Part shown: one piece after another, positions 1 to 64,000 of the stretch
Position numbering within the stretch: the stretch's first letter is position 1
How the letters are laid out: the number at the start of each line of letters is the position of its first letter
Source of the DNA: Nitrosospira sp. 56-18
GTDB taxonomy: Bacteria > Pseudomonadota > Gammaproteobacteria > Burkholderiales > Nitrosomonadaceae
DNA: 64,000 nucleotides
Reading direction: 5' to 3'
Assembly: GCA_001899235.1 (NCBI GenBank)
Contig: MKVR01000053.1
Location: forward strand, 1 to 64,000
The notes under the pieces: generated by a model
Told to the model about the DNA's origin: nothing
Seen by the model: only the letters and a program-made list of their open reading frames with translations
The model's database searches: none
Made by a program: the position numbers and the translations under genes

Positions 1-59
1 CTGGCCAGATTCTCCGCCGCCGCCTTCGCATCCGTGTCGTTCGATGTATTCGATTTCAT
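1..59 (-). CDS. Partial CDS, N-terminus only, function unknown
   Basis: An ATG at 59 on the minus strand opens a frame that runs off the left edge. Its first residues read MKSNTSNDTDAKAAENLA. A good ribosome binding site (AAGGAGAG) lies 7 nt upstream of the ATG. It is divergent from rpsB. The visible 19 residues are polar and match no family I know. They do not look like methionine aminopeptidase, which is often the divergent neighbour of rpsB. Confidence 0.5.
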   Translation of the reverse strand, partial: MKSNTSNDTDAKAAAENLA

Positions 60-194
60 GAATCACTCTCCTTTTTGTAATAAAACAGCAATGCCCTACC
101 CAATACCTTACTGCGGGCTGACAAACCCTGGTCCATAGTGTCGCCCGTTTCGGCAATACCGGTATGTACGTTGACACACATACCAATGCTGAGC

Positions 195-250
195 TGGCAA
201 CCTGCCGGACTTAAGGAAGTGCGGAACAAATCCTTGCTGGCATTGCTTCG
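195..250. repeat. Degenerate fragment resembling the 26954-27110 element
   Basis: The stretch GGCAACCTGCCGGACTTAAG and what follows resembles the left end of the inverted-repeat element at 26954, which has GGCAGCTTGTCGGACTTAAA. The similarity fades after about 50 bp and no matching right end is visible. It lies just upstream of the rpsB promoter. This is read by eye; an alignment could show it to be chance. Confidence 0.3.
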
Positions 251-260
251 GAAATCCCAA

Positions 261-290
261 TTGAGCGGGCCGCGGCAGAAATGTTATAAT
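261..290 (+). promoter_or_regulatory. Sigma70 promoter of the rpsB-tsf operon
   Basis: TTGAGC at 261-266 and a perfect TATAAT at 285-290 are separated by 18 bp. The predicted transcript has a leader of about 150 nt before rpsB, long enough to hold a regulatory structure. No competing promoter is obvious in the 60-446 gap. Confidence 0.65.
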
Positions 291-373
291 AGCAAGCTAA
301 TCTGAATTTGTGGCCGCTTGTTCCTTGCCCTTAGCGGGTTTTCCATAATTCCTGTATTCAGATTAAATTCGCA

Positions 374-419
374 TATCCGCCATTCCAAGGGTGCTTCGAA
401 AGAGCGATTGCGGCGGATA
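374..419 (+). promoter_or_regulatory. Stem-loop in the rpsB leader, possible S2 autoregulatory site
   Basis: TATCCGCC at 374-381 pairs perfectly with GGCGGATA at 412-419, enclosing a 30-nt region with a smaller possible GCT/AGC pairing. The structure ends 27 nt before the rpsB start codon. Ribosomal protein S2 is known to repress its own operon through the leader in other proteobacteria. That this particular hairpin serves that purpose is inference. Confidence 0.4.
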
Positions 420-446
420 GAGGCTTAACCCTAAAGGAGAAAATTC

Positions 447-1184
447 ATGTCGGTAACCATGCGTCAAATGCTGGAGGCGGGTGTTCATTTCGGACATCAA
501 ACCCGATTCTGGAATCCGAAGATGGCCCCGTATATTTTTGGCCATCGGAACCGGATACATATCATAGACCTGGAAAAAACCCTGGTGATGTACCAGGAGG
601 CGATGAAGTACGTTCGCCAGTTATCCGCCAACAAGGGAATCATCCTGTTTGTGGGAACGAAGCGGCAAGCGCGCGATATCGTCAGGGAGGAAGCCATCCG
701 TTGCGGTTCTCCCTATGTTGACCAGCGCTGGCTGGGGGGCATGTTGACCAATTTCAAGACGATCAAGCAATCGGTCAAGCGTCTTCACGATATGGAAACC
801 ATGGTTGGGGATGGCACGCTGGACAAGCTTTCCAAGAAGGAAGCATTGGATATCCAGCGCGAGCTGGAGAAGCTCAATCGCAGCCTTGGCGGTATAAAAG
901 AGATGAAAAACCTTCCCGATGCCATGTTTGTAATCGACGTGGGCTATCAGAAAGGCGCCATCATAGAGGCAAAAAAACTGGGAATTCCAATAGTAGGAGT
1001 GGTCGATTCCAATCACAGCCCGGATGGGCTGGATTACGTGATTCCGGGCAACGACGATTCCAGCCAGGCAATCCGCCTGTATGCACGCGGCGTAGCCGAT
1101 GCGATTCTGGAGGGGCGCAACCAGATCATGGAAGAGCTTGTAAAGAATGAGTTTGCCGAAGCGGACGAGGCTGTGGCGGATTAG
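447..1184 (+). CDS. rpsB: 30S ribosomal protein S2
   Basis: This 245-residue protein is the uS2 component of the small ribosomal subunit, needed for binding of S1 and for translation initiation. The N-terminus ([20 protein letters not shown]) is the classic S2 signature, and the length is normal for bacteria. The ATG at 447 has AAGGAGA upstream at a good distance. tsf follows after 73 bp, the usual rpsB-tsf pairing, and the promoter at 261-290 serves both. The acidic C-terminal tail ([12 protein letters not shown]) is typical. Nothing is unusual. Confidence 0.97.
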
Positions 1185-1257
1185 ATGGGATAAATGGGCC
1201 CTGACAGCCCGGCGGGTGTGAGGGTAATCTTTGAACAATTTGTTCCTGGAGTGACAT

Positions 1258-2166
1258 ATGGCGGATATTACCGCAGGGATGGTGAAGGAATTGCGCGAAA
1301 TCACCGGCCTTGGCATGATGGAGTGCAAAAAAGCACTGGCTGAAACCGAAGGAGACATGAAAGCGGCGGAGGATCTGCTGCGTGTCAAGAGCGGAGCCAA
1401 AGCAAGCAAGGCGGCCGGCCGTGTCGCGGCCGATGGAATGATATCAGCATATATTGCGTCCGATGCCAAAAGCGGTGCCTTGGTGGAAGTCAATTGCGAA
1501 ACGGATTTCGTCGCGAAGAATGAGGATTTCATCCATTTCACCCGCGATCTGGCCCGGTTGGCGACCGTAAATAATCTGGCAGATACGGAAGGGCTTGCGC
1601 CGGCTATTCTGGAGACGGGCCAGAGCGTGGAGGAGTTCCGCAAGGCCCTGGTAATGAAGCTGGGTGAGAACATCAGTGTGCGCCGCCTGGTGCGATATGC
1701 GGCACAGGGCCGCCTTTCGTCCTACTTGCACGGCGCCAAAATCGGCGTAATGATCGATTACAGCGGAGGCGACGAATCGCTGGGGAGAGATCTGGCGATG
1801 CATATCGCAGCCAGCAAGCCGATATGCGTTTCGCGTGAACAGGTGTCGTCTGAGCTACTGGAGCGGGAGCGCCAGATTTATGCGGCGCAAGCAGTGGAAA
1901 GCGGCAAATCCGGTGATATTGCCGCAAAAATGGTGGAAGGGCGGATTGCCAAGTATCTTGCCGAAGTGACGCTCCTGGGCCAGCCATTTGTAAAAGACCC
2001 GGATCAGACGGTAGAAAAATTGCTGGCAGCGAAGTCGGCGAAGGTGCACGCCTTTACGCTATTTGTGCTGGGCGAAGGCATCGAAAAAAAATCGGGCGAT
2101 TTTGCGGCCGAGGTAATGGCCCAGGTCAATCAGGCGAAGGATGAGAAGGCTGCCCGGCCGGCTTGA
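1258..2166 (+). CDS. tsf: Elongation factor Ts
   Basis: EF-Ts is the guanine nucleotide exchange factor that recycles EF-Tu-GDP in the cytoplasm. The 302-residue product has the N-terminal UBA-like segment with the signature [16 protein letters not shown] (residues about 12-27) and the core signature [13 protein letters not shown] (about 79-91). Its length suits proteobacterial EF-Ts. The start at 1258 has CCTGGAGTG just upstream. It follows rpsB and abuts pyrH, forming the conserved rpsB-tsf-pyrH-frr group. Confidence 0.97.
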
Positions 2167-2174
2167 CGAAGTCC

Positions 2175-2891
2175 ATGACCACTCCCTCTTACAAGCGAAT
2201 TTTGCTGAAGCTGTCGGGCGAAGCCTTGATGGGCGATGATAGCTATGGAATCAATCGCGCAATAATTGAAAGAATTGTTTCGGAAATTGTCGAGATAACC
2301 CAACTGGAAGTTCAGGTGGCGGTTGTAATAGGAGGCGGCAATATATTCCGTGGAATAACTTCCGCCGAAGATGGAATGGACCGCGCCACTGCCGATTATA
2401 TGGGCATGCTCGCGACCGTGATGAATGCCCTCGCGCTACAGGATGCAATGCGCCGTGCCGGACTGGCAAGCAGAGTGCAATCGGCGCTTCGTATCGATCA
2501 GGTAGTGGAACCGTACATTCGCGGCAAGGCGATGCGCTATCTCGCGTCCGGCAAGGTCGTGATCTTTGCGGCTGGCACGGGAAATCCTTTTTTCACCACC
2601 GATACGGCTGCCGCGTTGCGGGGCATGGAAATGAACGTGGACATCGTCCTCAAAGGTACCAAGGTGGATGGCGTGTATGATTCCGATCCCAATGCCAACC
2701 CCGAGGCGAAACGTTACCAGCGGCTTACATTCGATATGGCCATCGCCCAGAACCTGAAAGTAATGGACGCCACGGCGCTTACCCTATGCCGGGATCAGAA
2801 GCTGCCGCTCAAGGTTTTCAGCATTTTCAAGGCAGGCGCGTTAAAGCGGGTAGTGATGGGGGAAGACGAGGGGACGCTGGTACAGGTATAA
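2175..2891 (+). CDS. pyrH: UMP kinase
   Basis: UMP kinase phosphorylates UMP to UDP in pyrimidine nucleotide synthesis and acts as a hexamer in the cytosol. The 238-residue protein begins [18 protein letters not shown], the amino-acid-kinase-fold phosphate-binding start, with [11 protein letters not shown] and [15 protein letters not shown] further on. I chose the ATG at 2175 because it fits the family N-terminus. An in-frame TTG at 2163 would add four residues and overlap the tsf stop. No strong ribosome binding site is visible, so coupling to tsf translation is plausible. Confidence 0.95.
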
Positions 2892-2981
2892 ATCATCAGC
2901 GCTATAATGCGTTTTCGAGCAGCCTGTCATTGCACGACGGCAGCATGCCGCTTTCCGCTTCTTATATTACCGACGATTACC

Positions 2982-3539
2982 ATGATTGCCGACATCAAAA
3001 AATCGACTGAGCAAAAAATGCAGAAGAGCTTTGAAGCACTAAAGGCGGATCTGGGAAAGGTGCGAACGGGCAGAGCCCATGCCGGGCTGCTTGATCATAT
3101 TACAGTCGACTATTACGGAACGCCTACGCTCATCAGCCAGGTGGCAAATATCAGTCTGGCCGATGCGCGCACCATTACGGTTGCGCCCTGGGAAAAGAAG
3201 ATGCTGAGCGTGATCGAGAAATCCATCAGAAATTCCGATCTCGGACTGAATCCGGTAACGGTAGGTGAATTGATCCGCGTGCCTATGCCACCTCTTACCG
3301 AAGAGCGCCGGCGCGATCTCGCCAAAGTGGTAAGGCACGAGGCTGAAACGGCACGTGTAGCGATGCGCAATATCCGGCGCGATGCGAATACCCACTTGAA
3401 GGATTTGCTCAAGGAAAAAAAGATTGCTGAAGATGAGGAGCGTCGCGGCCAGGATGAGATCCAGAAGATTACGGACCGCCACATCGCGGAAATAGATAAG
3501 CTGTTGCAAATCAAGGAAGCCGAATTGATGGCGATCTGA
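2982..3539 (+). CDS. frr: Ribosome recycling factor
   Basis: RRF splits the post-termination ribosome together with EF-G. The 185-residue product has exactly the family's usual length. It starts [20 protein letters not shown] and contains the conserved [13 protein letters not shown] segment. The reading frame is open upstream to 2907, but the added 25 residues match no RRF, so the ATG at 2982 is used. It is the fourth gene of the conserved rpsB-tsf-pyrH-frr group and is followed by uppS. Confidence 0.96.
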
Positions 3540-3648
3540 TCCGGACAAAAAGCGATCAATGGGGTATGCATGCTATTCTCCAGCAGAGCCCCAGCAGAAC
3601 GGACAATTTGGATTTTGGAGAGGTTCTCAACTCTACGCTATCTGCCTC

Positions 3649-4446
3649 ATGCCCCCTCCCACCAGTTCAACCCGGGAAATACCCGACATCAGCACAGTTC
3701 CGCGACATATCGCCATCATCATGGACGGGAATGGCCGCTGGGCAAAAAACAGATTCCTTCCGCGCGTTGCCGGTCACAAGCGTGGGGTGGAAACAGTGCG
3801 CACCGCGGTCAAGGCCTGCATGGAGCGCGGTGTCGAATTTCTGACTTTGTTCGCTTTCAGCAGCGAGAACTGGCGCCGCCCAACGGATGAAGTTGCATTT
3901 CTTATGCAGCTTTTCATAACAGTCCTGGAGCAGGAAGTCACCAAGCTGCATGAGAACGGGATACGCTTCAAGGTCATCGGTGATTTATCGAAATTCGAAT
4001 CGAAGATCATCGAGTTTATCCGGAACGGGGAAGCGCTTACCGCCGAGAATACGCGCTTTACCCTCACCATCGCCGCAAATTATGGCGGCCGGTGGGATGT
4101 CATGCAGGCTATGCGCAGGCTGCTTGCCGAGCATGCACACCTGGCTGCGGGTTTCGAAGAATCGGATTTGATGCCGTATTTTGCATTGAATTACGCTCCG
4201 GAACCTGATCTGTTCATTCGTACCGGCGGAGAAAAGCGCATCAGCAATTTTCTGCTATGGCAGCTTGCCTATACCGAGTTGTATTTCACCGATACGCTGT
4301 GGCCGGATTTTGACCGGCGTGCGCTGGATCTCGCCATTCAATCCTATCAGCAACGGGAGCGCCGCTTCGGACGGACGAGCGAGCAAGTTCAGAAAAGCTT
4401 ATCCGGCAATGGAGGAAGCGAACTTGCCGCGAAGCGGACGGCGTAG
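3649..4446 (+). CDS. uppS: Isoprenyl (undecaprenyl) diphosphate synthase
   Basis: This cis-prenyltransferase condenses isopentenyl diphosphate onto farnesyl diphosphate to make the C55 lipid carrier used for peptidoglycan and LPS. The 265-residue protein has the signature RHIAIIMDGNGRWAKN (catalytic Asp about residue 26), FSSENWRRP, and the C-terminal PEPDLFIRTGGEKRISNFLL. The frame is open from 3559, but those residues look non-coding and the ATG at 3649 gives a family-like start. A GGAGAGG motif lies about 25 nt upstream, too far to be decisive, so the start is moderately certain. Confidence 0.94.
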   Translation: MPPPTSSTREIPDISTVPRHIAIIMDGNGRWAKNRFLPRVAGHKRGVETVRTAVKACMERGVEFLTLFAFSSENWRRPTDEVAFLMQLFITVLEQEVTKLHENGIRFKVIGDLSKFESKIIEFIRNGEALTAENTRFTLTIAANYGGRWDVMQAMRRLLAEHAHLAAGFEESDLMPYFALNYAPEPDLFIRTGGEKRISNFLLWQLAYTELYFTDTLWPDFDRRALDLAIQSYQQRERRFGRTSEQVQKSLSGNGGSELAAKRTA

Positions 4447-4496
4447 CATTCACGCATTTCCACTCTGCGGCATTGCTCTCGCCATCCGCGCGGGCC

Positions 4497-5318
4497 ATGG
4501 TTAAAACCAGGATACTCACTGCTGTCGTCATGCTGCTACTCTTCCTGGCAGCACTGTTTTACCTTTCTCCCATTTTCTGGATGGCGCTTCTGCTGGCCCT
4601 GACCGTGGCAGGCGCCTGGGAGTGGCGGCGGCTGGGTGGATTTTCTGCGGCCCACTCCGCCATTTATCTCATCCTGACAGCAATACTGGCTGGAGAGTTG
4701 CTCTTTTGGCTGGACAGGTCCATTCTGGCCGATCCGTATACCTTGTCCTTCTCATGGCTTTATGCTGTTTCAGCAGTATTCTGGATCTTTTACGTTCCCC
4801 TCTTCCTCAAAGCGAGACATCCCATCAGGAATCCATTGTTGATGGCGCTTGCCGGCTGGATAGTCCTGCTCCCTACATGTCTTGCCTTATTTCAGTTGCG
4901 CGCAATCGATCCTGCTTTACTGCTAGGTTTCATGGCGGCAATCTGGATCTCCGATACCTCCGCTTACTTTACCGGACGTTCTCTCGGAAAACATAAGCTT
5001 GCGCCGCAAATCAGCCCGGGCAAGACATGGGAAGGAGCAGCCGGGGCGCTGGCTGCGGTTGCCATTTATGCGCTAAGCTGGAGCTGGGCGGCGGAAGAAT
5101 GGTTTCTTGCCCGATGGTTGCTGCCGCTGCTTCTGGTGCTTGCCGCACTGGGCATTGTCGGCGATCTGTTCGAGTCATTGTTGAAACGTCATGCCGGAGT
5201 CAAGGACAGTGGTAATATTTTACCCGGTCACGGTGGTATACTTGACAGGATTGACGCGCTTACCTCGACTCTGCCATTGGCCATCCTGTCACTCCTCTAT
5301 TTACAGTCGGAATCATGA
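4497..5318 (+). CDS. cdsA: Phosphatidate cytidylyltransferase
   Basis: CdsA makes CDP-diacylglycerol from phosphatidic acid and CTP in the inner membrane, the precursor of phosphatidylethanolamine and phosphatidylglycerol. The 273-residue protein is strongly hydrophobic with about seven to eight membrane segments. It carries the C-terminal CDS signature [18 protein letters not shown]. The ATG at 4497 is preferred over an upstream TTG at 4473. Its stop overlaps the dxr start (ATGA), which indicates translational coupling. Confidence 0.94.
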
Positions 5319-6502
5319 TAACCATTCGTCATATCACCGTCCTCGGCTCTACCGGGAGCATTGGCGTAAGCACGCTGGATGTGGTAGCACGGCATCCCGA
5401 GAGATTCCGTGTCGCCGCGCTTACCGCCAATACCAGCGCCAAGGAGATGCTGGAACAGTGCAAGCGCTTCCAGCCACGCTATGCGGTATTGCTGGAAGAA
5501 GCCAGTGCGGACTGGTTGCGAACGGAAGTTCGCGCCGCGGGCCTTGCTACCGAAGTCCTGTGGGGTGTTGCGTCGCTCGAAAAAGTGGCTTCGCTGCCTG
5601 AAGTCGATATCGTCATGGCGGCGATCGTCGGGGCTGCGGGAATACGGCCCACGTTCGCAGCGGCTGCCACGGGCAAGCATGTACTGCTGGCCAACAAGGA
5701 AACAATGGTCATGGCAGGGCGAATTTTTATGGACGTGGTCAAGCAGAACGGAGCCACCCTGCTTCCGATAGATAGCGAGCACAATGCGATTTTTCAGTCG
5801 CTGCCGCAGCATTTCAACGGAAACCTGGGACTGGTCGGGGTGCGCCGTATTCTTCTGACCGCCTCCGGGGGGCCGTTTCGCAAAACGCCGCTGAGCTCAC
5901 TGCAAACGGTTACGCCGAGGCAAGCCTGCGCGCATCCCAACTGGGTCATGGGGCAGAAAATTTCGGTTGATTCGGCCACCATGATGAACAAGGGTCTGGA
6001 AGTCATAGAAGCCCATTGGTTGTTCGAAGCAGACCCTGAGCAGATCCAGGTTGTGATCCATCCTCAGAGTATCATCCATTCCATGGTCGAATATATCGAT
6101 GGCTCAGTGCTGGCTCAGCTCGGAAATCCTGATATGCGTACGCCTATTGCGCACGCGTTGGGTTTTCCCGAGCGCATCGAAACGACGGTCACTCCCCTGG
6201 ACATGTTCAAGGTGGGACGGCTGGATTTCGAAGCGCCGGACTTCGAGAGGTTTCCCTGCCTGGGGCTTGCTTACAGGGCGTTGGAATCCGGGGGCAATAT
6301 GCCGGCAGTACTCAATGCGGCCAATGAAGTCGCCGTCGAATCTTTCCTTGGATCCCGCATGCCTTTTACCGCGATTCCCGAAATGATCGGTGACGTGATG
6401 CAGAGGGTTGGCCGCAAGGATATCGCTACGCTCAGCGACGTGCTGGCGGCGGATGCAGTGGCGCGTGAGGCCGCGCATGAATGGCTTGCCTGCTTCGCGT
6501 AA
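5315..6502 (+). CDS. dxr: 1-deoxy-D-xylulose 5-phosphate reductoisomerase
   Basis: DXR converts DXP to 2-C-methyl-D-erythritol 4-phosphate with NADPH, the committed step of the MEP isoprenoid pathway. The 395-residue protein has the nucleotide-binding GSTGSIG near residue 10, the [10 protein letters not shown] segment, the metal-binding [11 protein letters not shown], and the substrate-loop residues around [21 protein letters not shown]. Its ATG overlaps the cdsA stop. The order uppS-cdsA-dxr-rseP-bamA is conserved in proteobacteria. A 227-bp gap without a recognisable gene separates it from rseP. Confidence 0.96.
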
Positions 6503-6729
6503 GGGATAGTCGTTGGCCTCGAAAGCTGGCCGTCCTGATGAGTAATTTCTTTCTTGATCCGCTTCATTCCAGCCGGATCGGTTCCTTCGGAGCAAAGAGG
6601 CAGGGGAAACGAGAAATCGGCATGGCCTCGAACATCGAGGCTGTCCCGCTTCGCTTTCCAGCACATTCCTTTCTCCTCTGCGTTGCACCCCGCCGAGTCA
6701 CTCAAGTCTGAGCCACACCTAAAACTCCC

Positions 6730-8097
6730 ATGACATTCCTTGTAACCATTATCGCATTTATCATGGCCCTGGGGATATTGATCGTTTTCCACGAATTCGG
6801 CCATTACCTGGTGGCGCGGTGGTGTGGGGTGAGGGTGCTCCGTTTTTCCGTAGGATTCGGCAGGCCTTTATACAGCAAACGTCTGGGAACCGATCAAACG
6901 GAATGGGTGATTTCTGCCTTCCCGCTTGGCGGTTACGTAAAAATGCTCGACGAGCAGGAAGGGAAGGTTGCTCCGGAAGATCTCTCCAGGGCATTCAATC
7001 GAAAGCCCGTTGCGAATCGGTTTGCAATCGTTGCAGCCGGACCTGTTGCCAATTTTTTGCTGGCAATGCTTCTTTACTGGGTTTTATTCATGTCGGGCGT
7101 CGCTGGCATGAAACCCATACTGGGCCCTGTGGTTCCCGCTACGCCTGCGGCATTTGCTTCCTTCCAGGAAGGCGAAACCATAACACGGATCGGAGATGAA
7201 GCCGTATCAACCTGGCAGGATGCCCGCTGGCTGCTGCTGGCCCAGGCGATGGAAAGGGCCGCCTCCGTGAGCGTCCACACCATCAGCCCGGCAGGGGAAA
7301 GCGCCTTGCGGCGGCTTGACCTGAGCCAGGTGGAAGGCAGCGATCTGGAAGGGGATTTCCTGGCGAAGATCGGTTTGAGCAGTTATCAGCCGCCCATGGA
7401 TCCGATCGTGGGGATGCTCGTTGCCGGAGGTGCGGGAGAGCGCGGCGGTCTGCGGGTTGGTGATGAAATTATTGCAGTCGACGGAAAGAAAATCACCCTG
7501 TGGGAAGATCTGGTACTGGATATAAGGAAGAATCCCGGGAAACTCCTGAAACTTGAGATTCTCCGCGGCGGCAAAACCGTGCAGCTTGAGATCGTGCCGG
7601 ATATCTCTTCCGAAAGCGGGGGGAAAGTGGGAAAACTTGGCATAGGTCCGCAAATCGATCGAGGCGAACTGGATAAGTTGATGATCAGCATAAGCTATCC
7701 ACCCCTGGCCGCCATGGCAAAAGCAATAAGGAAGACCTGGGAAACTTCCCTGTTCACGCTGCAAATGCTCTGGAAGATGGTGGTGGGCGAGGTATCGTGG
7801 AAAAACATAAGCGGTCCGATCACGATCGCGGATTATGCCGGGAAGTCGGCCCAGCTCGGTTTTGCCTCCTACCTGGCTTTCCTTGCTCTCATCAGCATCA
7901 GCCTCGGCGTATTGAACTTGCTGCCCATCCCGTTATTGGATGGGGGTCACCTGCTGTATTATTTGATCGAGGTCGTGAAAGGTGCTCCGCTTTCTGTCAA
8001 GGCCATGGAGGCAGGCCAGCAGATGGGAATGGCGTTGTTATTCGCATTGATGGTCTGCGCAATCTATAACGACGTCGCTCGGCTTATATCCGGCTAG
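6730..8097 (+). CDS. rseP: RIP metalloprotease RseP (site-2 protease)
   Basis: RseP is an inner-membrane zinc protease that cleaves the anti-sigma factor RseA in the envelope stress response and clears signal-peptide remnants. The 455-residue protein has the zinc motif HEFGH at residues 21-25 in the first membrane segment, tandem PDZ domains in the middle, and the second active-site motif NLLPIPLLDGGH near the C-terminus with two more membrane segments. Length and layout match the family. It lies 3 bp upstream of bamA, a conserved pairing. Confidence 0.95.
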   Translation: MTFLVTIIAFIMALGILIVFHEFGHYLVARWCGVRVLRFSVGFGRPLYSKRLGTDQTEWVISAFPLGGYVKMLDEQEGKVAPEDLSRAFNRKPVANRFAIVAAGPVANFLLAMLLYWVLFMSGVAGMKPILGPVVPATPAAFASFQEGETITRIGDEAVSTWQDARWLLLAQAMERAASVSVHTISPAGESALRRLDLSQVEGSDLEGDFLAKIGLSSYQPPMDPIVGMLVAGGAGERGGLRVGDEIIAVDGKKITLWEDLVLDIRKNPGKLLKLEILRGGKTVQLEIVPDISSESGGKVGKLGIGPQIDRGELDKLMISISYPPLAAMAKAIRKTWETSLFTLQMLWKMVVGEVSWKNISGPITIADYAGKSAQLGFASYLAFLALISISLGVLNLLPIPLLDGGHLLYYLIEVVKGAPLSVKAMEAGQQMGMALLFALMVCAIYNDVARLISG

Positions 8098-8100
8098 CGC

Positions 8101-10383
8101 ATGAAGGCCAGTTCTCTCGTCGCGCTCGTGTCGTTTTTATGCGCTTCGGTGTCGTGGGCGCGCGAACCGTTCATTGTGAAGGATATCCGGATCGAAGGAA
8201 TACAACGCACGGAAGCCGGAACGGTTTTCAGCTATCTACCGGTCAAGGTAGGGGATGTGCTCGATGACGAAAAAGCGGCGACGGCTATCAAGGTTCTCTA
8301 TGCTACCGGGTTTTTCAAGGATGTGCGGCTGGAGTCGGAAGGAGGCGTGCTGCTGGTCGTAGTTGAAGAGCGTCCCGCCATCGCGCAAATTACCATCGTG
8401 GGTTCCAAGGAGTTCGAGAAAGACAAGCTGAAAGAGGGATTGAAGCAGGCGGGACTCGCGGAGTCGCGTATCTTTGATCGTTCCCTGCTGGAGAGGGCTG
8501 AGCAGGAACTGAAGCAGCAATATATCGCCAGGGGCAAGTATGGAGTGAAAATCACTACCACGACAACTCCGCTTGACCGCAACCGGGTGGGTATCAACTT
8601 CCATGTGGATGAGGGCAAGACTGCCAAAATCCGCAAGATCAATGTAGTCGGCAACCAGAATTTCAAGGAAAAAGAACTTCTGGCCGAGTTTGCGTTAAGG
8701 ACGCCCGGACTGTTGACCTGGTTTACCAAAGAGGACCAATATTCCAAACAGAAACTTGGTGCGGATCTCGAATCGCTGCGGTCTTTTTATCTCAATCGAG
8801 GCTATCTCGAATTCAGTATCGAGTCGACGCAGGTCTCGATTACACCCGACATGCGTGACATCTACATCACCGTCAATATCACTGAAGGCCCAAAGTACAC
8901 GGTTTCGGAGATAAAGCTCGGGGGCGAGCTGCTGCTGCCCGAAGAGGAATTGCGCCAGCTGATAAAAATCGCTCCCGGCGATGTGTTTGCGCGGGAACGC
9001 TTGACGGAATCCGTCAAGCTCATCACCGACCGTCTTGGGGACGATGGCTACGCATTCGCCAACGTCAATGCATCGCCCCAACTGGACAAGGAAAAGCAGC
9101 AGGTGGCTTTTACCTTTTTCATAGACCCTGGCCGCCGGGTCTATGTACGGCGCATCAATATCACGGGCAATAGCCGCACTCGCGATGAAGTGATACGCCG
9201 GGAGATGCGCCAGTTCGAAGGTGGCTGGTACTCGACCACAAAAATCAATCTCTCCAAGACGCGCGTGGACAGGCTGAATTTCTTCAATGCCGTGAATGTC
9301 GAGACACCGGCGGTTGAAGGGGTTACCGACCAAATCGATGTAAACGTCGAAGTCAAGGAAAAGCCGACTGGCGCTGTCATGTTTGGAGCCGGCTATTCCA
9401 ACATGGAGGGCTTGATACTGAGCGGTTCCGTTGCCCAGGACAACATATTCGGCACTGGCAAGCTGGTTAATTTGATGGTCAATACGGGGAGCGTCAACAA
9501 GACCTATTCGCTCTCATACACCGATCCCTATTTCACCCGCGACGGCGTGACCGGCGGGTTCGATCTTTACAAGCGTACTCTCAATACCAGCACCCTGATA
9601 TCCGTGATGAGCTTCAATACTAATACCACCGGGGCCAATTTCCGGTTTGGCTTTCCCATCAACGAAAGAGACAGCATTCAAGCCGGCCTGGGTGCGGAAA
9701 ATACGATCGTTTCCCTGGGTGCAAACAGTCCACAGCGCAATATCGATTTTGTAAACGAGTTCGGGCGGAGTACCCTCAACATACCATTAACGCTCAGCTG
9801 GCGGCGCGACGGCAGGGATAGTGCGATCTGGACAACCGCCGGCACCACGCAGACCGCATTCGCCGAATCAGGTCTGCCGGGAGGAGATCTGACTTACTAT
9901 AAATTGAACTACACGCTCAAATGGTATTATCCTCTTTCAAGCCTCTTTACACTCATGTTGCACGGAGAACTGGGCTATGGCGACGGTTATAATGGAAAGC
10001 CGCTGCCTTTCTTCAAGAACTTTTTCGCGGGTGGCAATACTTCTGTTCGCGGCTACAATATCAGCTCGCTGGGTCCTCGCGATGCCAATAACAGGACGCT
10101 GGGGGGTAACAAACGCGTGATCGGCAGTGCAGAAATAATGTTTCCCATGCCGGGAATGAGGAATGACAGATCGGTCCGGCTGAGCGCATTCGTTGACGCT
10201 GGAACGGTATACGGGCCCGGGGGACAGATTCCTGCGCAAGAGGGGTTGCGCTATTCCGCTGGGCTGGCTGTCATGTGGATTTCTCCCATGGGTCCTCTCA
10301 AGGTCAGCATTGCGCAGCCCATCAACAATCAGCCCGGGGATAATCTGCAGCGGTTTCAGTTTCAATTTGGCCAGCAGTTTTAG
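8101..10383 (+). CDS. bamA: Outer membrane protein assembly factor BamA
   Basis: BamA is the Omp85-family channel that inserts beta-barrel proteins into the outer membrane. The 760-residue product starts with a Sec signal peptide cleaved after about residue 20 (SVSWA/REPF). Five POTRA domains span about 22-420, followed by a 16-stranded barrel ending in a terminal phenylalanine (FQFGQQF). The L6 loop motif VRGY is present around residue 650. Skp, the periplasmic chaperone that feeds it, is encoded next. Nothing essential seems missing. Confidence 0.96.
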   Translation: MKASSLVALVSFLCASVSWAREPFIVKDIRIEGIQRTEAGTVFSYLPVKVGDVLDDEKAATAIKVLYATGFFKDVRLESEGGVLLVVVEERPAIAQITIVGSKEFEKDKLKEGLKQAGLAESRIFDRSLLERAEQELKQQYIARGKYGVKITTTTTPLDRNRVGINFHVDEGKTAKIRKINVVGNQNFKEKELLAEFALRTPGLLTWFTKEDQYSKQKLGADLESLRSFYLNRGYLEFSIESTQVSITPDMRDIYITVNITEGPKYTVSEIKLGGELLLPEEELRQLIKIAPGDVFARERLTESVKLITDRLGDDGYAFANVNASPQLDKEKQQVAFTFFIDPGRRVYVRRINITGNSRTRDEVIRREMRQFEGGWYSTTKINLSKTRVDRLNFFNAVNVETPAVEGVTDQIDVNVEVKEKPTGAVMFGAGYSNMEGLILSGSVAQDNIFGTGKLVNLMVNTGSVNKTYSLSYTDPYFTRDGVTGGFDLYKRTLNTSTLISVMSFNTNTTGANFRFGFPINERDSIQAGLGAENTIVSLGANSPQRNIDFVNEFGRSTLNIPLTLSWRRDGRDSAIWTTAGTTQTAFAESGLPGGDLTYYKLNYTLKWYYPLSSLFTLMLHGELGYGDGYNGKPLPFFKNFFAGGNTSVRGYNISSLGPRDANNRTLGGNKRVIGSAEIMFPMPGMRNDRSVRLSAFVDAGTVYGPGGQIPAQEGLRYSAGLAVMWISPMGPLKVSIAQPINNQPGDNLQRFQFQFGQQF

Positions 10384-10389
10384 GGAATC

Positions 10390-10490
10390 CCGAATAAATC
10401 CTCGAGGAGTACGTTGCTGGTAAAATCAGGATGATCATAAGACGCGACGAAGCCCGGACAGGCCTCGTACCTCGCCGCCTTTCGCGCGAA
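10390..10490 (-). repeat. Dispersed intergenic repeat, copy 1
   Basis: This stretch resembles, in the opposite orientation, the sequences at 38686-38793 and 59460-59566. The shared core here reads CGTTGCTGGTAAAATCAGGA, followed by ATGATCATAAG, matching the reverse complement of the 38686 copy at about 27 of 30 positions. It fills most of the bamA-skp gap. No coding potential is evident. Boundaries are approximate. Confidence 0.55.
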
Positions 10491-10570
10491 TCTACCCGAA
10501 GGATCACCGGATATCGGCGTGTAGCTCGTTCAGGGGTTCCCAAGTTAACCGAATAAAATCGGAGAGAAAA

Positions 10571-11098
10571 TTGACGCAAGTATTATTGGCTCGACTGCGA
10601 GTTGCTGCTGCGTGGACTATTTGCGCGGGCATCGGCTGTTCTTTCGTAGCCCAGGCTGATGAAATCAAGATCGGCGTTGTCGATACCGAAAGGGTTCTGG
10701 CCGAATCGGCGCCCGCGATACGGGCACTAAGGAAGATAGAAAAGGAATTTCTCCCGCGTGACCAGGAAATCAAGAAGATGGCTACCCAGGCAAAAGCCTT
10801 GCAGGATCTTCTGGAAAAGGATGGAAAAACGATGCCGGAGGCTGATAGGCGCGGCAAGGAGCGGGATCTGGCGACACTGAACCGCGAGTATCAGCGTGCT
10901 CAGCGGCAGATGCGGGAAGATCTCAGCTTGCGCCAGAACGACGAAGTTGCCACGCTTCAACTAAGCGCAACCAAGGCTATCCAGGTCATCGCGGAAACCG
11001 AAAAATACGATCTGATATTGCCATTGCGGGATCTCGTCTACCGCAGCCAGCGCATGGATATCACCGAAAAAGTGATCAAGGCGCTGGCCGACAAGTAG
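10571..11098 (+). CDS. skp: OmpH/Skp-family periplasmic chaperone
   Basis: Skp is a trimeric periplasmic holdase that binds unfolded outer-membrane proteins on the way to BamA. The 175-residue product has a signal peptide ending near AQA/DEIK (about residue 29), the start [11 protein letters not shown] and a long charged coiled-coil region (about 60-125) typical of the tentacles. The start is a TTG at 10571 preceded by CGGAGAG; no ATG fits. Downstream one would expect lpxD, but fabZ follows directly. Confidence 0.9.
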
Positions 11099-11159
11099 GC
11101 AGGCAATAACGCTTGCCGGGAGAAGATTCGGCCAGCCTGGCGGATATGATTTTCAACGA

Positions 11160-11660
11160 ATGATAAATGACAAGAAGATGGAAGAGCCTGCAATAAAAAC
11201 AGCGGATAGCGTGAGTGGGTCGATGGATATCCACGAAATTCTGAAATACCTGCCTCATCGGTATCCTTTCCTGCTGGTTGACAGGGTACTGTCACTGGAG
11301 CTTGGCAAGGATATTGCCGCGCTAAAGAACGTTACCATCAACGAGCCTTTTTTCCCGGGCCACTTCCCTCATTACCCCGTCATGCCCGGCGTGCTGATTA
11401 TCGAAGCGCTGGCGCAAACAGCTGCAATCCTGACTCTCAAGACCATGAATACGCAGGTAGATGAGAATTCCGTCTATTATTTTGTCGGCATAGACGGCGC
11501 CCGTTTCAAGAAGCCGGTCCAGGCCGGGGACCAGCTGATACTCAAGGCAACCATACTGCGGGAGCGAATCGGCATCTGGAAATATTCTGTCCGGGCCGAG
11601 GTGGACGGCCGTGTGGCTACAGAAGCAGAACTGATGTGCACCGTGCGCAACAAACAATAA
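11160..11660 (+). CDS. fabZ: 3-hydroxyacyl-ACP dehydratase FabZ
   Basis: FabZ dehydrates (3R)-hydroxyacyl-ACP in the fatty acid elongation cycle. The protein has the hot-dog-fold signature [13 protein letters not shown] and the active-site segment [23 protein letters not shown], in which the His and Glu are catalytic. The ATG at 11160 gives 166 residues. Internal ATGs at 11178 and 11223 ([15 protein letters not shown], 145 residues) are also possible, and the last gives the more usual length. The neighbours lpxD and lpxA, normally on either side, are missing here. Confidence 0.93.
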
Positions 11661-11753
11661 CGGTTGCCGGTTGTAGCACTGGCGGGAGGAAGGCGTTGAA
11701 CCCGTTTCCTGATTATTCGGGCATGGGGAATCCGGAAGCGGGGCAGGCGACCG

Positions 11754-12332
11754 ATGAGTGAGTGGATTTGCGGAGTGGATGAATCCGGCAGGGGACCGCT
11801 GGCGGGTCCCGTGTTCGCAGCCTGCGTGATACTCGATCCGCAGCACCGGATAGAAGGCCTGGCGGATTCCAAAACGTTAACGAAAACACAGCGAGACGCG
11901 CTGACCGTTGCCATCAAGGCTCATTCACTCGCCTGGGCAATCGGTACCGCATCCGTCCGGGAAATCGATTGTCTGAACATCCTCCAGGCCAGCCTGCTCG
12001 CCATGAAACGCGCGGTCGAAGGCCTATCTTTCAGGCCCACCCGCGTGCTCGTGGATGGAACCCATGGTCCCCGATTGAGATATCCGGTAACCACGATAAT
12101 CAGGGGCGATCATCTCGTGCCGGAAATTTCCGCCGCTTCGATTCTTGCAAAAACGGCGCGGGATGCAGAAATGATCACTTTACACCGGCGATTCCCACTT
12201 TATGGTTTTGACCGCCATAAGGGATACGGTACACAGCAACACCTTGCAGCCCTCAAGATTCATGGCGTATCGGCGGTACACCGGCGCAGCTTCGCGCCCG
12301 TGAGGGAGTTCATGGTGAACTGCAAGACGTGA
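11754..12332 (+). CDS. rnhB: Ribonuclease HII
   Basis: RNase HII removes ribonucleotides from DNA, cleaving the RNA strand of RNA-DNA hybrids. The 192-residue protein has the N-terminal [14 protein letters not shown] with the catalytic Asp-Glu pair at residues 9-10, a further conserved Asp in RVLVDGTHG, and the C-terminal [13 protein letters not shown] and HRRSFAPV motifs. It starts at ATG 11754, 93 bp after fabZ. In many proteobacteria lpxA and lpxB lie between these two genes; the gap here is too small for either. Confidence 0.93.
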
Positions 12333-12568
12333 ACGCAGCAATCGGGCGAATTGCAGCTTATGCGAATTCAAGGTATCGTGCAGGGAAATGAGGAGAACTT
12401 GCATCATCGACTGTCGCTAGTGCCATAACCGGACCGCCTCCGTTTCGTTTCCTTGATCAGAGGCTCCCCAGGCAAGCAATAGGTAGAAATGACAGAAATG
12501 GCAGATAGGAAGTACCGGTGCAGTCTGCACGTTGAACAGATATTTAACGGAAGATAGAGGGCGTGCCC

Positions 12569-13048
12569 ATGCGGATCGAAAAGAATACCGTTGTATCCCT
12601 GGACTATGAATTGCTGGACATGGAAGGGAAGGTAATGGAAAAGCCCGACTCCCCGATCAGCTATCTGCATGGGGGCTATGACGGTATCTTCCCCATGGTG
12701 GAAGAGAAGCTGCATCTCAAGGAGGTGGGCTATCGCTGCTCTGTGGTGATGGAGCCGGAATACACCTTCGGCGAATATGACGCCGAGCTGGTAAGAATGG
12801 AGCCGCGGGATGTATTCCCGGAAAATGTCGAAATCGGCATGCAGTTTGAAGGCGGGGAAGAAGGTTCGGATGAGGTGACCGTCTACACCGTAACTGACAT
12901 CACGGATGACAAGGTGATCGTGGATGGGAACCACCCGCTCGCGGGCATGACCTTGCGCTTCGATTGCACTGTCACCGCCGTGCGTCCCGCTACCGCGGAG
13001 GAATTGTCTCACGGCCATGCCCATGGGATTCACGGCCACGCGCACTGA
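12569..13048 (+). CDS. FKBP-type peptidyl-prolyl isomerase, SlyD-like
   Basis: SlyD-type proteins combine a split FKBP prolyl isomerase with an insert-in-flap chaperone domain and often bind nickel or other metals. The 159-residue product has the flap YLHGGYDGIFPMVEEKL, the insert with EPEYTFGEYD, and the return segment GNHPLAGMTLRFD. The C-terminus is histidine rich (HGHAHGIHGHAH), a plausible metal-binding tail. The ATG at 12569 has AGAGG eight nt upstream; the in-frame GTG at 12563 is too close to that site. It converges on mutS. Confidence 0.88.
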   Translation: MRIEKNTVVSLDYELLDMEGKVMEKPDSPISYLHGGYDGIFPMVEEKLHLKEVGYRCSVVMEPEYTFGEYDAELVRMEPRDVFPENVEIGMQFEGGEEGSDEVTVYTVTDITDDKVIVDGNHPLAGMTLRFDCTVTAVRPATAEELSHGHAHGIHGHAH

Positions 13049-13070
13049 TCGGCAACCGGATCAAGCAGCA

Positions 13071-13094
13071 GGCGGGCTGAGCATCCGCCGTTTT
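13071..13094 (+). terminator. Likely intrinsic terminator after the FKBP gene
   Basis: GGCGG (13071-13075) and CCGCC (13085-13089) form a short GC stem with a 9-nt loop, followed by GTTTT. It sits 23 bp after the FKBP stop in a convergent gap with mutS. The stem is short, so confidence is moderate. Confidence 0.5.
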
Positions 13095-13103
13095 GCCTTT
13101 CGC

Positions 13104-15758
13104 CTACTCCTTTGGCTGGCTGTCCTTCTGCATCATCTTTTTCATTTCGTAAAGTTGCTCCAGGGCTTGCCGAGGACTCAGTTCGTCTGGCGCTATTGCC
13201 TGCAACCGCGTTAGGGCAGGGTGTTCCCGCTGCGTGCTTTCAGGTAGTGCCGCCCCGGCAAACAGGTCCCCTTGCGGCTGCCGCTTCACGTTTCCCTGCT
13301 CCAGTTTTACGAGGTATTTTCGTGCAGTCCGGATTGCGGATTCAGGCACGCCCGCCAGCGCGGCCACCTGAAGCCCATAGCTCTGGCTGGCCGGACCTTC
13401 GTTGACCGCATGCAGGAACACGATGGAATGCTTGTGCTCGATCGCCCGCAAATGGACATTGGCGATCTGCGGGAATTCTTCCGCCAGCCGTGTCAGTTCA
13501 AAATAATGCGTTGCGAACAGCGTATAGCTGCGATTTTTTTCCAGCAGGTGCCGCGCTATGGCAAAGGCCAGCGCCAAGCCATCGAAAGTGGAAGTACCCC
13601 GGCCCACTTCATCCATCAATACCAGGCTTTGCTCGCCGGCGTTATGCAGGATATTGGCGGCTTCGGTCATTTCCATCATGAAGGTCGAGCGTCCTCCCGC
13701 AAGATCGTCGGATGCGCCAATGCGGGTAAATATCCGGTCCAGAGGGCCGATGCGCGCGCTGTTTGCCGGGACGAAGCTCCCGCAGTGCGCCAGCAGGGCG
13801 ATCAGCGCGACCTGGCGCATGTAGGTCGACTTGCCGCCCATATTGGGACCGGTAATGATAAGCATCTGGCGCGTTCCGTTTTCTCCGGCGCCCAGTCGCA
13901 AATCGTTTGCGACAAAGTCTTCCATCTGTTTTTCCACCACGGGATGACGTCCCGCCTCGATTTCGATCATCGCTTCGCCAGTGAAAAACGGCATGACGTA
14001 GCCGAGCGCAAGCGCGCGTTCGGCAAAGGTGGCCAGCACATCCAGTTCGGCGATGCCCTGAGCGATTTGCTGCACATGAGTCACAAAGGGTGCAAGCCTA
14101 TCCAATAGCGCATCGAACAGGAATTTTTCACGCTGCAAGGCGCGCTCCTGCGCGGACAGCGCTTTTTCCTCGAAGGTTTTCAGCTCGGGGGTGATATACC
14201 GCTCGGCGTTCTTCAGCGTCTGCCTTCGGCGGTAATCGCCGGGTATCTTATCGCTATGGGCATGCGTGACCTCGATGTAAAATCCATGGAGGCGGTTATA
14301 CTCCACTTTAAGGCTGGCGATGCCAGTACGGGCTTTTTCCCGCATTTCCAGTTCCAGCAGGAACTCGCCACAGTTGTTCTGCATGGCGCGCAACTCATCC
14401 AGCTCCGCGTCGTAGCCATCGGCCAGGACGCCGCCTGCACGCAATACCACACTTGGCTCTTCCATCAAGGATTTTTCCAGAAGCGCGGCAAGCGCGGAGT
14501 CGGGTTCCATTGCCTGCCTCAATGCGTTGATGTGCCGCGTGGCATGCCCGGCAAGATCCGTAAGAGCGGCAATGGCCGCGGTTGCCTGCTGTAATTGCTG
14601 CAAACTGTCGCGCAGTCCCGACAGGTCTCTGGGGCGGGCCGACCTCAATGCGATACGGGCGGCAATGCGCTCGATATCGGCCATATGCTTGAAATGCTGG
14701 CGAATGACCAGATAAGGAGCCGGGTCCGTTTCATTCATCAAAAAGGATACCGCTTCGAGCCGATCCTGGATCGTGGCCCTGTCGCGCAGGGGATGATGCA
14801 GCCAGTGCCTGAGCATGCGGCTTCCCATGTTGGTCGCGCAGGTATCGAGCAGGGAGAGCAAAGTGTGGGAGGCATCTCCCAGTATGGTTTCGGAGATTTC
14901 CAGGTTGCGGCGGGTCGCCGCATCCATGCGCACGAAGGCGTCGTCCCGCTCCACCTTCAATGCCTGGATGTGGGCGATATTCATGCCTTGCGTCAAGCGG
15001 ACGTAATCCAGCAGGGCGCTGGCCGCCCCCAGGGAAATGCTCAGGTCTTCGCAGCCAAAACCAGACAGGTCATGGGTTTCAAATTGCCTCGAGAGATTGC
15101 GAACCGCGGCATCCTCATCGAAGTGCCAGGACGGCAGCCGCTTGAGGCACAGTTTCTCGCGTGCCGCCGTGGCTTCGAGCTCAGGCAGCGCGAGCGGCTC
15201 CGGCAGGAGAATTTCTGCCGGTTTCAGGCGCTCGAGCTCGCTTGTGAGATCGCCAACGCGGGTCTCCAGGACGCGAAATTGGCCTGCCGCCAGATTGAGC
15301 CATGCCATCCCCAAGGCCGGTTCGCGCACGCTTATGGCAAGCAGCGTGCAGTCGCGCTTTTCTTCCAGCAGCGCTGCATCAGTCAATGTTCCCGGGGTAA
15401 TGATGCGCGTGACCTGACGCTCCACGGGACCCTTGGCGGTCGCCGGATCACCGGTTTGCTCGCAGATGACCACCGATTCACCAAGCCTTACCAGTTTCGC
15501 CAGATACTGCTCGGCCGAATGGTAGGGCACACCTGCCATCTTGATGGGCTCGCCCGCTGAAACCCCCCGCCGGGTCAGTGTGATATCCAGCAGTTTTGCG
15601 GCTTTTTCGGCGTCATCAAAGAATAATTCATAGAAATCCCCCATGCGGTAAAACATCAGCATGTCGGGATGTCGCGCCTTGATGCGCAGATACTGCTGCA
15701 TCATGGGCGTGTGTTTTTCCAAGTCGTTAATTTCGTTATTGCTGAGTAATGAATTCAA
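13104..15758 (-). CDS. mutS: DNA mismatch repair protein MutS
   Basis: MutS recognises mismatches and small loops and starts repair with MutL. The 884-residue protein has the mismatch-binding Phe-x-Glu (residues 42-44, within [11 protein letters not shown]), connector, lever and clamp domains, and the ATPase domain with Walker [10 protein letters not shown] at about 637-645, then [12 protein letters not shown] and the ATHYFEL segment. A C-terminal extension precedes the tail [12 protein letters not shown], a dimer or tetramer helix. It reads alone on the minus strand from an AT-rich upstream region. Confidence 0.96.
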
Positions 15759-16059
15759 CTATCTTAATCAAGCTATTAAATACTATTTATTAATTCGGCC
15801 CAAAAATAGCGACCGTCAATTTAGTTATAAGTGGCTAATAATTTCTATCAGGCTAATGCAAGGGTATCAAAAGGTCACCTTAATAATTCGGTGGGCAAAC
15901 AGTCCGAACGCGATATCGGCGGAAGCCGGTATCCCAGAGAGCTCTAAAGCCCACAATTATTGGGTTGGGCTGGATTCGGATCAAGCCCGGAATGATGAGA
16001 TTCATGGCACCTTATTCAATGGCTCTAAATCTTCTCATGGCGTTCGATATCCCTTTCGC
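15759..16059. other. Intergenic, AT-rich next to mutS, no gene seen
   Basis: The first 120 bp upstream of mutS are clearly richer in A and T than the flanks and probably carry the mutS promoter, though no good -35/-10 pair stands out. The open frames here are short, lack ribosome binding sites and look random. I see no RNA gene. Confidence 0.4.
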
Positions 16060-16256
16060 TCAGGTGTTGTTGAGCCAGTCGGTCGTTATGCATGCAGTCA
16101 CGGATGCTGAAACGCGTTCCAGCATTTCACAGTCGAGAGTGATGAGCATCCCATCCTGCTGCGGCGCGAGCGCGAATAAGCCGCATCGGCTCCGCGCAAG
16201 CGTTTCGCGATAACGCTGGCAACAGCGCGACGGGCGAGCGGCTCGTCAAGCGGCAT
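16060..16256 (-). pseudogene. Truncated, frameshifted VapC-like PIN-domain fragment
   Basis: Read on the minus strand, the first part gives PLARRAVASVIAKRLRGADA, then AY. After a frame change near 16170-16180 it continues FALAPQQDGMLITLDCEM, LERVSASVTACITTDWLNNT and a stop at 16060. The pattern RGADA-x-Y, then LITLD, then T-x-x-W-L at the end is that of the C-terminal half of VapC-type PIN ribonucleases (the second acidic cluster). The N-terminal half and any antitoxin are missing; the fragment abuts the end of the glucosidase gene. It is probably a relic of a toxin-antitoxin locus. Confidence 0.6.
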
Positions 16257-16259
16257 CTC

Positions 16260-18968
16260 TCATTCGGTTGGTTTTGACGGGGCGGTGGCTGACCGCTGTT
16301 TCCAGAATTCCGGAATATCCTGGTGATAACGGCGCATGATCAGGTTTGCCACCAGTCCGCTCCAGCCGGTTTGATGGGTGGCGCCGAGGCCCTGGCCTGT
16401 CTCGCCATGAAAGTACTCGTAAAACAGCAGCAGTTCTCGCCAGTGCGGATCTGTCTGGTGGGGACTGTCCTTGGAAAAGGCGGGGATAAGGCCCGATTCT
16501 CCGCGGCGGAAAATATCCGCAAGCCGCTCCGCGAGCAGCGTGGCGCCATATTTGAGGTTGATTTCGTAGCCGTTCAGGCAGGGCGCGGGAAAGGTGAACG
16601 AATCTCCCAGGAAGCGATACAGTTTCTCCATGGCCTGTATCAGCAGATAATTGGTGGGCATCCATACCGGTCCGCGCCAGTTGGAGTTGCCGCCAAACAG
16701 CGGTGAATCGGATTCACCCGGCACATACTGGATGATGGCGCTGCCAATGCCGGGAATGTGCCCGAGGTCATGCCGGGTAGCGTGATACTTGGATACCGAG
16801 CGGATGCCATGCGGGGAGAGGAATTCCTTTTCGTCGAACAGGCGAGGCAGTATCCTGACCAGCATGGAAGCATTTATCAGGGACAATAAATGTTCTCCAC
16901 GTTCGTTGGTATGCACCGGGCAGGCGCAGATGCTGCTTCCATCGAACATTCCGCCCTTATGTTTCCACATCAGCGCATTGAACCGCGTGCGGCCGGCCAG
17001 CAGGCGCGCATCCACTACTTCGCTCGCGAACAGCGGGATGATGCCGACCCAGGAAAATACGTCGATGCGGTGCGTCGATCCATCCGGAGTAACCACGAGA
17101 TCCTTGAAAAAACCGTCTGCATCATCCCAGAGAGATACCTCTGCGCCGGTGTGTCCGGCAATCGTGTTGGCAATCGCCAGGAACTGGCTATAGCACTGGA
17201 TCGCAATGTCCTCATATGCGGAATCTTCAACAGCGATTTCCAGCGCCATCACGGTGAGCTGCAGCGAGAACATCGCCATCCAGCCGGTGGCATCGGCCTG
17301 CTTGAGTGTGTAGCCGGGAGGCAGCGGCCGGGAGCGATTGTATACCGAAATATTGTCCAGCCCGAGAAAACCGCCCTCAAACACGTTCATGCCCGACGCA
17401 TCCTTGCGGTTTACCCACCAAGTGTGGTTCAGCAGCAGCTTGTGCAGTACGCGTTTGAGAAAAGCGGTATCTCCCTTGCCGCGCTGCACGCGCTCGGCGC
17501 GGAATACCTTGAGCGCACCCATGGCGTGCACCGGCGGATTGACATCATCAAACATCCACTCGCAGGCGGGGATCTGGCCATTGGGATGCAGGTGGTCTTC
17601 GTGCAGCAGCAGCTCGATCTGATCCTTGGCGAAATCCACGTCGATTATCGCCAGCACCGCAGCGTGAAAAGCCAGGTCCCATGCGGCGAACCAAGGATAT
17701 TCCCATGCATCAGGCATGGAAATCACATGATTTGCCTTGAGATGGCGCCAATTATGGTTACGCCCATGTTTCCTTGCCGGGGATGGGATTTCGCTGTCGC
17801 CTTGCAGCCAGGTGGAGACGTCGTAATGAAAAAACTGCTTGTTCCAGATCATCCCAGCCAGTGCCTGGCGCAGGATGCGATGATCCTGGGTGGTCGCTTC
17901 CGGAAGCAGGCTCCTGAAGAAAGCATCGGCTTCGGAACGGCGCAAGGCGAATATGTCCTGATGGACGGCAAATGGCTCGGCATGAAGGGCGGCTGACAGT
18001 ACCATGTCAAGGACAGCGGCTTTTCCCGCTGCAATGTGAAGTTTATGCATGGCCGCAAACTTTGTTCCCCGCTGCGCCGGGTTGACCGCAGCATGATCGC
18101 CATGGATGAGATAGCGATGAAACGCATCCTTTACATAAGGACCCGAATTGGGTACGGCCCACAAGTGGCAGTCATTGGTTTCGTTTTCGGTATATAAAAG
18201 GTCTGCCTGTTGCAAGCCGTAGAGATGGTACGTTCCCAGCACCGGATGTTCGGCCACGGTCGCCCAGGCTGCGCCATCGGGTGCTGGAATAGCAGAAAGC
18301 GATGGCTTCTCGTTTTTTCTCTGTAACCACGACCAGTCGTTGCGAAACCAGAGCTGGGGCAATAACCATAGCGTGGCGTCCTCGTTGCCACGGTTGGTGG
18401 CAAGAACGCGAATATGCACCTCTTCCGGCGACGCCTTGGCATAGCCTATTTCCACGTCCCAGTAGCGGTTCCCGGCAAAGGCGCCGCTGTCGATCAGGCT
18501 GAATGGCGGATCTTCCCGCGAACGGCGCGTGTTCTCATCGACCAGACACCTGTAAGGGAAAGCCGATTGGGGGTACTTGTAGAGATAGCGAAGCCAGGAG
18601 TGCGATGGTGTTGCATCCAGGTAGAAATAACATTCCTTTACGTCTTCGCCGCGATTGCCCTGTTTTCCAGTCAGGCCGAAGGCCCGCTCCTTGAGAATAT
18701 CATCCTCGCCGTTCCATAATGCCAGTCCGAAACAGAGCCGTTGCGCCTCGTCACAAATGCCGCCCAAGCCATCCTCGTTCCAGCGGTAGGCGCGCGAACG
18801 GGATTGGTCATGGCTGAAGTATTCCCAGACATTACCATCCGGGCTGTAGTCTTCCCGCACCGTGGCCCAGGCGCGTTCAGAAAGATACGGTCCCCACAAA
18901 CGCCAGTTCTCGACCTGATGACGCTGGTTTTTCAATCGTTGCCGTTCGGCATCCAGTTGAGTGAACAC
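16260..18968 (-). CDS. Large glucosidase, GH63/MGH1-like
   Basis: The 902-residue protein resembles bacterial relatives of mannosyl-oligosaccharide glucosidase: an N-terminal beta-sandwich-like half (SERAWATVREDYSPDGNVWEY, RAYRWNEDGLGGICDE) and a C-terminal alpha/alpha barrel (MPDAWEYPWFAAWDLAFHA, GPVWMPTNYLLI, HQTGWSGLVA). No signal peptide is seen, so it is probably cytoplasmic and acts on alpha-glucosides or glycogen-like material; the substrate cannot be read from sequence. A GTG start at 18968 is supported by GAGGAGA eight nt upstream. It follows suhB on the same strand. Confidence 0.8.
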   Translation of the reverse strand: MFTQLDAERQRLKNQRHQVENWRLWGPYLSERAWATVREDYSPDGNVWEYFSHDQSRSRAYRWNEDGLGGICDEAQRLCFGLALWNGEDDILKERAFGLTGKQGNRGEDVKECYFYLDATPSHSWLRYLYKYPQSAFPYRCLVDENTRRSREDPPFSLIDSGAFAGNRYWDVEIGYAKASPEEVHIRVLATNRGNEDATLWLLPQLWFRNDWSWLQRKNEKPSLSAIPAPDGAAWATVAEHPVLGTYHLYGLQQADLLYTENETNDCHLWAVPNSGPYVKDAFHRYLIHGDHAAVNPAQRGTKFAAMHKLHIAAGKAAVLDMVLSAALHAEPFAVHQDIFALRRSEADAFFRSLLPEATTQDHRILRQALAGMIWNKQFFHYDVSTWLQGDSEIPSPARKHGRNHNWRHLKANHVISMPDAWEYPWFAAWDLAFHAAVLAIIDVDFAKDQIELLLHEDHLHPNGQIPACEWMFDDVNPPVHAMGALKVFRAERVQRGKGDTAFLKRVLHKLLLNHTWWVNRKDASGMNVFEGGFLGLDNISVYNRSRPLPPGYTLKQADATGWMAMFSLQLTVMALEIAVEDSAYEDIAIQCYSQFLAIANTIAGHTGAEVSLWDDADGFFKDLVVTPDGSTHRIDVFSWVGIIPLFASEVVDARLLAGRTRFNALMWKHKGGMFDGSSICACPVHTNERGEHLLSLINASMLVRILPRLFDEKEFLSPHGIRSVSKYHATRHDLGHIPGIGSAIIQYVPGESDSPLFGGNSNWRGPVWMPTNYLLIQAMEKLYRFLGDSFTFPAPCLNGYEINLKYGATLLAERLADIFRRGESGLIPAFSKDSPHQTDPHWRELLLFYEYFHGETGQGLGATHQTGWSGLVANLIMRRYHQDIPEFWKQRSATAPSKPTE

Positions 18969-19074
18969 GGCCTTGCTCTCCTCTTTTCTGTGGAACCGGG
19001 ATCGGGACTATCGGGAACATCAACCACGATAAATAACCGCTCCGGTTGAGTGGACGTGGCGCAGCCGGGAGCAC

Positions 19075-19899
19075 CTACCGGTCGATTTCCGCGCCTGTTT
19101 TCAATGCTTTCGTGAGATGAGGGGCGATCACCTGCAACAGGTGTCCAAAAATTTTGGGACTGCCAGCGACCAGGTTGCCGCTTTGCATATAATTCGGGTT
19201 GCCTTCCAGGTCTCCCACCAGGCCGCCCGCTTCGGTTATAAGCAGGCAACCGGCAGCGATGTCCCAAGGCGACAGCCCCAATTCCCAGAAGCCGTCGTAG
19301 CGGCCCGCCGCCACGTAGGCGAGGTCCAGTGCGGCGGAGCCGGGACGCCGGATACCGGCGACACGAGGCATGACATCCCTGAACATGGCCAGGTACGCTT
19401 CCACATGGGTAAAGTCGCGAAATGGAAAGCCGGTGCCGATCAGGCAGTCAGTCAGCTGGGTTCGCTTCGTTACCCGCAGCCTATGGTCATTCAAATAAGC
19501 ACCGCTGCCGCGGCTGGCGGTAAAGAGTTCGTTGGCGGAAGGGTTATACACCACGGCCTGTACCGGGATATTTCTATGCATCAGCCCGATCGATACCGAA
19601 TAGTGCGGAAAACCGTGAAGAAAGTTCGTCGTCCCGTCGAGCGGATCGATGATCCACTGGTAATCCGATTCGCCCTGGCCGCTTCGAGCGCCACTTTCTT
19701 CTGCTAGAATGGAGTGATCCGGGTAGGCTTCCAGCAACGTCTTGATAATCGCATTTTCCGCGGCGCCATCCACCTCGCTCACGTAATCGCTGTGCGCTTT
19801 GCGCGAGACATGCAATAAATCCAGGTTTTGCGCAGCGCGGTTGATGATGTTGCCTGCGCGGCGGGCGGCTTTAACCGCAATGGTAAGCATGGGATGCAT
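19075..19899 (-). CDS. suhB: Inositol monophosphatase family protein
   Basis: SuhB-type enzymes hydrolyse inositol-1-phosphate; in E. coli the protein also takes part in rRNA antitermination. The 274-residue product has the metal-binding motifs ILAEESG (Glu 67-68) and DPLDGTTNF (Asp 85, Asp 88), and the C-terminal SPWDIAAGCLLITEAGG. The frame is open far upstream, but MHPMLTIAVKAARRAGNII is the family N-terminus, so the ATG at 19899 is used. It is divergent from trmJ, with only 45 bp between start codons, a common arrangement in betaproteobacteria. Confidence 0.93.
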   Translation of the reverse strand: MHPMLTIAVKAARRAGNIINRAAQNLDLLHVSRKAHSDYVSEVDGAAENAIIKTLLEAYPDHSILAEESGARSGQGESDYQWIIDPLDGTTNFLHGFPHYSVSIGLMHRNIPVQAVVYNPSANELFTASRGSGAYLNDHRLRVTKRTQLTDCLIGTGFPFRDFTHVEAYLAMFRDVMPRVAGIRRPGSAALDLAYVAAGRYDGFWELGLSPWDIAAGCLLITEAGGLVGDLEGNPNYMQSGNLVAGSPKIFGHLLQVIAPHLTKALKTGAEIDR

Positions 19900-19944
19900 T
19901 TTGGGGTTCAGAAGTTCCAGAATTGAGCAGAATGCGATTTTAAT

Positions 19945-20664
19945 ATGAATCCCCCCCATACGCTCGATAAAGTCCGTATTGTCCTTAGCCACACCAGTCA
20001 TCCCGGCAATATCGGAGCAGCAGGCCGTGCCATGAAAACGATGGGATTGGACAAGCTCTACCTGGTCAATCCCAGGTCTTTCCCTGACAAGGAGGCTGAA
20101 AGACGTGCCGCGGGGGCATGGGAAATACTCCATGCTGCGGTTGTATGCACGAGTCTCGATGAGGCCTTGTGCGGGACCAGCCTGGCCGCGGCTGTCACCG
20201 CTCGCCCGCGCGATCTCTCGCATGAGGTGTTCGATGCGCGCCAGGGAGCGCGGGAGGTGCTCGGATATGCCCGGGGAGGCCCGGTAGCGCTGGTTTTCGG
20301 CAATGAGACCGCAGGCCTTACAACGGCGGAAGCCAGTAAATGCCAGATTTTTGTCAATATTCCCGCCAATCCGGAATACTCCTCGCTTAACCTCGCCAGC
20401 GCGGTACAAGTCATGGTTTACGAATTGCGCATGGCACTGCCGGACGTGTCGTCTTTTTCTCCGCAGCCGGGTCTGGCAGCAACTTTCGACGATATCGAAC
20501 TGCTTTACCGTCATCTGGAACGTCTGGCGATAAGCAGCGGTTTCCTGAACCTGAAAGAGCCCAAGCGTTTCGAGCAGCGCATGCGGCGGCTGTTCGCGCG
20601 GGCGCGCCTTGAAAAAGAAGAAGTCAATATGCTGCGCGGCATATTGAGCGCGCTGGAGAAATAG
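19945..20664 (+). CDS. trmJ: tRNA (Cm32/Um32) 2'-O-methyltransferase TrmJ
   Basis: TrmJ is a SPOUT-class enzyme that methylates the ribose at position 32 of several tRNAs. The 239-residue protein has the family start RIVLSHTSHPGNIGAAGRAMKT, the SAM-knot segments ALVFGNETAGLTTAE and PEYSSLNLASAVQVMVYEL, and a C-terminal helical tail with RRLFARARLEKEEVNMLRGIL. It is divergent from suhB and lies just upstream of the first iscR. Confidence 0.92.
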   Translation: MNPPHTLDKVRIVLSHTSHPGNIGAAGRAMKTMGLDKLYLVNPRSFPDKEAERRAAGAWEILHAAVVCTSLDEALCGTSLAAAVTARPRDLSHEVFDARQGAREVLGYARGGPVALVFGNETAGLTTAEASKCQIFVNIPANPEYSSLNLASAVQVMVYELRMALPDVSSFSPQPGLAATFDDIELLYRHLERLAISSGFLNLKEPKRFEQRMRRLFARARLEKEEVNMLRGILSALEK

Positions 20665-20737
20665 GAGAGTTGCCTATCGAGGCCTATCAATATTCCGTTA
20701 TCAAACGTCTTTACAACCAGGTAGTCTTCAAAAATAG

Positions 20738-20786
20738 TTGACTGCGATAAAGGGACTTTATATACTCGACTAACCTTGTCGGGTAT
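20738..20786 (+). promoter_or_regulatory. iscR1 promoter with type 1 IscR operator
   Basis: TTGACT (20738-20743) and TATACT (20761-20766) are spaced by 17 bp. A 25-bp sequence at 20762-20786, starting ATACTCGACT and ending GTCGGGTAT, fits the type 1 Fe-S-IscR consensus (ATA-n3-GACT...TC-n3-TAT). It overlaps the -10, so holo-IscR should repress this promoter. A second partial match (ATAGTTGACT) overlaps the -35 at 20734. Autoregulation is inferred from the E. coli model. Confidence 0.75.
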
Positions 20787-20889
20787 TTTGAGACTGCTCA
20801 TGACCCCAGGGCAATTATGCGCAGTATTATCCTATCGATTTCGTATCATTTCGTATCAATCCCGTACTAATTCTCATTGGAGCAGAAAA

Positions 20890-21360
20890 ATGCGATTGAC
20901 GACCAAGGGACGTTTTGCAGTAACGGCTATGATCGACCTTGCCTTGCACAGTGCAGAAGGGCCGGTCACATTGGCGGGCATCAGCGAACGTCAGAAAATT
21001 TCCCTTTCCTATCTGGAACAACTGTTCGGAAAGCTGCGGCGCAACAAGCTGGTGGGAAGCGTGCGCGGACCGGGGGGCGGATATTGCCTGACAAAGCCCA
21101 TGAGCGAAGTATCGGTGGTGGATATCATCCTTGCGGTGGATGAGCCGATCGATGCTACGCAGTGCGGCGGCAAGGAGAACTGCTACAACGATCAACGTTG
21201 CATGACGCATGACTTGTGGGCAAGCCTTAACGCCAGGATTAGGGATTATCTAGCGCTGGTTACCCTGGAGCAACTGGTGGCGAGTCCAAAAGTAAAAGAT
21301 ATCGCCGTCTTGCAGGACATGAGGGCCTGTAAAAGCGAGGAAGAAGCCGCTCTGGCCTGA
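20890..21360 (+). CDS. iscR: Fe-S cluster regulator IscR, copy 1
   Basis: IscR is an Rrf2-family winged-helix regulator that senses Fe-S status through a [2Fe-2S] cluster. The 156-residue protein starts MRLTTKGRFAVTAMIDLALH. It has the DNA-binding region up to about residue 65 (SLSYLEQLFGKLR, GPGGGYCL) and the cluster ligands Cys92, Cys98 and Cys104 followed by His107, at the same positions as E. coli IscR. GGAG precedes the ATG by eight nt. It is followed by a cysteine desulfurase but no scaffold gene. A close paralog lies at 46065. Confidence 0.93.
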   Translation: MRLTTKGRFAVTAMIDLALHSAEGPVTLAGISERQKISLSYLEQLFGKLRRNKLVGSVRGPGGGYCLTKPMSEVSVVDIILAVDEPIDATQCGGKENCYNDQRCMTHDLWASLNARIRDYLALVTLEQLVASPKVKDIAVLQDMRACKSEEEAALA

Positions 21361-21477
21361 CGGGACTTCCCGCCTTTCTTCGGATTCGACAACTGGATCC
21401 GCCGGTAGCGATATCATGCCCGCGAACCAATAGCCAATACTGGCTGGAGTTGGCCGAATTGGCTGAATGGAATCTCG

Positions 21478-22635
21478 ATGACCTACACATATTTCGATCA
21501 TAACGCCACGACGGCTGTGGATGATGAAGTCCTGGATGCCATGCTGCCGTATTTCCAGAAAGAGTTCGGCAATGCTTCCAGCCGGCACGTTCGCGGTATT
21601 GCGGCACGCCAGGCTATAAACCGGGCACGGGAACAGGTAGCGGAAGCAGTTGGCGTGCAGCCAGCGCAAGTAGTGTTTACCAGTGGTGGATCAGAAGCGA
21701 ATAATCTCTTCATGCTCGGAGCAGCAGGCTATCTCAAGCCTTCACGTGTTATCGTCAGTTCGATCGAACATCCCTGCGTAATGAAGGCAGCGCAGGAATT
21801 GGCGCGGAACCCGGACAGGAAATGGGATTTGCGCCGCATTGCAGTGGACGCCCTTGGAAGGGTGGAGGCCGCCGATGCCGAACGCGCCCTGAATGAGCGA
21901 ACGGCGGGGCTTGTCTCGGTAATGTTGGCCAATAACGAAACCGGCGTGATACAGGATGTGGCAGCCGTGGCCGAGAAGGCCAGGGCCGCTGGCGCGTGGG
22001 TGCACACAGACGCGGTGCAGGCGCTTGGAAAGATTCCGGTGAATTTTGCAGCGCTCAAGGTTCATGCCATGACGATATCAGGCCATAAAATCAATGGTCC
22101 CAAGGGTGCCGCCGCTCTTATCATGGACAAGCGCCTGCCGCTCAAGCCGATGATTTTTGGTGGAGGGCATGAAAATGGATTGCGCTCCGGGACAGAAAAC
22201 GTTCCTGCCATCGTGGGGTTCGGAGTGGCGTGCGCCCTGGCCAGAAAAAGAATTACGGAATCCGCGTCGCGCCTTTTGGCGATGCGCACGCAGCTGGAGC
22301 AGGGGCTGCGCGAGATGGGTGCGGTAGTTTTTGGCCTTGGCGCCGAGCGCTTGCCGAACACATGCTATTTTTCTCTGGAAGGCATCGAGGGCGACACCCT
22401 GGTCGTCCGCATGGACAAGGCAGGTTTCGCAGTGGCCAGCGGCGCTGCCTGTTCCAGTGTAAATCCCGGCCGCAGTCATGTGCTGGAAGCGATGGGCGTG
22501 GATCCCCTATTGACGCGTTGCGCCGTGCGAGTGAGCCTGGGCAATAGTAATTCTCCGGAGCAGGTGGACAGTTTCCTCCAAAGCCTTCGGTCTATAACAG
22601 ACCAGCTAAAACAGATGAGCATGGCTGCCATCTGA
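21478..22635 (+). CDS. Cysteine desulfurase, IscS/NifS class I
   Basis: This PLP enzyme removes sulfur from cysteine and passes it on as a persulfide. The 385-residue protein has the pyridoxal lysine at 204 in TISGHKINGPKG, the aldimine-binding histidine in SSIEHPCVMKA, and the catalytic Cys324 in ASGAACSSVNPGRS, with the longer active-site loop of class I enzymes. It lies 117 bp after iscR1 in the same direction and probably shares its regulation. No iscU, iscA, hscBA or fdx follows, so it is an orphan desulfurase beside the separate suf operon. Confidence 0.88.
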   Translation: MTYTYFDHNATTAVDDEVLDAMLPYFQKEFGNASSRHVRGIAARQAINRAREQVAEAVGVQPAQVVFTSGGSEANNLFMLGAAGYLKPSRVIVSSIEHPCVMKAAQELARNPDRKWDLRRIAVDALGRVEAADAERALNERTAGLVSVMLANNETGVIQDVAAVAEKARAAGAWVHTDAVQALGKIPVNFAALKVHAMTISGHKINGPKGAAALIMDKRLPLKPMIFGGGHENGLRSGTENVPAIVGFGVACALARKRITESASRLLAMRTQLEQGLREMGAVVFGLGAERLPNTCYFSLEGIEGDTLVVRMDKAGFAVASGAACSSVNPGRSHVLEAMGVDPLLTRCAVRVSLGNSNSPEQVDSFLQSLRSITDQLKQMSMAAI

Positions 22636-23052
22636 ACAATTTTCTTTACTCCTTCTACAGGGAGAACGGGTTTCTCCTGCTTCTTCCTGCTGCACCGGAG
22701 GGTATACTCTTCATTGATCCATACAAATGGGGCAGCGAATAGCGAATAGCTGCTGTGCCGCGGATAAGTGGCAGTCTGTCCTGTTCAATCTGGTTTTTCT
22801 GTACTTCGCTTCATCCGTTTTTCGTAGTTTCCAGTAATGTTCAGTAATGAGAAGGTAACGCGCATCCGATATGCTTTATTCTCATCATTCTCCATTTCCC
22901 GATCTCATCCAGGTCAACTTTCATTGTGCGATGGCGTACAGATTGGGGACCCGAAAACTGAAAAAATACCAAGGAATTTCCTCTTCGAAAATTTGAGGAT
23001 TGGCACAATCGGGCGGTGATGGATCTGCTCTTTGATTTCTTCAGGAGGAGAG
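22636..23052. other. Intergenic gap between desulfurase and cytochrome gene
   Basis: A short stem GGAGAA/TTCTCC at 22661-22677 lies 25 bp past the desulfurase stop and could aid termination, but no T-run follows. The remaining 370 bp show no convincing gene, RNA or repeat. A promoter for the cytochrome is expected here but I could not assign one. Confidence 0.4.
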
Positions 23053-24609
23053 ATGAAAACGACAAAAATCCTGGCATGCTGTTTGACCTTCGCCGGATTG
23101 GGATCAAGCATGAACCATGCGCTTGCCCAAACTGACCAGTACGATCGGCCGCGGCAAACACAAACGGCTGGAAGCCAGCCGGATGCGGTTCGAGATGCGC
23201 AGTCCGTGCGAGAAGTGCCGGTTTCCCGTCCCGAGCAGAACAGGAACGAACACGACCGCTCCGGCGTATTTTCCGCGATGAGCGCCATGCCTTCGTCGCC
23301 TGCGTTTAATAACCAGCCTGATAAAGGAAAAACACCCGGTTTTGATTTCTACCGCGATCCATTGAACGCCAGGAAGCCGATGCAGACGTTCGAAGAAATC
23401 ATGAAAATGGATGTCGCAGACCGAAGCGGAGTCATGAGAGCCCAGCGCGAACTGCTCATGCAGCGCTATAACCTGACTCCCGTGCTGGATCGGGAAGCAA
23501 AAATGTCGCGTGGCAAACCCTTGGCAATAGGACCGACCGCGCGCCTGCAGGGGGGGTTAACCTGGCAAAGGCTGGCAAGCATGTCTCCCGCGGAGATACG
23601 AAGCCAGAATGTTTTTCCGTATCCGGCATTGCCTCACCCCAAGCAGTCTCCGGGAGGACAGGTTTTTCCGCAAGTGCAGCTCGACATGTTTCCCCGCCTG
23701 CAGCGGTTTGATGTCGAGTTTGATCTCCCCGATGCCTTTTTGCCGGAGTTTCCTCCCGCCATATTTCTTCAAACCCGGCCTGAGCTTGGCGACGTCTCGC
23801 GCGGAGAAGTGGTATCGATCAATAATTACTACCGCCTGTTCAAGGATATCCTGACGCCCGTGCAGCTGGATGGATTGCGGATGCTGCTTACTCCTTTTCC
23901 CCAGGAGGAATTCAATCCGACCGATGACCGCAAGAGCGCGCAGCCCAGCCTGGGGGTCGCCTGTCTCGACTGCCATGTGAATGGGCATACGACCGGGCAG
24001 TTTCATCTCAGTCCGGATATCCGGCCCCAGGAGCGCCGTTTCCGCCTGGATACCGTCAGCTTGCGTGGACTGTATAACCAGCAGGTCCATGGCTCCAAAC
24101 GAAGCCTGCGTTCGGTCGAGGATTTCACTGAATTCGAGTTCCGCACGGCTTACTTCAATGGCGATCCGATTCATGCGATGAAAAAGGGAATGACCATTTT
24201 TGATCGTATCCATGTGAGCCATATGGCGCAGTTCCAGAATATGCTCGATTTTCCACCGGCCCCCAAGCTGGATAGCCGGGGCCAGCTGGATCCCGGTAAG
24301 GCGACGGATAAGGAGCTTCGCGGTGAAAAGCTTTTTTATGGGAAGGGCCAGTGCGCCGCCTGCCATAAACCGCCAGCTTTTCTTGATAACCAGATGCATG
24401 ACCTGAAGCTCGAACGATTCCTCAACGAGCCAGGGGATGGGCCGATGAAGACGTTTACGCTACGCGGAATCAAGGACAGTCCACCCTATTTTCATGATGG
24501 CCGTCTATTGACGCTAGAGGATACCGTCGAGTTCTTCAATCTCGTACTCGGGCTCAAACTGACCGACGAGGAAAAATCGGATCTCGTGGCGTTCCTGCGC
24601 GTGCTGTAG
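23053..24609 (+). CDS. Di-haem cytochrome c, CCP/MauG-like C-terminal part
   Basis: The 518-residue protein has a signal peptide (MKTTKILACCLTFAGLGSS...ALAQ) and two c-type haem motifs, CLDCH (304-308) and CAACH (434-438), so it is periplasmic. The C-terminal part (LRGEKLFYGKGQCAACHKPPAF, LRGIKDSPPYFHDGRLLTLEDTVEFFN) matches the cytochrome c peroxidase/MauG superfamily. The first 290 residues are unusual and lack a haem motif. Haem order and length are not those of a standard CcpA. AGGAGG sits four nt before the chosen ATG. Electron partner and substrate are unknown; it stands alone. Confidence 0.75.
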   Translation: MKTTKILACCLTFAGLGSSMNHALAQTDQYDRPRQTQTAGSQPDAVRDAQSVREVPVSRPEQNRNEHDRSGVFSAMSAMPSSPAFNNQPDKGKTPGFDFYRDPLNARKPMQTFEEIMKMDVADRSGVMRAQRELLMQRYNLTPVLDREAKMSRGKPLAIGPTARLQGGLTWQRLASMSPAEIRSQNVFPYPALPHPKQSPGGQVFPQVQLDMFPRLQRFDVEFDLPDAFLPEFPPAIFLQTRPELGDVSRGEVVSINNYYRLFKDILTPVQLDGLRMLLTPFPQEEFNPTDDRKSAQPSLGVACLDCHVNGHTTGQFHLSPDIRPQERRFRLDTVSLRGLYNQQVHGSKRSLRSVEDFTEFEFRTAYFNGDPIHAMKKGMTIFDRIHVSHMAQFQNMLDFPPAPKLDSRGQLDPGKATDKELRGEKLFYGKGQCAACHKPPAFLDNQMHDLKLERFLNEPGDGPMKTFTLRGIKDSPPYFHDGRLLTLEDTVEFFNLVLGLKLTDEEKSDLVAFLRVL

Positions 24610-24708
24610 CTCGACCAATGACGATTCGGAGGAATCAAAAGGAATGAATGATGGAATGACAGCCTGACTGGACGATATCACCCCCGTAATATCCTATGGA
24701 GAATTCTC

Positions 24709-25764
24709 ATGAGCCTGAACACTGCCTCTGCCTCACCCGCAACTTCTGTCCGGAAAGAAGTGCTTTCTCTTAAAGGGTCAGTATCTCGAAAGCCGGCAAA
24801 AGTGATACGCAAGGCGGTGTTTCCGGTTGCAGGCCTGGGAACGCGTTTTCTGCCGGCGACCAAAGCGATAGCGAAGGAAATGCTGCCGATCGTGGATCGC
24901 CCCCTGATCCAGTATGCGGTCGATGAAGCCGTAGCGGCCGGGATTGAAGAAATCATTTTTGTAACCCATCGCAGCAAGCGAAGCATCGAGGATCACCTGC
25001 ATCGCTCGGTGGAACTGGAAGCCGAACTGTCCACCCAGGGCAAGCATGCCACCCTTAAAATGTTACGCCAGCTTACACCCAGCGGAGTTTATTTCAGCTT
25101 TGTCCGGCAGGAAGAACCGAAGGGATTAGGGCATGCGATCTACTGCGCACGGCGGCTGGTCGGCAATGAATCTTTCGCTGTGCTGCTTCCCGATGACCTG
25201 ATCGATGGGCAGCCGCCGGTGCTGGCTCAAATGGTCGCGCAATACGAGCGCACGCCAAACAGTCTCATCGCCGTTCGGTCTGTGCCGAGGGAAGATACAC
25301 GCCGCTACGGCGTGGTGGATGCAGCGGCAGAGGAAGCAGGAAGCCGTATCGCGAAAATTCGCAGCCTCGTGGAGAAGCCCGCCCCCGAGGTTGCACCTTC
25401 GACCATGGCGATCGTGGGACGCTATATCCTTTCGCCCGCGATTTTCGAGTGCATAGCGAATCTTGGTCCGGGAATAGGGGGGGAAATTCAACTTACCGAT
25501 GCGATATCCCGCCTGCTGAAGCTGGAACCGGTCATGATCTATCGTTACCAGGGCAAGCATTACGATTGCGGAAGCAAGGCAGGTTTCCTAGCGGCCACCG
25601 TGGCGTATGGCTTGCGGCATCCCGAAGTCGGGGAAGAATTTCGCGAAATTCTACTGAAGGCTGTGCATGAGCTTGCGACGGAGGCTGCTTATCCTTCAAG
25701 TTTCGGATCAGACGAGGATGTCCATCCGGCGACCCTGATGCGGGGGGCGCTGCAAAGCGTCTGA
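24709..25764 (+). CDS. galU: UTP-glucose-1-phosphate uridylyltransferase
   Basis: GalU makes UDP-glucose for LPS, exopolysaccharide and related sugars. The 351-residue protein has the nucleotidyltransferase start FPVAGLGTRFLPATKAIAKEMLP, the metal-binding LLPDDLIDG, and the C-terminal EIQLTDAISRLL and YDCGSKAGFL. About 34 residues rich in Ser, Ala and Lys precede the core, longer than usual; the ATG at 24709 has TGGAG upstream, so the extension is probably real. It converges on psd with only 26 bp between stops. Confidence 0.93.
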   Translation: MSLNTASASPATSVRKEVLSLKGSVSRKPAKVIRKAVFPVAGLGTRFLPATKAIAKEMLPIVDRPLIQYAVDEAVAAGIEEIIFVTHRSKRSIEDHLHRSVELEAELSTQGKHATLKMLRQLTPSGVYFSFVRQEEPKGLGHAIYCARRLVGNESFAVLLPDDLIDGQPPVLAQMVAQYERTPNSLIAVRSVPREDTRRYGVVDAAAEEAGSRIAKIRSLVEKPAPEVAPSTMAIVGRYILSPAIFECIANLGPGIGGEIQLTDAISRLLKLEPVMIYRYQGKHYDCGSKAGFLAATVAYGLRHPEVGEEFREILLKAVHELATEAAYPSSFGSDEDVHPATLMRGALQSV

Positions 25765-25790
25765 TTGCGGTAGAGGTTCCTGGCAGCAAC

Positions 25791-26696
25791 CTATCGGGCG
25801 TTTGCCTGTTCAATCCTCATTTCGGTGCTGGCGGTGGTGGTGGCCATCATTTCCCCGAGCCGCACGGCTTGCGTGGAAACCCATGCCTCATTGAACATCA
25901 TGCCGCTTTTCGGGAATAGCATGACCACCGTCGATCCAAGCTGGAACCGGCCCATTTCATCACCCTTCTGCAACACCGGACCCCGTTCGCCGTAGCGCCA
26001 TTTCTGTATTCCTGCCGAATGGCTGGGGTTGACAACTCCATGCCAGACCGTGGATATGCTACCGACGATCGTGGCTCCAACCAGGACCATTACGAATGAC
26101 GCGCCTTCCGATTCGAACACGCAGACCACGCGTTCGTTCCGTGCGAATAGACCCGGGATGCCGCGAGCCGTAGCGGGATTTACCGAGAACAGGGAACCGG
26201 GAATGTAAGTCATGCTCGTCAATCTGCCAGCGCACGGCATGTGGACGCGGTGATAATCGCTGGGACTGAGATATACCGTCGCGAAATGACCGTCGTAAAA
26301 CTGATCGGCGAGTTCCTGGTCCCCTCCCACCAGAGCCATGGTGGAGTAGTTGTGCCCTTTGGCCTGCAATATCTGGTTTCCGCCAATAACGCCAACCTGG
26401 CTTATAAAACCATCGGCCGGACAGACATAATCCGCCTTTGAAATGAAGCGCTTTCCGGGCGCCAGCGCACGGGTGAAGAATTCATTGAAGGTGCGATAAT
26501 GATGAACATCCCGCTCGGCTGCCTCCTCCATGTTGACGCCATAGCGCCTGATGAACCAGCGGATGATCAACGTGGTGATGGGTCCAGCTTCGGCATTGGC
26601 AACTTTTCCCGCGAAAATTGTCAATGCCTGCTTGGGTATGAGATATTGGGGAAATACCGAAAAGAACTCGCTGAACACTTTGGATACCTGGGACAA
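25791..26696 (-). CDS. psd: Phosphatidylserine decarboxylase
   Basis: Psd makes phosphatidylethanolamine from phosphatidylserine in the inner membrane and self-cleaves to form a pyruvoyl group. The protein carries the cleavage motif Leu-Gly-Ser-Thr at 253-256 and the other triad motifs ADGF (Asp95) and YHRVHMP (His152). Downstream of the cleavage site the C-terminal tail is about 47 residues. A TTG at 26696 gives 301 residues; the start is uncertain because no ribosome binding site is evident, and a GTG a few codons inside (GTG-TTC-AGC) is possible. Confidence 0.92.
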   Translation of the reverse strand: MSQVSKVFSEFFSVFPQYLIPKQALTIFAGKVANAEAGPITTLIIRWFIRRYGVNMEEAAERDVHHYRTFNEFFTRALAPGKRFISKADYVCPADGFISQVGVIGGNQILQAKGHNYSTMALVGGDQELADQFYDGHFATVYLSPSDYHRVHMPCAGRLTSMTYIPGSLFSVNPATARGIPGLFARNERVVCVFESEGASFVMVLVGATIVGSISTVWHGVVNPSHSAGIQKWRYGERGPVLQKGDEMGRFQLGSTVVMLFPKSGMMFNEAWVSTQAVRLGEMMATTTASTEMRIEQANAR

Positions 26697-26953
26697 AAAT
26701 AACCGGAAATTATAATCGGGCTGGGGGATTAAGTCTTGCTGTGATCTTCAACTGCTTTGGCAAAAGCAGTGTTGTCCACTATGGGATACGTTTAATGACT
26801 TCAATCCGGGATAAAAATTCCAGTGCGCCTTCGACAATGCAATGATCTTCAATCCGGCAGCTTGAGAAGGCTCTGGATTCCGGTTCGCCACTGGCGCAGC
26901 GGCCGGAATGACGGGTATTTTTTATGCAGTGAATTTATGACTTACCACACCTG
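26697..26953. other. Intergenic, upstream of psd, no gene seen
   Basis: About 250 bp between psd (minus) and the inverted-repeat element. No open frame with a ribosome binding site, no RNA gene and no clear promoter was recognised. The psd promoter should lie at its left end. Confidence 0.35.
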
Positions 26954-27110
26954 GCAGCTTGTCGGACTTAAAGGAAATCGGCTGTAAAAGCGTCTGGCTG
27001 GTCTTATTTCGTCGCTTTTTCGATCAATAGAACAACTATTGGCCTTCAAAATCGGCAAAATCCTCCTCACCCAGTCACATTTTCGCTTCGGTTGTCAGTC
27101 CGACAGGCTG
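26954..27110. mobile_element. 157-bp inverted-repeat element (MITE-like)
   Basis: CAGCTTGTCGGAC at 26955-26967 and GTCCGACAGGCTG at 27098-27110 are inverted repeats with one mismatch in 13. The interior has no coding frame of note. The right end stops exactly at the stop codon of the ABC exporter (27111-27113). A diverged partial copy may lie at 195-250. The size and ends suit a miniature element mobilised in trans by a transposase; no target duplication was identified. Confidence 0.5.
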
Positions 27111-28979
27111 CTAGAAGCCGTCAATTGTCCCGGCCTTCGAAAGCTTGGGCGAGTTTGCCGGGAGAGATTCTTCAGCTGAAATCGCCGGCGATTGCAGGTG
27201 GGCCCGTTCTTCCTGCTGCTGAAGCCGCCACATATGCGCATAAGCGCCATTAGCCGCAAGCAGTTCCAGGTGAGCGCCACGTTCTATAATACGGCCATTG
27301 CTCATCACCAGTATCTGGTCGGCATCCGCTATGGTCGACAGCCTGTGGGCGATGGTTAAAGTGGTACGGTGCATGGCGACACGTTTAAGCTCAGCCTGGA
27401 TGGCTTTTTCCGACTTCGAGTCCAGTGCCGAAGTTGCCTCATCAAATATCAGTATTCTTGGGTTCTTCAGGATCGCACGCGCTATGGCCACGCGCTGTTT
27501 TTCTCCTCCGGAAAGTTTCAAGCCGCGCTCCCCCACCGTGGTTTCATATTTTTTCGGCAGGCTTTCGATAAAGTCGTGAATATGCGCCGCCGTCGCCGCC
27601 GCGATGATCTCCTCCCTGGCTGCATGGGGACGCCCATAGGCGATATTGTAATAAATCGTGTCGTTGAACAGGACAGAGTCCTGGGGAACAATTCCAATGG
27701 CTGCGCGCAGGCTTTTCTGCGTCACTCCCTTTATGTCCTGTCCATTTATCAGGATTCTGCCCGAGGTTGTGTCATAGAAGCGAAACAGCAACCGGGCCAA
27801 TGTCGACTTTCCCGATCCGCTGTGTCCGACGACAGCGACATTACCGCCTGGAGGAATCTCGAAGCTGACATCAAATAGAATTTGCCGATTGGGTTCATAG
27901 CTGAAATCGACATTTTCGAAGCGAACCTCGGCACTGTTTCCGGCAAGCTCGATTGCATCGGCGCTGTCCTTGATTTCCTCATCCTCTTCCAGCAGGCTGA
28001 ACATTTTTTCCATGTCGGCCAATGAGTGTTTGATCTCCCGATAGACGAACCCCAGAAAATGCAGCGGCATGTAGAGTTGCAGCATGAAAGCGTTGATCAG
28101 CACCAGATCGCCCAATGTCATCGTTCCCTGGATAACCTCCTGCGCCGCCAGCGAAAGCAGGAGTGTAATTCCTATCGCGATGATGACGCTCTGCCCGGAG
28201 TTGAGAAGAGCAAGCGATGTCTGGTTGCGAACCGCTGCCATCTCCCATTTTTGCAGATGTTCATCATAGCGCCGGGTCTCCCACGCCTCGTTGCCGAAGT
28301 ACTTGACCGCTTCATAGTTCAGCAGGCTGTCGATCGCCTGGGTATTGGCTTTTGAGTCCATGTCGTTCATCGTCCGCCGAAAGATCATGCGCCACTCTGT
28401 CACGACCAGGGTGAGCGTGATGTACGCGGTCAGGGTGCCGAAGATGATCACCGAGAACCATGTGCTGTATCTGGATAGGAGAATGACCGCAACCAGCCCG
28501 ATTTCCAGCAATGTCGGCAAGATATTGAACAGCATGAAATTGAGAAGAAAAGAGATGCCGCGCGATCCGCGCTCGATATCGCGGGATACGCCCCCTGTCT
28601 GGCGCTGCAGATGAAAACGCAGCGACAAGGCGTGCAGGTGGTTGAATACATTGATAGCCGCGCGGCGTATGGCGCGCTGCGTGACCTTGGCGAAGATCGC
28701 ATCCCGCAGCTCTCCGAATAGCGTACTGCCCAGGCGCAGCGCGCCATAGCCAGCCAGCAGAAGAACCGGCAGGGCCATCAGCGCGCGCGGGCGGTCAAGA
28801 GCGTCTATGATTTCCTTCAGCACCAATGGAACGCCCACATTGGCGAGCTTCGCCATGATGAGGAGTGACAATGCGAGAACGACCCTTCCTTTGAATTCCC
28901 AAAGATAAGGCAGCAGGCTGCGGATGGTCTTCCAGTCGTTTCGGTTGGCGGGTGGTTCTTCCAGGCGGGTGGGGCGCAT
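27111..28979 (-). CDS. Atm1/HMT1-type ABC exporter (fused membrane and ATPase)
   Basis: This half-transporter belongs to the family of mitochondrial Atm1 and bacterial relatives that export glutathione-linked sulfur or metal species. The 622-residue protein has six membrane segments in its first 320 residues and the family hallmark NYEAVKYFGNEAWE. The ATPase has Walker A GHSGSGKST, signature LSGGEKQR and Walker B ILIFDEATSALD. The ATG at 28979 (MRPTRLEEPPANRNDW) fits the family; the frame is open 43 codons further up. Its last residues (SKAGTIDGF) run to the edge of the inverted-repeat element. Presence in a genome rich in Fe-S genes suits the role. Confidence 0.88.
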   Translation of the reverse strand: MRPTRLEEPPANRNDWKTIRSLLPYLWEFKGRVVLALSLLIMAKLANVGVPLVLKEIIDALDRPRALMALPVLLLAGYGALRLGSTLFGELRDAIFAKVTQRAIRRAAINVFNHLHALSLRFHLQRQTGGVSRDIERGSRGISFLLNFMLFNILPTLLEIGLVAVILLSRYSTWFSVIIFGTLTAYITLTLVVTEWRMIFRRTMNDMDSKANTQAIDSLLNYEAVKYFGNEAWETRRYDEHLQKWEMAAVRNQTSLALLNSGQSVIIAIGITLLLSLAAQEVIQGTMTLGDLVLINAFMLQLYMPLHFLGFVYREIKHSLADMEKMFSLLEEDEEIKDSADAIELAGNSAEVRFENVDFSYEPNRQILFDVSFEIPPGGNVAVVGHSGSGKSTLARLLFRFYDTTSGRILINGQDIKGVTQKSLRAAIGIVPQDSVLFNDTIYYNIAYGRPHAAREEIIAAATAAHIHDFIESLPKKYETTVGERGLKLSGGEKQRVAIARAILKNPRILIFDEATSALDSKSEKAIQAELKRVAMHRTTLTIAHRLSTIADADQILVMSNGRIIERGAHLELLAANGAYAHMWRLQQQEERAHLQSPAISAEESLPANSPKLSKAGTIDGF

Positions 28980-29194
28980 CGATCTTGGAGTTAGGGATGG
29001 CGATATCGGGATGAATAGCAGAATGAAATCTATCTTATATTGCTGCCAATTCCAGGTGAGAAGGTTGAAATATGGACATAGCCTTCTATAGTACAAAAGT
29101 GGCGGCAATTTGTAGATAAGAGTTCTTTCGGACTATCAATAGCGTCAATTTATCGTCTCCGCCGTCATCCCTTTCAACCAACCTGGAGATGAAA

Positions 29195-29635
29195 ATGGAA
29201 AAATATTTCTTTCTGAAGTGCCCACTCTTCGATCGCGTCCGCGTTGATGCTCCGTCATCGTTAGTCGCATCCTCGTCTTTTACGATTGGCTCGAAGGCAT
29301 CGATCAAAGCTGGTTTGGCAGTGGTAAAGAGTTCCCCTTTCAAGACAGTATTCGTGATCGACGAGGCGAACAAGCAATCCATCTTCGCGATCACCCAGAA
29401 TATCGACCTGGTCAACGAAAGCAGAAGAAGAAAAGGCGGCGGCGGAGGACCGGGACCACTGCCACCCGATCCGGCTTCAGAGTGTTGCGCGACATGCTTG
29501 AGCCGCGGCGCTTCCGGATGCCTGGTCCTGGAAAATATGGATTGCTGGTGTCTCTATACAGATGGAGGCGGCGGCGGTACAAGGGATATCGATACCAACA
29601 ATGATCTGGACGCGATGCAGCGCCTGGGCCGATAG
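29195..29635 (+). CDS. Hypothetical Gly/Cys-rich small protein
   Basis: I do not recognise this 146-residue protein. It begins MEKYFFLKCPLFDRVRV and has a middle part with hydrophobic strands (TVFVIDEANKQSIFAITQNID). Then comes a basic and glycine-rich linker (RRRKGGGGG), a cluster of six cysteines in about 25 residues (SECCATC...SGC...DCWC) and a second glycine run (DGGGGGTRD). GGAG precedes the ATG at 29195 by six nt; an ATG at 29189 overlaps that site. It has no signal peptide. Cysteine-rich, glycine-flanked tails occur in modified peptide precursors and metal-binding proteins, but neither can be claimed. Confidence 0.6.
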   Translation: MEKYFFLKCPLFDRVRVDAPSSLVASSSFTIGSKASIKAGLAVVKSSPFKTVFVIDEANKQSIFAITQNIDLVNESRRRKGGGGGPGPLPPDPASECCATCLSRGASGCLVLENMDCWCLYTDGGGGGTRDIDTNNDLDAMQRLGR

Positions 29636-29808
29636 AAAAGGGAACTGAAATTTTACAAGCGGAAAACCTGGCAGGCCGGCATTTTTCGGATCTACGGCAT
29701 TGTCAATTGAGGCAAGCAAGCTTCGGGACTTCGAGCCGGAGCTAAACCCAAATCCGGCACTGGATCGCTCGTTTTTGTTGAATCCTGCTGCCATCTGGAT
29801 TCTTATTC
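29636..29808. other. Intergenic, no gene seen
   Basis: Left part of the 303-bp gap between the small Cys-rich gene (plus) and cbbX (minus). Short frames here have no ribosome binding site or protein-like composition. Confidence 0.35.
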
Positions 29809-29838
29809 CAAAAAAGAGGGCGCCGGAACCAGGCGCCC
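29809..29838 (-). terminator. Intrinsic terminator of the cbb operon
   Basis: GGGCGCC (29818-29824) and GGCGCCC (29832-29838) form a perfect 7-bp GC stem with a 7-nt loop. Read on the minus strand it is followed by TCTTTTTTGG. It lies 100 bp downstream of the cbbX stop, so cbbLS-cbbX transcription should end here. Confidence 0.8.
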
Positions 29839-29938
29839 ACCCAATGGAAGGTTTTCAATAACTTGCTCAAGATAACAAGGGGAGGTACAGGAGCCAGTTA
29901 TTAATCCGCTTCCCACAAAATGGAGGCTGCAAGCCCAT

Positions 29939-30889
29939 TCAACTCGCTGGCGGATTCTCGTTTGCACCCTCATCGCCGTCCAGGTCGACTGCTCCTTCCT
30001 GGAATACGCGGCTGGCGCGGATATCCTCCGCCTCGATGGTCATCAGGTCGATCCGTGAAAGATTCTTGCGCGCTCCCTTGAACAAGCGATTTGCCTGCCG
30101 CAGTCTTGCCCGGTCGAGGGCATTGCGAACCGAGCGTGCATTGGCGAAATGATCCATTTTCATCCTCAGGTGGATATATTCGCCAAATGCCACCTCGCCT
30201 TCGGGGCTGAAGCGATAATTCTGGGCAGCGAGCATGAGTTTGGCGATAGCGACCAGTTCATCCGCGCTGTAGTCGGGAAAGTCGATATGATGGGCGATAC
30301 GCGAACGCATGCCAGGATTGCTGCGGAAGAATTTTTCCATGCGGTCTTTGTAGCCCGCAAGAATGACAACCAGGTCATCCCGGTTGTTTTCCATTGTCTG
30401 CAGCAGGATTTCTATCGACTCCGCGCCGTAGTCGCGTTCGTTTTCCGGCTTGTAGAGATAATAGGCCTCATCGATGAATAGCACTCCACCCATCGCCTTC
30501 TTCAGCACTTCCTTGGTTTTTGGGGCGGTATGGCCTATATATTGGCCCACCAGGTCGTCACGTGTCACCGAGACAAGATGCCCTTCCCGCACATAACCCA
30601 GTCTATGCAGGATTTCGGACATGCGCAGCGCTACCGTGGTTTTCCCTGTACCCGGGTTACCGGTAAAACTCATGTGCAGGCTGGGCGCACCGGCAGTCAT
30701 ATCCAGTTTCTTGCGCACGCGATCCACGAGCAGCAATGCGGCTGTTTCGCGAATGCGGGTTTTTACCGGTTTCAAGCCGATCAATTCCAGATCCAGCTTG
30801 TCCAGCACTTCCTTGATGTTGGAATTGCGAAATTCGGCGTCCAGATCCACTGAACTATTATCGGGAGTTAGGAGTTCTGGATTTTTCAC
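29939..30889 (-). CDS. cbbX: Red-type RuBisCO activase CbbX
   Basis: CbbX is a hexameric AAA+ motor that remodels inhibited red-type RuBisCO by pulling on the C-terminus of the large subunit. The 316-residue protein has Walker A GNPGTGKT (77-84), Walker [12 protein letters not shown] (Asp140-Glu141) and the pore-loop region [14 protein letters not shown]-terminal helical domain contains [17 protein letters not shown]. It follows cbbS by 184 bp on the same strand. The presence of cbbX rather than cbbQ/cbbO agrees with the red-type large subunit. A slightly long acidic N- and C-terminus is noted. Confidence 0.94.
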
Positions 30890-31039
30890 TTTTGTTCCAC
30901 TTATTTAGGTGTGTCAGGAAACATTCCTGGGCATGTCAGTTTAAAAACGAGCTTGCTGTCAACTTGATTAAGGGCTGGGTAAAACGCTCGATGAATTCAC
31001 AGCCTCATCATCCCGCCTATCCAGCCCCCTCCTTGGGCT

Positions 31040-31067
31040 TGGCCCCTTCCCGGAAAGGAAGAGGCCA
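31040..31067 (-). promoter_or_regulatory. Stem-loop between cbbS and cbbX
   Basis: TGGCC-C-CTTCC (31040-31050) pairs with GGAAG-A-GGCCA (31057-31067): ten pairs, one mismatch, six-nt loop. It begins six nt after the cbbS stop on the minus strand. No T-run follows, so it is not a standard terminator. A role in protecting the cbbLS message or lowering read-through into cbbX is inference. Confidence 0.55.
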
Positions 31068-31073
31068 GTTCCA

Positions 31074-31508
31074 TCAATAACGCTCGGCTTCCGGCTTGTC
31101 GGTAGCGTAGGAGTGAATGGTATAGCGAACGCAACGGCCATCCGTTTCCTGGCGATCCAACCTGAAACCCGGCTCGTTCTTGGGGCGGTTGACGATGTAT
31201 GACATGGTCGGGCTTTCGACCCCGCGCGTGGAGTTGAATGCCGTTACCCGAATGTAATGATTCGGATAGGTTTTGCGGCAATCATTGATTTCCGAGAGAA
31301 TGCCGGCAGGATCCTTCAGGTCGAACATCGGGTTGCCGAACATTTCCCAATATGTATTGCGCGGATGCGGATCGTCGGTGTATTCCACACCGATGGCCCA
31401 GCCGTTCTTCAGCGCGTACTTGATTTGCGCCGATATCTGCTTGTCCGTCAGCGGGGGCAGAAAAGAGAACTGCCCCTGCGTGACACGGTTTCCTACATTG
31501 GTCATCAT
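31074..31508 (-). CDS. cbbS: RuBisCO small subunit, red-type
   Basis: The small subunit caps the L8S8 RuBisCO complex. At 144 residues it is longer than green-type small subunits because of the C-terminal extension (VESPTMSYIVNRPKNEPGFRLD...YATDKPEAERY), which forms extra beta structure in the red-type enzyme. The core TQGQFSFLPPLTD and GWAIGVEYTDDPHPRNTYWEMFG are typical. Two adjacent ATGs (31508, 31505) are possible; AGGAGA is upstream. cbbL ends 30 bp before. The pair is co-transcribed on the minus strand. Confidence 0.96.
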   Translation of the reverse strand: MMTNVGNRVTQGQFSFLPPLTDKQISAQIKYALKNGWAIGVEYTDDPHPRNTYWEMFGNPMFDLKDPAGILSEINDCRKTYPNHYIRVTAFNSTRGVESPTMSYIVNRPKNEPGFRLDRQETDGRCVRYTIHSYATDKPEAERY

Positions 31509-31538
31509 AATTATTTTCTCCTGGATAGGGGGATAGGG

Positions 31539-33123
<1,585 letters not shown>

Positions 33124-33152
33124 GTACCCGTGCCGCTGGCTCAATCCTGGCG

Positions 33153-34058
33153 ATGCTGCATATTACCCTGAGACAATTAAAGGTTTTTGAATCTGTCGCC
33201 CGCAACCTCAGTTTCTCGCGCGCTGCCGAAGAGCTTTATCTCACCCAGCCAGCTGTATCAATGCAAATCAAGCAATTGGAGGATAATATTAATCTGCCTC
33301 TCTTCGAACAGTTGGGCAGGAAGGTGTACCTGACCGATGCCGGCCGGGAGTTATATCATTACAGCCGTATCATTTCCCAGCAACTGGCGGACATGGAGCT
33401 CGCGCTGGACGAATTGAAGGGGCTGGACAGGGGCAAGCTCACCATCTCGGTGGTGAGTACCGCCAATTACTTCGCTCCGCATCTGCTCGCCAAGTTCTGC
33501 CAGCGCTATAGCGGCATCACGGTCAGTCTCAATGTTGCCAACCGGGAAACTGTGCTGAAGCATCTGGCGGATAATGTCACGGATCTGGCCATCATGGGCC
33601 TGCCGCCGGATGGGCTGGATATCGCCACGGAATCATTCATGGAAAATCCGCTGGTTGTCATCGCTCCGCCAACTCATCCACTGTGCGCTCTCCGGCACAT
33701 CCCGGTGAAAAGGCTGGAGCAGGAAACATTCCTGGTGCGCGAGCCTGGTTCCGGCACGCGCAGCGCGATGGAGCGCTTTTTTTCCGAGCATCATATTTCC
33801 ATCAACAAAAGCATGGAAACGGATACCAACGAAGCCATCAAGCAGGCAGTCCAGGCAGGAATGGGATTGGGCATCATGTCGCTGCATACCGCCGAGCTGG
33901 AGCTGGAGACAAAGCGGCTCCAGATTCTCGATGTCCAGGATTTTCCCATCATGCGCCACTGGCATGTGGTGCATCGCAAGAACAAGCGCCTCTCGAGCGC
34001 GGCGCACGCTTTCAGGGAATTCCTGCTGAAGGAAGCGCCGGGCTTGATGCCCGCATGA
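33153..34058 (+). CDS. cbbR: LysR-type regulator CbbR
   Basis: CbbR activates Calvin cycle operons in response to metabolites such as NADPH or RuBP. The 301-residue protein starts MLHITLRQLKVFESVARNLS and has the LysR helix-turn-helix (SFSRAAEELYLTQPAVSMQIKQLE, about 20-43). A periplasmic-binding-like effector domain from about 90 contains EPGSGTRSAMERFF. The frame is open to 33081, but the first 24 residues match nothing. It is divergent from cbbL and converges on the RND pump gene at 34086. Confidence 0.93.
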   Translation: MLHITLRQLKVFESVARNLSFSRAAEELYLTQPAVSMQIKQLEDNINLPLFEQLGRKVYLTDAGRELYHYSRIISQQLADMELALDELKGLDRGKLTISVVSTANYFAPHLLAKFCQRYSGITVSLNVANRETVLKHLADNVTDLAIMGLPPDGLDIATESFMENPLVVIAPPTHPLCALRHIPVKRLEQETFLVREPGSGTRSAMERFFSEHHISINKSMETDTNEAIKQAVQAGMGLGIMSLHTAELELETKRLQILDVQDFPIMRHWHVVHRKNKRLSSAAHAFREFLLKEAPGLMPA

Positions 34059-34085
34059 CCACAGCGGCACCTGCGGCGCCTATGT

Positions 34086-37000
34086 CTACGGCTGGCTTCC
34101 CGCGTTGTTCTGGGAATTTTCCGGGGTGGATTCCTTGTTTTTTCTTCTCGTAATTTTTCCGATCACCACGAAAAAGAGCGGGACAAAATAAATAGCCAGA
34201 AAGGTGGCGGCCAGCATTCCCCCAAAAACGCCCGTTCCGATCGAATTCCGGCTCGCCGCGCCTGCTCCGGAGGCGACGACGAGCGGCACGACGCCCAGGA
34301 TAAATGCGAGCGACGTCATGATGATAGGCCGGAATCGAAGCCTGGCCGCTTCCAGGGCAGATTCGCCTAACGGCATTCCGGCGCTGTAGCGTTCGTTGGC
34401 GAACTCGACGATGAGAATCGCGTTTTTTGCTGCAAGCCCGATCAATGTGACCAAGCCGATCTGGAAATAGATATCGTTGGTCAATCCCCGCAACCATACG
34501 GCTAGCAATGCGCCCAGAATTCCGAAAGGTACAGCAAGTATGACAGCGAATGGAACGGACCAGCTTTCGTACATGGCGGCGAGTACCAGGAAAACCATCA
34601 GGAGCGCGAAGGCGAATACCACGGCGGATTTTCCCCCGGCATGCCGTTCCTGATAGGACATTCCGCTCCAGTCGATGGCATATCCCTGGGGAATCAACAC
34701 TTCGTCGGCTACCTGCTGCAAGGCATCCAGGGCTTGTCCGGAGCTGAACCCGGGCGCGGCGCCTCCCAGCACAAGCGCGGTGTTGAAGCCATTGAAGTGG
34801 GTAACAGGATCGGGGCCGCTGGTAAATTTTGTGTTGACCACCGAGTCCAAGGGAATCATGGTAGGGCTTGTCCCGCTTTGAGAGCGTACAAAAACCTTGC
34901 TGATATCGCCGGGGTTGGACCGATATTCCGGCGGGGCTTCAGTCTGCACGCGATAGACGCGGCCGAATTTCATGAAGTCATTGATATACAGATTCCCGAA
35001 GTAGGCCTGCATGGTGTCGAACACTTCGGAGATCGGAACGCCCAGTGCCTTGGCCCTCTCGCGGTCCACGGTGGCGTAAAGCCGCGGCGTGCTTACGCGA
35101 AAGCTGGTGGTCACCGCCCCTATCGCGGGCTGCGCTCTGGCTTTCGCTACAAATTCCTCGGCCACGGCGGCAAACCGCGTGAAATCGCCCCCGCTCGGGT
35201 CCTGGAGTTGTACCGAAAATCCCCCGGTGGAGCCGAGCCCCCGGATGGAAGGGGCATTGAACGCGAGAATCAGCGCTTCCGGAATTCGGGCAAATTCCTG
35301 AAATGCTGCCGCGATGAGCGCGGGGACCTGCTCGTTCGCGTTCTTCCGCGCATCCCAGTGATGCAACGGAATGAACATCGTGGCCTGATTGGCGCCGCGA
35401 GTGCTGAATACGAAATTCTGGCCAGCCAGCGCATCAGTGGAATGTATGGCTTTGATTGATAGAAAGTAGTTTTCCAGTTTACGCACCACCTCGATGGTGC
35501 GCTGTTTCGAAGCGCCTTCGGGCAATTGAACAACTGTAATGAAGTATCCCTGGTCTTCTTCTGGAAGGAAGCTGCCGGGAATGGTCCTGAACAGACCGAA
35601 GATCACGAACAGAAGCACCAAGAAGATAATCAGCGCCATTATGGAGTGCCGTAGGACCCTGGTCACCCCTCCTGAGTAACTAGCCTGCATCGAGTCGAAC
35701 GACCGGTTGAATATTATCCAGAATCCTTTGGGTGCCTCATGGCCGGGCTTGAGAACGAGGGCGCAAAGCGCGGGACTCAATGTGAGCGCGACGAACCCGG
35801 AGATCGCTACCGACAAGGCGATGGTAATGGCAAACTGCTTGTAGAGTTCGCCGGTGATGCCTCCGAGAAAGCCCACGGGCACAAACACAGCCGCCAGTAC
35901 CAGTACGATCGCAATCACGGGACCGGTTACCTCATCCATGGCTTTCTTGGCGGCATCCTTGGGCGCGAGGCCCCGGGACATATGACGCTCGACATTTTCC
36001 ACGACCACGATCGCATCGTCCACCACGATGCCGATCGCGAGTACCATGCCGAACAGGGTCAGTGTATTTATGGAAAATCCCAGGGCTTCCATGCCTGCGA
36101 GGGTACCCAGCAGTGAAACGGGAACAGCGACTGCGGGAATGAGCGTGGCGCGCCAGCTTTGCAGAAAAACATATACAACCAGGATGACCAGGAGCATGGC
36201 CTCGGCAAGCGTCTTGATCACTTCCTTGATGGACACATCGATGAACGTGGTGGTGTCGTATGGAATATCGTAAGACACTCCGGCGGGAAAACTGACAGCG
36301 AGTTTGTCCATCTCTTCCCGCACGTGCTTGATGGTGTCGAGCGCATTGGCTCCCGGTGAGAGGAAGGTCAGGATGAAGGTATTGGGTCTTCCGTTCCACC
36401 GCCCTTCGAGATCATAGGATTGCGCTCCCAACTCCACCTGAGCTACATCCTGGAGACGCACCATCGAGCCGTCCGGATAAGCCCGGACGATCATCTCCTC
36501 GAATTCCTTGACCTCGCTCATCCGGCCTTGCGTGATGACCGGAATGGTCAATTCCGTGCCCTTGGGCGCCGGCTCGCGGCCAATCCGGCCTGCCGGAAAA
36601 TCCCGGTTCTGCTCCCGGACGATGGTGGCGATGTCTGTGGGCGTGATGTTGAGCTGCGCCATCTTGATGGGGTCCAGGATGAGGCGCATCGAATAATTCT
36701 GGCCGCCAAAAATAATGGCATCGCCGACGCCCGGGAGCCTCTTGACGTTGTCCAATAGGCGAAGCAATGCATAATTCGACAGATAGATGGTATCGTGCCG
36801 GGGATCGGTCGAACTCAGCGCAATGACTGCCAGCAAATCCGGCGATGTCTTTTTTACCGTTATGCCCTGGCGGATTACTTCATCGGGAAGCTGGGGTTCG
36901 GCGAGCCGCTGCCGGTTCTGCGTCTGAACCTGCGCGATATCGATATCCGTCCCGATCTCGAACGTAAGGCGCATCGTCATGTGGCCATCGTTGGTGCTGA

Positions 37001-37244
37001 TCGAGTCGTAGTACATGAGATTATCGATGCCGGGCAGCTGGACTTCGATGGGACGCGCTACCGAATCGGCTACTACTTCGGCACTGGCCCCGGGATAGTC
37101 CGCGTCGATCTGCACCATGGGGGGAGTGATCTCGGGGAACTGGGCAATCGGTAAGGCTTGGAGCGATACCAGACCCACGACCACAATGATGATGGACAGA
37201 ACCGAAGCGAAAATCGGCCGGTCGATGAAAAAATGCGGACTCAT
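34086..37244 (-). CDS. RND efflux pump, HAE1 family, pump B
   Basis: This inner-membrane proton-driven exporter takes up substrate from the periplasm. The 1052-residue protein begins MSPHFFIDRPIFASVLSIII and has the RND layout: 12 membrane segments and two large periplasmic loops. The proton-relay aspartates are in GIVVDDAIVVVEN, and NDIYFQIGLVTLIGLAAKNAILIVEFA is present in the second half. Its ATG overlaps the stop of the adaptor gene (ATGA), so they are coupled. No outer-membrane factor gene follows; it may share the one at 38964. Confidence 0.92.
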   Translation of the reverse strand: MSPHFFIDRPIFASVLSIIIVVVGLVSLQALPIAQFPEITPPMVQIDADYPGASAEVVADSVARPIEVQLPGIDNLMYYDSISTNDGHMTMRLTFEIGTDIDIAQVQTQNRQRLAEPQLPDEVIRQGITVKKTSPDLLAVIALSSTDPRHDTIYLSNYALLRLLDNVKRLPGVGDAIIFGGQNYSMRLILDPIKMAQLNITPTDIATIVREQNRDFPAGRIGREPAPKGTELTIPVITQGRMSEVKEFEEMIVRAYPDGSMVRLQDVAQVELGAQSYDLEGRWNGRPNTFILTFLSPGANALDTIKHVREEMDKLAVSFPAGVSYDIPYDTTTFIDVSIKEVIKTLAEAMLLVILVVYVFLQSWRATLIPAVAVPVSLLGTLAGMEALGFSINTLTLFGMVLAIGIVVDDAIVVVENVERHMSRGLAPKDAAKKAMDEVTGPVIAIVLVLAAVFVPVGFLGGITGELYKQFAITIALSVAISGFVALTLSPALCALVLKPGHEAPKGFWIIFNRSFDSMQASYSGGVTRVLRHSIMALIIFLVLLFVIFGLFRTIPGSFLPEEDQGYFITVVQLPEGASKQRTIEVVRKLENYFLSIKAIHSTDALAGQNFVFSTRGANQATMFIPLHHWDARKNANEQVPALIAAAFQEFARIPEALILAFNAPSIRGLGSTGGFSVQLQDPSGGDFTRFAAVAEEFVAKARAQPAIGAVTTSFRVSTPRLYATVDRERAKALGVPISEVFDTMQAYFGNLYINDFMKFGRVYRVQTEAPPEYRSNPGDISKVFVRSQSGTSPTMIPLDSVVNTKFTSGPDPVTHFNGFNTALVLGGAAPGFSSGQALDALQQVADEVLIPQGYAIDWSGMSYQERHAGGKSAVVFAFALLMVFLVLAAMYESWSVPFAVILAVPFGILGALLAVWLRGLTNDIYFQIGLVTLIGLAAKNAILIVEFANERYSAGMPLGESALEAARLRFRPIIMTSLAFILGVVPLVVASGAGAASRNSIGTGVFGGMLAATFLAIYFVPLFFVVIGKITRRKNKESTPENSQNNAGSQP

Positions 37245-38446
37245 GAGGTTTGTCCGCCAGGTTCTTCGTTCTTCTTGCCGGGGGAGGAATCCGTGCCTCG
37301 GTATGGAATGGCATTGACCTGGATTCCTGGCTGAATCCGGTAGAATCCTTCCACCACAACCTGCTCTCCTGGCTGAAGGCCCTGATCGATCAACCATTCA
37401 TCGCCATACCATATGGTTGCGTCGATCGGGCGCTGCTCCGCCTTGCCATCCTTGCCGACCACGTATACGAAGGCGCCCTTGGGGCCGTGCTGGACCGCGC
37501 GCTGCGGAATCAGGATGGCATCCGTGCGGATGTATCCTTTCAAGCGAACTTTCACGAATTGTCCGGGATAAACATAGGATTGCCCCGGAGAGAGATTTCC
37601 CTCCGGATTAGGAAATACGAAACGTCCCTGCAGCATGCCAGTTTCCGTGCGAAGACCGACATCCGCAAAATCCAGCACCCCTTCCTGAGGGTAGATGGTG
37701 CCATCGGAAAAAGTCATGACCCCGCGCAACTGAAAAATATCCGGCCTGGCCACCTTGTGTTCCGCCAGCTCGCGCCGCCTTCGAAGCAGATAACTTTCTG
37801 GAACGCTGATATTGACGTACATGGGATCCAGCTGGTCGATGGTTGTCAGCAAGTCGGTCTGGGCCGAGATCAGGCGTCCTTCATAGTAGCGGCTGCGTCC
37901 GATTCGTCCGCTTACCGGCGCCGTGATGAGCGTGTTTCCCATGTCGAACTCGGCCTTCACCAGGTCGCTTTGCGCGGATTCGAGCGTTGCGCGCGCAGCC
38001 AGGTCCTGCGCGACGGCATCGTCCACGTCTTTTCGGCTGACAGCCTGCTCTTCAAGCAGGGGCTTGACCCGTGCGACATCCTGTTCCGCCTGCAGCAGGC
38101 GTGCCTGCGCCTGGGCCACTCTTCCCTTTGCGCTAAGATAGGCTGCCCGGAAAGGAACAGGATCGATGAGGTACAGCTTGTCGCCCCTTCTGATATTGCG
38201 ACCCTCGGTAAAAAAGATTTTCTGGATAATGCCGGTAATCTGCGCCCGGATTTCCACGGGACGAAAGGCTTCGGTGCGTCCGATGAACTCCGGTTCGTCC
38301 GGGACCGTCCTGGGAGTAACGGTGATCACTTCCACCTCGGGCATGGGCTGGGGCGAAGGGGTGGGAGGCTTGCCGCCGCAGCCGGCGAAAAAGGCCAGGA
38401 TCATTCCAACGCTACTTTGCACAATGATGCTTCTGCTCAAGTTCAT
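37241..38446 (-). CDS. RND efflux adaptor (membrane fusion protein), set B
   Basis: The periplasmic adaptor joins the RND pump to an outer-membrane channel. The 401-residue protein has a lipoprotein signal (MILAFFAGCGGKPP, lipid on the Cys), a lipoyl half-motif and alpha-helical hairpin rich in Ala, Gln and Arg (about 95-165), the second lipoyl half (TLITAPVSGRIGRSRYYEG) and beta-barrel and membrane-proximal domains. The ATG at 38446 has GGGAG upstream. The frame is open to 38545 but that part overlaps the repeat-rich gap. Confidence 0.91.
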   Translation of the reverse strand: MNLSRSIIVQSSVGMILAFFAGCGGKPPTPSPQPMPEVEVITVTPRTVPDEPEFIGRTEAFRPVEIRAQITGIIQKIFFTEGRNIRRGDKLYLIDPVPFRAAYLSAKGRVAQAQARLLQAEQDVARVKPLLEEQAVSRKDVDDAVAQDLAARATLESAQSDLVKAEFDMGNTLITAPVSGRIGRSRYYEGRLISAQTDLLTTIDQLDPMYVNISVPESYLLRRRRELAEHKVARPDIFQLRGVMTFSDGTIYPQEGVLDFADVGLRTETGMLQGRFVFPNPEGNLSPGQSYVYPGQFVKVRLKGYIRTDAILIPQRAVQHGPKGAFVYVVGKDGKAEQRPIDATIWYGDEWLIDQGLQPGEQVVVEGFYRIQPGIQVNAIPYRGTDSSPGKKNEEPGGQTS

Positions 38447-38685
38447 TGCTTTGCTCCCGGCATACTCCTGGATCAGGAATAGAATAAGAAACGCTTCAGG
38501 CGTTCGAGGAAGCCCTGAATAAATCTCCGCTGGCGCGATGGCCAAACGCGGAACAGGTCTTCCCGACGGAAGAAGCGTCCCCGCAGCGGGCTGCTAACGC
38601 CCCATATATACTTTGGCACGGTCCGGTATCCCCGCTGCCGCCCGATCCCCGCTTCACGGGGTCACCCGGACCATGCTTCGGGGGA

Positions 38686-38793
38686 GCCATGGCGTTGCGC
38701 TCCCTGGCATCGCAGACCCGGCTATGGCGTTTGCCTGCATGCTTAATGGTCATCCCGGTTTTACCAGCAACGCTCAACGAGAACCTGTTCAGC
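38686..38793 (+). repeat. Dispersed intergenic repeat, copy 2
   Basis: It shares blocks with 59460-59566 in the same orientation: GCCATGGYGTTGCG, CCTGGCATCG, TTTTACC, CAACGC, CAACGAG and TTCAG occur in the same order and similar spacing. It also shares the right half with copy 1 at 10390-10490 on the opposite strand. Boundaries are set by eye. Confidence 0.6.
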
Positions 38794-38821
38794 GCTTCCT
38801 TAAGTTCAGCACTTCCTTAAG
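38788..38821 (+). repeat. 17-bp tandem duplication
   Basis: TTCAGCGCTTCCTTAAG is followed directly by TTCAGCACTTCCTTAAG, differing at one base. It sits at the right end of dispersed repeat copy 2. Confidence 0.8.
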
Positions 38822-38963
38822 CTTAGACCGGTCCGGACAAAATTAAAGCTGGAGGAAAATTTGTCGAGAGGCTGGCCTGGCTATGCAGTGGAACTCATGA
38901 TGCAGCAGATTAAGGTGCATCATGATGACAGAAGAAGAGAAACCTGCTTCCTGAATGCGCTTG

Positions 38964-40391
38964 TCAGGCGGGCGACCATCCTCCGCCGAGGGCACGGTAG
39001 AGCTGAACGACCGATACGAGATGCAGGCGGCGCGTTGCTGCAAGGGCGAATTCAGCGTCGAAAAGAGTACGTTTTGCGAGAAGTACGTCGACATAGCTTG
39101 TGATGCCTCCCTTGTAACGTAAATCGGCGACATGCAAGGCCGAGCGTAGCGACTTAACCTGCTGCTCCTGGGCTTTTTGCTGTTCAGTAACCGTACGAAC
39201 CGCGACCAGCGCATCTTCGACCTCCTTGAATGCCACCAGAATCGTTTGCTCGTACTGGGCCAGAACCTGCCTTGCCTGGGCCTCCACCGCGCGCTGTTCG
39301 AAGCCCAGGCTTTGCGCATTGAGCAGCGGCCCTGCCAGCCCGAGCCCTCCCACCCCGAACTCGCTACCAGAGAGCAGAATTTTCGACAAGGCCGGACTGG
39401 CGACACCCAGGAAACCCGTGATGGTCAACCTGGGAAACCGCGCCGCCTTGGTCATGCCTATCCGGGCCGTAGCCGCTGCCAGCGTTTGTTCCGCCTGCAG
39501 AATATCGGGGCGGCGCTGCAATAACTCGGAAGGAAGGCCTGCGGGAACCTCCGGGGGAACTATCTGACTCGTCAGCGACCGGCCTCTTGAAATGGAAACC
39601 GGGTTTTTCCCAACCAGCACGCTCAGCTCATTTTCCTTCTGAACCATTTGCCGCTCGAGTTCCGCCACGCGAGTCGCCGCATTGGCGCGCTCTGCCTCGA
39701 ACTGGTCCAGATCCAGGCGGGAGATCACCCCTCCGCGCAGTTGTGCCCGGGAGAGGGCTACCGACTCCTCCCAGGATTGCAGCGCATTTCGGGCAATGTC
39801 CAATTGCATATCGAACTGCAGGAGATCGAAATAGGATTGTGCGACGGAACTCACCACGGTAAGAACGATTGCACGGCGATTTTCCTCGCGCGCAAGCAGA
39901 TCCGCGCGAGCTGCCTCGTTGGAGCGCCGCACCCTGCCCCAGATATCGATTTCCCAGTTCAAGGTGGTCTGGCCGAAGTAGCTGTAAGGGGTCGGGAATC
40001 CCGGAAAAAGAAAGCCTCCAAGGCGTCCGAAGGCGGGCGCATTGACGTTCATATCCATTTTTGGAAGATAATCCCAGCGCGCGATGCCCAGGCGAGCCTG
40101 AAGCTCCTCGACGCTTGCCACCGCCTGCTTGAGATCCCTGTTCTGGAGGAGGGCCTGCCTGATCAGCCGTTGAAGTTCCGCGTCGTTGAGAAGTTCCCAC
40201 CAGGGAAGGTTGGCGATGGACTGCCCCTCGGTGTAGGCCATGCGAAACTTGTCGGATGCGTCGACATGCGGCCTGATATAGTCCGGCCCCATTGCGCAGG
40301 ATGCCAGGAACAATATCGAAGGGAGCAGCAATAGGCGCGTCCAGCGGCGGGAAGCTGTTGTCCCGGCCCGCTGGCCAGGGAGCAGGCCCAT
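38964..40391 (-). CDS. Outer-membrane efflux lipoprotein, NodT/OprM family
   Basis: This is a TolC-like trimeric channel that completes the RND system. The protein has a lipoprotein signal with the lipobox LASC and two repeats of the outer-membrane efflux domain (about 85-290 and 300-500 of the longest frame). Typical motifs are NWEIDIWGRVRRSNEAARAD, GVISRLDLDQFEAERA and RYKGGITSYVDVLLAKRTLFDAE. I chose ATG 40391, which has GGGAGG upstream and gives a normal signal peptide of 475 residues total. A GTG at 40472 overlaps the pump stop (GTGA) and is possible, adding 27 residues. Confidence 0.9.
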   Translation of the reverse strand: MGLLPGQRAGTTASRRWTRLLLLPSILFLASCAMGPDYIRPHVDASDKFRMAYTEGQSIANLPWWELLNDAELQRLIRQALLQNRDLKQAVASVEELQARLGIARWDYLPKMDMNVNAPAFGRLGGFLFPGFPTPYSYFGQTTLNWEIDIWGRVRRSNEAARADLLAREENRRAIVLTVVSSVAQSYFDLLQFDMQLDIARNALQSWEESVALSRAQLRGGVISRLDLDQFEAERANAATRVAELERQMVQKENELSVLVGKNPVSISRGRSLTSQIVPPEVPAGLPSELLQRRPDILQAEQTLAAATARIGMTKAARFPRLTITGFLGVASPALSKILLSGSEFGVGGLGLAGPLLNAQSLGFEQRAVEAQARQVLAQYEQTILVAFKEVEDALVAVRTVTEQQKAQEQQVKSLRSALHVADLRYKGGITSYVDVLLAKRTLFDAEFALAATRRLHLVSVVQLYRALGGGWSPA

Positions 40392-40468
40392 GCAGGCGAT
40401 GCCTCCCGATTCAAGGCGCAAGGTCATCCAGGTTGGCAAGACCACGCGCCGCCACTTCGAGCATGCGT

Positions 40469-43400
40469 TCACAATGCCTCCTGCCCCGATTCTTTGATGG
40501 GCGCCGGTGCCCGCTTGCGCGAGAGCCAGGTGAAAAACAGCGGAATGAATATCGTGGCCACGAATGTCGCCAGCAGCATGCCTCCCAGCACGCCGGTGCC
40601 CATGGACTGGCGCGCCGCTGCTCCGGCTCCGGTCGCGAACACCAGTGGCAGGATACCTAGCACGAACGCCATCGAAGTCATGACAATGGGACGAAAGCGC
40701 AAACGCGCGGCTTCCATTGCAGCTTCGGCCACCGGCAAACCTTCCTTTATCTTCTGGCTGGCGAATTCCACGATCAGAATAGCATTTTTTGCGGCAAGAC
40801 CGATCAGCGTGATCAAGCCTACCTGAAAGTAAATATCGTTGGGCATTCCCCGCACCAGGACCGCGAGCAATGCACCCGCCAGTGCAAACGGGACAGCCAT
40901 GATAACTGCGAGCGGCAGCACCCAGGTTTCGAATTGGGCGGCCAGTATGAGAAATACCATGATGATAGCGAAACTGAAGGCGAAAACTGCGGCGGAACCG
41001 GTCCGTTTTTCCTGATAAGCCTGCCCTGTCCAGGCAATCTGATAATTGTCTGGCAGATTTTTCGCGGCAATTTCTTCCACAAGCTCGATGGTCTCGCCCG
41101 AGCTCACGCCAGGCGCTCCCCCACCCAGTATCTTTGCTGAAAGCAGGCCATTGTAGCGTTCCAGTTGCTCGGCGCCCACGACAGTGTTGATCTTGCTCAA
41201 GGCGGACAAGGGTACCATGCCTCCGGATTGCGATCGCACGTAAACCCTGCCGAGATCCTCCGGTTTCATGCGGTATTGAGGCTCGGCCTGCAATTGTACG
41301 CGATAAGTTCGCCCCAGACGGTTGAAATCATTTATATAAAGTGAACCCATTGTGCTCTGCAACGTGGCGTAGATGTCGGCAATTCTTACTTCCTGTGAAA
41401 TGGCCTTGGCCTCGTCCACTTCGATAAAGAATTGCGGCACGGTGGGACGGAAAAATGTGGCGATGCCGGCAAGGCGCGGCTCCTGGTTCAGCGCCGCGAT
41501 AAAGTTGTTTACCACTGCGGATAACTGGGCCGGACTGGCCCCGGTCCGGGTCTGCACATACACTTCAAAGCCGCCGGCCGTGCCCAGCCCCCGGATCGAG
41601 GGCGGGTTGAATGTGATTGCTATGCCATCCGCCTGCTGCATGCCGATGCCCATCAGTTTGCCGACGATGTCATCCGCAGTGGCCGTGCGTTCCGACCAAT
41701 CCTTGAACGCCACGAACATGGTGGCCGAACTGGTCTTGTTGCCCCCTCCGATCAGGTCGAAGCCATTGACCACGAACTGGTGGGCTACGGCGGGATCTCC
41801 CGCAATGGCGGCGCGCACCGACTCGGCGGTACGTGTTGTCCGGGCAAGGGTGGCGCCATCGGGCAGAATCGTTGCGGTAACGACATAGCCCTGATCTTCC
41901 GGTGGCACGAAACTGCCGGGGACGGTATCAAGCAGATATACCGAAACGCCGATAATGCCGGTGAATACCAAAGCGCCGATGATTTTATGCCGGATCGTGA
42001 TTCCCACCGTGCCGACATAAAACCGGGTAAGCCGGCTGAACCCGCTATTGAAGGCACGGAAGAATGCGGATTCGCCATGGGTGTGTCTCAGCAGGATGGC
42101 GCATAGCGCCGGCGTGAGCGTCAGCGCCACCACGCCGGAAATGGTGACTGCGACGGCTACCGTGACGGCGAACTGGCGGTAAAGCTCGCCGGCAATGCCG
42201 CCCATGAAGGCGACGGGCACGAATACGGCGCAAAGCACCAGTACGATGGCGACGACGGCACTCGCAACCTGCTCCATGGAGCGGATGGCTGCCTTGAACG
42301 GAGATAGCTTTTCCTCATCCATCAGGCGCTCGATATTTTCCAGCACGACAATGGCATCGTCCACCACGATGCCGATGGACAGGACCATGGCAAAAAGGGT
42401 GAGCGTATTGATGGAAAAACCGAATATCCATAAGCCGGCAAAAGTGCCTATCAGTGAAATGGGAACCGCGATGATGGGAATGAGTGTTGCGCGCCAGCTC
42501 TGCAGGAACAGGTAGACGACGACGATCACCAGCACCATGGCTTCCCCCAGCGTCTTGACCACCTCCCACATCGATGCCTTGACGAACTTGCTGGTATCGT
42601 AAGGCACCACATAATCCATCCCGTCGGGAAAGCGCTGCTTCAGCTCATCCATTTTGGCTATGAGCTCATTGGCCGTTTCCAGCGCATTCGCACCCGGCTG
42701 CAAAAAGATGGGTATGCCCGCACCCGGCTGGCCATTCAGGGCAGTCCGGACATCATAGCTTTGCGCCCCGAGTTCGATGCGGGCGACATCCCTGAGATGG
42801 AGAACGCCTCTGGGTCCATCCGCACGCAAAATGATGTTGCCGAATTCTTCAGGTTCAAGCAGCCGCCCCTTGGCATTTACAGTATAGATCAGTTGCTGGT
42901 CTGCGAGCGCCGGTTCCTGGCCTATCTTGCCTGCCGCATATTGCGCATTCTGGGCCTGAATGGCGGTGGCGATATCCGTCGTGGTCACGCCGAGCTGCGC
43001 CATCCGGTCCGGGCGCAACCAGACGCGCATGGAATAATCCTGCCCCCCGAAAACCAGGGCGTCGCCCACGCCTTTGGTTCGCTTGAGCTCATCCAGCAGG
43101 TTGAGCGTCGCGTAGTTGCTCAGATACAGCGGATCATATTTCCCTTTCTCCGTTGAGATCAGCATGAAGACCAGCAGAATGTCGTTGGAGCGTTTCTGGA
43201 TGATCAGACCCGTCCGCCGGACTTCATCGGGCAGGCGGGGCAGGGCGATATTGACCCGATTGCTGACGTTGAAGGTTGCCTGGTCGATATCGGTGCCTAC
43301 CTCGAAGGTGACGGTAATCGTCAATGTTCCACTGGAGTCGGCACTGGAACTGAAGTAAAGAAGATCGTCGACAGCGCTCAACTGTTCCTCGATCGGCGCG

Positions 43401-43588
43401 GCGACAGTCTTGGTCAGGGTCTCGGCGCTGGCGCCGGGGTAGGTCGCGGTGATCAGGACAGTGGGAGGCGCGATCTGCGGATATTGGGCGATGGGCAACT
43501 GCATGGCGGCTGCCAATCCGGCCAAAACAATGATGATCGAGATGACCGATGAAAAAATCGGCCTGGTGATGAAAAACGAGCTGCCCAT
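40469..43588 (-). CDS. RND efflux pump, HAE1/AcrB-like, pump A
   Basis: The 1039-residue inner-membrane pump begins MGSSFFITRPIFSSVISIII and has the full RND architecture. The proton-relay segment is GIVVDDAIVVLENIERLM, and the second-half motif NDIYFQVGLITLIGLAAKNAILIVEFA is present. It resembles AcrB/MexB drug exporters more than metal exporters. It starts 10 bp after the adaptor A stop and is followed by the outer-membrane factor, giving a complete tripartite operon. Substrates cannot be predicted from sequence. Confidence 0.93.
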   Translation of the reverse strand: MGSSFFITRPIFSSVISIIIVLAGLAAAMQLPIAQYPQIAPPTVLITATYPGASAETLTKTVAAPIEEQLSAVDDLLYFSSSADSSGTLTITVTFEVGTDIDQATFNVSNRVNIALPRLPDEVRRTGLIIQKRSNDILLVFMLISTEKGKYDPLYLSNYATLNLLDELKRTKGVGDALVFGGQDYSMRVWLRPDRMAQLGVTTTDIATAIQAQNAQYAAGKIGQEPALADQQLIYTVNAKGRLLEPEEFGNIILRADGPRGVLHLRDVARIELGAQSYDVRTALNGQPGAGIPIFLQPGANALETANELIAKMDELKQRFPDGMDYVVPYDTSKFVKASMWEVVKTLGEAMVLVIVVVYLFLQSWRATLIPIIAVPISLIGTFAGLWIFGFSINTLTLFAMVLSIGIVVDDAIVVLENIERLMDEEKLSPFKAAIRSMEQVASAVVAIVLVLCAVFVPVAFMGGIAGELYRQFAVTVAVAVTISGVVALTLTPALCAILLRHTHGESAFFRAFNSGFSRLTRFYVGTVGITIRHKIIGALVFTGIIGVSVYLLDTVPGSFVPPEDQGYVVTATILPDGATLARTTRTAESVRAAIAGDPAVAHQFVVNGFDLIGGGNKTSSATMFVAFKDWSERTATADDIVGKLMGIGMQQADGIAITFNPPSIRGLGTAGGFEVYVQTRTGASPAQLSAVVNNFIAALNQEPRLAGIATFFRPTVPQFFIEVDEAKAISQEVRIADIYATLQSTMGSLYINDFNRLGRTYRVQLQAEPQYRMKPEDLGRVYVRSQSGGMVPLSALSKINTVVGAEQLERYNGLLSAKILGGGAPGVSSGETIELVEEIAAKNLPDNYQIAWTGQAYQEKRTGSAAVFAFSFAIIMVFLILAAQFETWVLPLAVIMAVPFALAGALLAVLVRGMPNDIYFQVGLITLIGLAAKNAILIVEFASQKIKEGLPVAEAAMEAARLRFRPIVMTSMAFVLGILPLVFATGAGAAARQSMGTGVLGGMLLATFVATIFIPLFFTWLSRKRAPAPIKESGQEAL

Positions 43589-43598
43589 TGATGTCCGC

Positions 43599-44813
43599 TT
43601 ATGTTTTCTTGTCAGTGGCGGCGGGCGGGCCGGGCGGCCCTAGAGGCATTTCTCCCGGCGCATGAGGCGATACCCGCGCGCCCGGGCGCAGTTTGATGAT
43701 GTTATCGACAACGACCTTATCGCCTGCTTTCAATCCTTCCAGGATAATCCAGTCGGTTCCGATCCACTGTCCCGCAACGACGGGCCGTACGGTCACCTGG
43801 TTTTTGTCATCGAGCGTGTATACGCTTTTCCCCAGATCCGACGTCTGCACGGCAATCTGCGGCACGAGAAAAACACCGCTGCGCTCGCCCGTGGTGACGC
43901 GCGCGCGAACGAATTGCCCCGGCAGCAATTGATTGTCGCTATTGTCGAATGTCGCGCGCAATTGCTGCGTCCCCAATGTAGGATCTATGCGGCTGGCCGC
44001 GAAATTCAATTCCCCTTCCTTTCCGTATTCGGTGCCGTCGGGCAGTATCAGGGTCACCTTCCTGACCTTTTGTTCGGTCAGGGGCCCGCCGATCTGGGCG
44101 AGTTCGTTGTCGGACAGGCTGAATCGCACCCATATCGGCGTCAACTGGACAATCGTGGTCAGCAGGCTGCTATTCGCTTCGACCAATGCTCCCTCGGAGA
44201 ACTGGAAGCGCCCCGATATGCCGCTTACCGGCGCGGTCACCAGCGTATAGGAGAGATTGCGCTCCGCATCGCGCACCCGGGCTTCAGCCGCTTGCTGCGC
44301 GGCGCGCGCAATAGCGCTGTCGGAAACGGCGTTGTCATATTCGCGCTGGCTGATGGCCTGATTGGTCAGCAGGTCATGCAAGCGTTTCTCCTCGCGCTCG
44401 GTCTGCGCCATGCGCGCTCGTTGTTCGGCGAGCTGGGCTCTTGCTTGATCCAAAGCATACTGATAGGGCACGGGGTCGATCCGAAACATGGACTGGCCCG
44501 CTTTGACCGGCGCGCCTTCCTCATACAGGCGCTTGAGCAGGATGCCGCCGACGCGCGGCCTTATTTCCACTTCCTTGGCGCCTTCGGTTTGCGCAACGGC
44601 TTCGGCGCTGACAGGCACGGTGGCAGGCTGGACTTCGATGACACTGACAGGAAGGGCCATGTCACCCGGAGGCTGAGCAGGTGCAGAGCTGCCTTTGCCA
44701 CAACCGGTCAACACAATACCCATAGCGCCCGTTGCCAGAATGATCAGCGCTTTTGAGCGAATGGCCGCTAACAATTTGTGGCATTTATTTTTATAATTGC
44801 TGCCAGCCGGCAT
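43599..44813 (-). CDS. RND efflux adaptor (membrane fusion protein), set A
   Basis: The adaptor carries a lipoprotein signal (ALIILATGAMGIVLTGCGKG), lipoyl half-motifs (VEIRPRVGGILLKRLYEEG, YTLVTAPVSGISGRFQFSEG), a helical hairpin between them and a beta-barrel. A proline- and glycine-rich tail (GEMPLGPPGPP) closes it. The ATG at 44813 gives 404 residues. An upstream ATG at 44849 would place the start inside the operator, so I reject it. It is the first gene of the set A operon and divergent from the TetR regulator. Confidence 0.92.
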   Translation of the reverse strand: MPAGSNYKNKCHKLLAAIRSKALIILATGAMGIVLTGCGKGSSAPAQPPGDMALPVSVIEVQPATVPVSAEAVAQTEGAKEVEIRPRVGGILLKRLYEEGAPVKAGQSMFRIDPVPYQYALDQARAQLAEQRARMAQTEREEKRLHDLLTNQAISQREYDNAVSDSAIARAAQQAAEARVRDAERNLSYTLVTAPVSGISGRFQFSEGALVEANSSLLTTIVQLTPIWVRFSLSDNELAQIGGPLTEQKVRKVTLILPDGTEYGKEGELNFAASRIDPTLGTQQLRATFDNSDNQLLPGQFVRARVTTGERSGVFLVPQIAVQTSDLGKSVYTLDDKNQVTVRPVVAGQWIGTDWIILEGLKAGDKVVVDNIIKLRPGARVSPHAPGEMPLGPPGPPAATDKKT

Positions 44814-44844
44814 CGTCAACCCCCGTTTCGATAATATAATCGCT

Positions 44845-44868
44845 TGCATACATTCGTGTATGTATGTA
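44845..44868. promoter_or_regulatory. AcrR-like palindromic operator
   Basis: A 24-bp near-palindrome (left half TGCATACATTCG, right half TGTATGTATGTA) closely resembles the operator bound by AcrR-type repressors upstream of acrAB. It lies between the adaptor A start and the TetR gene, so one repressor could control both directions. The match is to family knowledge; binding is inferred. Confidence 0.75.
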
Positions 44869-44933
44869 AATTATTCATCAAAAGCATGCCGGTGTAAATA
44901 GGAAATATTGGAAGCGAGAACGAAACTGGAACC

Positions 44934-45551
44934 ATGGTTCGAAAAACGAAAGAAAATGCGGAGTTGACCCGGCAATGCCTCATCGAGGCGGCTCGCCAGG
45001 TTTTTCTGGAGCGCGGCGTCAGCCGTACCACGATGGAGCATGTCGCGGCGCAGGCGGGGGTTACGCGCGGCGCCATCTATTGGCATTTCAACAATAAAAT
45101 CGATCTGTTCCAGGCGATGCGCGAACAGGTCTTCCTTCCGCTTATCGACCGCATGGACGATACATTGCTCGTGGAAGACTCCGGGGACCCGCTCAGCCGC
45201 ATAGAAAATTTTTTGTGCGATACCATCCAGATCCTGACTGACAGCATCGAGACCCGCCAGATATATGAAATCATGATGATCAAGTGCGAATACGTGGATG
45301 AATTCGCTACCGTGCTGCAGCAAATTTTATTGAATTGTTCCGGTATCGAGGCAAAACTCCGTCTGGTTTACGAGCGCGCCGAAGCTCGGGAGCAACTGCA
45401 TCCGTCTCACCATCCCGCTCAATTGGCAATGGATACACACTTGTTTTTTATCGGCCTGCTGCATATGTGGGTAAAGGATACGGATGGCAATCGCTTTCGC
45501 CACCAGGCCATTGATCTCATCAAGGCGCATATGAGGCTGCGCCACCGTTAA
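44934..45551 (+). CDS. TetR/AcrR-family repressor
   Basis: The 205-residue protein has the TetR helix-turn-helix in its first 55 residues (LIEAARQVFLERGVSRTTMEHVAAQAGVTRGAIYWHF) and an AcrR-like ligand-binding C-terminal half. The motif GVTRGAIYWHFNNK is shared with AcrR, TtgR and MtrR-type efflux repressors. It is divergent from the set A RND operon, with the AcrR-like palindrome between, so it most likely represses that operon and itself, with release by pump substrates. Confidence 0.92.
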   Translation: MVRKTKENAELTRQCLIEAARQVFLERGVSRTTMEHVAAQAGVTRGAIYWHFNNKIDLFQAMREQVFLPLIDRMDDTLLVEDSGDPLSRIENFLCDTIQILTDSIETRQIYEIMMIKCEYVDEFATVLQQILLNCSGIEAKLRLVYERAEAREQLHPSHHPAQLAMDTHLFFIGLLHMWVKDTDGNRFRHQAIDLIKAHMRLRHR

Positions 45552-45948
45552 AGTGCTGGGAAGAATGCCTGGGCACCTGGGCAGATCCCGTACGAGCGCT
45601 TCCCAAAAACTCGTCCAGATTCCCTGATCGCCGTTCCTCGATCCGGCTTCCAGGTCCAAGTGACCTGCTTCAGAGACTTCGGGGATTCACCCGTTCCGCT
45701 GGTTTGATTCCCCCCGCGCCAACATTCTGGCCGCCTGCACGAAGCCGCACCGGACTATGGAATTTCCAAGGTCCAGGGAACCGGCTGCCCGTATTGCTGG
45801 CTGCCGTTGCCGCCGGAACAGGCTGCGATTTTTCGCACAGTTATCAATGCAATGGATGCGTTTACGCCATGGCGGGAATCGCAGGTGGCATTGCTTCCTA
45901 GTGAAGGATTCGCGATGGACGAATATTTCGGCAACCGCATGCGCAGTT
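45552..45948. other. Intergenic gap before the suf operon, with an unstarted open frame
   Basis: One frame on the plus strand is open from 45702 to a stop at 45954-45956 and reads like protein (…GTGCPYCWLPLPPEQAAIF, then RTVINAMDAFTPWRESQVAL, then DEYFGNRMRSYS). It has no ATG or ribosome binding site near its beginning, and a stop precedes it after another protein-like stretch. It could be a gene relic. Its stop codon lies inside the first IscR box. Nothing else was found. Confidence 0.35.
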
Positions 45949-46001
45949 ATAGTTGACTAAATCTCTCAGGTATCTTATAGTTGACTAAATCAGTCATGTA
46001 T
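45949..46001 (+). promoter_or_regulatory. suf promoter with two tandem type 1 IscR boxes
   Basis: Box 1 (45949-45973) and box 2 (45977-46001) both begin ATAGTTGACTAAATC and end in TAT at 25 bp, fitting the type 1 consensus; box 2 has the full AGTC in the second half. A promoter TTGACT (45953-45958), 17-bp spacer, TATAGT (45976-45981) is embedded, so bound holo-IscR would block it. Box spacing start to start is 28 bp, close to three helical turns less a few bases. Confidence 0.85.
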
Positions 46002-46064
46002 TGATTGCATGGACTGTCATTTTGGTGACTTTTCAACCGAATTACGAGTAAGGAGGAGCTTAAC

Positions 46065-46583
46065 ATGAGGCTAACGACGAAGGGACGATTTGCAGTAACA
46101 GCACTGTTGGATCTTGCCATGCAGCGCAGCGCTCGTCCGGTAACGCTTGCGGAAATCAGCGAGCGTCAGCAAATTTCGCTGTCTTATCTCGAGCAACTGT
46201 TTGCCAAGCTGCGACAGCGTTCACTTGTCGATAGCGTGCGGGGACCGGGAGGGGGATATTGCCTCGCGAAAGATATGGGGCAAGTGTCCATTGCCGAGAT
46301 TATCCTTGCCGTGGATGAGCCGATGGATTCGACGCAGTGCAGCGGAAAGGAAAACTGCCATAACGACAAAAAGTGCATGACTCACGATTTATGGGTAAAA
46401 CTTAACGAGCTCATTTTTGATCATCTTGGCGGGATAACCCTCAAGCAATTGGTCGATGAGCAGAAAGCAAGACAAAATGCGGTCGTGCAGATGATCGATA
46501 TGCGCAAGATCATGCCGGAGCGCGTAGTGCCGGAACGCGAGGGCATGTTGCGCGAGCGTGAACGAGCAACGGTTTCAGCCTGA
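46065..46583 (+). CDS. iscR: Fe-S cluster regulator IscR, copy 2 (suf operon)
   Basis: This Rrf2-family protein of 172 residues is nearly the twin of copy 1 in its first 110 residues and keeps Cys92, Cys98, Cys104 and His107. It differs in a longer C-terminal tail (MRKIMPERVVPEREGMLRERERATVSA). A strong AAGGAGGAG precedes the ATG. Its position at the head of the suf genes, under tandem IscR boxes, makes autoregulation of the whole operon likely. In E. coli the suf operon is instead outside iscR. Confidence 0.94.
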   Translation: MRLTTKGRFAVTALLDLAMQRSARPVTLAEISERQQISLSYLEQLFAKLRQRSLVDSVRGPGGGYCLAKDMGQVSIAEIILAVDEPMDSTQCSGKENCHNDKKCMTHDLWVKLNELIFDHLGGITLKQLVDEQKARQNAVVQMIDMRKIMPERVVPEREGMLRERERATVSA

Positions 46584-46641
46584 TCCATGCGGGGAAGGCC
46601 TTCGGCCGCCAGCGTGTGAAACAGTAAAGCGGGAGCGAGAC

Positions 46642-46983
46642 ATGGCGATAACATTGACCGAAAATGCGGCAAAGCAAATCCGGAAGCAACTCGCAAAACG
46701 CGGCAAGGGGCTCGCGCTTCGCGTCGGCGTAAAAAAGTCCGGCTGCTCGGGGTTTGGCTACACCTTTGATTATGCCGACGAACTCCATGCGGATGATCAA
46801 CTGTTCGAGTCGCATGATGCCAGTGTCGTGGTTGATGCATCCAGTCTTCCATTCATTGATGGCTCTCGTATCGACTTTGTAAAGGAGGGGTTGAACGATT
46901 CTTTCAGATTCGACAATCCCAACATCGACAGCACTTGCGGCTGCGGTGAAAGCTTTAACCTGAAGGAATCCGCCAGCGCGTAG
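46642..46983 (+). CDS. sufA: A-type Fe-S carrier protein, SufA/IscA family
   Basis: A-type carriers accept clusters from the scaffold and pass them to target proteins. The 113-residue product has the three conserved cysteines, Cys35 in KKSGCSGF and Cys99 and Cys101 in DSTCGCGESF. The ATG at 46642 follows a GGGAGCGAG site; the frame is open to 46558, where it overlaps iscR2. Between iscR2 and sufB it most likely serves as SufA, though IscA or ErpA cannot be excluded by motif alone. Confidence 0.9.
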   Translation: MAITLTENAAKQIRKQLAKRGKGLALRVGVKKSGCSGFGYTFDYADELHADDQLFESHDASVVVDASSLPFIDGSRIDFVKEGLNDSFRFDNPNIDSTCGCGESFNLKESASA

Positions 46984-47086
46984 CTTCGCGCAGCTTCCGG
47001 ATCGAGTCAGGGCTGGCGGTTTCGCCAATACAGGACAGGAAGTGCGGCCGGAATTTCTTCGATGTGAGTGATAGTGGAGCGAGCTA

Positions 47087-48523
47087 ATGAGCGCAGTACT
47101 GCAAAATCTGGTCAATCAGCCCTACAAACACGGTTTCGTCACCGAGATCGAGTCGGATGTCGCGCCAAAGGGGTTGAATGAAGACATCATTCGCCTCATT
47201 TCAACCAAGAAAAACGAGCCTGAATGGCTGCTCGATTTTCGACTGAAGGCCTATGAGCAATGGCTCAAGATGGAAGAGCCCAAATGGCCGAACGTCAGGT
47301 ATCCGGCTATCGACTTTCAGGCGATCAGTTACTACGCGGCGCCAAAGCCGAAACAGAAATTGAACAGCATGGACGAGGTCGACCCGGAGTTGCTGCGCAC
47401 CTTCGAAAAACTGGGGGTGCCGATGCACGAGCGCGCCGCTCTGGCGGGAGTCGCGGTCGATGTGATTTTCGACAGCGTGTCCGTGGCCACCACCTACAAG
47501 CAGAAGCTTGCGGAGGTGGGCATTATTTTCTGTTCGATTTCGGAAGCGGTTCATGCGCATCCTGCCCTGGTGAAGCAGTACCTGGGCACCGTGGTTCCCG
47601 TCGGAGATAATTATTACGCTGCCCTCAACTCCGCGGTATTTACCGATGGCACCTTCTGCTTCATTCCAAAGGGCGTCCAGTGCCCTATGGATCTCTCGAC
47701 TTATTTTCGCATCAATACGGAAGAATCAGGCCAGTTCGAGCGCACGCTGATCATCGCCGAGGAAGGAGCGTCCGTTTCCTACCTCGAAGGCTGTACCGCT
47801 CCAAAGTTCGACACGAACGAGTTGCATGCGGCGGTGGTCGAACTGGTTGCTCTGGATAACGCCGATATCAAGTACTCGACCGTGCAGAACTGGTATGCGG
47901 GTGATGAAAATGGCCTGGGCGGCATCTACAATTTCGTGACCAAGCGAGGTCTGGCCAAGGGAACTAATTCGCGTATTTCGTGGACCCAGGTTGAGACGGG
48001 TTCAGCCATTACGTGGAAGTATCCTTCCTGCGTTTTGCAAGGCGAGAATTCCGTAGGAGAATTCTATTCGGTTGCTGTCACCAACAATTATCAGCAGGCG
48101 GATACTGGTACAAAGATGGTTCATATTGGCAAGAATACGCGCAGCACCATAGTCAGCAAGGGGATTTCCGCAGGGCATTCCAATAACAGCTACCGCGGAC
48201 TGGTCAGAATTGCGCCTACGGCTGCCGGTGCGCGCAATTATTCGCAATGCGACTCCATGCTCATAGGCGACAAATGCGGCGCTCATACCTTTCCCTATAT
48301 CCAGGTGCGCAACAATAGCGCCAAGGTCGAGCATGAAGCATCGACTTCGAAGATCGGTGAAGACCAATTGTTCTATTTTGCGCAGCGGGGCATTGGCAAC
48401 GAGGAAGCGGTTTCGATGATTATCAATGGATTTTGCAAGGACGTGTTTCAGCAATTGCCCATGGAATTTGCAGTAGAGGCGACCAAGCTGCTTGGATTCA
48501 AGCTTGAGGGGAGTGTGGGATGA
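47087..48523 (+). CDS. sufB: Fe-S assembly scaffold subunit SufB
   Basis: SufB forms the SufBC2D scaffold on which clusters are built. The 478-residue protein has the long N-terminal region ([19 protein letters not shown]), the parallel beta-helix core ([30 protein letters not shown]) and the C-terminal [20 protein letters not shown] that contacts SufC. Length is normal. Its stop overlaps the sufC start (ATGA), and the operon order sufA-B-C-D-S-U follows. Confidence 0.96.
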
Positions 48524-49308
48524 TATACCATGACAGCAAAGTGCTGCTTGAGGTGCGCGGACTTCGCGCAACCGTTAATGGCATCGAAATACTGAAGGGT
48601 ATCGACCTGACGGTGAGAAGCGGCGAAGTTCATGCAATCATGGGGACGAATGGCTCGGGCAAAAGCACGCTCGCAAAGGTTCTTGCCGGCCATGACGCCT
48701 ATGAGGTGACGGGTGGTTCCGTTTTGTTCCAGGGCAGCAATCTCCTGGATCTGGCGCCGGAAGAGCGTGCCCGCGCGGGCGTGTTCCTCGCATTCCAGTA
48801 CCCGATAGAAATACCGGGTGTCGCCAACAGCCATTTCCTGCGGCTCGCCTACAATACCCTGCAGGCGCAGCGCGGCGAGGAAGAGCTCGATCCACTCGAG
48901 TTTGAGGACTTCGTTCGCGAAAAAATGAAGCTGCTGGAAATGAATCCGGATTTCCTGGATCGCGGCGTCAATGAGGGTTTCTCGGGCGGCGAGAAAAAAC
49001 GGAATGAAATCCTGCAGATGGCCCTGCTTGAGCCAAGGTTGGCGATACTCGACGAAACCGATTCCGGGTTGGATATCGATGCGCTGAGGATAGTCACCAA
49101 AGGAGTGAACCAGCTCGCCTCGCAGGATAACGCCATCGTCCTGGTGACGCACTATCAGCGCATGCTGAATTACATCGAGCCGGATTTTGTGCATGTGATG
49201 CGGGCGGGCCGTATTATCAAGACTGGCGGCAAGGAGCTTGCCCTTGACCTCGAAATGCGGGGTTATGACTGGGTAGGCGTAGAGCACCGCGCTGCCGTCG
49301 AGGCATGA
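48520..49308 (+). CDS. sufC: Fe-S assembly ATPase SufC
   Basis: SufC is the ABC-type ATPase of SufBC2D. The 262-residue protein has Walker [10 protein letters not shown] (42-50), the Q-loop in [13 protein letters not shown], the ABC signature [11 protein letters not shown] and Walker [15 protein letters not shown]. It has no membrane segments. Both ends overlap neighbours by four bases (ATGA with sufB and ATGA with sufD), a sign of tight translational coupling. Confidence 0.96.
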
Positions 49309-50627
49309 GCATGAGCGTGGCCGCTGGGAGCAAATATCTTGAAAGCCTTCTTCAGGGACGGCCACGGATGCCGTCGAGTCCCCTGGGATGGCTCAATGAG
49401 TTGCGGGCGGAAGCGGTAGACCGGCTGGGAGCCCTGAAACTACCCACCACCCGCGATGAGGAGTGGCGGTTCACCGATATTTCACCTCTCGCCAACTTGT
49501 CGCTTCAGCCAGCCCGCGCGGGCTCATCATCGTTGCAGGCTTCCGATATCGCCTATCTCCATCTGGATGAAGCCGCGATCAGGCTGGTTTTTGTGGATGG
49601 ATCGTTTGCGCCGCACTTGTCTCTCCTGCCCGGCCCGACAGAGAACAGTCAGGGGGCGATGATTGGAAATCTGCCCATTGTCCTCTCCAGGCAGGGTGAG
49701 AGTGTCGAAAAGCATCTCGCGAAACAGGTCGAATTTCGCAATAACCTGTTCGCTGCGCTCAATACCGCCTTCCTGCATGATGGCGCGCTGGTCGTGGCAC
49801 GGCGAAATACCGCGATCGAAAACCCGGTCCACCTCCTGTTTATCACCACCCAGGCAGAAACGGCAAATCATCCCCGTTGCCTGGTTATCGCCGAGCAGGG
49901 CAGCGCGATAACGGTTGTCGAGGACTATGTTGCATTGCAGGAGGGAGTCTGCGTTACCAACGCCGTAACGGAAATTTTTCTTGCCGATAATTCTGAAGTG
50001 AATCATGTCCGCGTGCAGCGCGATAGCGCAGAGGCATTCCACATCGCAAACTGCGCGGTATCGGTCGGGCGTTCCAGCCGTTATCGGACCACCAGCGTGG
50101 CGATGGGGGGGCGTATTTCACGCTATGACCTGAACGTGCTACTTGCGGCGGAAGGGGCCGAGTGTGCGGTTGACGGGCTCGCTTTGATTGGCGGCCGCCA
50201 GCTTGCGGATACGCATACCTGCATAGATCACGCGAGGGCGAATGGCACGAGCCGCCAGTTGCATAAATGTATTGTCGATGGCGCCGCGCACGCGGTATTC
50301 AACGGCAAGATCGTGGTCCGTCCAAACGCGCAGCGCACCGATTCCTCGCAGTCGAGCCGCAACTTGCTGCTGAATCCGAGAGCCCGCGTGGATACCAAGC
50401 CACAGCTTGAAATTTTCGCGGATGACGTAAAATGCGCGCATGGCGCGACCGTGGGACAGCTCGACCATGAGGAGCTGTTCTATCTCAAAAGCCGCGGGCT
50501 GGCTGAGGCTACGGCACGCAATCTTCTTACCTATGCGTTCGGCGCTGAAATTATCGAACGAATTCGCATAGCATCGCTCAAGCACCGGCTCGAAGAGATG
50601 GTGCTCGAACAAACGCGGAAAAATTGA
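49305..50627 (+). CDS. sufD: Fe-S assembly scaffold subunit SufD
   Basis: SufD is the SufB paralog of the SufBC2D complex and is needed for iron entry. The 440-residue protein has the N-terminal [13 protein letters not shown] segment and the C-terminal beta-helix motifs [45 protein letters not shown] and [24 protein letters not shown]. The start ATG overlaps sufC. sufS follows 3 bp after its stop. Confidence 0.95.
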
Positions 50628-50630
50628 CTA

Positions 50631-51890
50631 GTGAAACTCATAGAGTCTGCTTTGGAACCGCAATTCACTTCCATGCTCGATGTCGAGCGCATTCGTGCGG
50701 ATTTTCCCATCCTCGGGCTCCAGGTCGAGGGCAAGCCGCTCGTTTATCTGGATAACGCCGCTTCCAGCCAGATGCCCCGGCAAGTGATGGACCGGCTGGT
50801 GCGCTACCAGACGACGCAGCATGCCAACGTCAATCGGGGAGTGCATTACCTGTCCGAAACCGCCACGGCGGAATACGAGCAGTCCCGCCGCAAGGTGCAG
50901 CACTTCATCAACGCGCGCGAGGACCGGGAGGTTATTTTTACCAGCGGCACCACCGATTCCATCAATCTGGTCATGCATGGTTATGGACGTAAATTCATCG
51001 GTCCCGGCGATGAGATTATTCTTACCATGCTCGAGCACCATTCCAACATCGTTCCCTGGCAGATGCTGGCGGAAGAAAAAGGGGCGAAGATCCGCGTCGT
51101 GCCGATCAACGATGCGGGCGAACTCCGCATCGACGAATACGACAGGCTCTTCAACGAGCGCACCAAATTTGTCGGCGTTCTGCATGTATCCAATGCATTG
51201 GGGACCATCAATCCGATCAAGCAGATGATCGCGGCCGCGCATCAGCGGGGCGTCCCGGTATTGATCGATGGGGCCCAGGCTGCGCCGCACCTGACCGTGG
51301 ACATGCAGGACCTCGACTGTGATTTCTATGCGTTTTCCGGGCATAAGCTTTGCGGTCCTACCGGTATCGGCGTTCTCTATGGCAAGGCGGAATTCCTCGA
51401 GCGCATGCAGCCGTTCAAGGGCGGCGGCGACATGATCCTGTCGGTAACATTCGAGAAAACGGTTTACAATTCGATTCCCCACAAGTTTGAAGCTGGCACT
51501 CCTCCGATTGCTGCCGCCATCGGGCTCGGCGCCGCCATCGATTATTTGTCTGGAATCGGCATGAGCGCAATCGCTGCGCATGAGCACCGGCTGCTCGAGT
51601 ATGCAACCGGACAGATACGCGACATACCGGGCCTGCGGATCATCGGGACTGCTGCTCATAAGACCGCCGTGCTGTCGTTTGAGGTCGAAGGCGTGCATCC
51701 GCACGATATTGGTACGCTTCTGAACCAGGAAGGGGTTGCTGTGCGCACCGGCCACCATTGCGCGCAGCCGGTAATGCTGCGCCTCAAGGTTCCGGCGACG
51801 ACGCGTGCTTCTTTCGCGTTTTATAACACGATGGCGGAAGTGGATGCGTTTATCGCCAGTCTTCGCGCCGTTCTTGAAATTTTCAGATAA
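50631..51890 (+). CDS. sufS: Cysteine desulfurase SufS (class II)
   Basis: SufS supplies sulfur for the SUF system and depends on a SufE or SufU partner. The 419-residue protein has the pyridoxal lysine at 239 (FSGHKLCGPTGIGVLYG), the His in MLEHHSNIVPW and the catalytic Cys377 in RTGHHCAQP, in the short loop typical of class II enzymes. A GTG at 50631 starts it, three bp past sufD. A 32-residue N-terminal stretch precedes the core. Confidence 0.95.
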   Translation: MKLIESALEPQFTSMLDVERIRADFPILGLQVEGKPLVYLDNAASSQMPRQVMDRLVRYQTTQHANVNRGVHYLSETATAEYEQSRRKVQHFINAREDREVIFTSGTTDSINLVMHGYGRKFIGPGDEIILTMLEHHSNIVPWQMLAEEKGAKIRVVPINDAGELRIDEYDRLFNERTKFVGVLHVSNALGTINPIKQMIAAAHQRGVPVLIDGAQAAPHLTVDMQDLDCDFYAFSGHKLCGPTGIGVLYGKAEFLERMQPFKGGGDMILSVTFEKTVYNSIPHKFEAGTPPIAAAIGLGAAIDYLSGIGMSAIAAHEHRLLEYATGQIRDIPGLRIIGTAAHKTAVLSFEVEGVHPHDIGTLLNQEGVAVRTGHHCAQPVMLRLKVPATTRASFAFYNTMAEVDAFIASLRAVLEIFR

Positions 51891-51906
51891 TGAAGAACGG
51901 ATAATA

Positions 51907-52389
51907 ATGAATACTAAATCGCTTTATCAGGAGGTTATCCTCGATCACAACAGGAAACCCCGCAATTATGGCGTTCTGGAAAAACCCAGCCATCAGGCCG
52001 TGGGGCATAATCCATTATGCGGAGACCATCTCGACATTGCCCTCGATCTCGAGGGTGGACGCATCGATAGAATCGCATTCAAGGGTGAATCGTGCGCGAT
52101 CTGCAAGGCCTCGGCGTCGATGATGACGACTGTGGTAAAAGGCAAGACCCGGGCGGATGCGGAAACCCTGATTGAGGAATTTCGCGATATGGCCATGGGC
52201 AAGCTGGACGTGGATGGTCCTCACCACCTGGGGCGGCTGACGGTGTTCGCCGGCGTGCGGGACTTGCCGACTCGCGTCAAATGCGCGATTCTGCCATGGC
52301 ATACCCTGCATGCGGCTCTTAACTCTGTTACCGTGGCCTCCACCGAAGCCGAAGATGATCCGATGCACGCTGCGATCGGCGATGCGTAA
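51907..52389 (+). CDS. sufU: SufU-type sulfur acceptor protein
   Basis: SufU binds zinc and takes persulfide sulfur from SufS. The 160-residue protein has the three cysteines and aspartate of SufU: Cys38-Gly-Asp40, Cys63 and Cys126 (in RVKCAILPWHTL). The insert between the second and third cysteine regions, absent in IscU, is present. An extra Cys66 (SCAICKASASMM, usually a serine) is noted. The ATG at 51907 has a weak upstream site; the frame is open to 51805 inside sufS. It is more a sulfur shuttle than an IscU scaffold. Confidence 0.9.
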   Translation: MNTKSLYQEVILDHNRKPRNYGVLEKPSHQAVGHNPLCGDHLDIALDLEGGRIDRIAFKGESCAICKASASMMTTVVKGKTRADAETLIEEFRDMAMGKLDVDGPHHLGRLTVFAGVRDLPTRVKCAILPWHTLHAALNSVTVASTEAEDDPMHAAIGDA

Positions 52390-52431
52390 CGAGTGTTAAC
52401 AGGCCCTGGAAAATCCTGGAAGGAAAAGACA

Positions 52432-52992
52432 ATGCCTAAAATTGCTGAAATAGAAGGGACACCGAACCGGAATGCATTGAAATTCATCCTCAAGGAACCT
52501 TTGACCTGGGGGGTGACCTGTTCATACGACAATGCGGAGCAGGCAAAGGACGATCCGCTCGCGGCGGCGCTGTTCGATATCGATCATGTAACCAACGTAT
52601 TTTATGTCGATCGCTGGATTACGATCACCCAGGATGGTGGCGCGGACTGGCAGGACCTGGCTCGTGAGGTGGCGGATCCGATTCGCGCCGCACCCGCCGC
52701 CGCATCCGGATCGGCTGCCAAGATCGAAGCTGCCAGCAGCGCCATTGCGGGTTTAAGTCTGGAAGACCAGCAACGCCTGGAAACGATCAACATGCTGCTC
52801 GAGGAGGAAGTCCGGCCCTATCTGCAAAATGATGGAGGTGATCTCCATGTGCTTGGTCTTGAAGGCAACAAGCTCAGCGTTCATTATCAGGGTGCTTGCG
52901 GCACCTGCCCCAGCTCCATCTCGGGCACCCTGAGGGGGATTCAAAATATGCTGAGATCGATAGAACCGGATATCGTTGTGGTCGCGGTCTGA
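52432..52992 (+). CDS. Nfu-type Fe-S carrier with NifU C-terminal domain
   Basis: Nfu proteins receive [4Fe-4S] clusters and deliver them to clients. The 186-residue protein has an N-terminal Nfu scaffold-like domain (NRNALKFILKEPLTWG, VFYVDRWITITQDGGADWQ), an Ala/Ser-rich linker (about 83-106) and the NifU C-terminal domain with the cluster motif Cys156-Gly-Thr-Cys159. It lacks the degenerate A-type domain of E. coli NfuA, so I give no symbol. It ends the suf operon. Confidence 0.88.
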   Translation: MPKIAEIEGTPNRNALKFILKEPLTWGVTCSYDNAEQAKDDPLAAALFDIDHVTNVFYVDRWITITQDGGADWQDLAREVADPIRAAPAAASGSAAKIEAASSAIAGLSLEDQQRLETINMLLEEEVRPYLQNDGGDLHVLGLEGNKLSVHYQGACGTCPSSISGTLRGIQNMLRSIEPDIVVVAV

Positions 52993-53288
52993 GCCTATCC
53001 ATAACGTATATCCGGTATTTTCAGCAGGGCCGCGGGGAGTGGCTTCCCGGACTGCTCTCCATCCTGCCCGGTAAATTCCTTCGCTTGAACTCGAGTTCCT
53101 GCTACTCATCTTTTTCTGCGAATTCCCGCTAACAATGGTATCGTAGGCACGCTCGCCAGCTCTGCTGGAACGGATCCGGCTTCCCCGGCTTCCTTTCCGG
53201 CGGTGCTCGATGCCCTGGTTTATGAGGATCCGGCGAGACCCGGATATGCCTGGCTTATCCCGAAGAATGAGTCCCGTGTGTTCAAGGA

Positions 53289-53705
53289 ATGATGCTCTGG
53301 ATAAAATCCCTACATATCATTTTTGTAGTGACCTGGTTTGCGGGCCTTTTTTACCTGCCCCGCTTGTTCGTCTATCACGCGGCCAGCAGTGACCCAATAG
53401 GCATCGAGCGCTTCAAGGTAATGGAGCGCAAGCTGTTCTATGGCATCATGACACCGAGTGCCGTGCTGGCGGTTCTTCTCGGTTCATGGCTCTGGCTGGG
53501 CTATGGAATTTCAGGAGGGTGGCTGCATGCCAAGCTTGCGCTCGTTCTCCTGCTACTGATCTATCACGTGTATTGCGGGAAATTCCTGGTTGAATTCAAG
53601 CATGACCGCAACCGGCGAAGCCATGTCTATTATCGATGGTTTAACGAAATTCCCGTCGTGATCCTGTTTGCCGTGGTCATTCTCGTGGTAGTAAAGCCTT
53701 TTTAG
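53289..53705 (+). CDS. hemJ: Protoporphyrinogen IX oxidase HemJ
   Basis: HemJ is the membrane haem-pathway enzyme that oxidises protoporphyrinogen IX to protoporphyrin IX in many proteobacteria. The 138-residue protein has four membrane segments, the conserved His in SLHIIFVVTWFAGLFYLPRLFVY near the N-terminus and YYRWFNEIPVVILFAVVILVV near the end. Two adjacent ATGs at 53289 and 53292 are possible. hemE lies 2.6 kb downstream. Confidence 0.88.
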   Translation: MMLWIKSLHIIFVVTWFAGLFYLPRLFVYHAASSDPIGIERFKVMERKLFYGIMTPSAVLAVLLGSWLWLGYGISGGWLHAKLALVLLLLIYHVYCGKFLVEFKHDRNRRSHVYYRWFNEIPVVILFAVVILVVVKPF

Positions 53706-53774
53706 GGAAACATCTCTTCTCTTTCCAGAGCCTATGAACGATGCGAATCAGGCTCTTTACGGATCTTCAAAAAA

Positions 53775-54875
53775 ATGCAGACAATTACGGTAGGACTTGC
53801 TTCAGCCTCGGCTGATCGCAGCTACCCCATACATATCGGCAGCGGAATCCTGAACCAGGTTTCGCTCATTTCACATCATTTGCCGCGAAAGCGGGTCGCA
53901 ATTGTCTCCAACACGACCGTTGCGCCGCTTTACATGGATAATCTGCGCAGCGTGCTGGAAAGCCAGGGGATAACATGCATTCCCGTCATTCTGCCCGATG
54001 GCGAAGAACACAAGAATTGGCAGACACTGAATCTCATCTATGATGCGCTTCTGGCATCCCGGTGCGAACGCAGCACTCCCATTATCGCGTTGGGCGGCGG
54101 TGTGGTAGGAGATCTGGCCGGTTTTGCGGCCGCAACCTACCTGCGCGGCGTTCCCTTCATACAGATTCCGACTACCCTGCTGGCGCAGGTCGATTCATCG
54201 GTGGGAGGCAAGACCGGCATCAACCATCCGCTCGGGAAAAACATGATAGGCGCCTTTTATCAACCCCGGATAGTGGTGATAGACGTCAACACGCTTGATA
54301 CCCTGCCCGAGAGAGAACTGCGCGCCGGCCTCGCGGAAGTCATAAAGTATGGCCTGATACGCGATCCGGATTTTTTCATATGGGTAGAGCAGAATATTTC
54401 AGGGCTTCTTGCCCGGAATATTCCGGTGATGGTGGAGGCGATAGAGCGGAGTTGCCGCAACAAGGCGCAGGTCGTGGAAGCTGATGAGCGTGAGAGCGGC
54501 CTTCGGGCATTGCTCAACCTCGGCCATACCTTTGGCCATGCCATAGAAAACGCCATGGGTTATGGCAACTGGCTTCATGGGGAGGCGGTAGCGGCGGGGA
54601 CGATGATGGCGGTGGAACTTTCGCGGCTGTTGAACATGATTTCCAGAAGCGATGTGGAACGCATTCGCGCGCTCTACGTCCGGACCGGGCTTCCCGTCCA
54701 TGCTCCAGATCTTGGCATGGAGAAGTATTTGAAGTTGATGGAACTGGACAAGAAGGTGGAGGGAGGAAGAATGCGCTTTGTCTTGCTGAAACGTATTGGC
54801 GAGGCAGCGGTTCATTCCGATATTCCTATCGAAGTGTTGGCGAAAATATTTCCGGATCGCGCAGTCAATGCGTGA
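53775..54875 (+). CDS. aroB: 3-dehydroquinate synthase
   Basis: AroB makes 3-dehydroquinate from DAHP, the second step of the shikimate pathway, using NAD and a divalent metal. The 366-residue protein has the NAD-binding [13 protein letters not shown] and [18 protein letters not shown], the substrate-site [25 protein letters not shown], and the metal ligands in [12 protein letters not shown]. Length is normal. Its end overlaps the start of dgt by 8 bp. Confidence 0.96.
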
Positions 54876-55998
54876 GCTGGCGCCTTACGCAATATCCGCG
54901 GAAATTTCGCGCGGCAGAAGGATTTCCGAAGACCCGGCGCCTGGACGGACCGTATTTCAGCGCGACCGCGATCGCATCATTCATTCCACCGCGTTTCGCC
55001 GGCTCGAGTACAAGACCCAGGTTTTCGTCAATCATGAGGGCGACCTGTTTCGCACGCGTCTGACGCACAGCCTGGAAGTAGCACAGATCGGCCGTTCGAT
55101 CGCGCGCAATCTGCGCCTCAACGAGGATCTGGTCGAGGCTATTTCATTGGCTCACGACCTCGGCCATACGCCCTTCGGGCATGCGGGACAGGATGCATTG
55201 AACGGCTGCATGAAAGACCATGACGGGTTCGAGCACAATCTGCAATCGCTGCGGGTGGTGGATGTGCTGGAAGAACGCTATGGCGCGTTCGATGGCTTGA
55301 ATCTGTGTTTTGAAACGCGGGAAGGAATACTCAAGCATTGCTCGAAGAAAAATGCCGCCCGCCTCGGAGAAATTGGCGAGCGCTTCCTATCGGGTGGCCG
55401 GCCGTCTCTCGAGGCGCAGCTGGCCAATCTTGCCGATGAGATTGCATATAACAATCATGATGTGGATGACGGGTTGCGCTCCGGTCTGATCACCCGGCAG
55501 CAGCTCGTAGAAGTCAGCATATTCGCGCGGCATTTCTCCATGGCACAGGAGGCATACCCGACAATATCCGGACGGAGATTGATCCACGAAACCGTGAGAC
55601 GCATGATCAATACGCTCGTCGGGGATTTGACGAAGCAGAGCGAAATCAATATCGGCGTTGCACAGCCTAAGGATGTAACGGCGGTGAGGAGCGCGCCGTA
55701 TCTTATCGGATTCAGCGAGGAAATCCGGAGAGAACAGCAGGAGTTGAAGCAATTTCTCCGCGAAAACCTGTATCGGCACTACAAGGTGGTTCGAATGAGC
55801 GCAAAGGCGCGGCATACCGTGGAGAGGCTGTTTGAAGCGTTCCGGTCCGACATCCGCTTGCTGCCGCCTGTCTATCAACAAAAATACGATCAGGACGGAT
55901 ACCAGGCAATCGCCGATTATGTCGCCGGCATGACGGACAGGTATGCGATCAGAGAATACCGGCGGTTGTTCGGAATAGAGGGCATAGAGGAAAGCTGA
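54868..55998 (+). CDS. dgt: Deoxyguanosinetriphosphate triphosphohydrolase-like HD protein
   Basis: Dgt-type enzymes hydrolyse dNTPs to nucleosides and triphosphate. The 376-residue protein has the HD-domain metal motifs: His in [15 protein letters not shown], His-Asp in [15 protein letters not shown] and a later Asp in [15 protein letters not shown]. It belongs to the shorter class of dGTPase-like proteins. The ATG at 54868 overlaps the aroB stop; the frame is open further but within aroB. Confidence 0.9.
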
Positions 55999-56267
55999 AT
56001 GGGAGTGGATCGGCCTGCGGCATGATGCTGGAATATGGATGGACGATGTTCCGCGCAGCGACGGCAGGCAGGCCATGCTGCAACAGGATAATATACCGGG
56101 ACCCGGATCACTGGTAATATCGAGGGTTGAGGGGGAGGACTCCGCGCATGGATGGGTGCCGGAAATGATTTTGGAATCGAGCATTAACGGTTTTTCGGCC
56201 GGATGCGGATATTCTTCCGCAGGTTTTTGATTGTTTTTTGGCAACAGGGTGGAACCAGGCAACGCAA

Positions 56268-57335
56268 ATGACAAAACTGAAGAATGACACGCTGTTACGG
56301 GCGCTGATGCGCCAGCCGACAGACTATACTCCGGTGTGGCTGATGCGCCAGGCCGGACGGTATCTGCCTGAATACAACCAGACCCGCGCCCGCGCCGGCA
56401 GCTTTCTTGCGCTTTGCAAGAACCCCGATCTTGCTACCGAAGTAACCCTTCAGCCTTTGGCAAGATTTCCGCTGGATGCCGCAATCCTCTTTTCAGACAT
56501 TCTTACCATCCCCGATGCGATGGGTCTGGGGCTTTATTTTGCCGATGGCGAGGGCCCGAAATTCGAACGTCCCTTGCGCGAAGAATGGGAAATCAGGGAC
56601 CTTGCCGCACCCGATCCCGGAGTCCATTTGCGATACGTGATGGACGCGGTTTCGCAAATTCGCAAGGCGCTCGATAACCGGGTGCCGCTGATCGGATTTT
56701 CCGGCAGTCCATTCACGCTTGCCTGCTACATGGTGGAAGGTTGCGGCGGTACCGATTTTCGCCAGGTCAAGTCCATGCTCTATCGGCGTCCGGATCTGCT
56801 GCACCATATTCTCGGCATCAACGCACAAGCCGTGACCGCGTACCTCAATGCGCAGATCGAATCAGGCGCGCAGGCGGTAATGATATTTGATACCTGGGGC
56901 GGTACATTGTCGCATTCGGCCTACCAGGAATTTTCCCTGCGCTACATGAGCCAGATCCTGGCGGGACTCAAGCAGGATCATTCAGGCGTGCATGTTCCCA
57001 GTATCGTCTTTACAAAGGGTGGGGGACTCTGGCTGGAGAGCATAGCCGACAGCGGCTGCAATGCCGTAGGCCTCGACTGGACCGCCGATATCGGCGAAGC
57101 CCGGCGGCGTGTAGGCCACAAGGTAGCGCTGCAAGGCAATCTCGATCCTGCAGTGCTATTCGCCGGACCGGAGACTATTGCCGTCGAAGTCGAAAAGATA
57201 CTTGAGAGCTATGGCGCCGGCCCGGGCCATGTATTTAATCTGGGCCATGGCATTTCTCAATTCACCCCGCCGGAGAGCGCCCTGGCGCTGGTCGAAGCAG
57301 TGCACGCCATCAGCTGGAAGTTTCGCAAGCAATAA
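56268..57335 (+). CDS. hemE: Uroporphyrinogen decarboxylase
   Basis: HemE removes four carboxyl groups from uroporphyrinogen III to give coproporphyrinogen III. The 355-residue protein has the signatures [16 protein letters not shown] and [17 protein letters not shown], and [14 protein letters not shown] near the end. The chosen ATG (56268) follows AGGCAACGCAA; the frame is open to 56238. A 269-bp gap separates it from dgt. Length is normal for the family. Confidence 0.95.
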
Positions 57336-57476
57336 CCTTTATAATTTACCGTTGGATAAAATCTCGATATATCATTTAAACTAGAGTTAATGGCGTTGTT
57401 GCCATTCCAGTTAAATTTGGATTTTTCCAGTCCTATTTCGCCCGCAACAGGCCTGAATTCCGAGTAGAGGCATTTC

Positions 57477-58160
57477 GTGCATATACTGATTATAGAAGAC
57501 GATCCAGCCATCGCTACCAATCTCTATGATTTCCTGGAAGCGCGCGGACACAGCGTGGATGCCGCAGCGGACGGAATTACCGGATTGCATCTGGCGGTTA
57601 CGCAGCGATTCGATGGCATTCTGCTCGATCTGGGCCTGCCGGGCATGGATGGCATCACCCTCTGCCGCAAGCTGCGGCACGAGGCGGATCTCGATACTCC
57701 TGTGCTGATGCTGACTGCCCGCGATACGCTGGAGGACAAACTGAAAGGTTTCGATTGCGGCGCCGATGACTACCTAATAAAGCCGTTTGCCCTGAAAGAA
57801 GTCGAAGCGCGCCTGGTCGCCATGCACAAGCGGCATGGAGGCAAGGTCACCAGCCGCCTGCTGGAGACCGGGGATCTGTCTTTTGATCCGAAGACCTTAT
57901 CCATTCGTTTCGCTGGCGCCGCAGTCAAGCTCCCTCCCAAGTGCATTCGCCTGCTTGCGCTCATGATGGGTGAGCCCGGCCGCGTATTCAGCCGCCGCGA
58001 GCTTGAATCCGAAGTCTGGGGGGACGCCCAGGGAACCAGCGACACCTTGAGAAGCCACATGCACGAATTGCGCCGTGCGTTGAGCCGGGCTGGAGGCTAC
58101 GACCCCATAGAGACTGTTCACGGCCTGGGTTACCGCCTAGTTTCTCGTGCCCGGGCTTAA
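57477..58160 (+). CDS. OmpR-family response regulator
   Basis: The 227-residue protein has a receiver domain (Asp51 the phosphoacceptor in LLDLGLPGMDG, Lys in YLIKPF) and an OmpR winged-helix DNA-binding domain from about 130 (SRRELESEVWGDAQGTSDTLRSHMHELRRAL, HGLGYRLV). A GTG start at 57477 has GAGG upstream. It overlaps the histidine kinase gene by 14 bp. It resembles QseB/PmrA-type regulators, but the signal is unknown. Confidence 0.9.
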   Translation: MHILIIEDDPAIATNLYDFLEARGHSVDAAADGITGLHLAVTQRFDGILLDLGLPGMDGITLCRKLRHEADLDTPVLMLTARDTLEDKLKGFDCGADDYLIKPFALKEVEARLVAMHKRHGGKVTSRLLETGDLSFDPKTLSIRFAGAAVKLPPKCIRLLALMMGEPGRVFSRRELESEVWGDAQGTSDTLRSHMHELRRALSRAGGYDPIETVHGLGYRLVSRARA

Positions 58161-59415
58161 GCGCGGCCTTCGCCTGCGGGTTGCGCTGGCGTTCGCAATA
58201 TTCTGCATCATCGTCGTCGGCACGCTCGGTATCAGCCTCTATATCGCCTCCGACGACATCGAGGAGGCGCATATAGAGCAGATCATGGAAACCGAGATGG
58301 ACTATCTGCTCCAGCGCTATCGGGAAAGCGCCGATTTCGTGCCGCAGGTTGGGTCCAATCTTGAAAAGTACATTGTTCATGATCCCACCGACGAGGCCCA
58401 CCTTCCTCCCTACCTGCAGGGACTCAATTACAGGCGTCACAAAGTATTTCGCGGACCGGAGGAGATCCGGGTTGCGGTACGCCATGTCGACGGCGTAAAG
58501 TTTATCGTCGCCTACGAAATCGGACTGCATGACCAGCGCCAGCAGGAGCTGAGGCTCCTCATCGTATTATCCCTACTCTCGGTCGTAGGCGTCGCGCTGG
58601 TGGTGGGATATCTGCTTGCCGGGCTGCTCGTGAAACAGGTTACGGACCTTGCCGAGCGCGTCAGGCATCTTGCGCCGGGAGACGTGCAGGGAACAACGAT
58701 GATCCAGCCCGGCCAGGATGAGGAGGTGGCCCAGCTTGCCCATGCGCTGGATGACTACCAGAACCGGATTACGCGCATGCTGCGGCGCGAGCAGGAATTC
58801 ACCGCCAACGTCAGCCATGAATTGCGTACGCCGATAACGACAATTTTGACGAGTTGCGAGTTGCTGGTAACAGAGCCCGGTTTTTCGGAAAGGGCGCGGG
58901 TTCGCATCGGGATGATCGAGGCTGCTGCCGGCCGAATGGGCGAGCAGCTCCAGGCGCTCTTGTTCCTTGCCCGCGAGCAGGCGCTGGGCATCATGGAACC
59001 GGTAGCGCTTGCCGAGTGCGTCTATGAGGCCGTCGAGCCGGTGTGCACGGAAATCTACCGGAAGCGGCTTCTTTTCGAGGTAACGGTCGAGCCGAAAGCC
59101 GTGCTTACATTGAACCGGCAAGCGCTGCACACTGCGCTCGTCAATTTGCTGCGCAATGCCGTGCAATACACCGAGCGTGGCTTCATTCGTGTCAGTTTCA
59201 GCCAGAAACGCCTTTCAATTTCCGATTCGGGAATTGGTATCGAACCCTATTACCTGCCTTTGCTCTATGAGCGATTCTTCCGGGGATCCACTCAGGGAGA
59301 AGGGTTGGGAATCGGCCTTGCGATCGTCAAGCGCATATGCGACCACTACGGATGGATAATAGACGTGGAAAGCACGCCGGGAAAAGGTTCGACTTTCCAT
59401 ATTACGTTTCCGTAG
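58147..59415 (+). CDS. Sensor histidine kinase
   Basis: The 422-residue membrane kinase has two transmembrane segments (about 12-33 and 135-160) with a periplasmic sensor of about 100 residues, a HAMP-like linker, the phospho-acceptor His224 in TANVSHELRTPITT, and ATP-binding N and G boxes (LVNLLRNAVQY, SDSGIGIEP, GEGLGIGLAIVKRI). The GTG start at 58147 overlaps the response regulator. The sensor region resembles no ligand family I can name. The next gene down is the carbonic-anhydrase-like gene, 256 bp away. Confidence 0.9.
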   Translation: MPGLKRGLRLRVALAFAIFCIIVVGTLGISLYIASDDIEEAHIEQIMETEMDYLLQRYRESADFVPQVGSNLEKYIVHDPTDEAHLPPYLQGLNYRRHKVFRGPEEIRVAVRHVDGVKFIVAYEIGLHDQRQQELRLLIVLSLLSVVGVALVVGYLLAGLLVKQVTDLAERVRHLAPGDVQGTTMIQPGQDEEVAQLAHALDDYQNRITRMLRREQEFTANVSHELRTPITTILTSCELLVTEPGFSERARVRIGMIEAAAGRMGEQLQALLFLAREQALGIMEPVALAECVYEAVEPVCTEIYRKRLLFEVTVEPKAVLTLNRQALHTALVNLLRNAVQYTERGFIRVSFSQKRLSISDSGIGIEPYYLPLLYERFFRGSTQGEGLGIGLAIVKRICDHYGWIIDVESTPGKGSTFHITFP

Positions 59416-59459
59416 GCAATCCCCGAACAAGTTCCGGGCCGTGCTCCAGAAACCATGAA

Positions 59460-59566
59460 GCCATGGTGTTGCGTTACCTGGCATCGTAGAGGCCCAGCTA
59501 CGACCATCGCCGCGCACCTTATGTCTCCATTTTACCGCAACGCGTTCAACGAGCGCTTATTCAGAT
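59460..59566 (+). repeat. Dispersed intergenic repeat, copy 3
   Basis: Same orientation as copy 2 at 38686. Shared blocks run from GCCATGGTGTTGCG through CCTGGCATCGTAGA, TTTTACCGCAACGCG, TTCAACGAGCG and TTCAG. It lies between the histidine kinase stop and the promoter of the carbonic-anhydrase-like gene. Confidence 0.6.
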
Positions 59567-59578
59567 TCTGTAAAGAGC

Positions 59579-59606
59579 TTGACGAATTTTTTACATTCCC
59601 TATGGT
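59579..59606 (+). promoter_or_regulatory. Candidate sigma70 promoter of the carbonic-anhydrase-like gene
   Basis: TTGACG (59579-59584), a 16-bp spacer and TATGGT (59601-59606) lie about 65 bp before the gene, just after repeat copy 3. The -10 is a weak match, so this is a moderate call. Confidence 0.45.
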
Positions 59607-59671
59607 AAGATTGACGATCTTGACGCCATCAGCATATTCAAAATCCCACCAAAACGCCCGGAGATCACAGT

Positions 59672-60790
59672 ATGTATACTAATGTTACCCGCTTACCGAT
59701 AGAGAAACGCATAGACTGGCTCTTCAACCTCGCTGACCGGCATGGAAATACGTTTCGCAGCCCTGAGGCGTGGCTGGCGCGCGAACGCTATCTTGCCGAA
59801 CATCCAACAGCCATTGCCGTAATGAAGTGCATGGATGGCCGCATCAATCTGCCGGTGATGACGAATACGCCACCGGGTATTCTCATGCCGTTTCGCAACC
59901 TTGGCGGTGCTTTCGATCTCGGCTGGCCTCATCTGGGCGAGGTGCTTGCTCATCATGTGCAGAACTGGGTAAGGGTGGGCCGCAGAGTCCTGTTTCTGGT
60001 TACTTACCACTATTCCAAAGGCGATCCGCATCGTGGATGCGCCGGTTTCAACTATGATACCGAAGCAGCCTATGCCCATACCCAGGTCATCCGCCGCCAG
60101 ATGCAGCAAATTTTTGGTGCAGAGCACTCAACGATTTATCCCCTTATCTGTGGTATCGAAACCGACGAGGATACGATTGTCGTTCATGGCACCAACGGTG
60201 AAAAACTGGATATGTCGCAGATCACGCCGGATGAGAGATCGACGCTGGAACCCCGTCTTGCCGCCCTGCTGCCCGACATGCCCGCCCAGATGCGGGCCGA
60301 CCTGCTGCCCTTGTTGCTTGGTAACCTCGACACTATCGCGCGGGTGCGTGAACAGGCGGCGCGTCATGAGCGGCTTCTGGATATCGAGCATCGCGAATGG
60401 ATGATCTGTGTGGGCCGTGGCTTCGACTTCCTGCATACGCCTAACCTGGCCCTGATAATCGGGCCGTACAGCCCGAACCTGGATGTACCCATCGGCAAGG
60501 CCGCCGGCATTATCGAGGGCAATATGCGCAGCGGCCGCATTCCCGATGATGGGTTCCTGCTTCTGGCCTCGGTTCCTTACATGGAGATCGGCATCGACCG
60601 GGCGCGCGCCGAGTTGAAATCCATCTTCCTGGCTCGCTTCGCTGCGGAGGTCATACGCAACGAGCGTCCGGAATTGGCTGAGAAGATGTTCATCCGTACC
60701 GCTGTGCTCGACTGGCACGCACGGACGCTCGAGACCATAGCGGAAGATGCGGCGGAAAACGATCAGGGCGATATCGCGGCATCGTTCTGA
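59672..60790 (+). CDS. Beta-carbonic-anhydrase-like protein of unusual length
   Basis: The 372-residue protein carries the beta-carbonic anhydrase active-site pattern: Cys53-x-Asp55-x-Arg57 (MKCMDGRINL), then FRNLGG at 75-80 (the RN-x-G motif), then His120-x-x-Cys123 (DPHRGCAGF). Cys53, His120 and Cys123 would bind zinc and Asp55-Arg57 form the gating pair. Beta enzymes are usually about 200-220 residues; the extra 150 C-terminal residues (GFDFLHTPNLALIIGPYSPNLD, RTAVLDWHARTLETIAED) match nothing I know. No signal peptide is present. It is convergent with NuoM-like genes. CO2 hydration or a role in carbon uptake is inference. Confidence 0.65.
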   Translation: MYTNVTRLPIEKRIDWLFNLADRHGNTFRSPEAWLARERYLAEHPTAIAVMKCMDGRINLPVMTNTPPGILMPFRNLGGAFDLGWPHLGEVLAHHVQNWVRVGRRVLFLVTYHYSKGDPHRGCAGFNYDTEAAYAHTQVIRRQMQQIFGAEHSTIYPLICGIETDEDTIVVHGTNGEKLDMSQITPDERSTLEPRLAALLPDMPAQMRADLLPLLLGNLDTIARVREQAARHERLLDIEHREWMICVGRGFDFLHTPNLALIIGPYSPNLDVPIGKAAGIIEGNMRSGRIPDDGFLLLASVPYMEIGIDRARAELKSIFLARFAAEVIRNERPELAEKMFIRTAVLDWHARTLETIAEDAAENDQGDIAASF

Positions 60791-60892
60791 TACCGGGGTT
60801 CCGGAGGCCGTGTTGACGGCGCGAGGGAATTTCAGGATGGAGATGATGGAGATGTGTCTGCGGAAGAACCTCGTCGCTCCAGGGTAGTCCGT

Positions 60893-60941
60893 TAAAAATC
60901 ATGACCAGGCAGGCTGACTAGACTAATGAGTCAGCCTGTTT
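60893..60941. terminator. Bidirectional hairpin between convergent genes
   Basis: CAGGCTGAC (60910-60918) and GTCAGCCTG (60930-60938) form a perfect 9-bp stem with an 11-nt loop. TTT follows on the plus strand, and on the minus strand a T5 run lies about 12 nt past the stem. The NuoM-like stop codon (60923) is inside the loop, so the hairpin overlaps the end of that gene. Confidence 0.65.
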
Positions 60942-62419
60942 AACCAGGATGTAGCAGCCACCCTGTTTACATCAAGGATCAGATCGGGAAAAAATCCGAA
61001 TAACAGCACTATGGATGCGGGTACGCACAGTAACCCGAATTCACGGGAACGCAAATCCATGACACGGCTCAAGTGTGCATGGATAACGGGTCCGAGGAAG
61101 GCGCGCCGCATAAATGACAGCATATAGGCTGCTCCCAGAATAGCTCCCAGCAATGCGGCGATGCCTAGTCCGGGATGGGCGTTCAGCGCGCCGAGTATCA
61201 GCAGTAGTTCCGCCGGGAATCCGCTCGTACCCGGAACGCCTATGCTGGCGAAGGCAAAAATAAAGAAAAATGTCGTCAGGCGCGGCATTATTTTTGCCAG
61301 ACCTCCCAGATGGATCAGTTCGGTGCTGCCAAGGCGATGCTGTATGAGACCCGCGATCAATATCAGGCAGCTGGCAATCAGCGTGAAATTGAGCAGTTGA
61401 AAAATTGCTCCTTGTATGCCCTGCATATTGAGTGTCGCCACGCCCACTATCACCAGGCCAACATGGCTGACACTTGCGTAAGCCAGCACGCGGCGCAAAT
61501 TGGTCTGCCGCAGGGCGATCATGGCGGCGTAGATGAAAGTGATGGCTCCTAATATTCCCAATACCCAGGCATATTTCGCTGACGCGTCCGGGGCCAGCGG
61601 CATGGCGAAGCGCAGCATGCCGAAAGCACCCAATTTCAAGCCTACCAGCAGCGCCGTCAACTGTGACGGGGCCTCTACCGCAGTGGTAGGCAGCCAGGTA
61701 TGAAATGGCACCAGCGGGGCTTTGACCGCGAAACCGGTGACCAACAGCAGGAAAATGATTTTTTGCAGGTCTTCAGAAATGGGCGTATTCAACAGTACGG
61801 GAAAGCTGAAGGAAAGATCCAGCGGAACGTTGCCGCCCGTCTGCATGGCGTGATTGACCCCAAGCATGATAAGGGCAAAAAGCAGCGGCACGCCGCTGAA
61901 CAGCATATAAAGCATATATTTCATCGCTGCGCCCCGGCGATCGGGACCTGCTCCCCACAATCCGATCAGAAAGAAAATAGGCGGCAGTATCAATTCCCAG
62001 AAAAGAAAGAACAGCATCATGTCGAGTGCAACGAACACGCCCATGGTGCCTCCCTCCATAGCGAGCAGAAGGGCAAAATGGAAACGGGTCAGGTGCTGAA
62101 CGGATTTCCACGAAGCGATAACCGCAACCAGCGTCAGCAACGCCGATGCCGGCAGGAACAATACTGAAATTCCATCGACACCGATCAGGAACAATATATT
62201 GAGGCTGGGTATCCATGTGTGCCGCTCAATCAGCTGGAAGCTGCTGCCGTTCGCGGCATCAAATAAATTCACCACCACCAGGGTTACGATGAGTTCAAGG
62301 CCGGCGATCGCCAACGCAACCCGTCTGGCGATATGGATGTCCTGGATAAGGCCGACCGCAATGCCGCCGGCCAGGGGCAGGAGAATGATCAGGCTCAGTA
62401 TCGGAAAATTTTCAATCAT
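60923..62419 (-). CDS. NuoM-like proton-translocating membrane subunit, second in operon
   Basis: This 498-residue protein belongs to the NuoM/NuoL/Mrp antiporter family. It has about 14 membrane segments. The conserved Glu is in FFLFWELILPPIFFLIGLWG and the channel Lys in GFAVKAPLVPFHTWLP, with the broken-helix Lys in LLVGLKLGAFG. Its start overlaps the stop of the preceding NuoM-like gene by 8 bp. In a standard complex I operon nuoN would follow, but here the operon ends and meets the carbonic-anhydrase-like gene head-on. It may be a complex I duplicate or part of a separate proton-coupled module. Confidence 0.85.
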   Translation of the reverse strand: MIENFPILSLIILLPLAGGIAVGLIQDIHIARRVALAIAGLELIVTLVVVNLFDAANGSSFQLIERHTWIPSLNILFLIGVDGISVLFLPASALLTLVAVIASWKSVQHLTRFHFALLLAMEGGTMGVFVALDMMLFFLFWELILPPIFFLIGLWGAGPDRRGAAMKYMLYMLFSGVPLLFALIMLGVNHAMQTGGNVPLDLSFSFPVLLNTPISEDLQKIIFLLLVTGFAVKAPLVPFHTWLPTTAVEAPSQLTALLVGLKLGAFGMLRFAMPLAPDASAKYAWVLGILGAITFIYAAMIALRQTNLRRVLAYASVSHVGLVIVGVATLNMQGIQGAIFQLLNFTLIASCLILIAGLIQHRLGSTELIHLGGLAKIMPRLTTFFFIFAFASIGVPGTSGFPAELLLILGALNAHPGLGIAALLGAILGAAYMLSFMRRAFLGPVIHAHLSRVMDLRSREFGLLCVPASIVLLFGFFPDLILDVNRVAATSWLNRLTH

Positions 62420-63974
62420 GCCTGGCGTCCGGTGCGGCTGCGGGCTTATGGGGGCCGTTCTTGGGTTTATGGTAATAGGCGCTCATTCCGGTCGGATCTC
62501 TTTCGATATAGTTGAGCCATGGGGCCGTATTGAAGCCGGTCCCGATGAGCAGCGAGCAGACGGTAATAATAATGGCGGGTTCCATCCTGACCCGATACTG
62601 ACGAGGTTTCTGGGGTTGAAAGGCGCGTCTAGGGGTCGTCATGAATATCCGCTGGAAAGCCAGCAGAAGGAAGGCTGCCGCCAGGACATTGCCTACGAGA
62701 ATAGCGATTGCGAGCAGCCACCCGTATTCCTCGATAGTTCCTTCGATCAGCAGGTGAGCCGCATCGAATCCGGGTGTTCCGGGCATGACCATGGTGCTTA
62801 GCGCAGCGATGAAAAAAAGCAGCGCAATGCCGATATTCGTATCAAAAAGTCCGCCCAGGCGTGGAGTAAATACGGTTCGTGTGCGCTCGTAAACCAGGCC
62901 GACGCTAAAGAGCATGCCAGCCGATGCCAGGCCCCATGCCAGGGAGAGGAATATGCTGCCATTCAGCCCATGTTCGTTGAAACAGAAAAGGCCGATGACC
63001 AGCATTCCGGCGTGGCTGATAACAGAAAATGCGAGCAGCCGCCGCACATTGATCTGCATCAGGGCGAGCAGCGCGCCGTAAAAGATGGTGATGAGTCCCA
63101 GTGAGACCACAAACCCGGCCCATTGCTCGGCGGCTTCCGTCACTACCGGCAGAATGAAACGCGCTGTCCCATAGATACCCAGTTTCAAGCCTACGACCAA
63201 GGCGATTACACTGGCTACTGCGCTCTGTTCAGCCAGTATCGGCAGCCAGCCATGAAATGGAAACAGTGGAATGCGAACGGCAAAGCCGAAAAACAGAAGA
63301 ATGAATATCAATGTTCCGTTCTGCAAAAAGGCTTTGTTGTGCTTCAGTGTCAACCAGTCGAAACTCACGGGATGCCCCGAATCCTGCAATCCGAAGCCCA
63401 GCAGCAGAAATCCAGTCAGTGTCATCAGCAGCGCCCAGCCCCAATATTTCAGCAGGTGGGCGATCACCCATAGTTTTTTATGTCCTGTGCCACTGTGGAT
63501 CGTGAGCAAAATCACCGGCACCAGTTCCAGAAAGGTCCAGAGCCAGAACTGCGCGATATTCAGCGCCGTAAACGCGCCGATCAGGATGGCTTCGTAGCCA
63601 AGGAGGCAGGCAAGGAATTTCCAGTCGAAGGTCCGGCGGGTGGTTGCCTTGTATACGAGAACCAGCGTGACCAATATCGTCGTGAGAGGGATGAACAGGA
63701 CACTCAGGCCGTCAACCCCGACGCTGTAATAGGTGAAGCCGAAAAAACGCTCCTGCTCGGCGAACTGGATTCCGGCTTTTTCCGGATCGAACAGCGACAA
63801 CATATAAAAGCTCAGGAATAAATCGAGCAGGGTGGCGGCGAAGCCGAGCGTGACGGCAATAGACGTGGAACGCAGGATGAGAATAGCGGCCATGGCCGCC
63901 ATCGGAATGAGCACGAGCGTGGTCAGCAACGGAAATGTCACTGATTCCTGCCAGAATGCGATATTGGTTTCCAT
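62412..63974 (-). CDS. NuoM-like membrane subunit, first of the visible pair
   Basis: The 520-residue protein has the same family fold with about 14 membrane segments. The conserved Glu lies in WTFLELVPVILLTI. At the place of the channel Lys it reads GFAVRIPLFPFHGWLP, so Arg replaces Lys; the later LVVGLKLGIYG Lys is kept. The C-terminus has a hydrophilic tail (SAYYHKPKNGPHKPAAAP). Its start overlaps the stop of an upstream frame (TGATG), so at least one more gene precedes it beyond the window. The divergent channel residue suggests a role apart from standard NuoM. Confidence 0.82.
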   Translation of the reverse strand: METNIAFWQESVTFPLLTTLVLIPMAAMAAILILRSTSIAVTLGFAATLLDLFLSFYMLSLFDPEKAGIQFAEQERFFGFTYYSVGVDGLSVLFIPLTTILVTLVLVYKATTRRTFDWKFLACLLGYEAILIGAFTALNIAQFWLWTFLELVPVILLTIHSGTGHKKLWVIAHLLKYWGWALLMTLTGFLLLGFGLQDSGHPVSFDWLTLKHNKAFLQNGTLIFILLFFGFAVRIPLFPFHGWLPILAEQSAVASVIALVVGLKLGIYGTARFILPVVTEAAEQWAGFVVSLGLITIFYGALLALMQINVRRLLAFSVISHAGMLVIGLFCFNEHGLNGSIFLSLAWGLASAGMLFSVGLVYERTRTVFTPRLGGLFDTNIGIALLFFIAALSTMVMPGTPGFDAAHLLIEGTIEEYGWLLAIAILVGNVLAAAFLLLAFQRIFMTTPRRAFQPQKPRQYRVRMEPAIIITVCSLLIGTGFNTAPWLNYIERDPTGMSAYYHKPKNGPHKPAAAPDARHD

Positions 63975-64000
63975 CAGCGTTTCATAGCGCGACCAGCAAT
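63974..64000 (-). CDS. Partial CDS, C-terminal end only
   Basis: A frame entering from the right edge ends IAGRAMKR with TGA at 63976-63974, overlapping the next ATG as TGATG. Only nine codons are visible. By position it is probably the upstream operon member, possibly a NuoL-like subunit, but this cannot be seen. Confidence 0.4.
   Translation of the reverse strand: MAGRAMKR

What the first reader, a model, noticed from the sequence alone, without database searches (positions are those of the whole stretch)
59672..64000. Carbonic-anhydrase-like protein next to paired NuoM-like subunits: a possible inorganic carbon module
Seen: Cys53-x-Asp55-x-Arg57, FRNLGG and His120-x-x-Cys123 in a 372-residue protein, and two overlapping NuoM-like genes converging on it. 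Known: DAB carbon pumps pair a beta-carbonic-anhydrase-like subunit (DabA) with a NuoL/M-like subunit (DabB), and cyanobacterial NDH-1MS pairs Cup proteins with NdhD/F. Inferred: this may be a further variant serving the RuBisCO encoded 26 kb away. The protein is far shorter than DabA and has an unassigned C-terminal half.
Basis: partly seen in the sequence, partly recalled or inferred. Interest (0 to 1): 0.75.

Follow-up and report, generated by a model that had tools for sequence, protein, structure and literature searches.

The report
Carbonic anhydrase beside enlarged CO2 pump
An ammonia-oxidising bacterium carries a free-standing relative of the carboxysome carbonic anhydrase next to genes for an enlarged version of a known CO2-capturing membrane complex, and the same pairing recurs in distant bacteria, including some that have RuBisCO but no carboxysome shell genes.

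Summary

The linkage is in 10 of 10 family genomes that have CsoSCA2, and in 14 of 80 related loci (2 of them among those 10). The cluster is a distinct DAB subclass. NuoM2 has lost three of four proton-path residues (33 of 33). DabA carries His where DabA2-type proteins have Leu658 (37 of 37, against 72 of 75 others with Leu). Its genomes have RuBisCO (17 of 19) but no shell proteins (0 of 19). In two other genomes an LCIB-like carbonic anhydrase fills the same slot. I read this as a carboxysome-free inorganic-carbon module; the mechanism is inferred. Most CsoSCA2 genes (48 of 62 decidable loci) stand alone, which is the main evidence against an obligate link.

The parts
59672..60790 (+). CsoSCA2-type beta-carbonic anhydrase, 372 aa; predicted zinc ligands C53, H113, C123; dyad D55/R57; C-terminal CsoSCA-like second domain
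60923..62419 (-). NuoM3-like antiporter subunit, 498 aa, four proton-path residues kept; converges on the carbonic anhydrase gene (132-bp gap)
   Evidence: PF00361 2.6e-62; residues kept in 30 of 30 distinct homologues, this one included
62412..63974 (-). NuoM2-like subunit, 520 aa, degenerate: TM5 Glu lost, TM7 Lys to Arg, TM12 Glu lost
   Evidence: PF00361 2e-35; same loss in 33 of 33 distinct homologues, this one included
63982..64000 (-). 3' end of the NuoL-like DabB gene (543 aa; contig C53 63982-65613). The cluster goes on past the window, in contig numbering: DabA 65618-68902 (-), 1094 aa, zinc site C566/D568/R570/H757/C772 and His895 at the DabA2 Leu658 position; NuoM1 68905-70380 (-), 491 aa; then SbtA-like 71224-72201 (+) and SulP-like 74790-76256 (+)
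   Evidence: PF00662/PF00361, PF10070 841 bits, PF00361 4.5e-69, PF05982 3.6e-107, PF00916 1.4e-24; ORFs; DabA2 9rd0 E 6.9e-78; residues
31539..33008 (-). RuBisCO large subunit, 489 aa, the only match in the genome

Best explanation
The locus encodes a carboxysome-free inorganic-carbon module. A five-subunit membrane complex (DabA, NuoL-like DabB, NuoM1, degenerate NuoM2, NuoM3) couples proton flow to CO2 hydration at DabA, holding or raising cytoplasmic bicarbonate. CsoSCA2, a soluble cytoplasmic beta-carbonic anhydrase, then interconverts bicarbonate and CO2 so that the unencapsulated RuBisCO is supplied with CO2, while CO2 that leaks towards the membrane is re-captured by the complex. Shown here: families, gene order, residues, predicted fold, absence of shell genes. 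Inferred: that the five cluster genes form one complex, the direction of proton flow, enzyme activity of both carbonic anhydrases, their location in the cell, and their working together.
For: CsoSCA2 identity and predicted fold with all catalytic residues in 102 of 102 rows. DabA with the complete zinc site. Conserved linkage: all 10 family genomes with CsoSCA2 (of 37 family genomes searched) have it beside the cluster, convergent in 4 and co-directional as the next gene in 6; 14 of 80 loci in a wider scan (12 outside those 10 genomes), with DAB proteins only 36-60% identical outside the genus; 3 of 7 CsoSCA2 genomes in a class sample of 370. On the CsoSCA2 tree the linkage label needs at least 6 changes when undecided loci are set aside. 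The same slot holds an LCIB-like protein in 2 further loci. Genomes with the five-gene type are enriched for CsoSCA2 or LCIB (8 of 19 against 11 of 351, p 5e-7), have RuBisCO in 17 of 19 and a BMC shell in 0 of 19. Neighbouring SbtA and SulP.
Against: 48 of 62 decidable CsoSCA2 loci of the wider scan have no DAB cluster alongside, and 4 of 7 in the class sample have none, so CsoSCA2 can work without it. In 11 of 16 five-gene clusters with NuoM3 visible no carbonic anhydrase was recognised in the next slot. A free cytoplasmic carbonic anhydrase short-circuits bicarbonate accumulation in a carboxysome-bearing cyanobacterium (review passages, PMC10880623). No expression, binding or activity data. 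The Fisher tests were made after the pattern was seen, and the genomes are related; the RuBisCO and shell rates of the other genomes were not measured.
Confidence: 0.6

Rival explanations
1. The genes are neighbours in an inorganic-carbon island but work apart: CsoSCA2 is a general cytoplasmic carbonic anhydrase (for example for anaplerotic bicarbonate), and the DAB complex is a separate uptake system.
For: 48 of 62 decidable CsoSCA2 loci are solitary, many in Accumulibacter and Dechloromonas relatives. In the window's own lineage the genes are convergent, so they cannot share one promoter. SbtA and SulP are also close by without being subunits.
Against: Linkage in two orientations and several lineages, and a second carbonic anhydrase family in the same slot.
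Confidence: 0.25
2. CsoSCA2 is a docked, stoichiometric subunit of the enlarged DAB complex, giving it a second catalytic site that removes or delivers CO2/bicarbonate at the membrane.
For: Conserved adjacency; CsoSCA2 lacks the N-terminal part that binds RuBisCO in CsoSCA (PMC9164163 section 6), so another partner is possible; a degenerate NuoM2 could be a docking or spacer subunit.
Against: 11 of 16 clusters lack a recognised carbonic anhydrase in the next slot and most CsoSCA2 loci lack a cluster, so neither needs the other. No multi-chain prediction was possible.
Confidence: 0.1
3. The five-gene complex runs the other way, or reversibly: carbonic anhydrase chemistry at a canonical-like DabA site drives or balances ion pumping, so the cluster is an energy or pH device rather than a carbon pump (compare the suggestion in PMC5700660).
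For: His replaces the Leu658 of DabA2 in 37 of 37; the missing Gln/His was examined in DabA2 as a possible reason for its lack of spontaneous activity (PMC13144422 section 9). Two antiporter-like NuoM subunits with all four residues.
Against: In DabA2, Leu658Gln did not give in-vitro activity, and Gly, Ala or Asn at 658 did not impair in-vivo activity, so one residue does not set direction. RuBisCO in 17 of 19 genomes with the cluster type.
Confidence: 0.1
4. The NuoM-like genes are part of an ordinary complex I operon and the carbonic anhydrase gene is an unrelated neighbour.
For: NuoM family scores are high.
Against: The five cluster genes are packed with gaps of at most 7 bases, with a DabA gene among them; two separate nuo-type antiporter sets lie on C12 and C30; conserved order.
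Confidence: 0.01

Closest known systems
CsoSCA2, non-carboxysomal CsoSCA, second (more truncated) variant (PMC9164163)
   Same: Short N-terminal region, active plus defunct domain, all catalytic residues, found outside carboxysome loci; Nitrosomonas oligotropha is among its examples.
   Different: Section 6 and the passages seen name no partner; a word search of that paper for DAC, DabA and PF10070 gave zero hits. Here it is tied to a DAB cluster.
DAB2 / DAC, vectorial carbonic anhydrase DabA2-DabB2 (PMC13144422; PDB 9rd0)
   Same: DabA zinc-site residues and a NuoL-like partner.
   Different: NuoL follows DabA, whereas it precedes DabA in the 70 Leu-type loci; three extra NuoM-like genes; His instead of Leu658; genomes without shell proteins.
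COGNAT 'clade C' ybcC operons (PMC5700660, passages seen)
   Same: DabA upstream of NuoL, frequently with NuoM and a SulP transporter; multi-subunit ion pumping was proposed there.
   Different: No carbonic anhydrase partner, no residue-level split and no carboxysome correlation in the passages seen.
Cyanobacterial NDH-1MS with CupA/B (recalled, not tested)
   Same: Antiporter-like subunits coupled to CO2 hydration.
   Different: Here no NDH-1 core genes lie between the cluster genes; DabA is the catalytic candidate.
LCIB/C-type carbonic anhydrases (PF18599)
   Same: An LCIB-like protein occupies the same slot in two genomes.
   Different: Another family from CsoSCA2; its match is weak (28.4 bits, cut-off 25; the second copy only by 55% identity to the first).

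Membership tests
CsoSCA2 / CsoSCA | Zinc ligands Cys/His/Cys and Asp-Arg dyad | tested here: met
   C53, H113, C123, D55, R57 identical in 102 of 102 rows including 6 carboxysomal ones
CsoSCA2 / CsoSCA | Two-domain CsoSCA fold (catalytic plus defunct second domain) | tested here: met
carboxysomal CsoSCA (TIGR02701) | Curated equivalog score and a carboxysome locus | tested here: not met
   41.6 bits against 241; no BMC shell gene in the genome
DabA (PF10070) | PF10070 match of the 372-aa protein | tested here: not met
   Not listed at E up to 1
DAC/DAB complex (the neighbouring cluster) | DabA with zinc site next to a NuoL-like DabB | tested here: met
   841 bits, residues C566/D568/H757/C772, NuoL adjacent
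DAC/DAB of the DabA2 kind | Leu at position 658 and NuoL upstream | tested here: not met
   His895 and NuoL downstream; 70 of 70 NuoL-upstream rows have Leu, 38 of 38 NuoL-downstream rows have His, 7 rows unassigned
DAC/DAB complex | PMF-dependent CO2 uptake | not testable with these tools
   needs expression
Respiratory complex I (nuo) | Co-located nuo core genes | tested here: not met
   Cluster genes are packed with gaps of at most 7 bases, families; nuo-type antiporter genes on C12 and C30. ORFs upstream of NuoM1 other than SbtA and SulP were not scanned
LCIB/C carbonic anhydrase (proteins in the same slot of G407, G174) | PF18599 match above cut-off | tested here: inconclusive
   28.4 bits for L169 as ORF, 22.3 bits in the genome search; L168 none but 55% identical; no relevant PDB match for L169

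The most novel reading that the evidence does not exclude
The NuoM-DabA-NuoL-NuoM-NuoM cluster encodes a separate class of proton-coupled carbonic anhydrase machine: four antiporter-like subunits, one inert, and a DabA site closer to a true beta-carbonic anhydrase. With an interchangeable soluble carbonic anhydrase (CsoSCA2 or LCIB-like) it forms a CO2-concentrating or CO2-recapture mechanism that works without carboxysomes.
Probability: 0.35. Interest if true: 0.85.

Novelty: new variant of a known kind. Interest (0 to 1): 0.62.

Why it matters
CsoSCA2 has been reported as widespread with unknown purpose (PMC9164163, section 6), and how RuBisCO autotrophs without carboxysomes obtain CO2 is not settled. 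The linkage names a testable partner for CsoSCA2, splits DAC complexes into two classes by gene order and an active-site residue, and points to a carboxysome-free carbon supply in ammonia oxidisers. The same cluster is in Thiodiazotropha symbionts, whose shell genes I did not test.

Tried and rejected
Considered and rejected: the 372-aa protein as a short DabA (no PF10070 hit at E up to 1). The NuoM pair as nuo genes. His120 as zinc ligand. The protein as a carboxysome component of this genome (no PF00936).

Results that weaken the story. Holding the ten family CsoSCA2 proteins as one clade was not rejected (AU p 0.167), so I do not claim that the carbonic anhydrase was replaced, although two subtypes (the second 39-43% identical to the window protein) sit in two orientations beside DAB clusters whose proteins are 59-78% identical. 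The His/Leu split follows one deep DabA split (tree with only three NuoL-first rows), so it is one event, not 108 independent ones. LCIB membership is weak. The terminator scan found none between the convergent genes. The PDB search of one LCIB-like protein found nothing relevant. Word searches for a published link between CsoSCA2 and DAC, or for DAC in ammonia oxidisers, showed none in the listings and passages seen; they cover only open-licence PMC papers, and searches listed 15 of 142 and 12 of 130 papers.

Counts and dropped rows. Class sample: 96 of 370 genomes have DabA; I looked at at least one DabA locus in 82 of these 96 (and the own locus). The 14 not looked at count as not five-gene, as do the three with a fused 1048-1052-aa NuoL-like protein (G120, G238, G396). 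Of the 19 genomes counted as five-gene, 16 show the cluster through NuoM3 (in G266 NuoM1 is cut by the contig end), 2 are cut by contig ends (G107, G340), and G349 shows NuoM1-DabA with no NuoL recognised after it in about 6 kb. G174 counts as without LCIB because one search did not list it. In the slot survey, 8 of the 11 clusters without a recognised carbonic anhydrase had the next ORF scanned with Pfam; L162, L165 and L173 were checked only by blastp against CsoSCA2, LCIB-like and beta-CA queries. The residue counts (29, 35, 32, 33) included L052 and L053, copies of L017 and L019; the counts given are those without them. The 102-row tree labelled 18 undecided loci as not linked and gave 7 changes; with these set aside it is 6, and 7 if L129 (6 kb gap) counts as not linked. 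Alignment A1 holds 11 of the 12 proteins (G029 left out); A2 holds the window protein and 32 of the 80 loci. Those 80 are the best of 474 that encode a relative; 18 of the 80 were too short to decide. In the 14 linked loci DabA is visible in 13; in L129 the stretch ends before it. LCIB in G091, G145, G253 and G402 is in the same genome but not on the fetched stretch.
Full report

Known family. PMC9164163 (section 6 read) calls such proteins CsoSCA2 and describes a strongly N-truncated variant outside carboxysome loci, with function and partners open. The term CsoSCA2 occurs in three papers of the library, one of them on an unrelated plant gene family. A word search of PMC9164163 for DAC, DabA and PF10070 gave zero hits.

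What lies next to it. The window is C53:1-64000 of a 125,868-base contig. Past the edge the minus strand continues with NuoL-like (543 aa, 63982-65613), DabA (1094 aa, 65618-68902, PF10070 841 bits) and NuoM-like (491 aa, 68905-70380) genes, then SbtA-like (71224-72201) and SulP-like (74790-76256) genes on the plus strand. The two NuoM-like genes in the window are thus the end of a NuoM1-DabA-NuoL-NuoM2-NuoM3 cluster. The genome's nuo-type antiporter genes are on C12 and C30. It has one RuBisCO match and no BMC shell match. Two relatives in its genus have contigs of the same length as Nitrosovibrio tenuis Nv1 and Nitrosospira sp. NpAV, so the host is inferred to be an ammonia oxidiser of that group.

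Conservation. Of 61 genomes searched, 12 encode the protein; 10 of these are among the 37 of its own family (5 of 23 in the genus) and 2 are in other families of the order. All 10 family members have it beside NuoM3. In 4 it is convergent (85-100% identical to the window protein) and in 6 it is the co-directional next gene (39-43% identical). In G029 the contig starts at NuoM3 and DabA lies on another contig; in G023 the contig starts inside DabA; in G021 and G032 the fetched stretch cut NuoM1. The two order-level carriers (G050, G052) have no DabA. In the genome collection, 14 of the best 80 loci carry the same convergent cluster: Nitrosovibrio and Nitrosospira (two loci, the same genomes as G010 and G014), and twelve from Rhodocyclaceae, Hydrogenophilales, Thiodiazotropha and other gammaproteobacteria. 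The DAB proteins are only 36-60% identical outside the genus, and the gap to NuoM3 is 10-880 bp in 13 and 6.0 kb in one. 48 loci have CsoSCA2 without the cluster and 18 are too short to decide. On the CsoSCA2 tree the linkage label needs at least 6 changes when the undecided loci are set aside.

A class-wide sample. Of 370 genomes, 7 have clear CsoSCA2 (above 300 bits) and 96 have DabA. I examined at least one DabA locus in 82 of the 96. Two layouts dominate: NuoL before DabA, and NuoM-DabA-NuoL-NuoM-NuoM (counted in 19 genomes including this one; 16 through NuoM3, 2 cut by contig ends, 1 with no NuoL recognised). CsoSCA2 lies beside DabA in 3 of 7 genomes, each time at the end of the five-gene cluster. 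Carboxysomal CsoSCA (509-543 aa) lies near NuoL-first DabA in six loci. In two other five-gene clusters the gene after NuoM3 is LCIB-like (28.4 bits for one; the other is 55% identical to it). Of 16 clusters with NuoM3 visible, 5 have a recognised carbonic anhydrase there and 11 do not. By genome, the five-gene type is enriched for CsoSCA2 (3 of 19 against 4 of 351, p 0.0035), LCIB (5 of 19 against 7 of 351, p 1.3e-4) or either (8 of 19 against 11 of 351, p 5e-7); these tests were made after seeing the pattern and ignore relatedness. RuBisCO is present in 17 of the 19 and BMC shell genes in 0 of 19; among 18 genomes with CsoSCA2 (12, 6 further), 18 have RuBisCO and 1 (G150) has shell genes. 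I did not measure the RuBisCO or shell rate in the other genomes of the sample.

Anatomy of the membrane cluster. Using the own NuoM1 as reference, the TM5 Glu, TM7 Lys, TM8 Lys and TM12 Glu (assigned from motif and recalled complex I knowledge) are kept in 27 of 27 NuoM1 and 30 of 30 NuoM3. In 33 of 33 NuoM2 the TM5 Glu is absent, TM7 is Arg, TM8 Lys is kept and the TM12 Glu is Ala, Val or Ile. NuoL keeps Glu and Lys and has His at the TM8 column in 31 of 31 (recounted without copies). NuoM2 therefore looks like a conserved but changed or inert channel.

DabA active site. The DabA2 structure paper reports that Leu658, where beta-carbonic anhydrases have Gln or His, is strictly conserved in 150 DabA2 homologues, and that changing it did not by itself give in-vitro activity or impair in-vivo activity (PMC13144422, section 9 read). 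Here the aligned residue is His895. It is His in 37 of 37 five-gene-type DabA and 3 of 3 variants, Leu in 72 of 75 others. By gene order, 70 of 70 with NuoL upstream have Leu and 38 of 38 with NuoL downstream have His; 7 rows (5 His, 2 Leu) could not be assigned. The zinc-site residues are kept in all 118 rows. The five-gene DabA form one side of a fully supported branch (41-row tree), so this is one old split. That His restores ordinary carbonic anhydrase chemistry is a guess.

Mechanism. Proposed by others for DAB2: PMF-driven one-way CO2 hydration (PMC13144422 abstract). Proposed for multi-NuoM operons: several ions per turnover (PMC5700660 passages). My inference: more coupling sites allow a steeper or lower-PMF drive, and a soluble carbonic anhydrase feeds unencapsulated RuBisCO from the bicarbonate pool while the membrane complex recaptures leaking CO2. 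The main objection, short-circuiting by a free cytoplasmic carbonic anhydrase, was shown in a carboxysome-bearing cyanobacterium (PMC10880623 passages) and may not hold where there is no carboxysome. The solitary CsoSCA2 in most loci shows that the link is not obligate.

Verdict. The specific reading (a short DabA-like partner of the NuoM pair) is wrong. The protein family is known. The DAB-CsoSCA2 linkage, the residue split and the second carbonic anhydrase family in the same slot were not found in print in the searches listed.

Noticed in passing
contig C53 71224-76773 (L015 13224-18773): SbtA-like and SulP-like transporters and a universal-stress-like protein (the last named from recall) follow the cluster; SbtA-like genes also precede NuoM1 in G026 and G035, and a homologue of the universal-stress-like gene follows CsoSCA2 in G016.
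   Followed up: partly
G003, G006, G007, G008, G012, G013, G017, G019, G020 (same genus): These nine genus members carry a shorter DabA (open frame 922-942 aa) and no CsoSCA2. In G003 and G007 the layout is DabA-NuoL-SulP, again with His at the Leu658 position.
   Followed up: partly
L175 (G120), L176 (G238), L180 (G396): A 1048-1052 aa NuoL-like protein lies near a His-type DabA; the one scanned (L175) has two stretches of PF00361, suggesting fused antiporter subunits.
   Followed up: partly
genome contigs C12, C30, C52: Two separate nuo-type antiporter sets and a further pair of PF00361 genes on C52, one in a 1010-aa frame, possibly Mrp-like.
   Followed up: no
window 57477-59415: A response regulator and histidine kinase pair (judged from sequence, not scanned) lies directly upstream of the carbonic anhydrase gene and might regulate it.
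   Followed up: no
L172 (G349), L268 (G416), L270 (G124): His-type DabA genes with no recognisable NuoL beside them in the fetched stretch.
   Followed up: no
L017-L019 versus L022-L027: Two CsoSCA2 subtypes (the second 39-43% identical to the window protein) occupy the same slot in opposite orientations beside related DAB clusters; a single origin was not rejected (p 0.167).
   Followed up: partly
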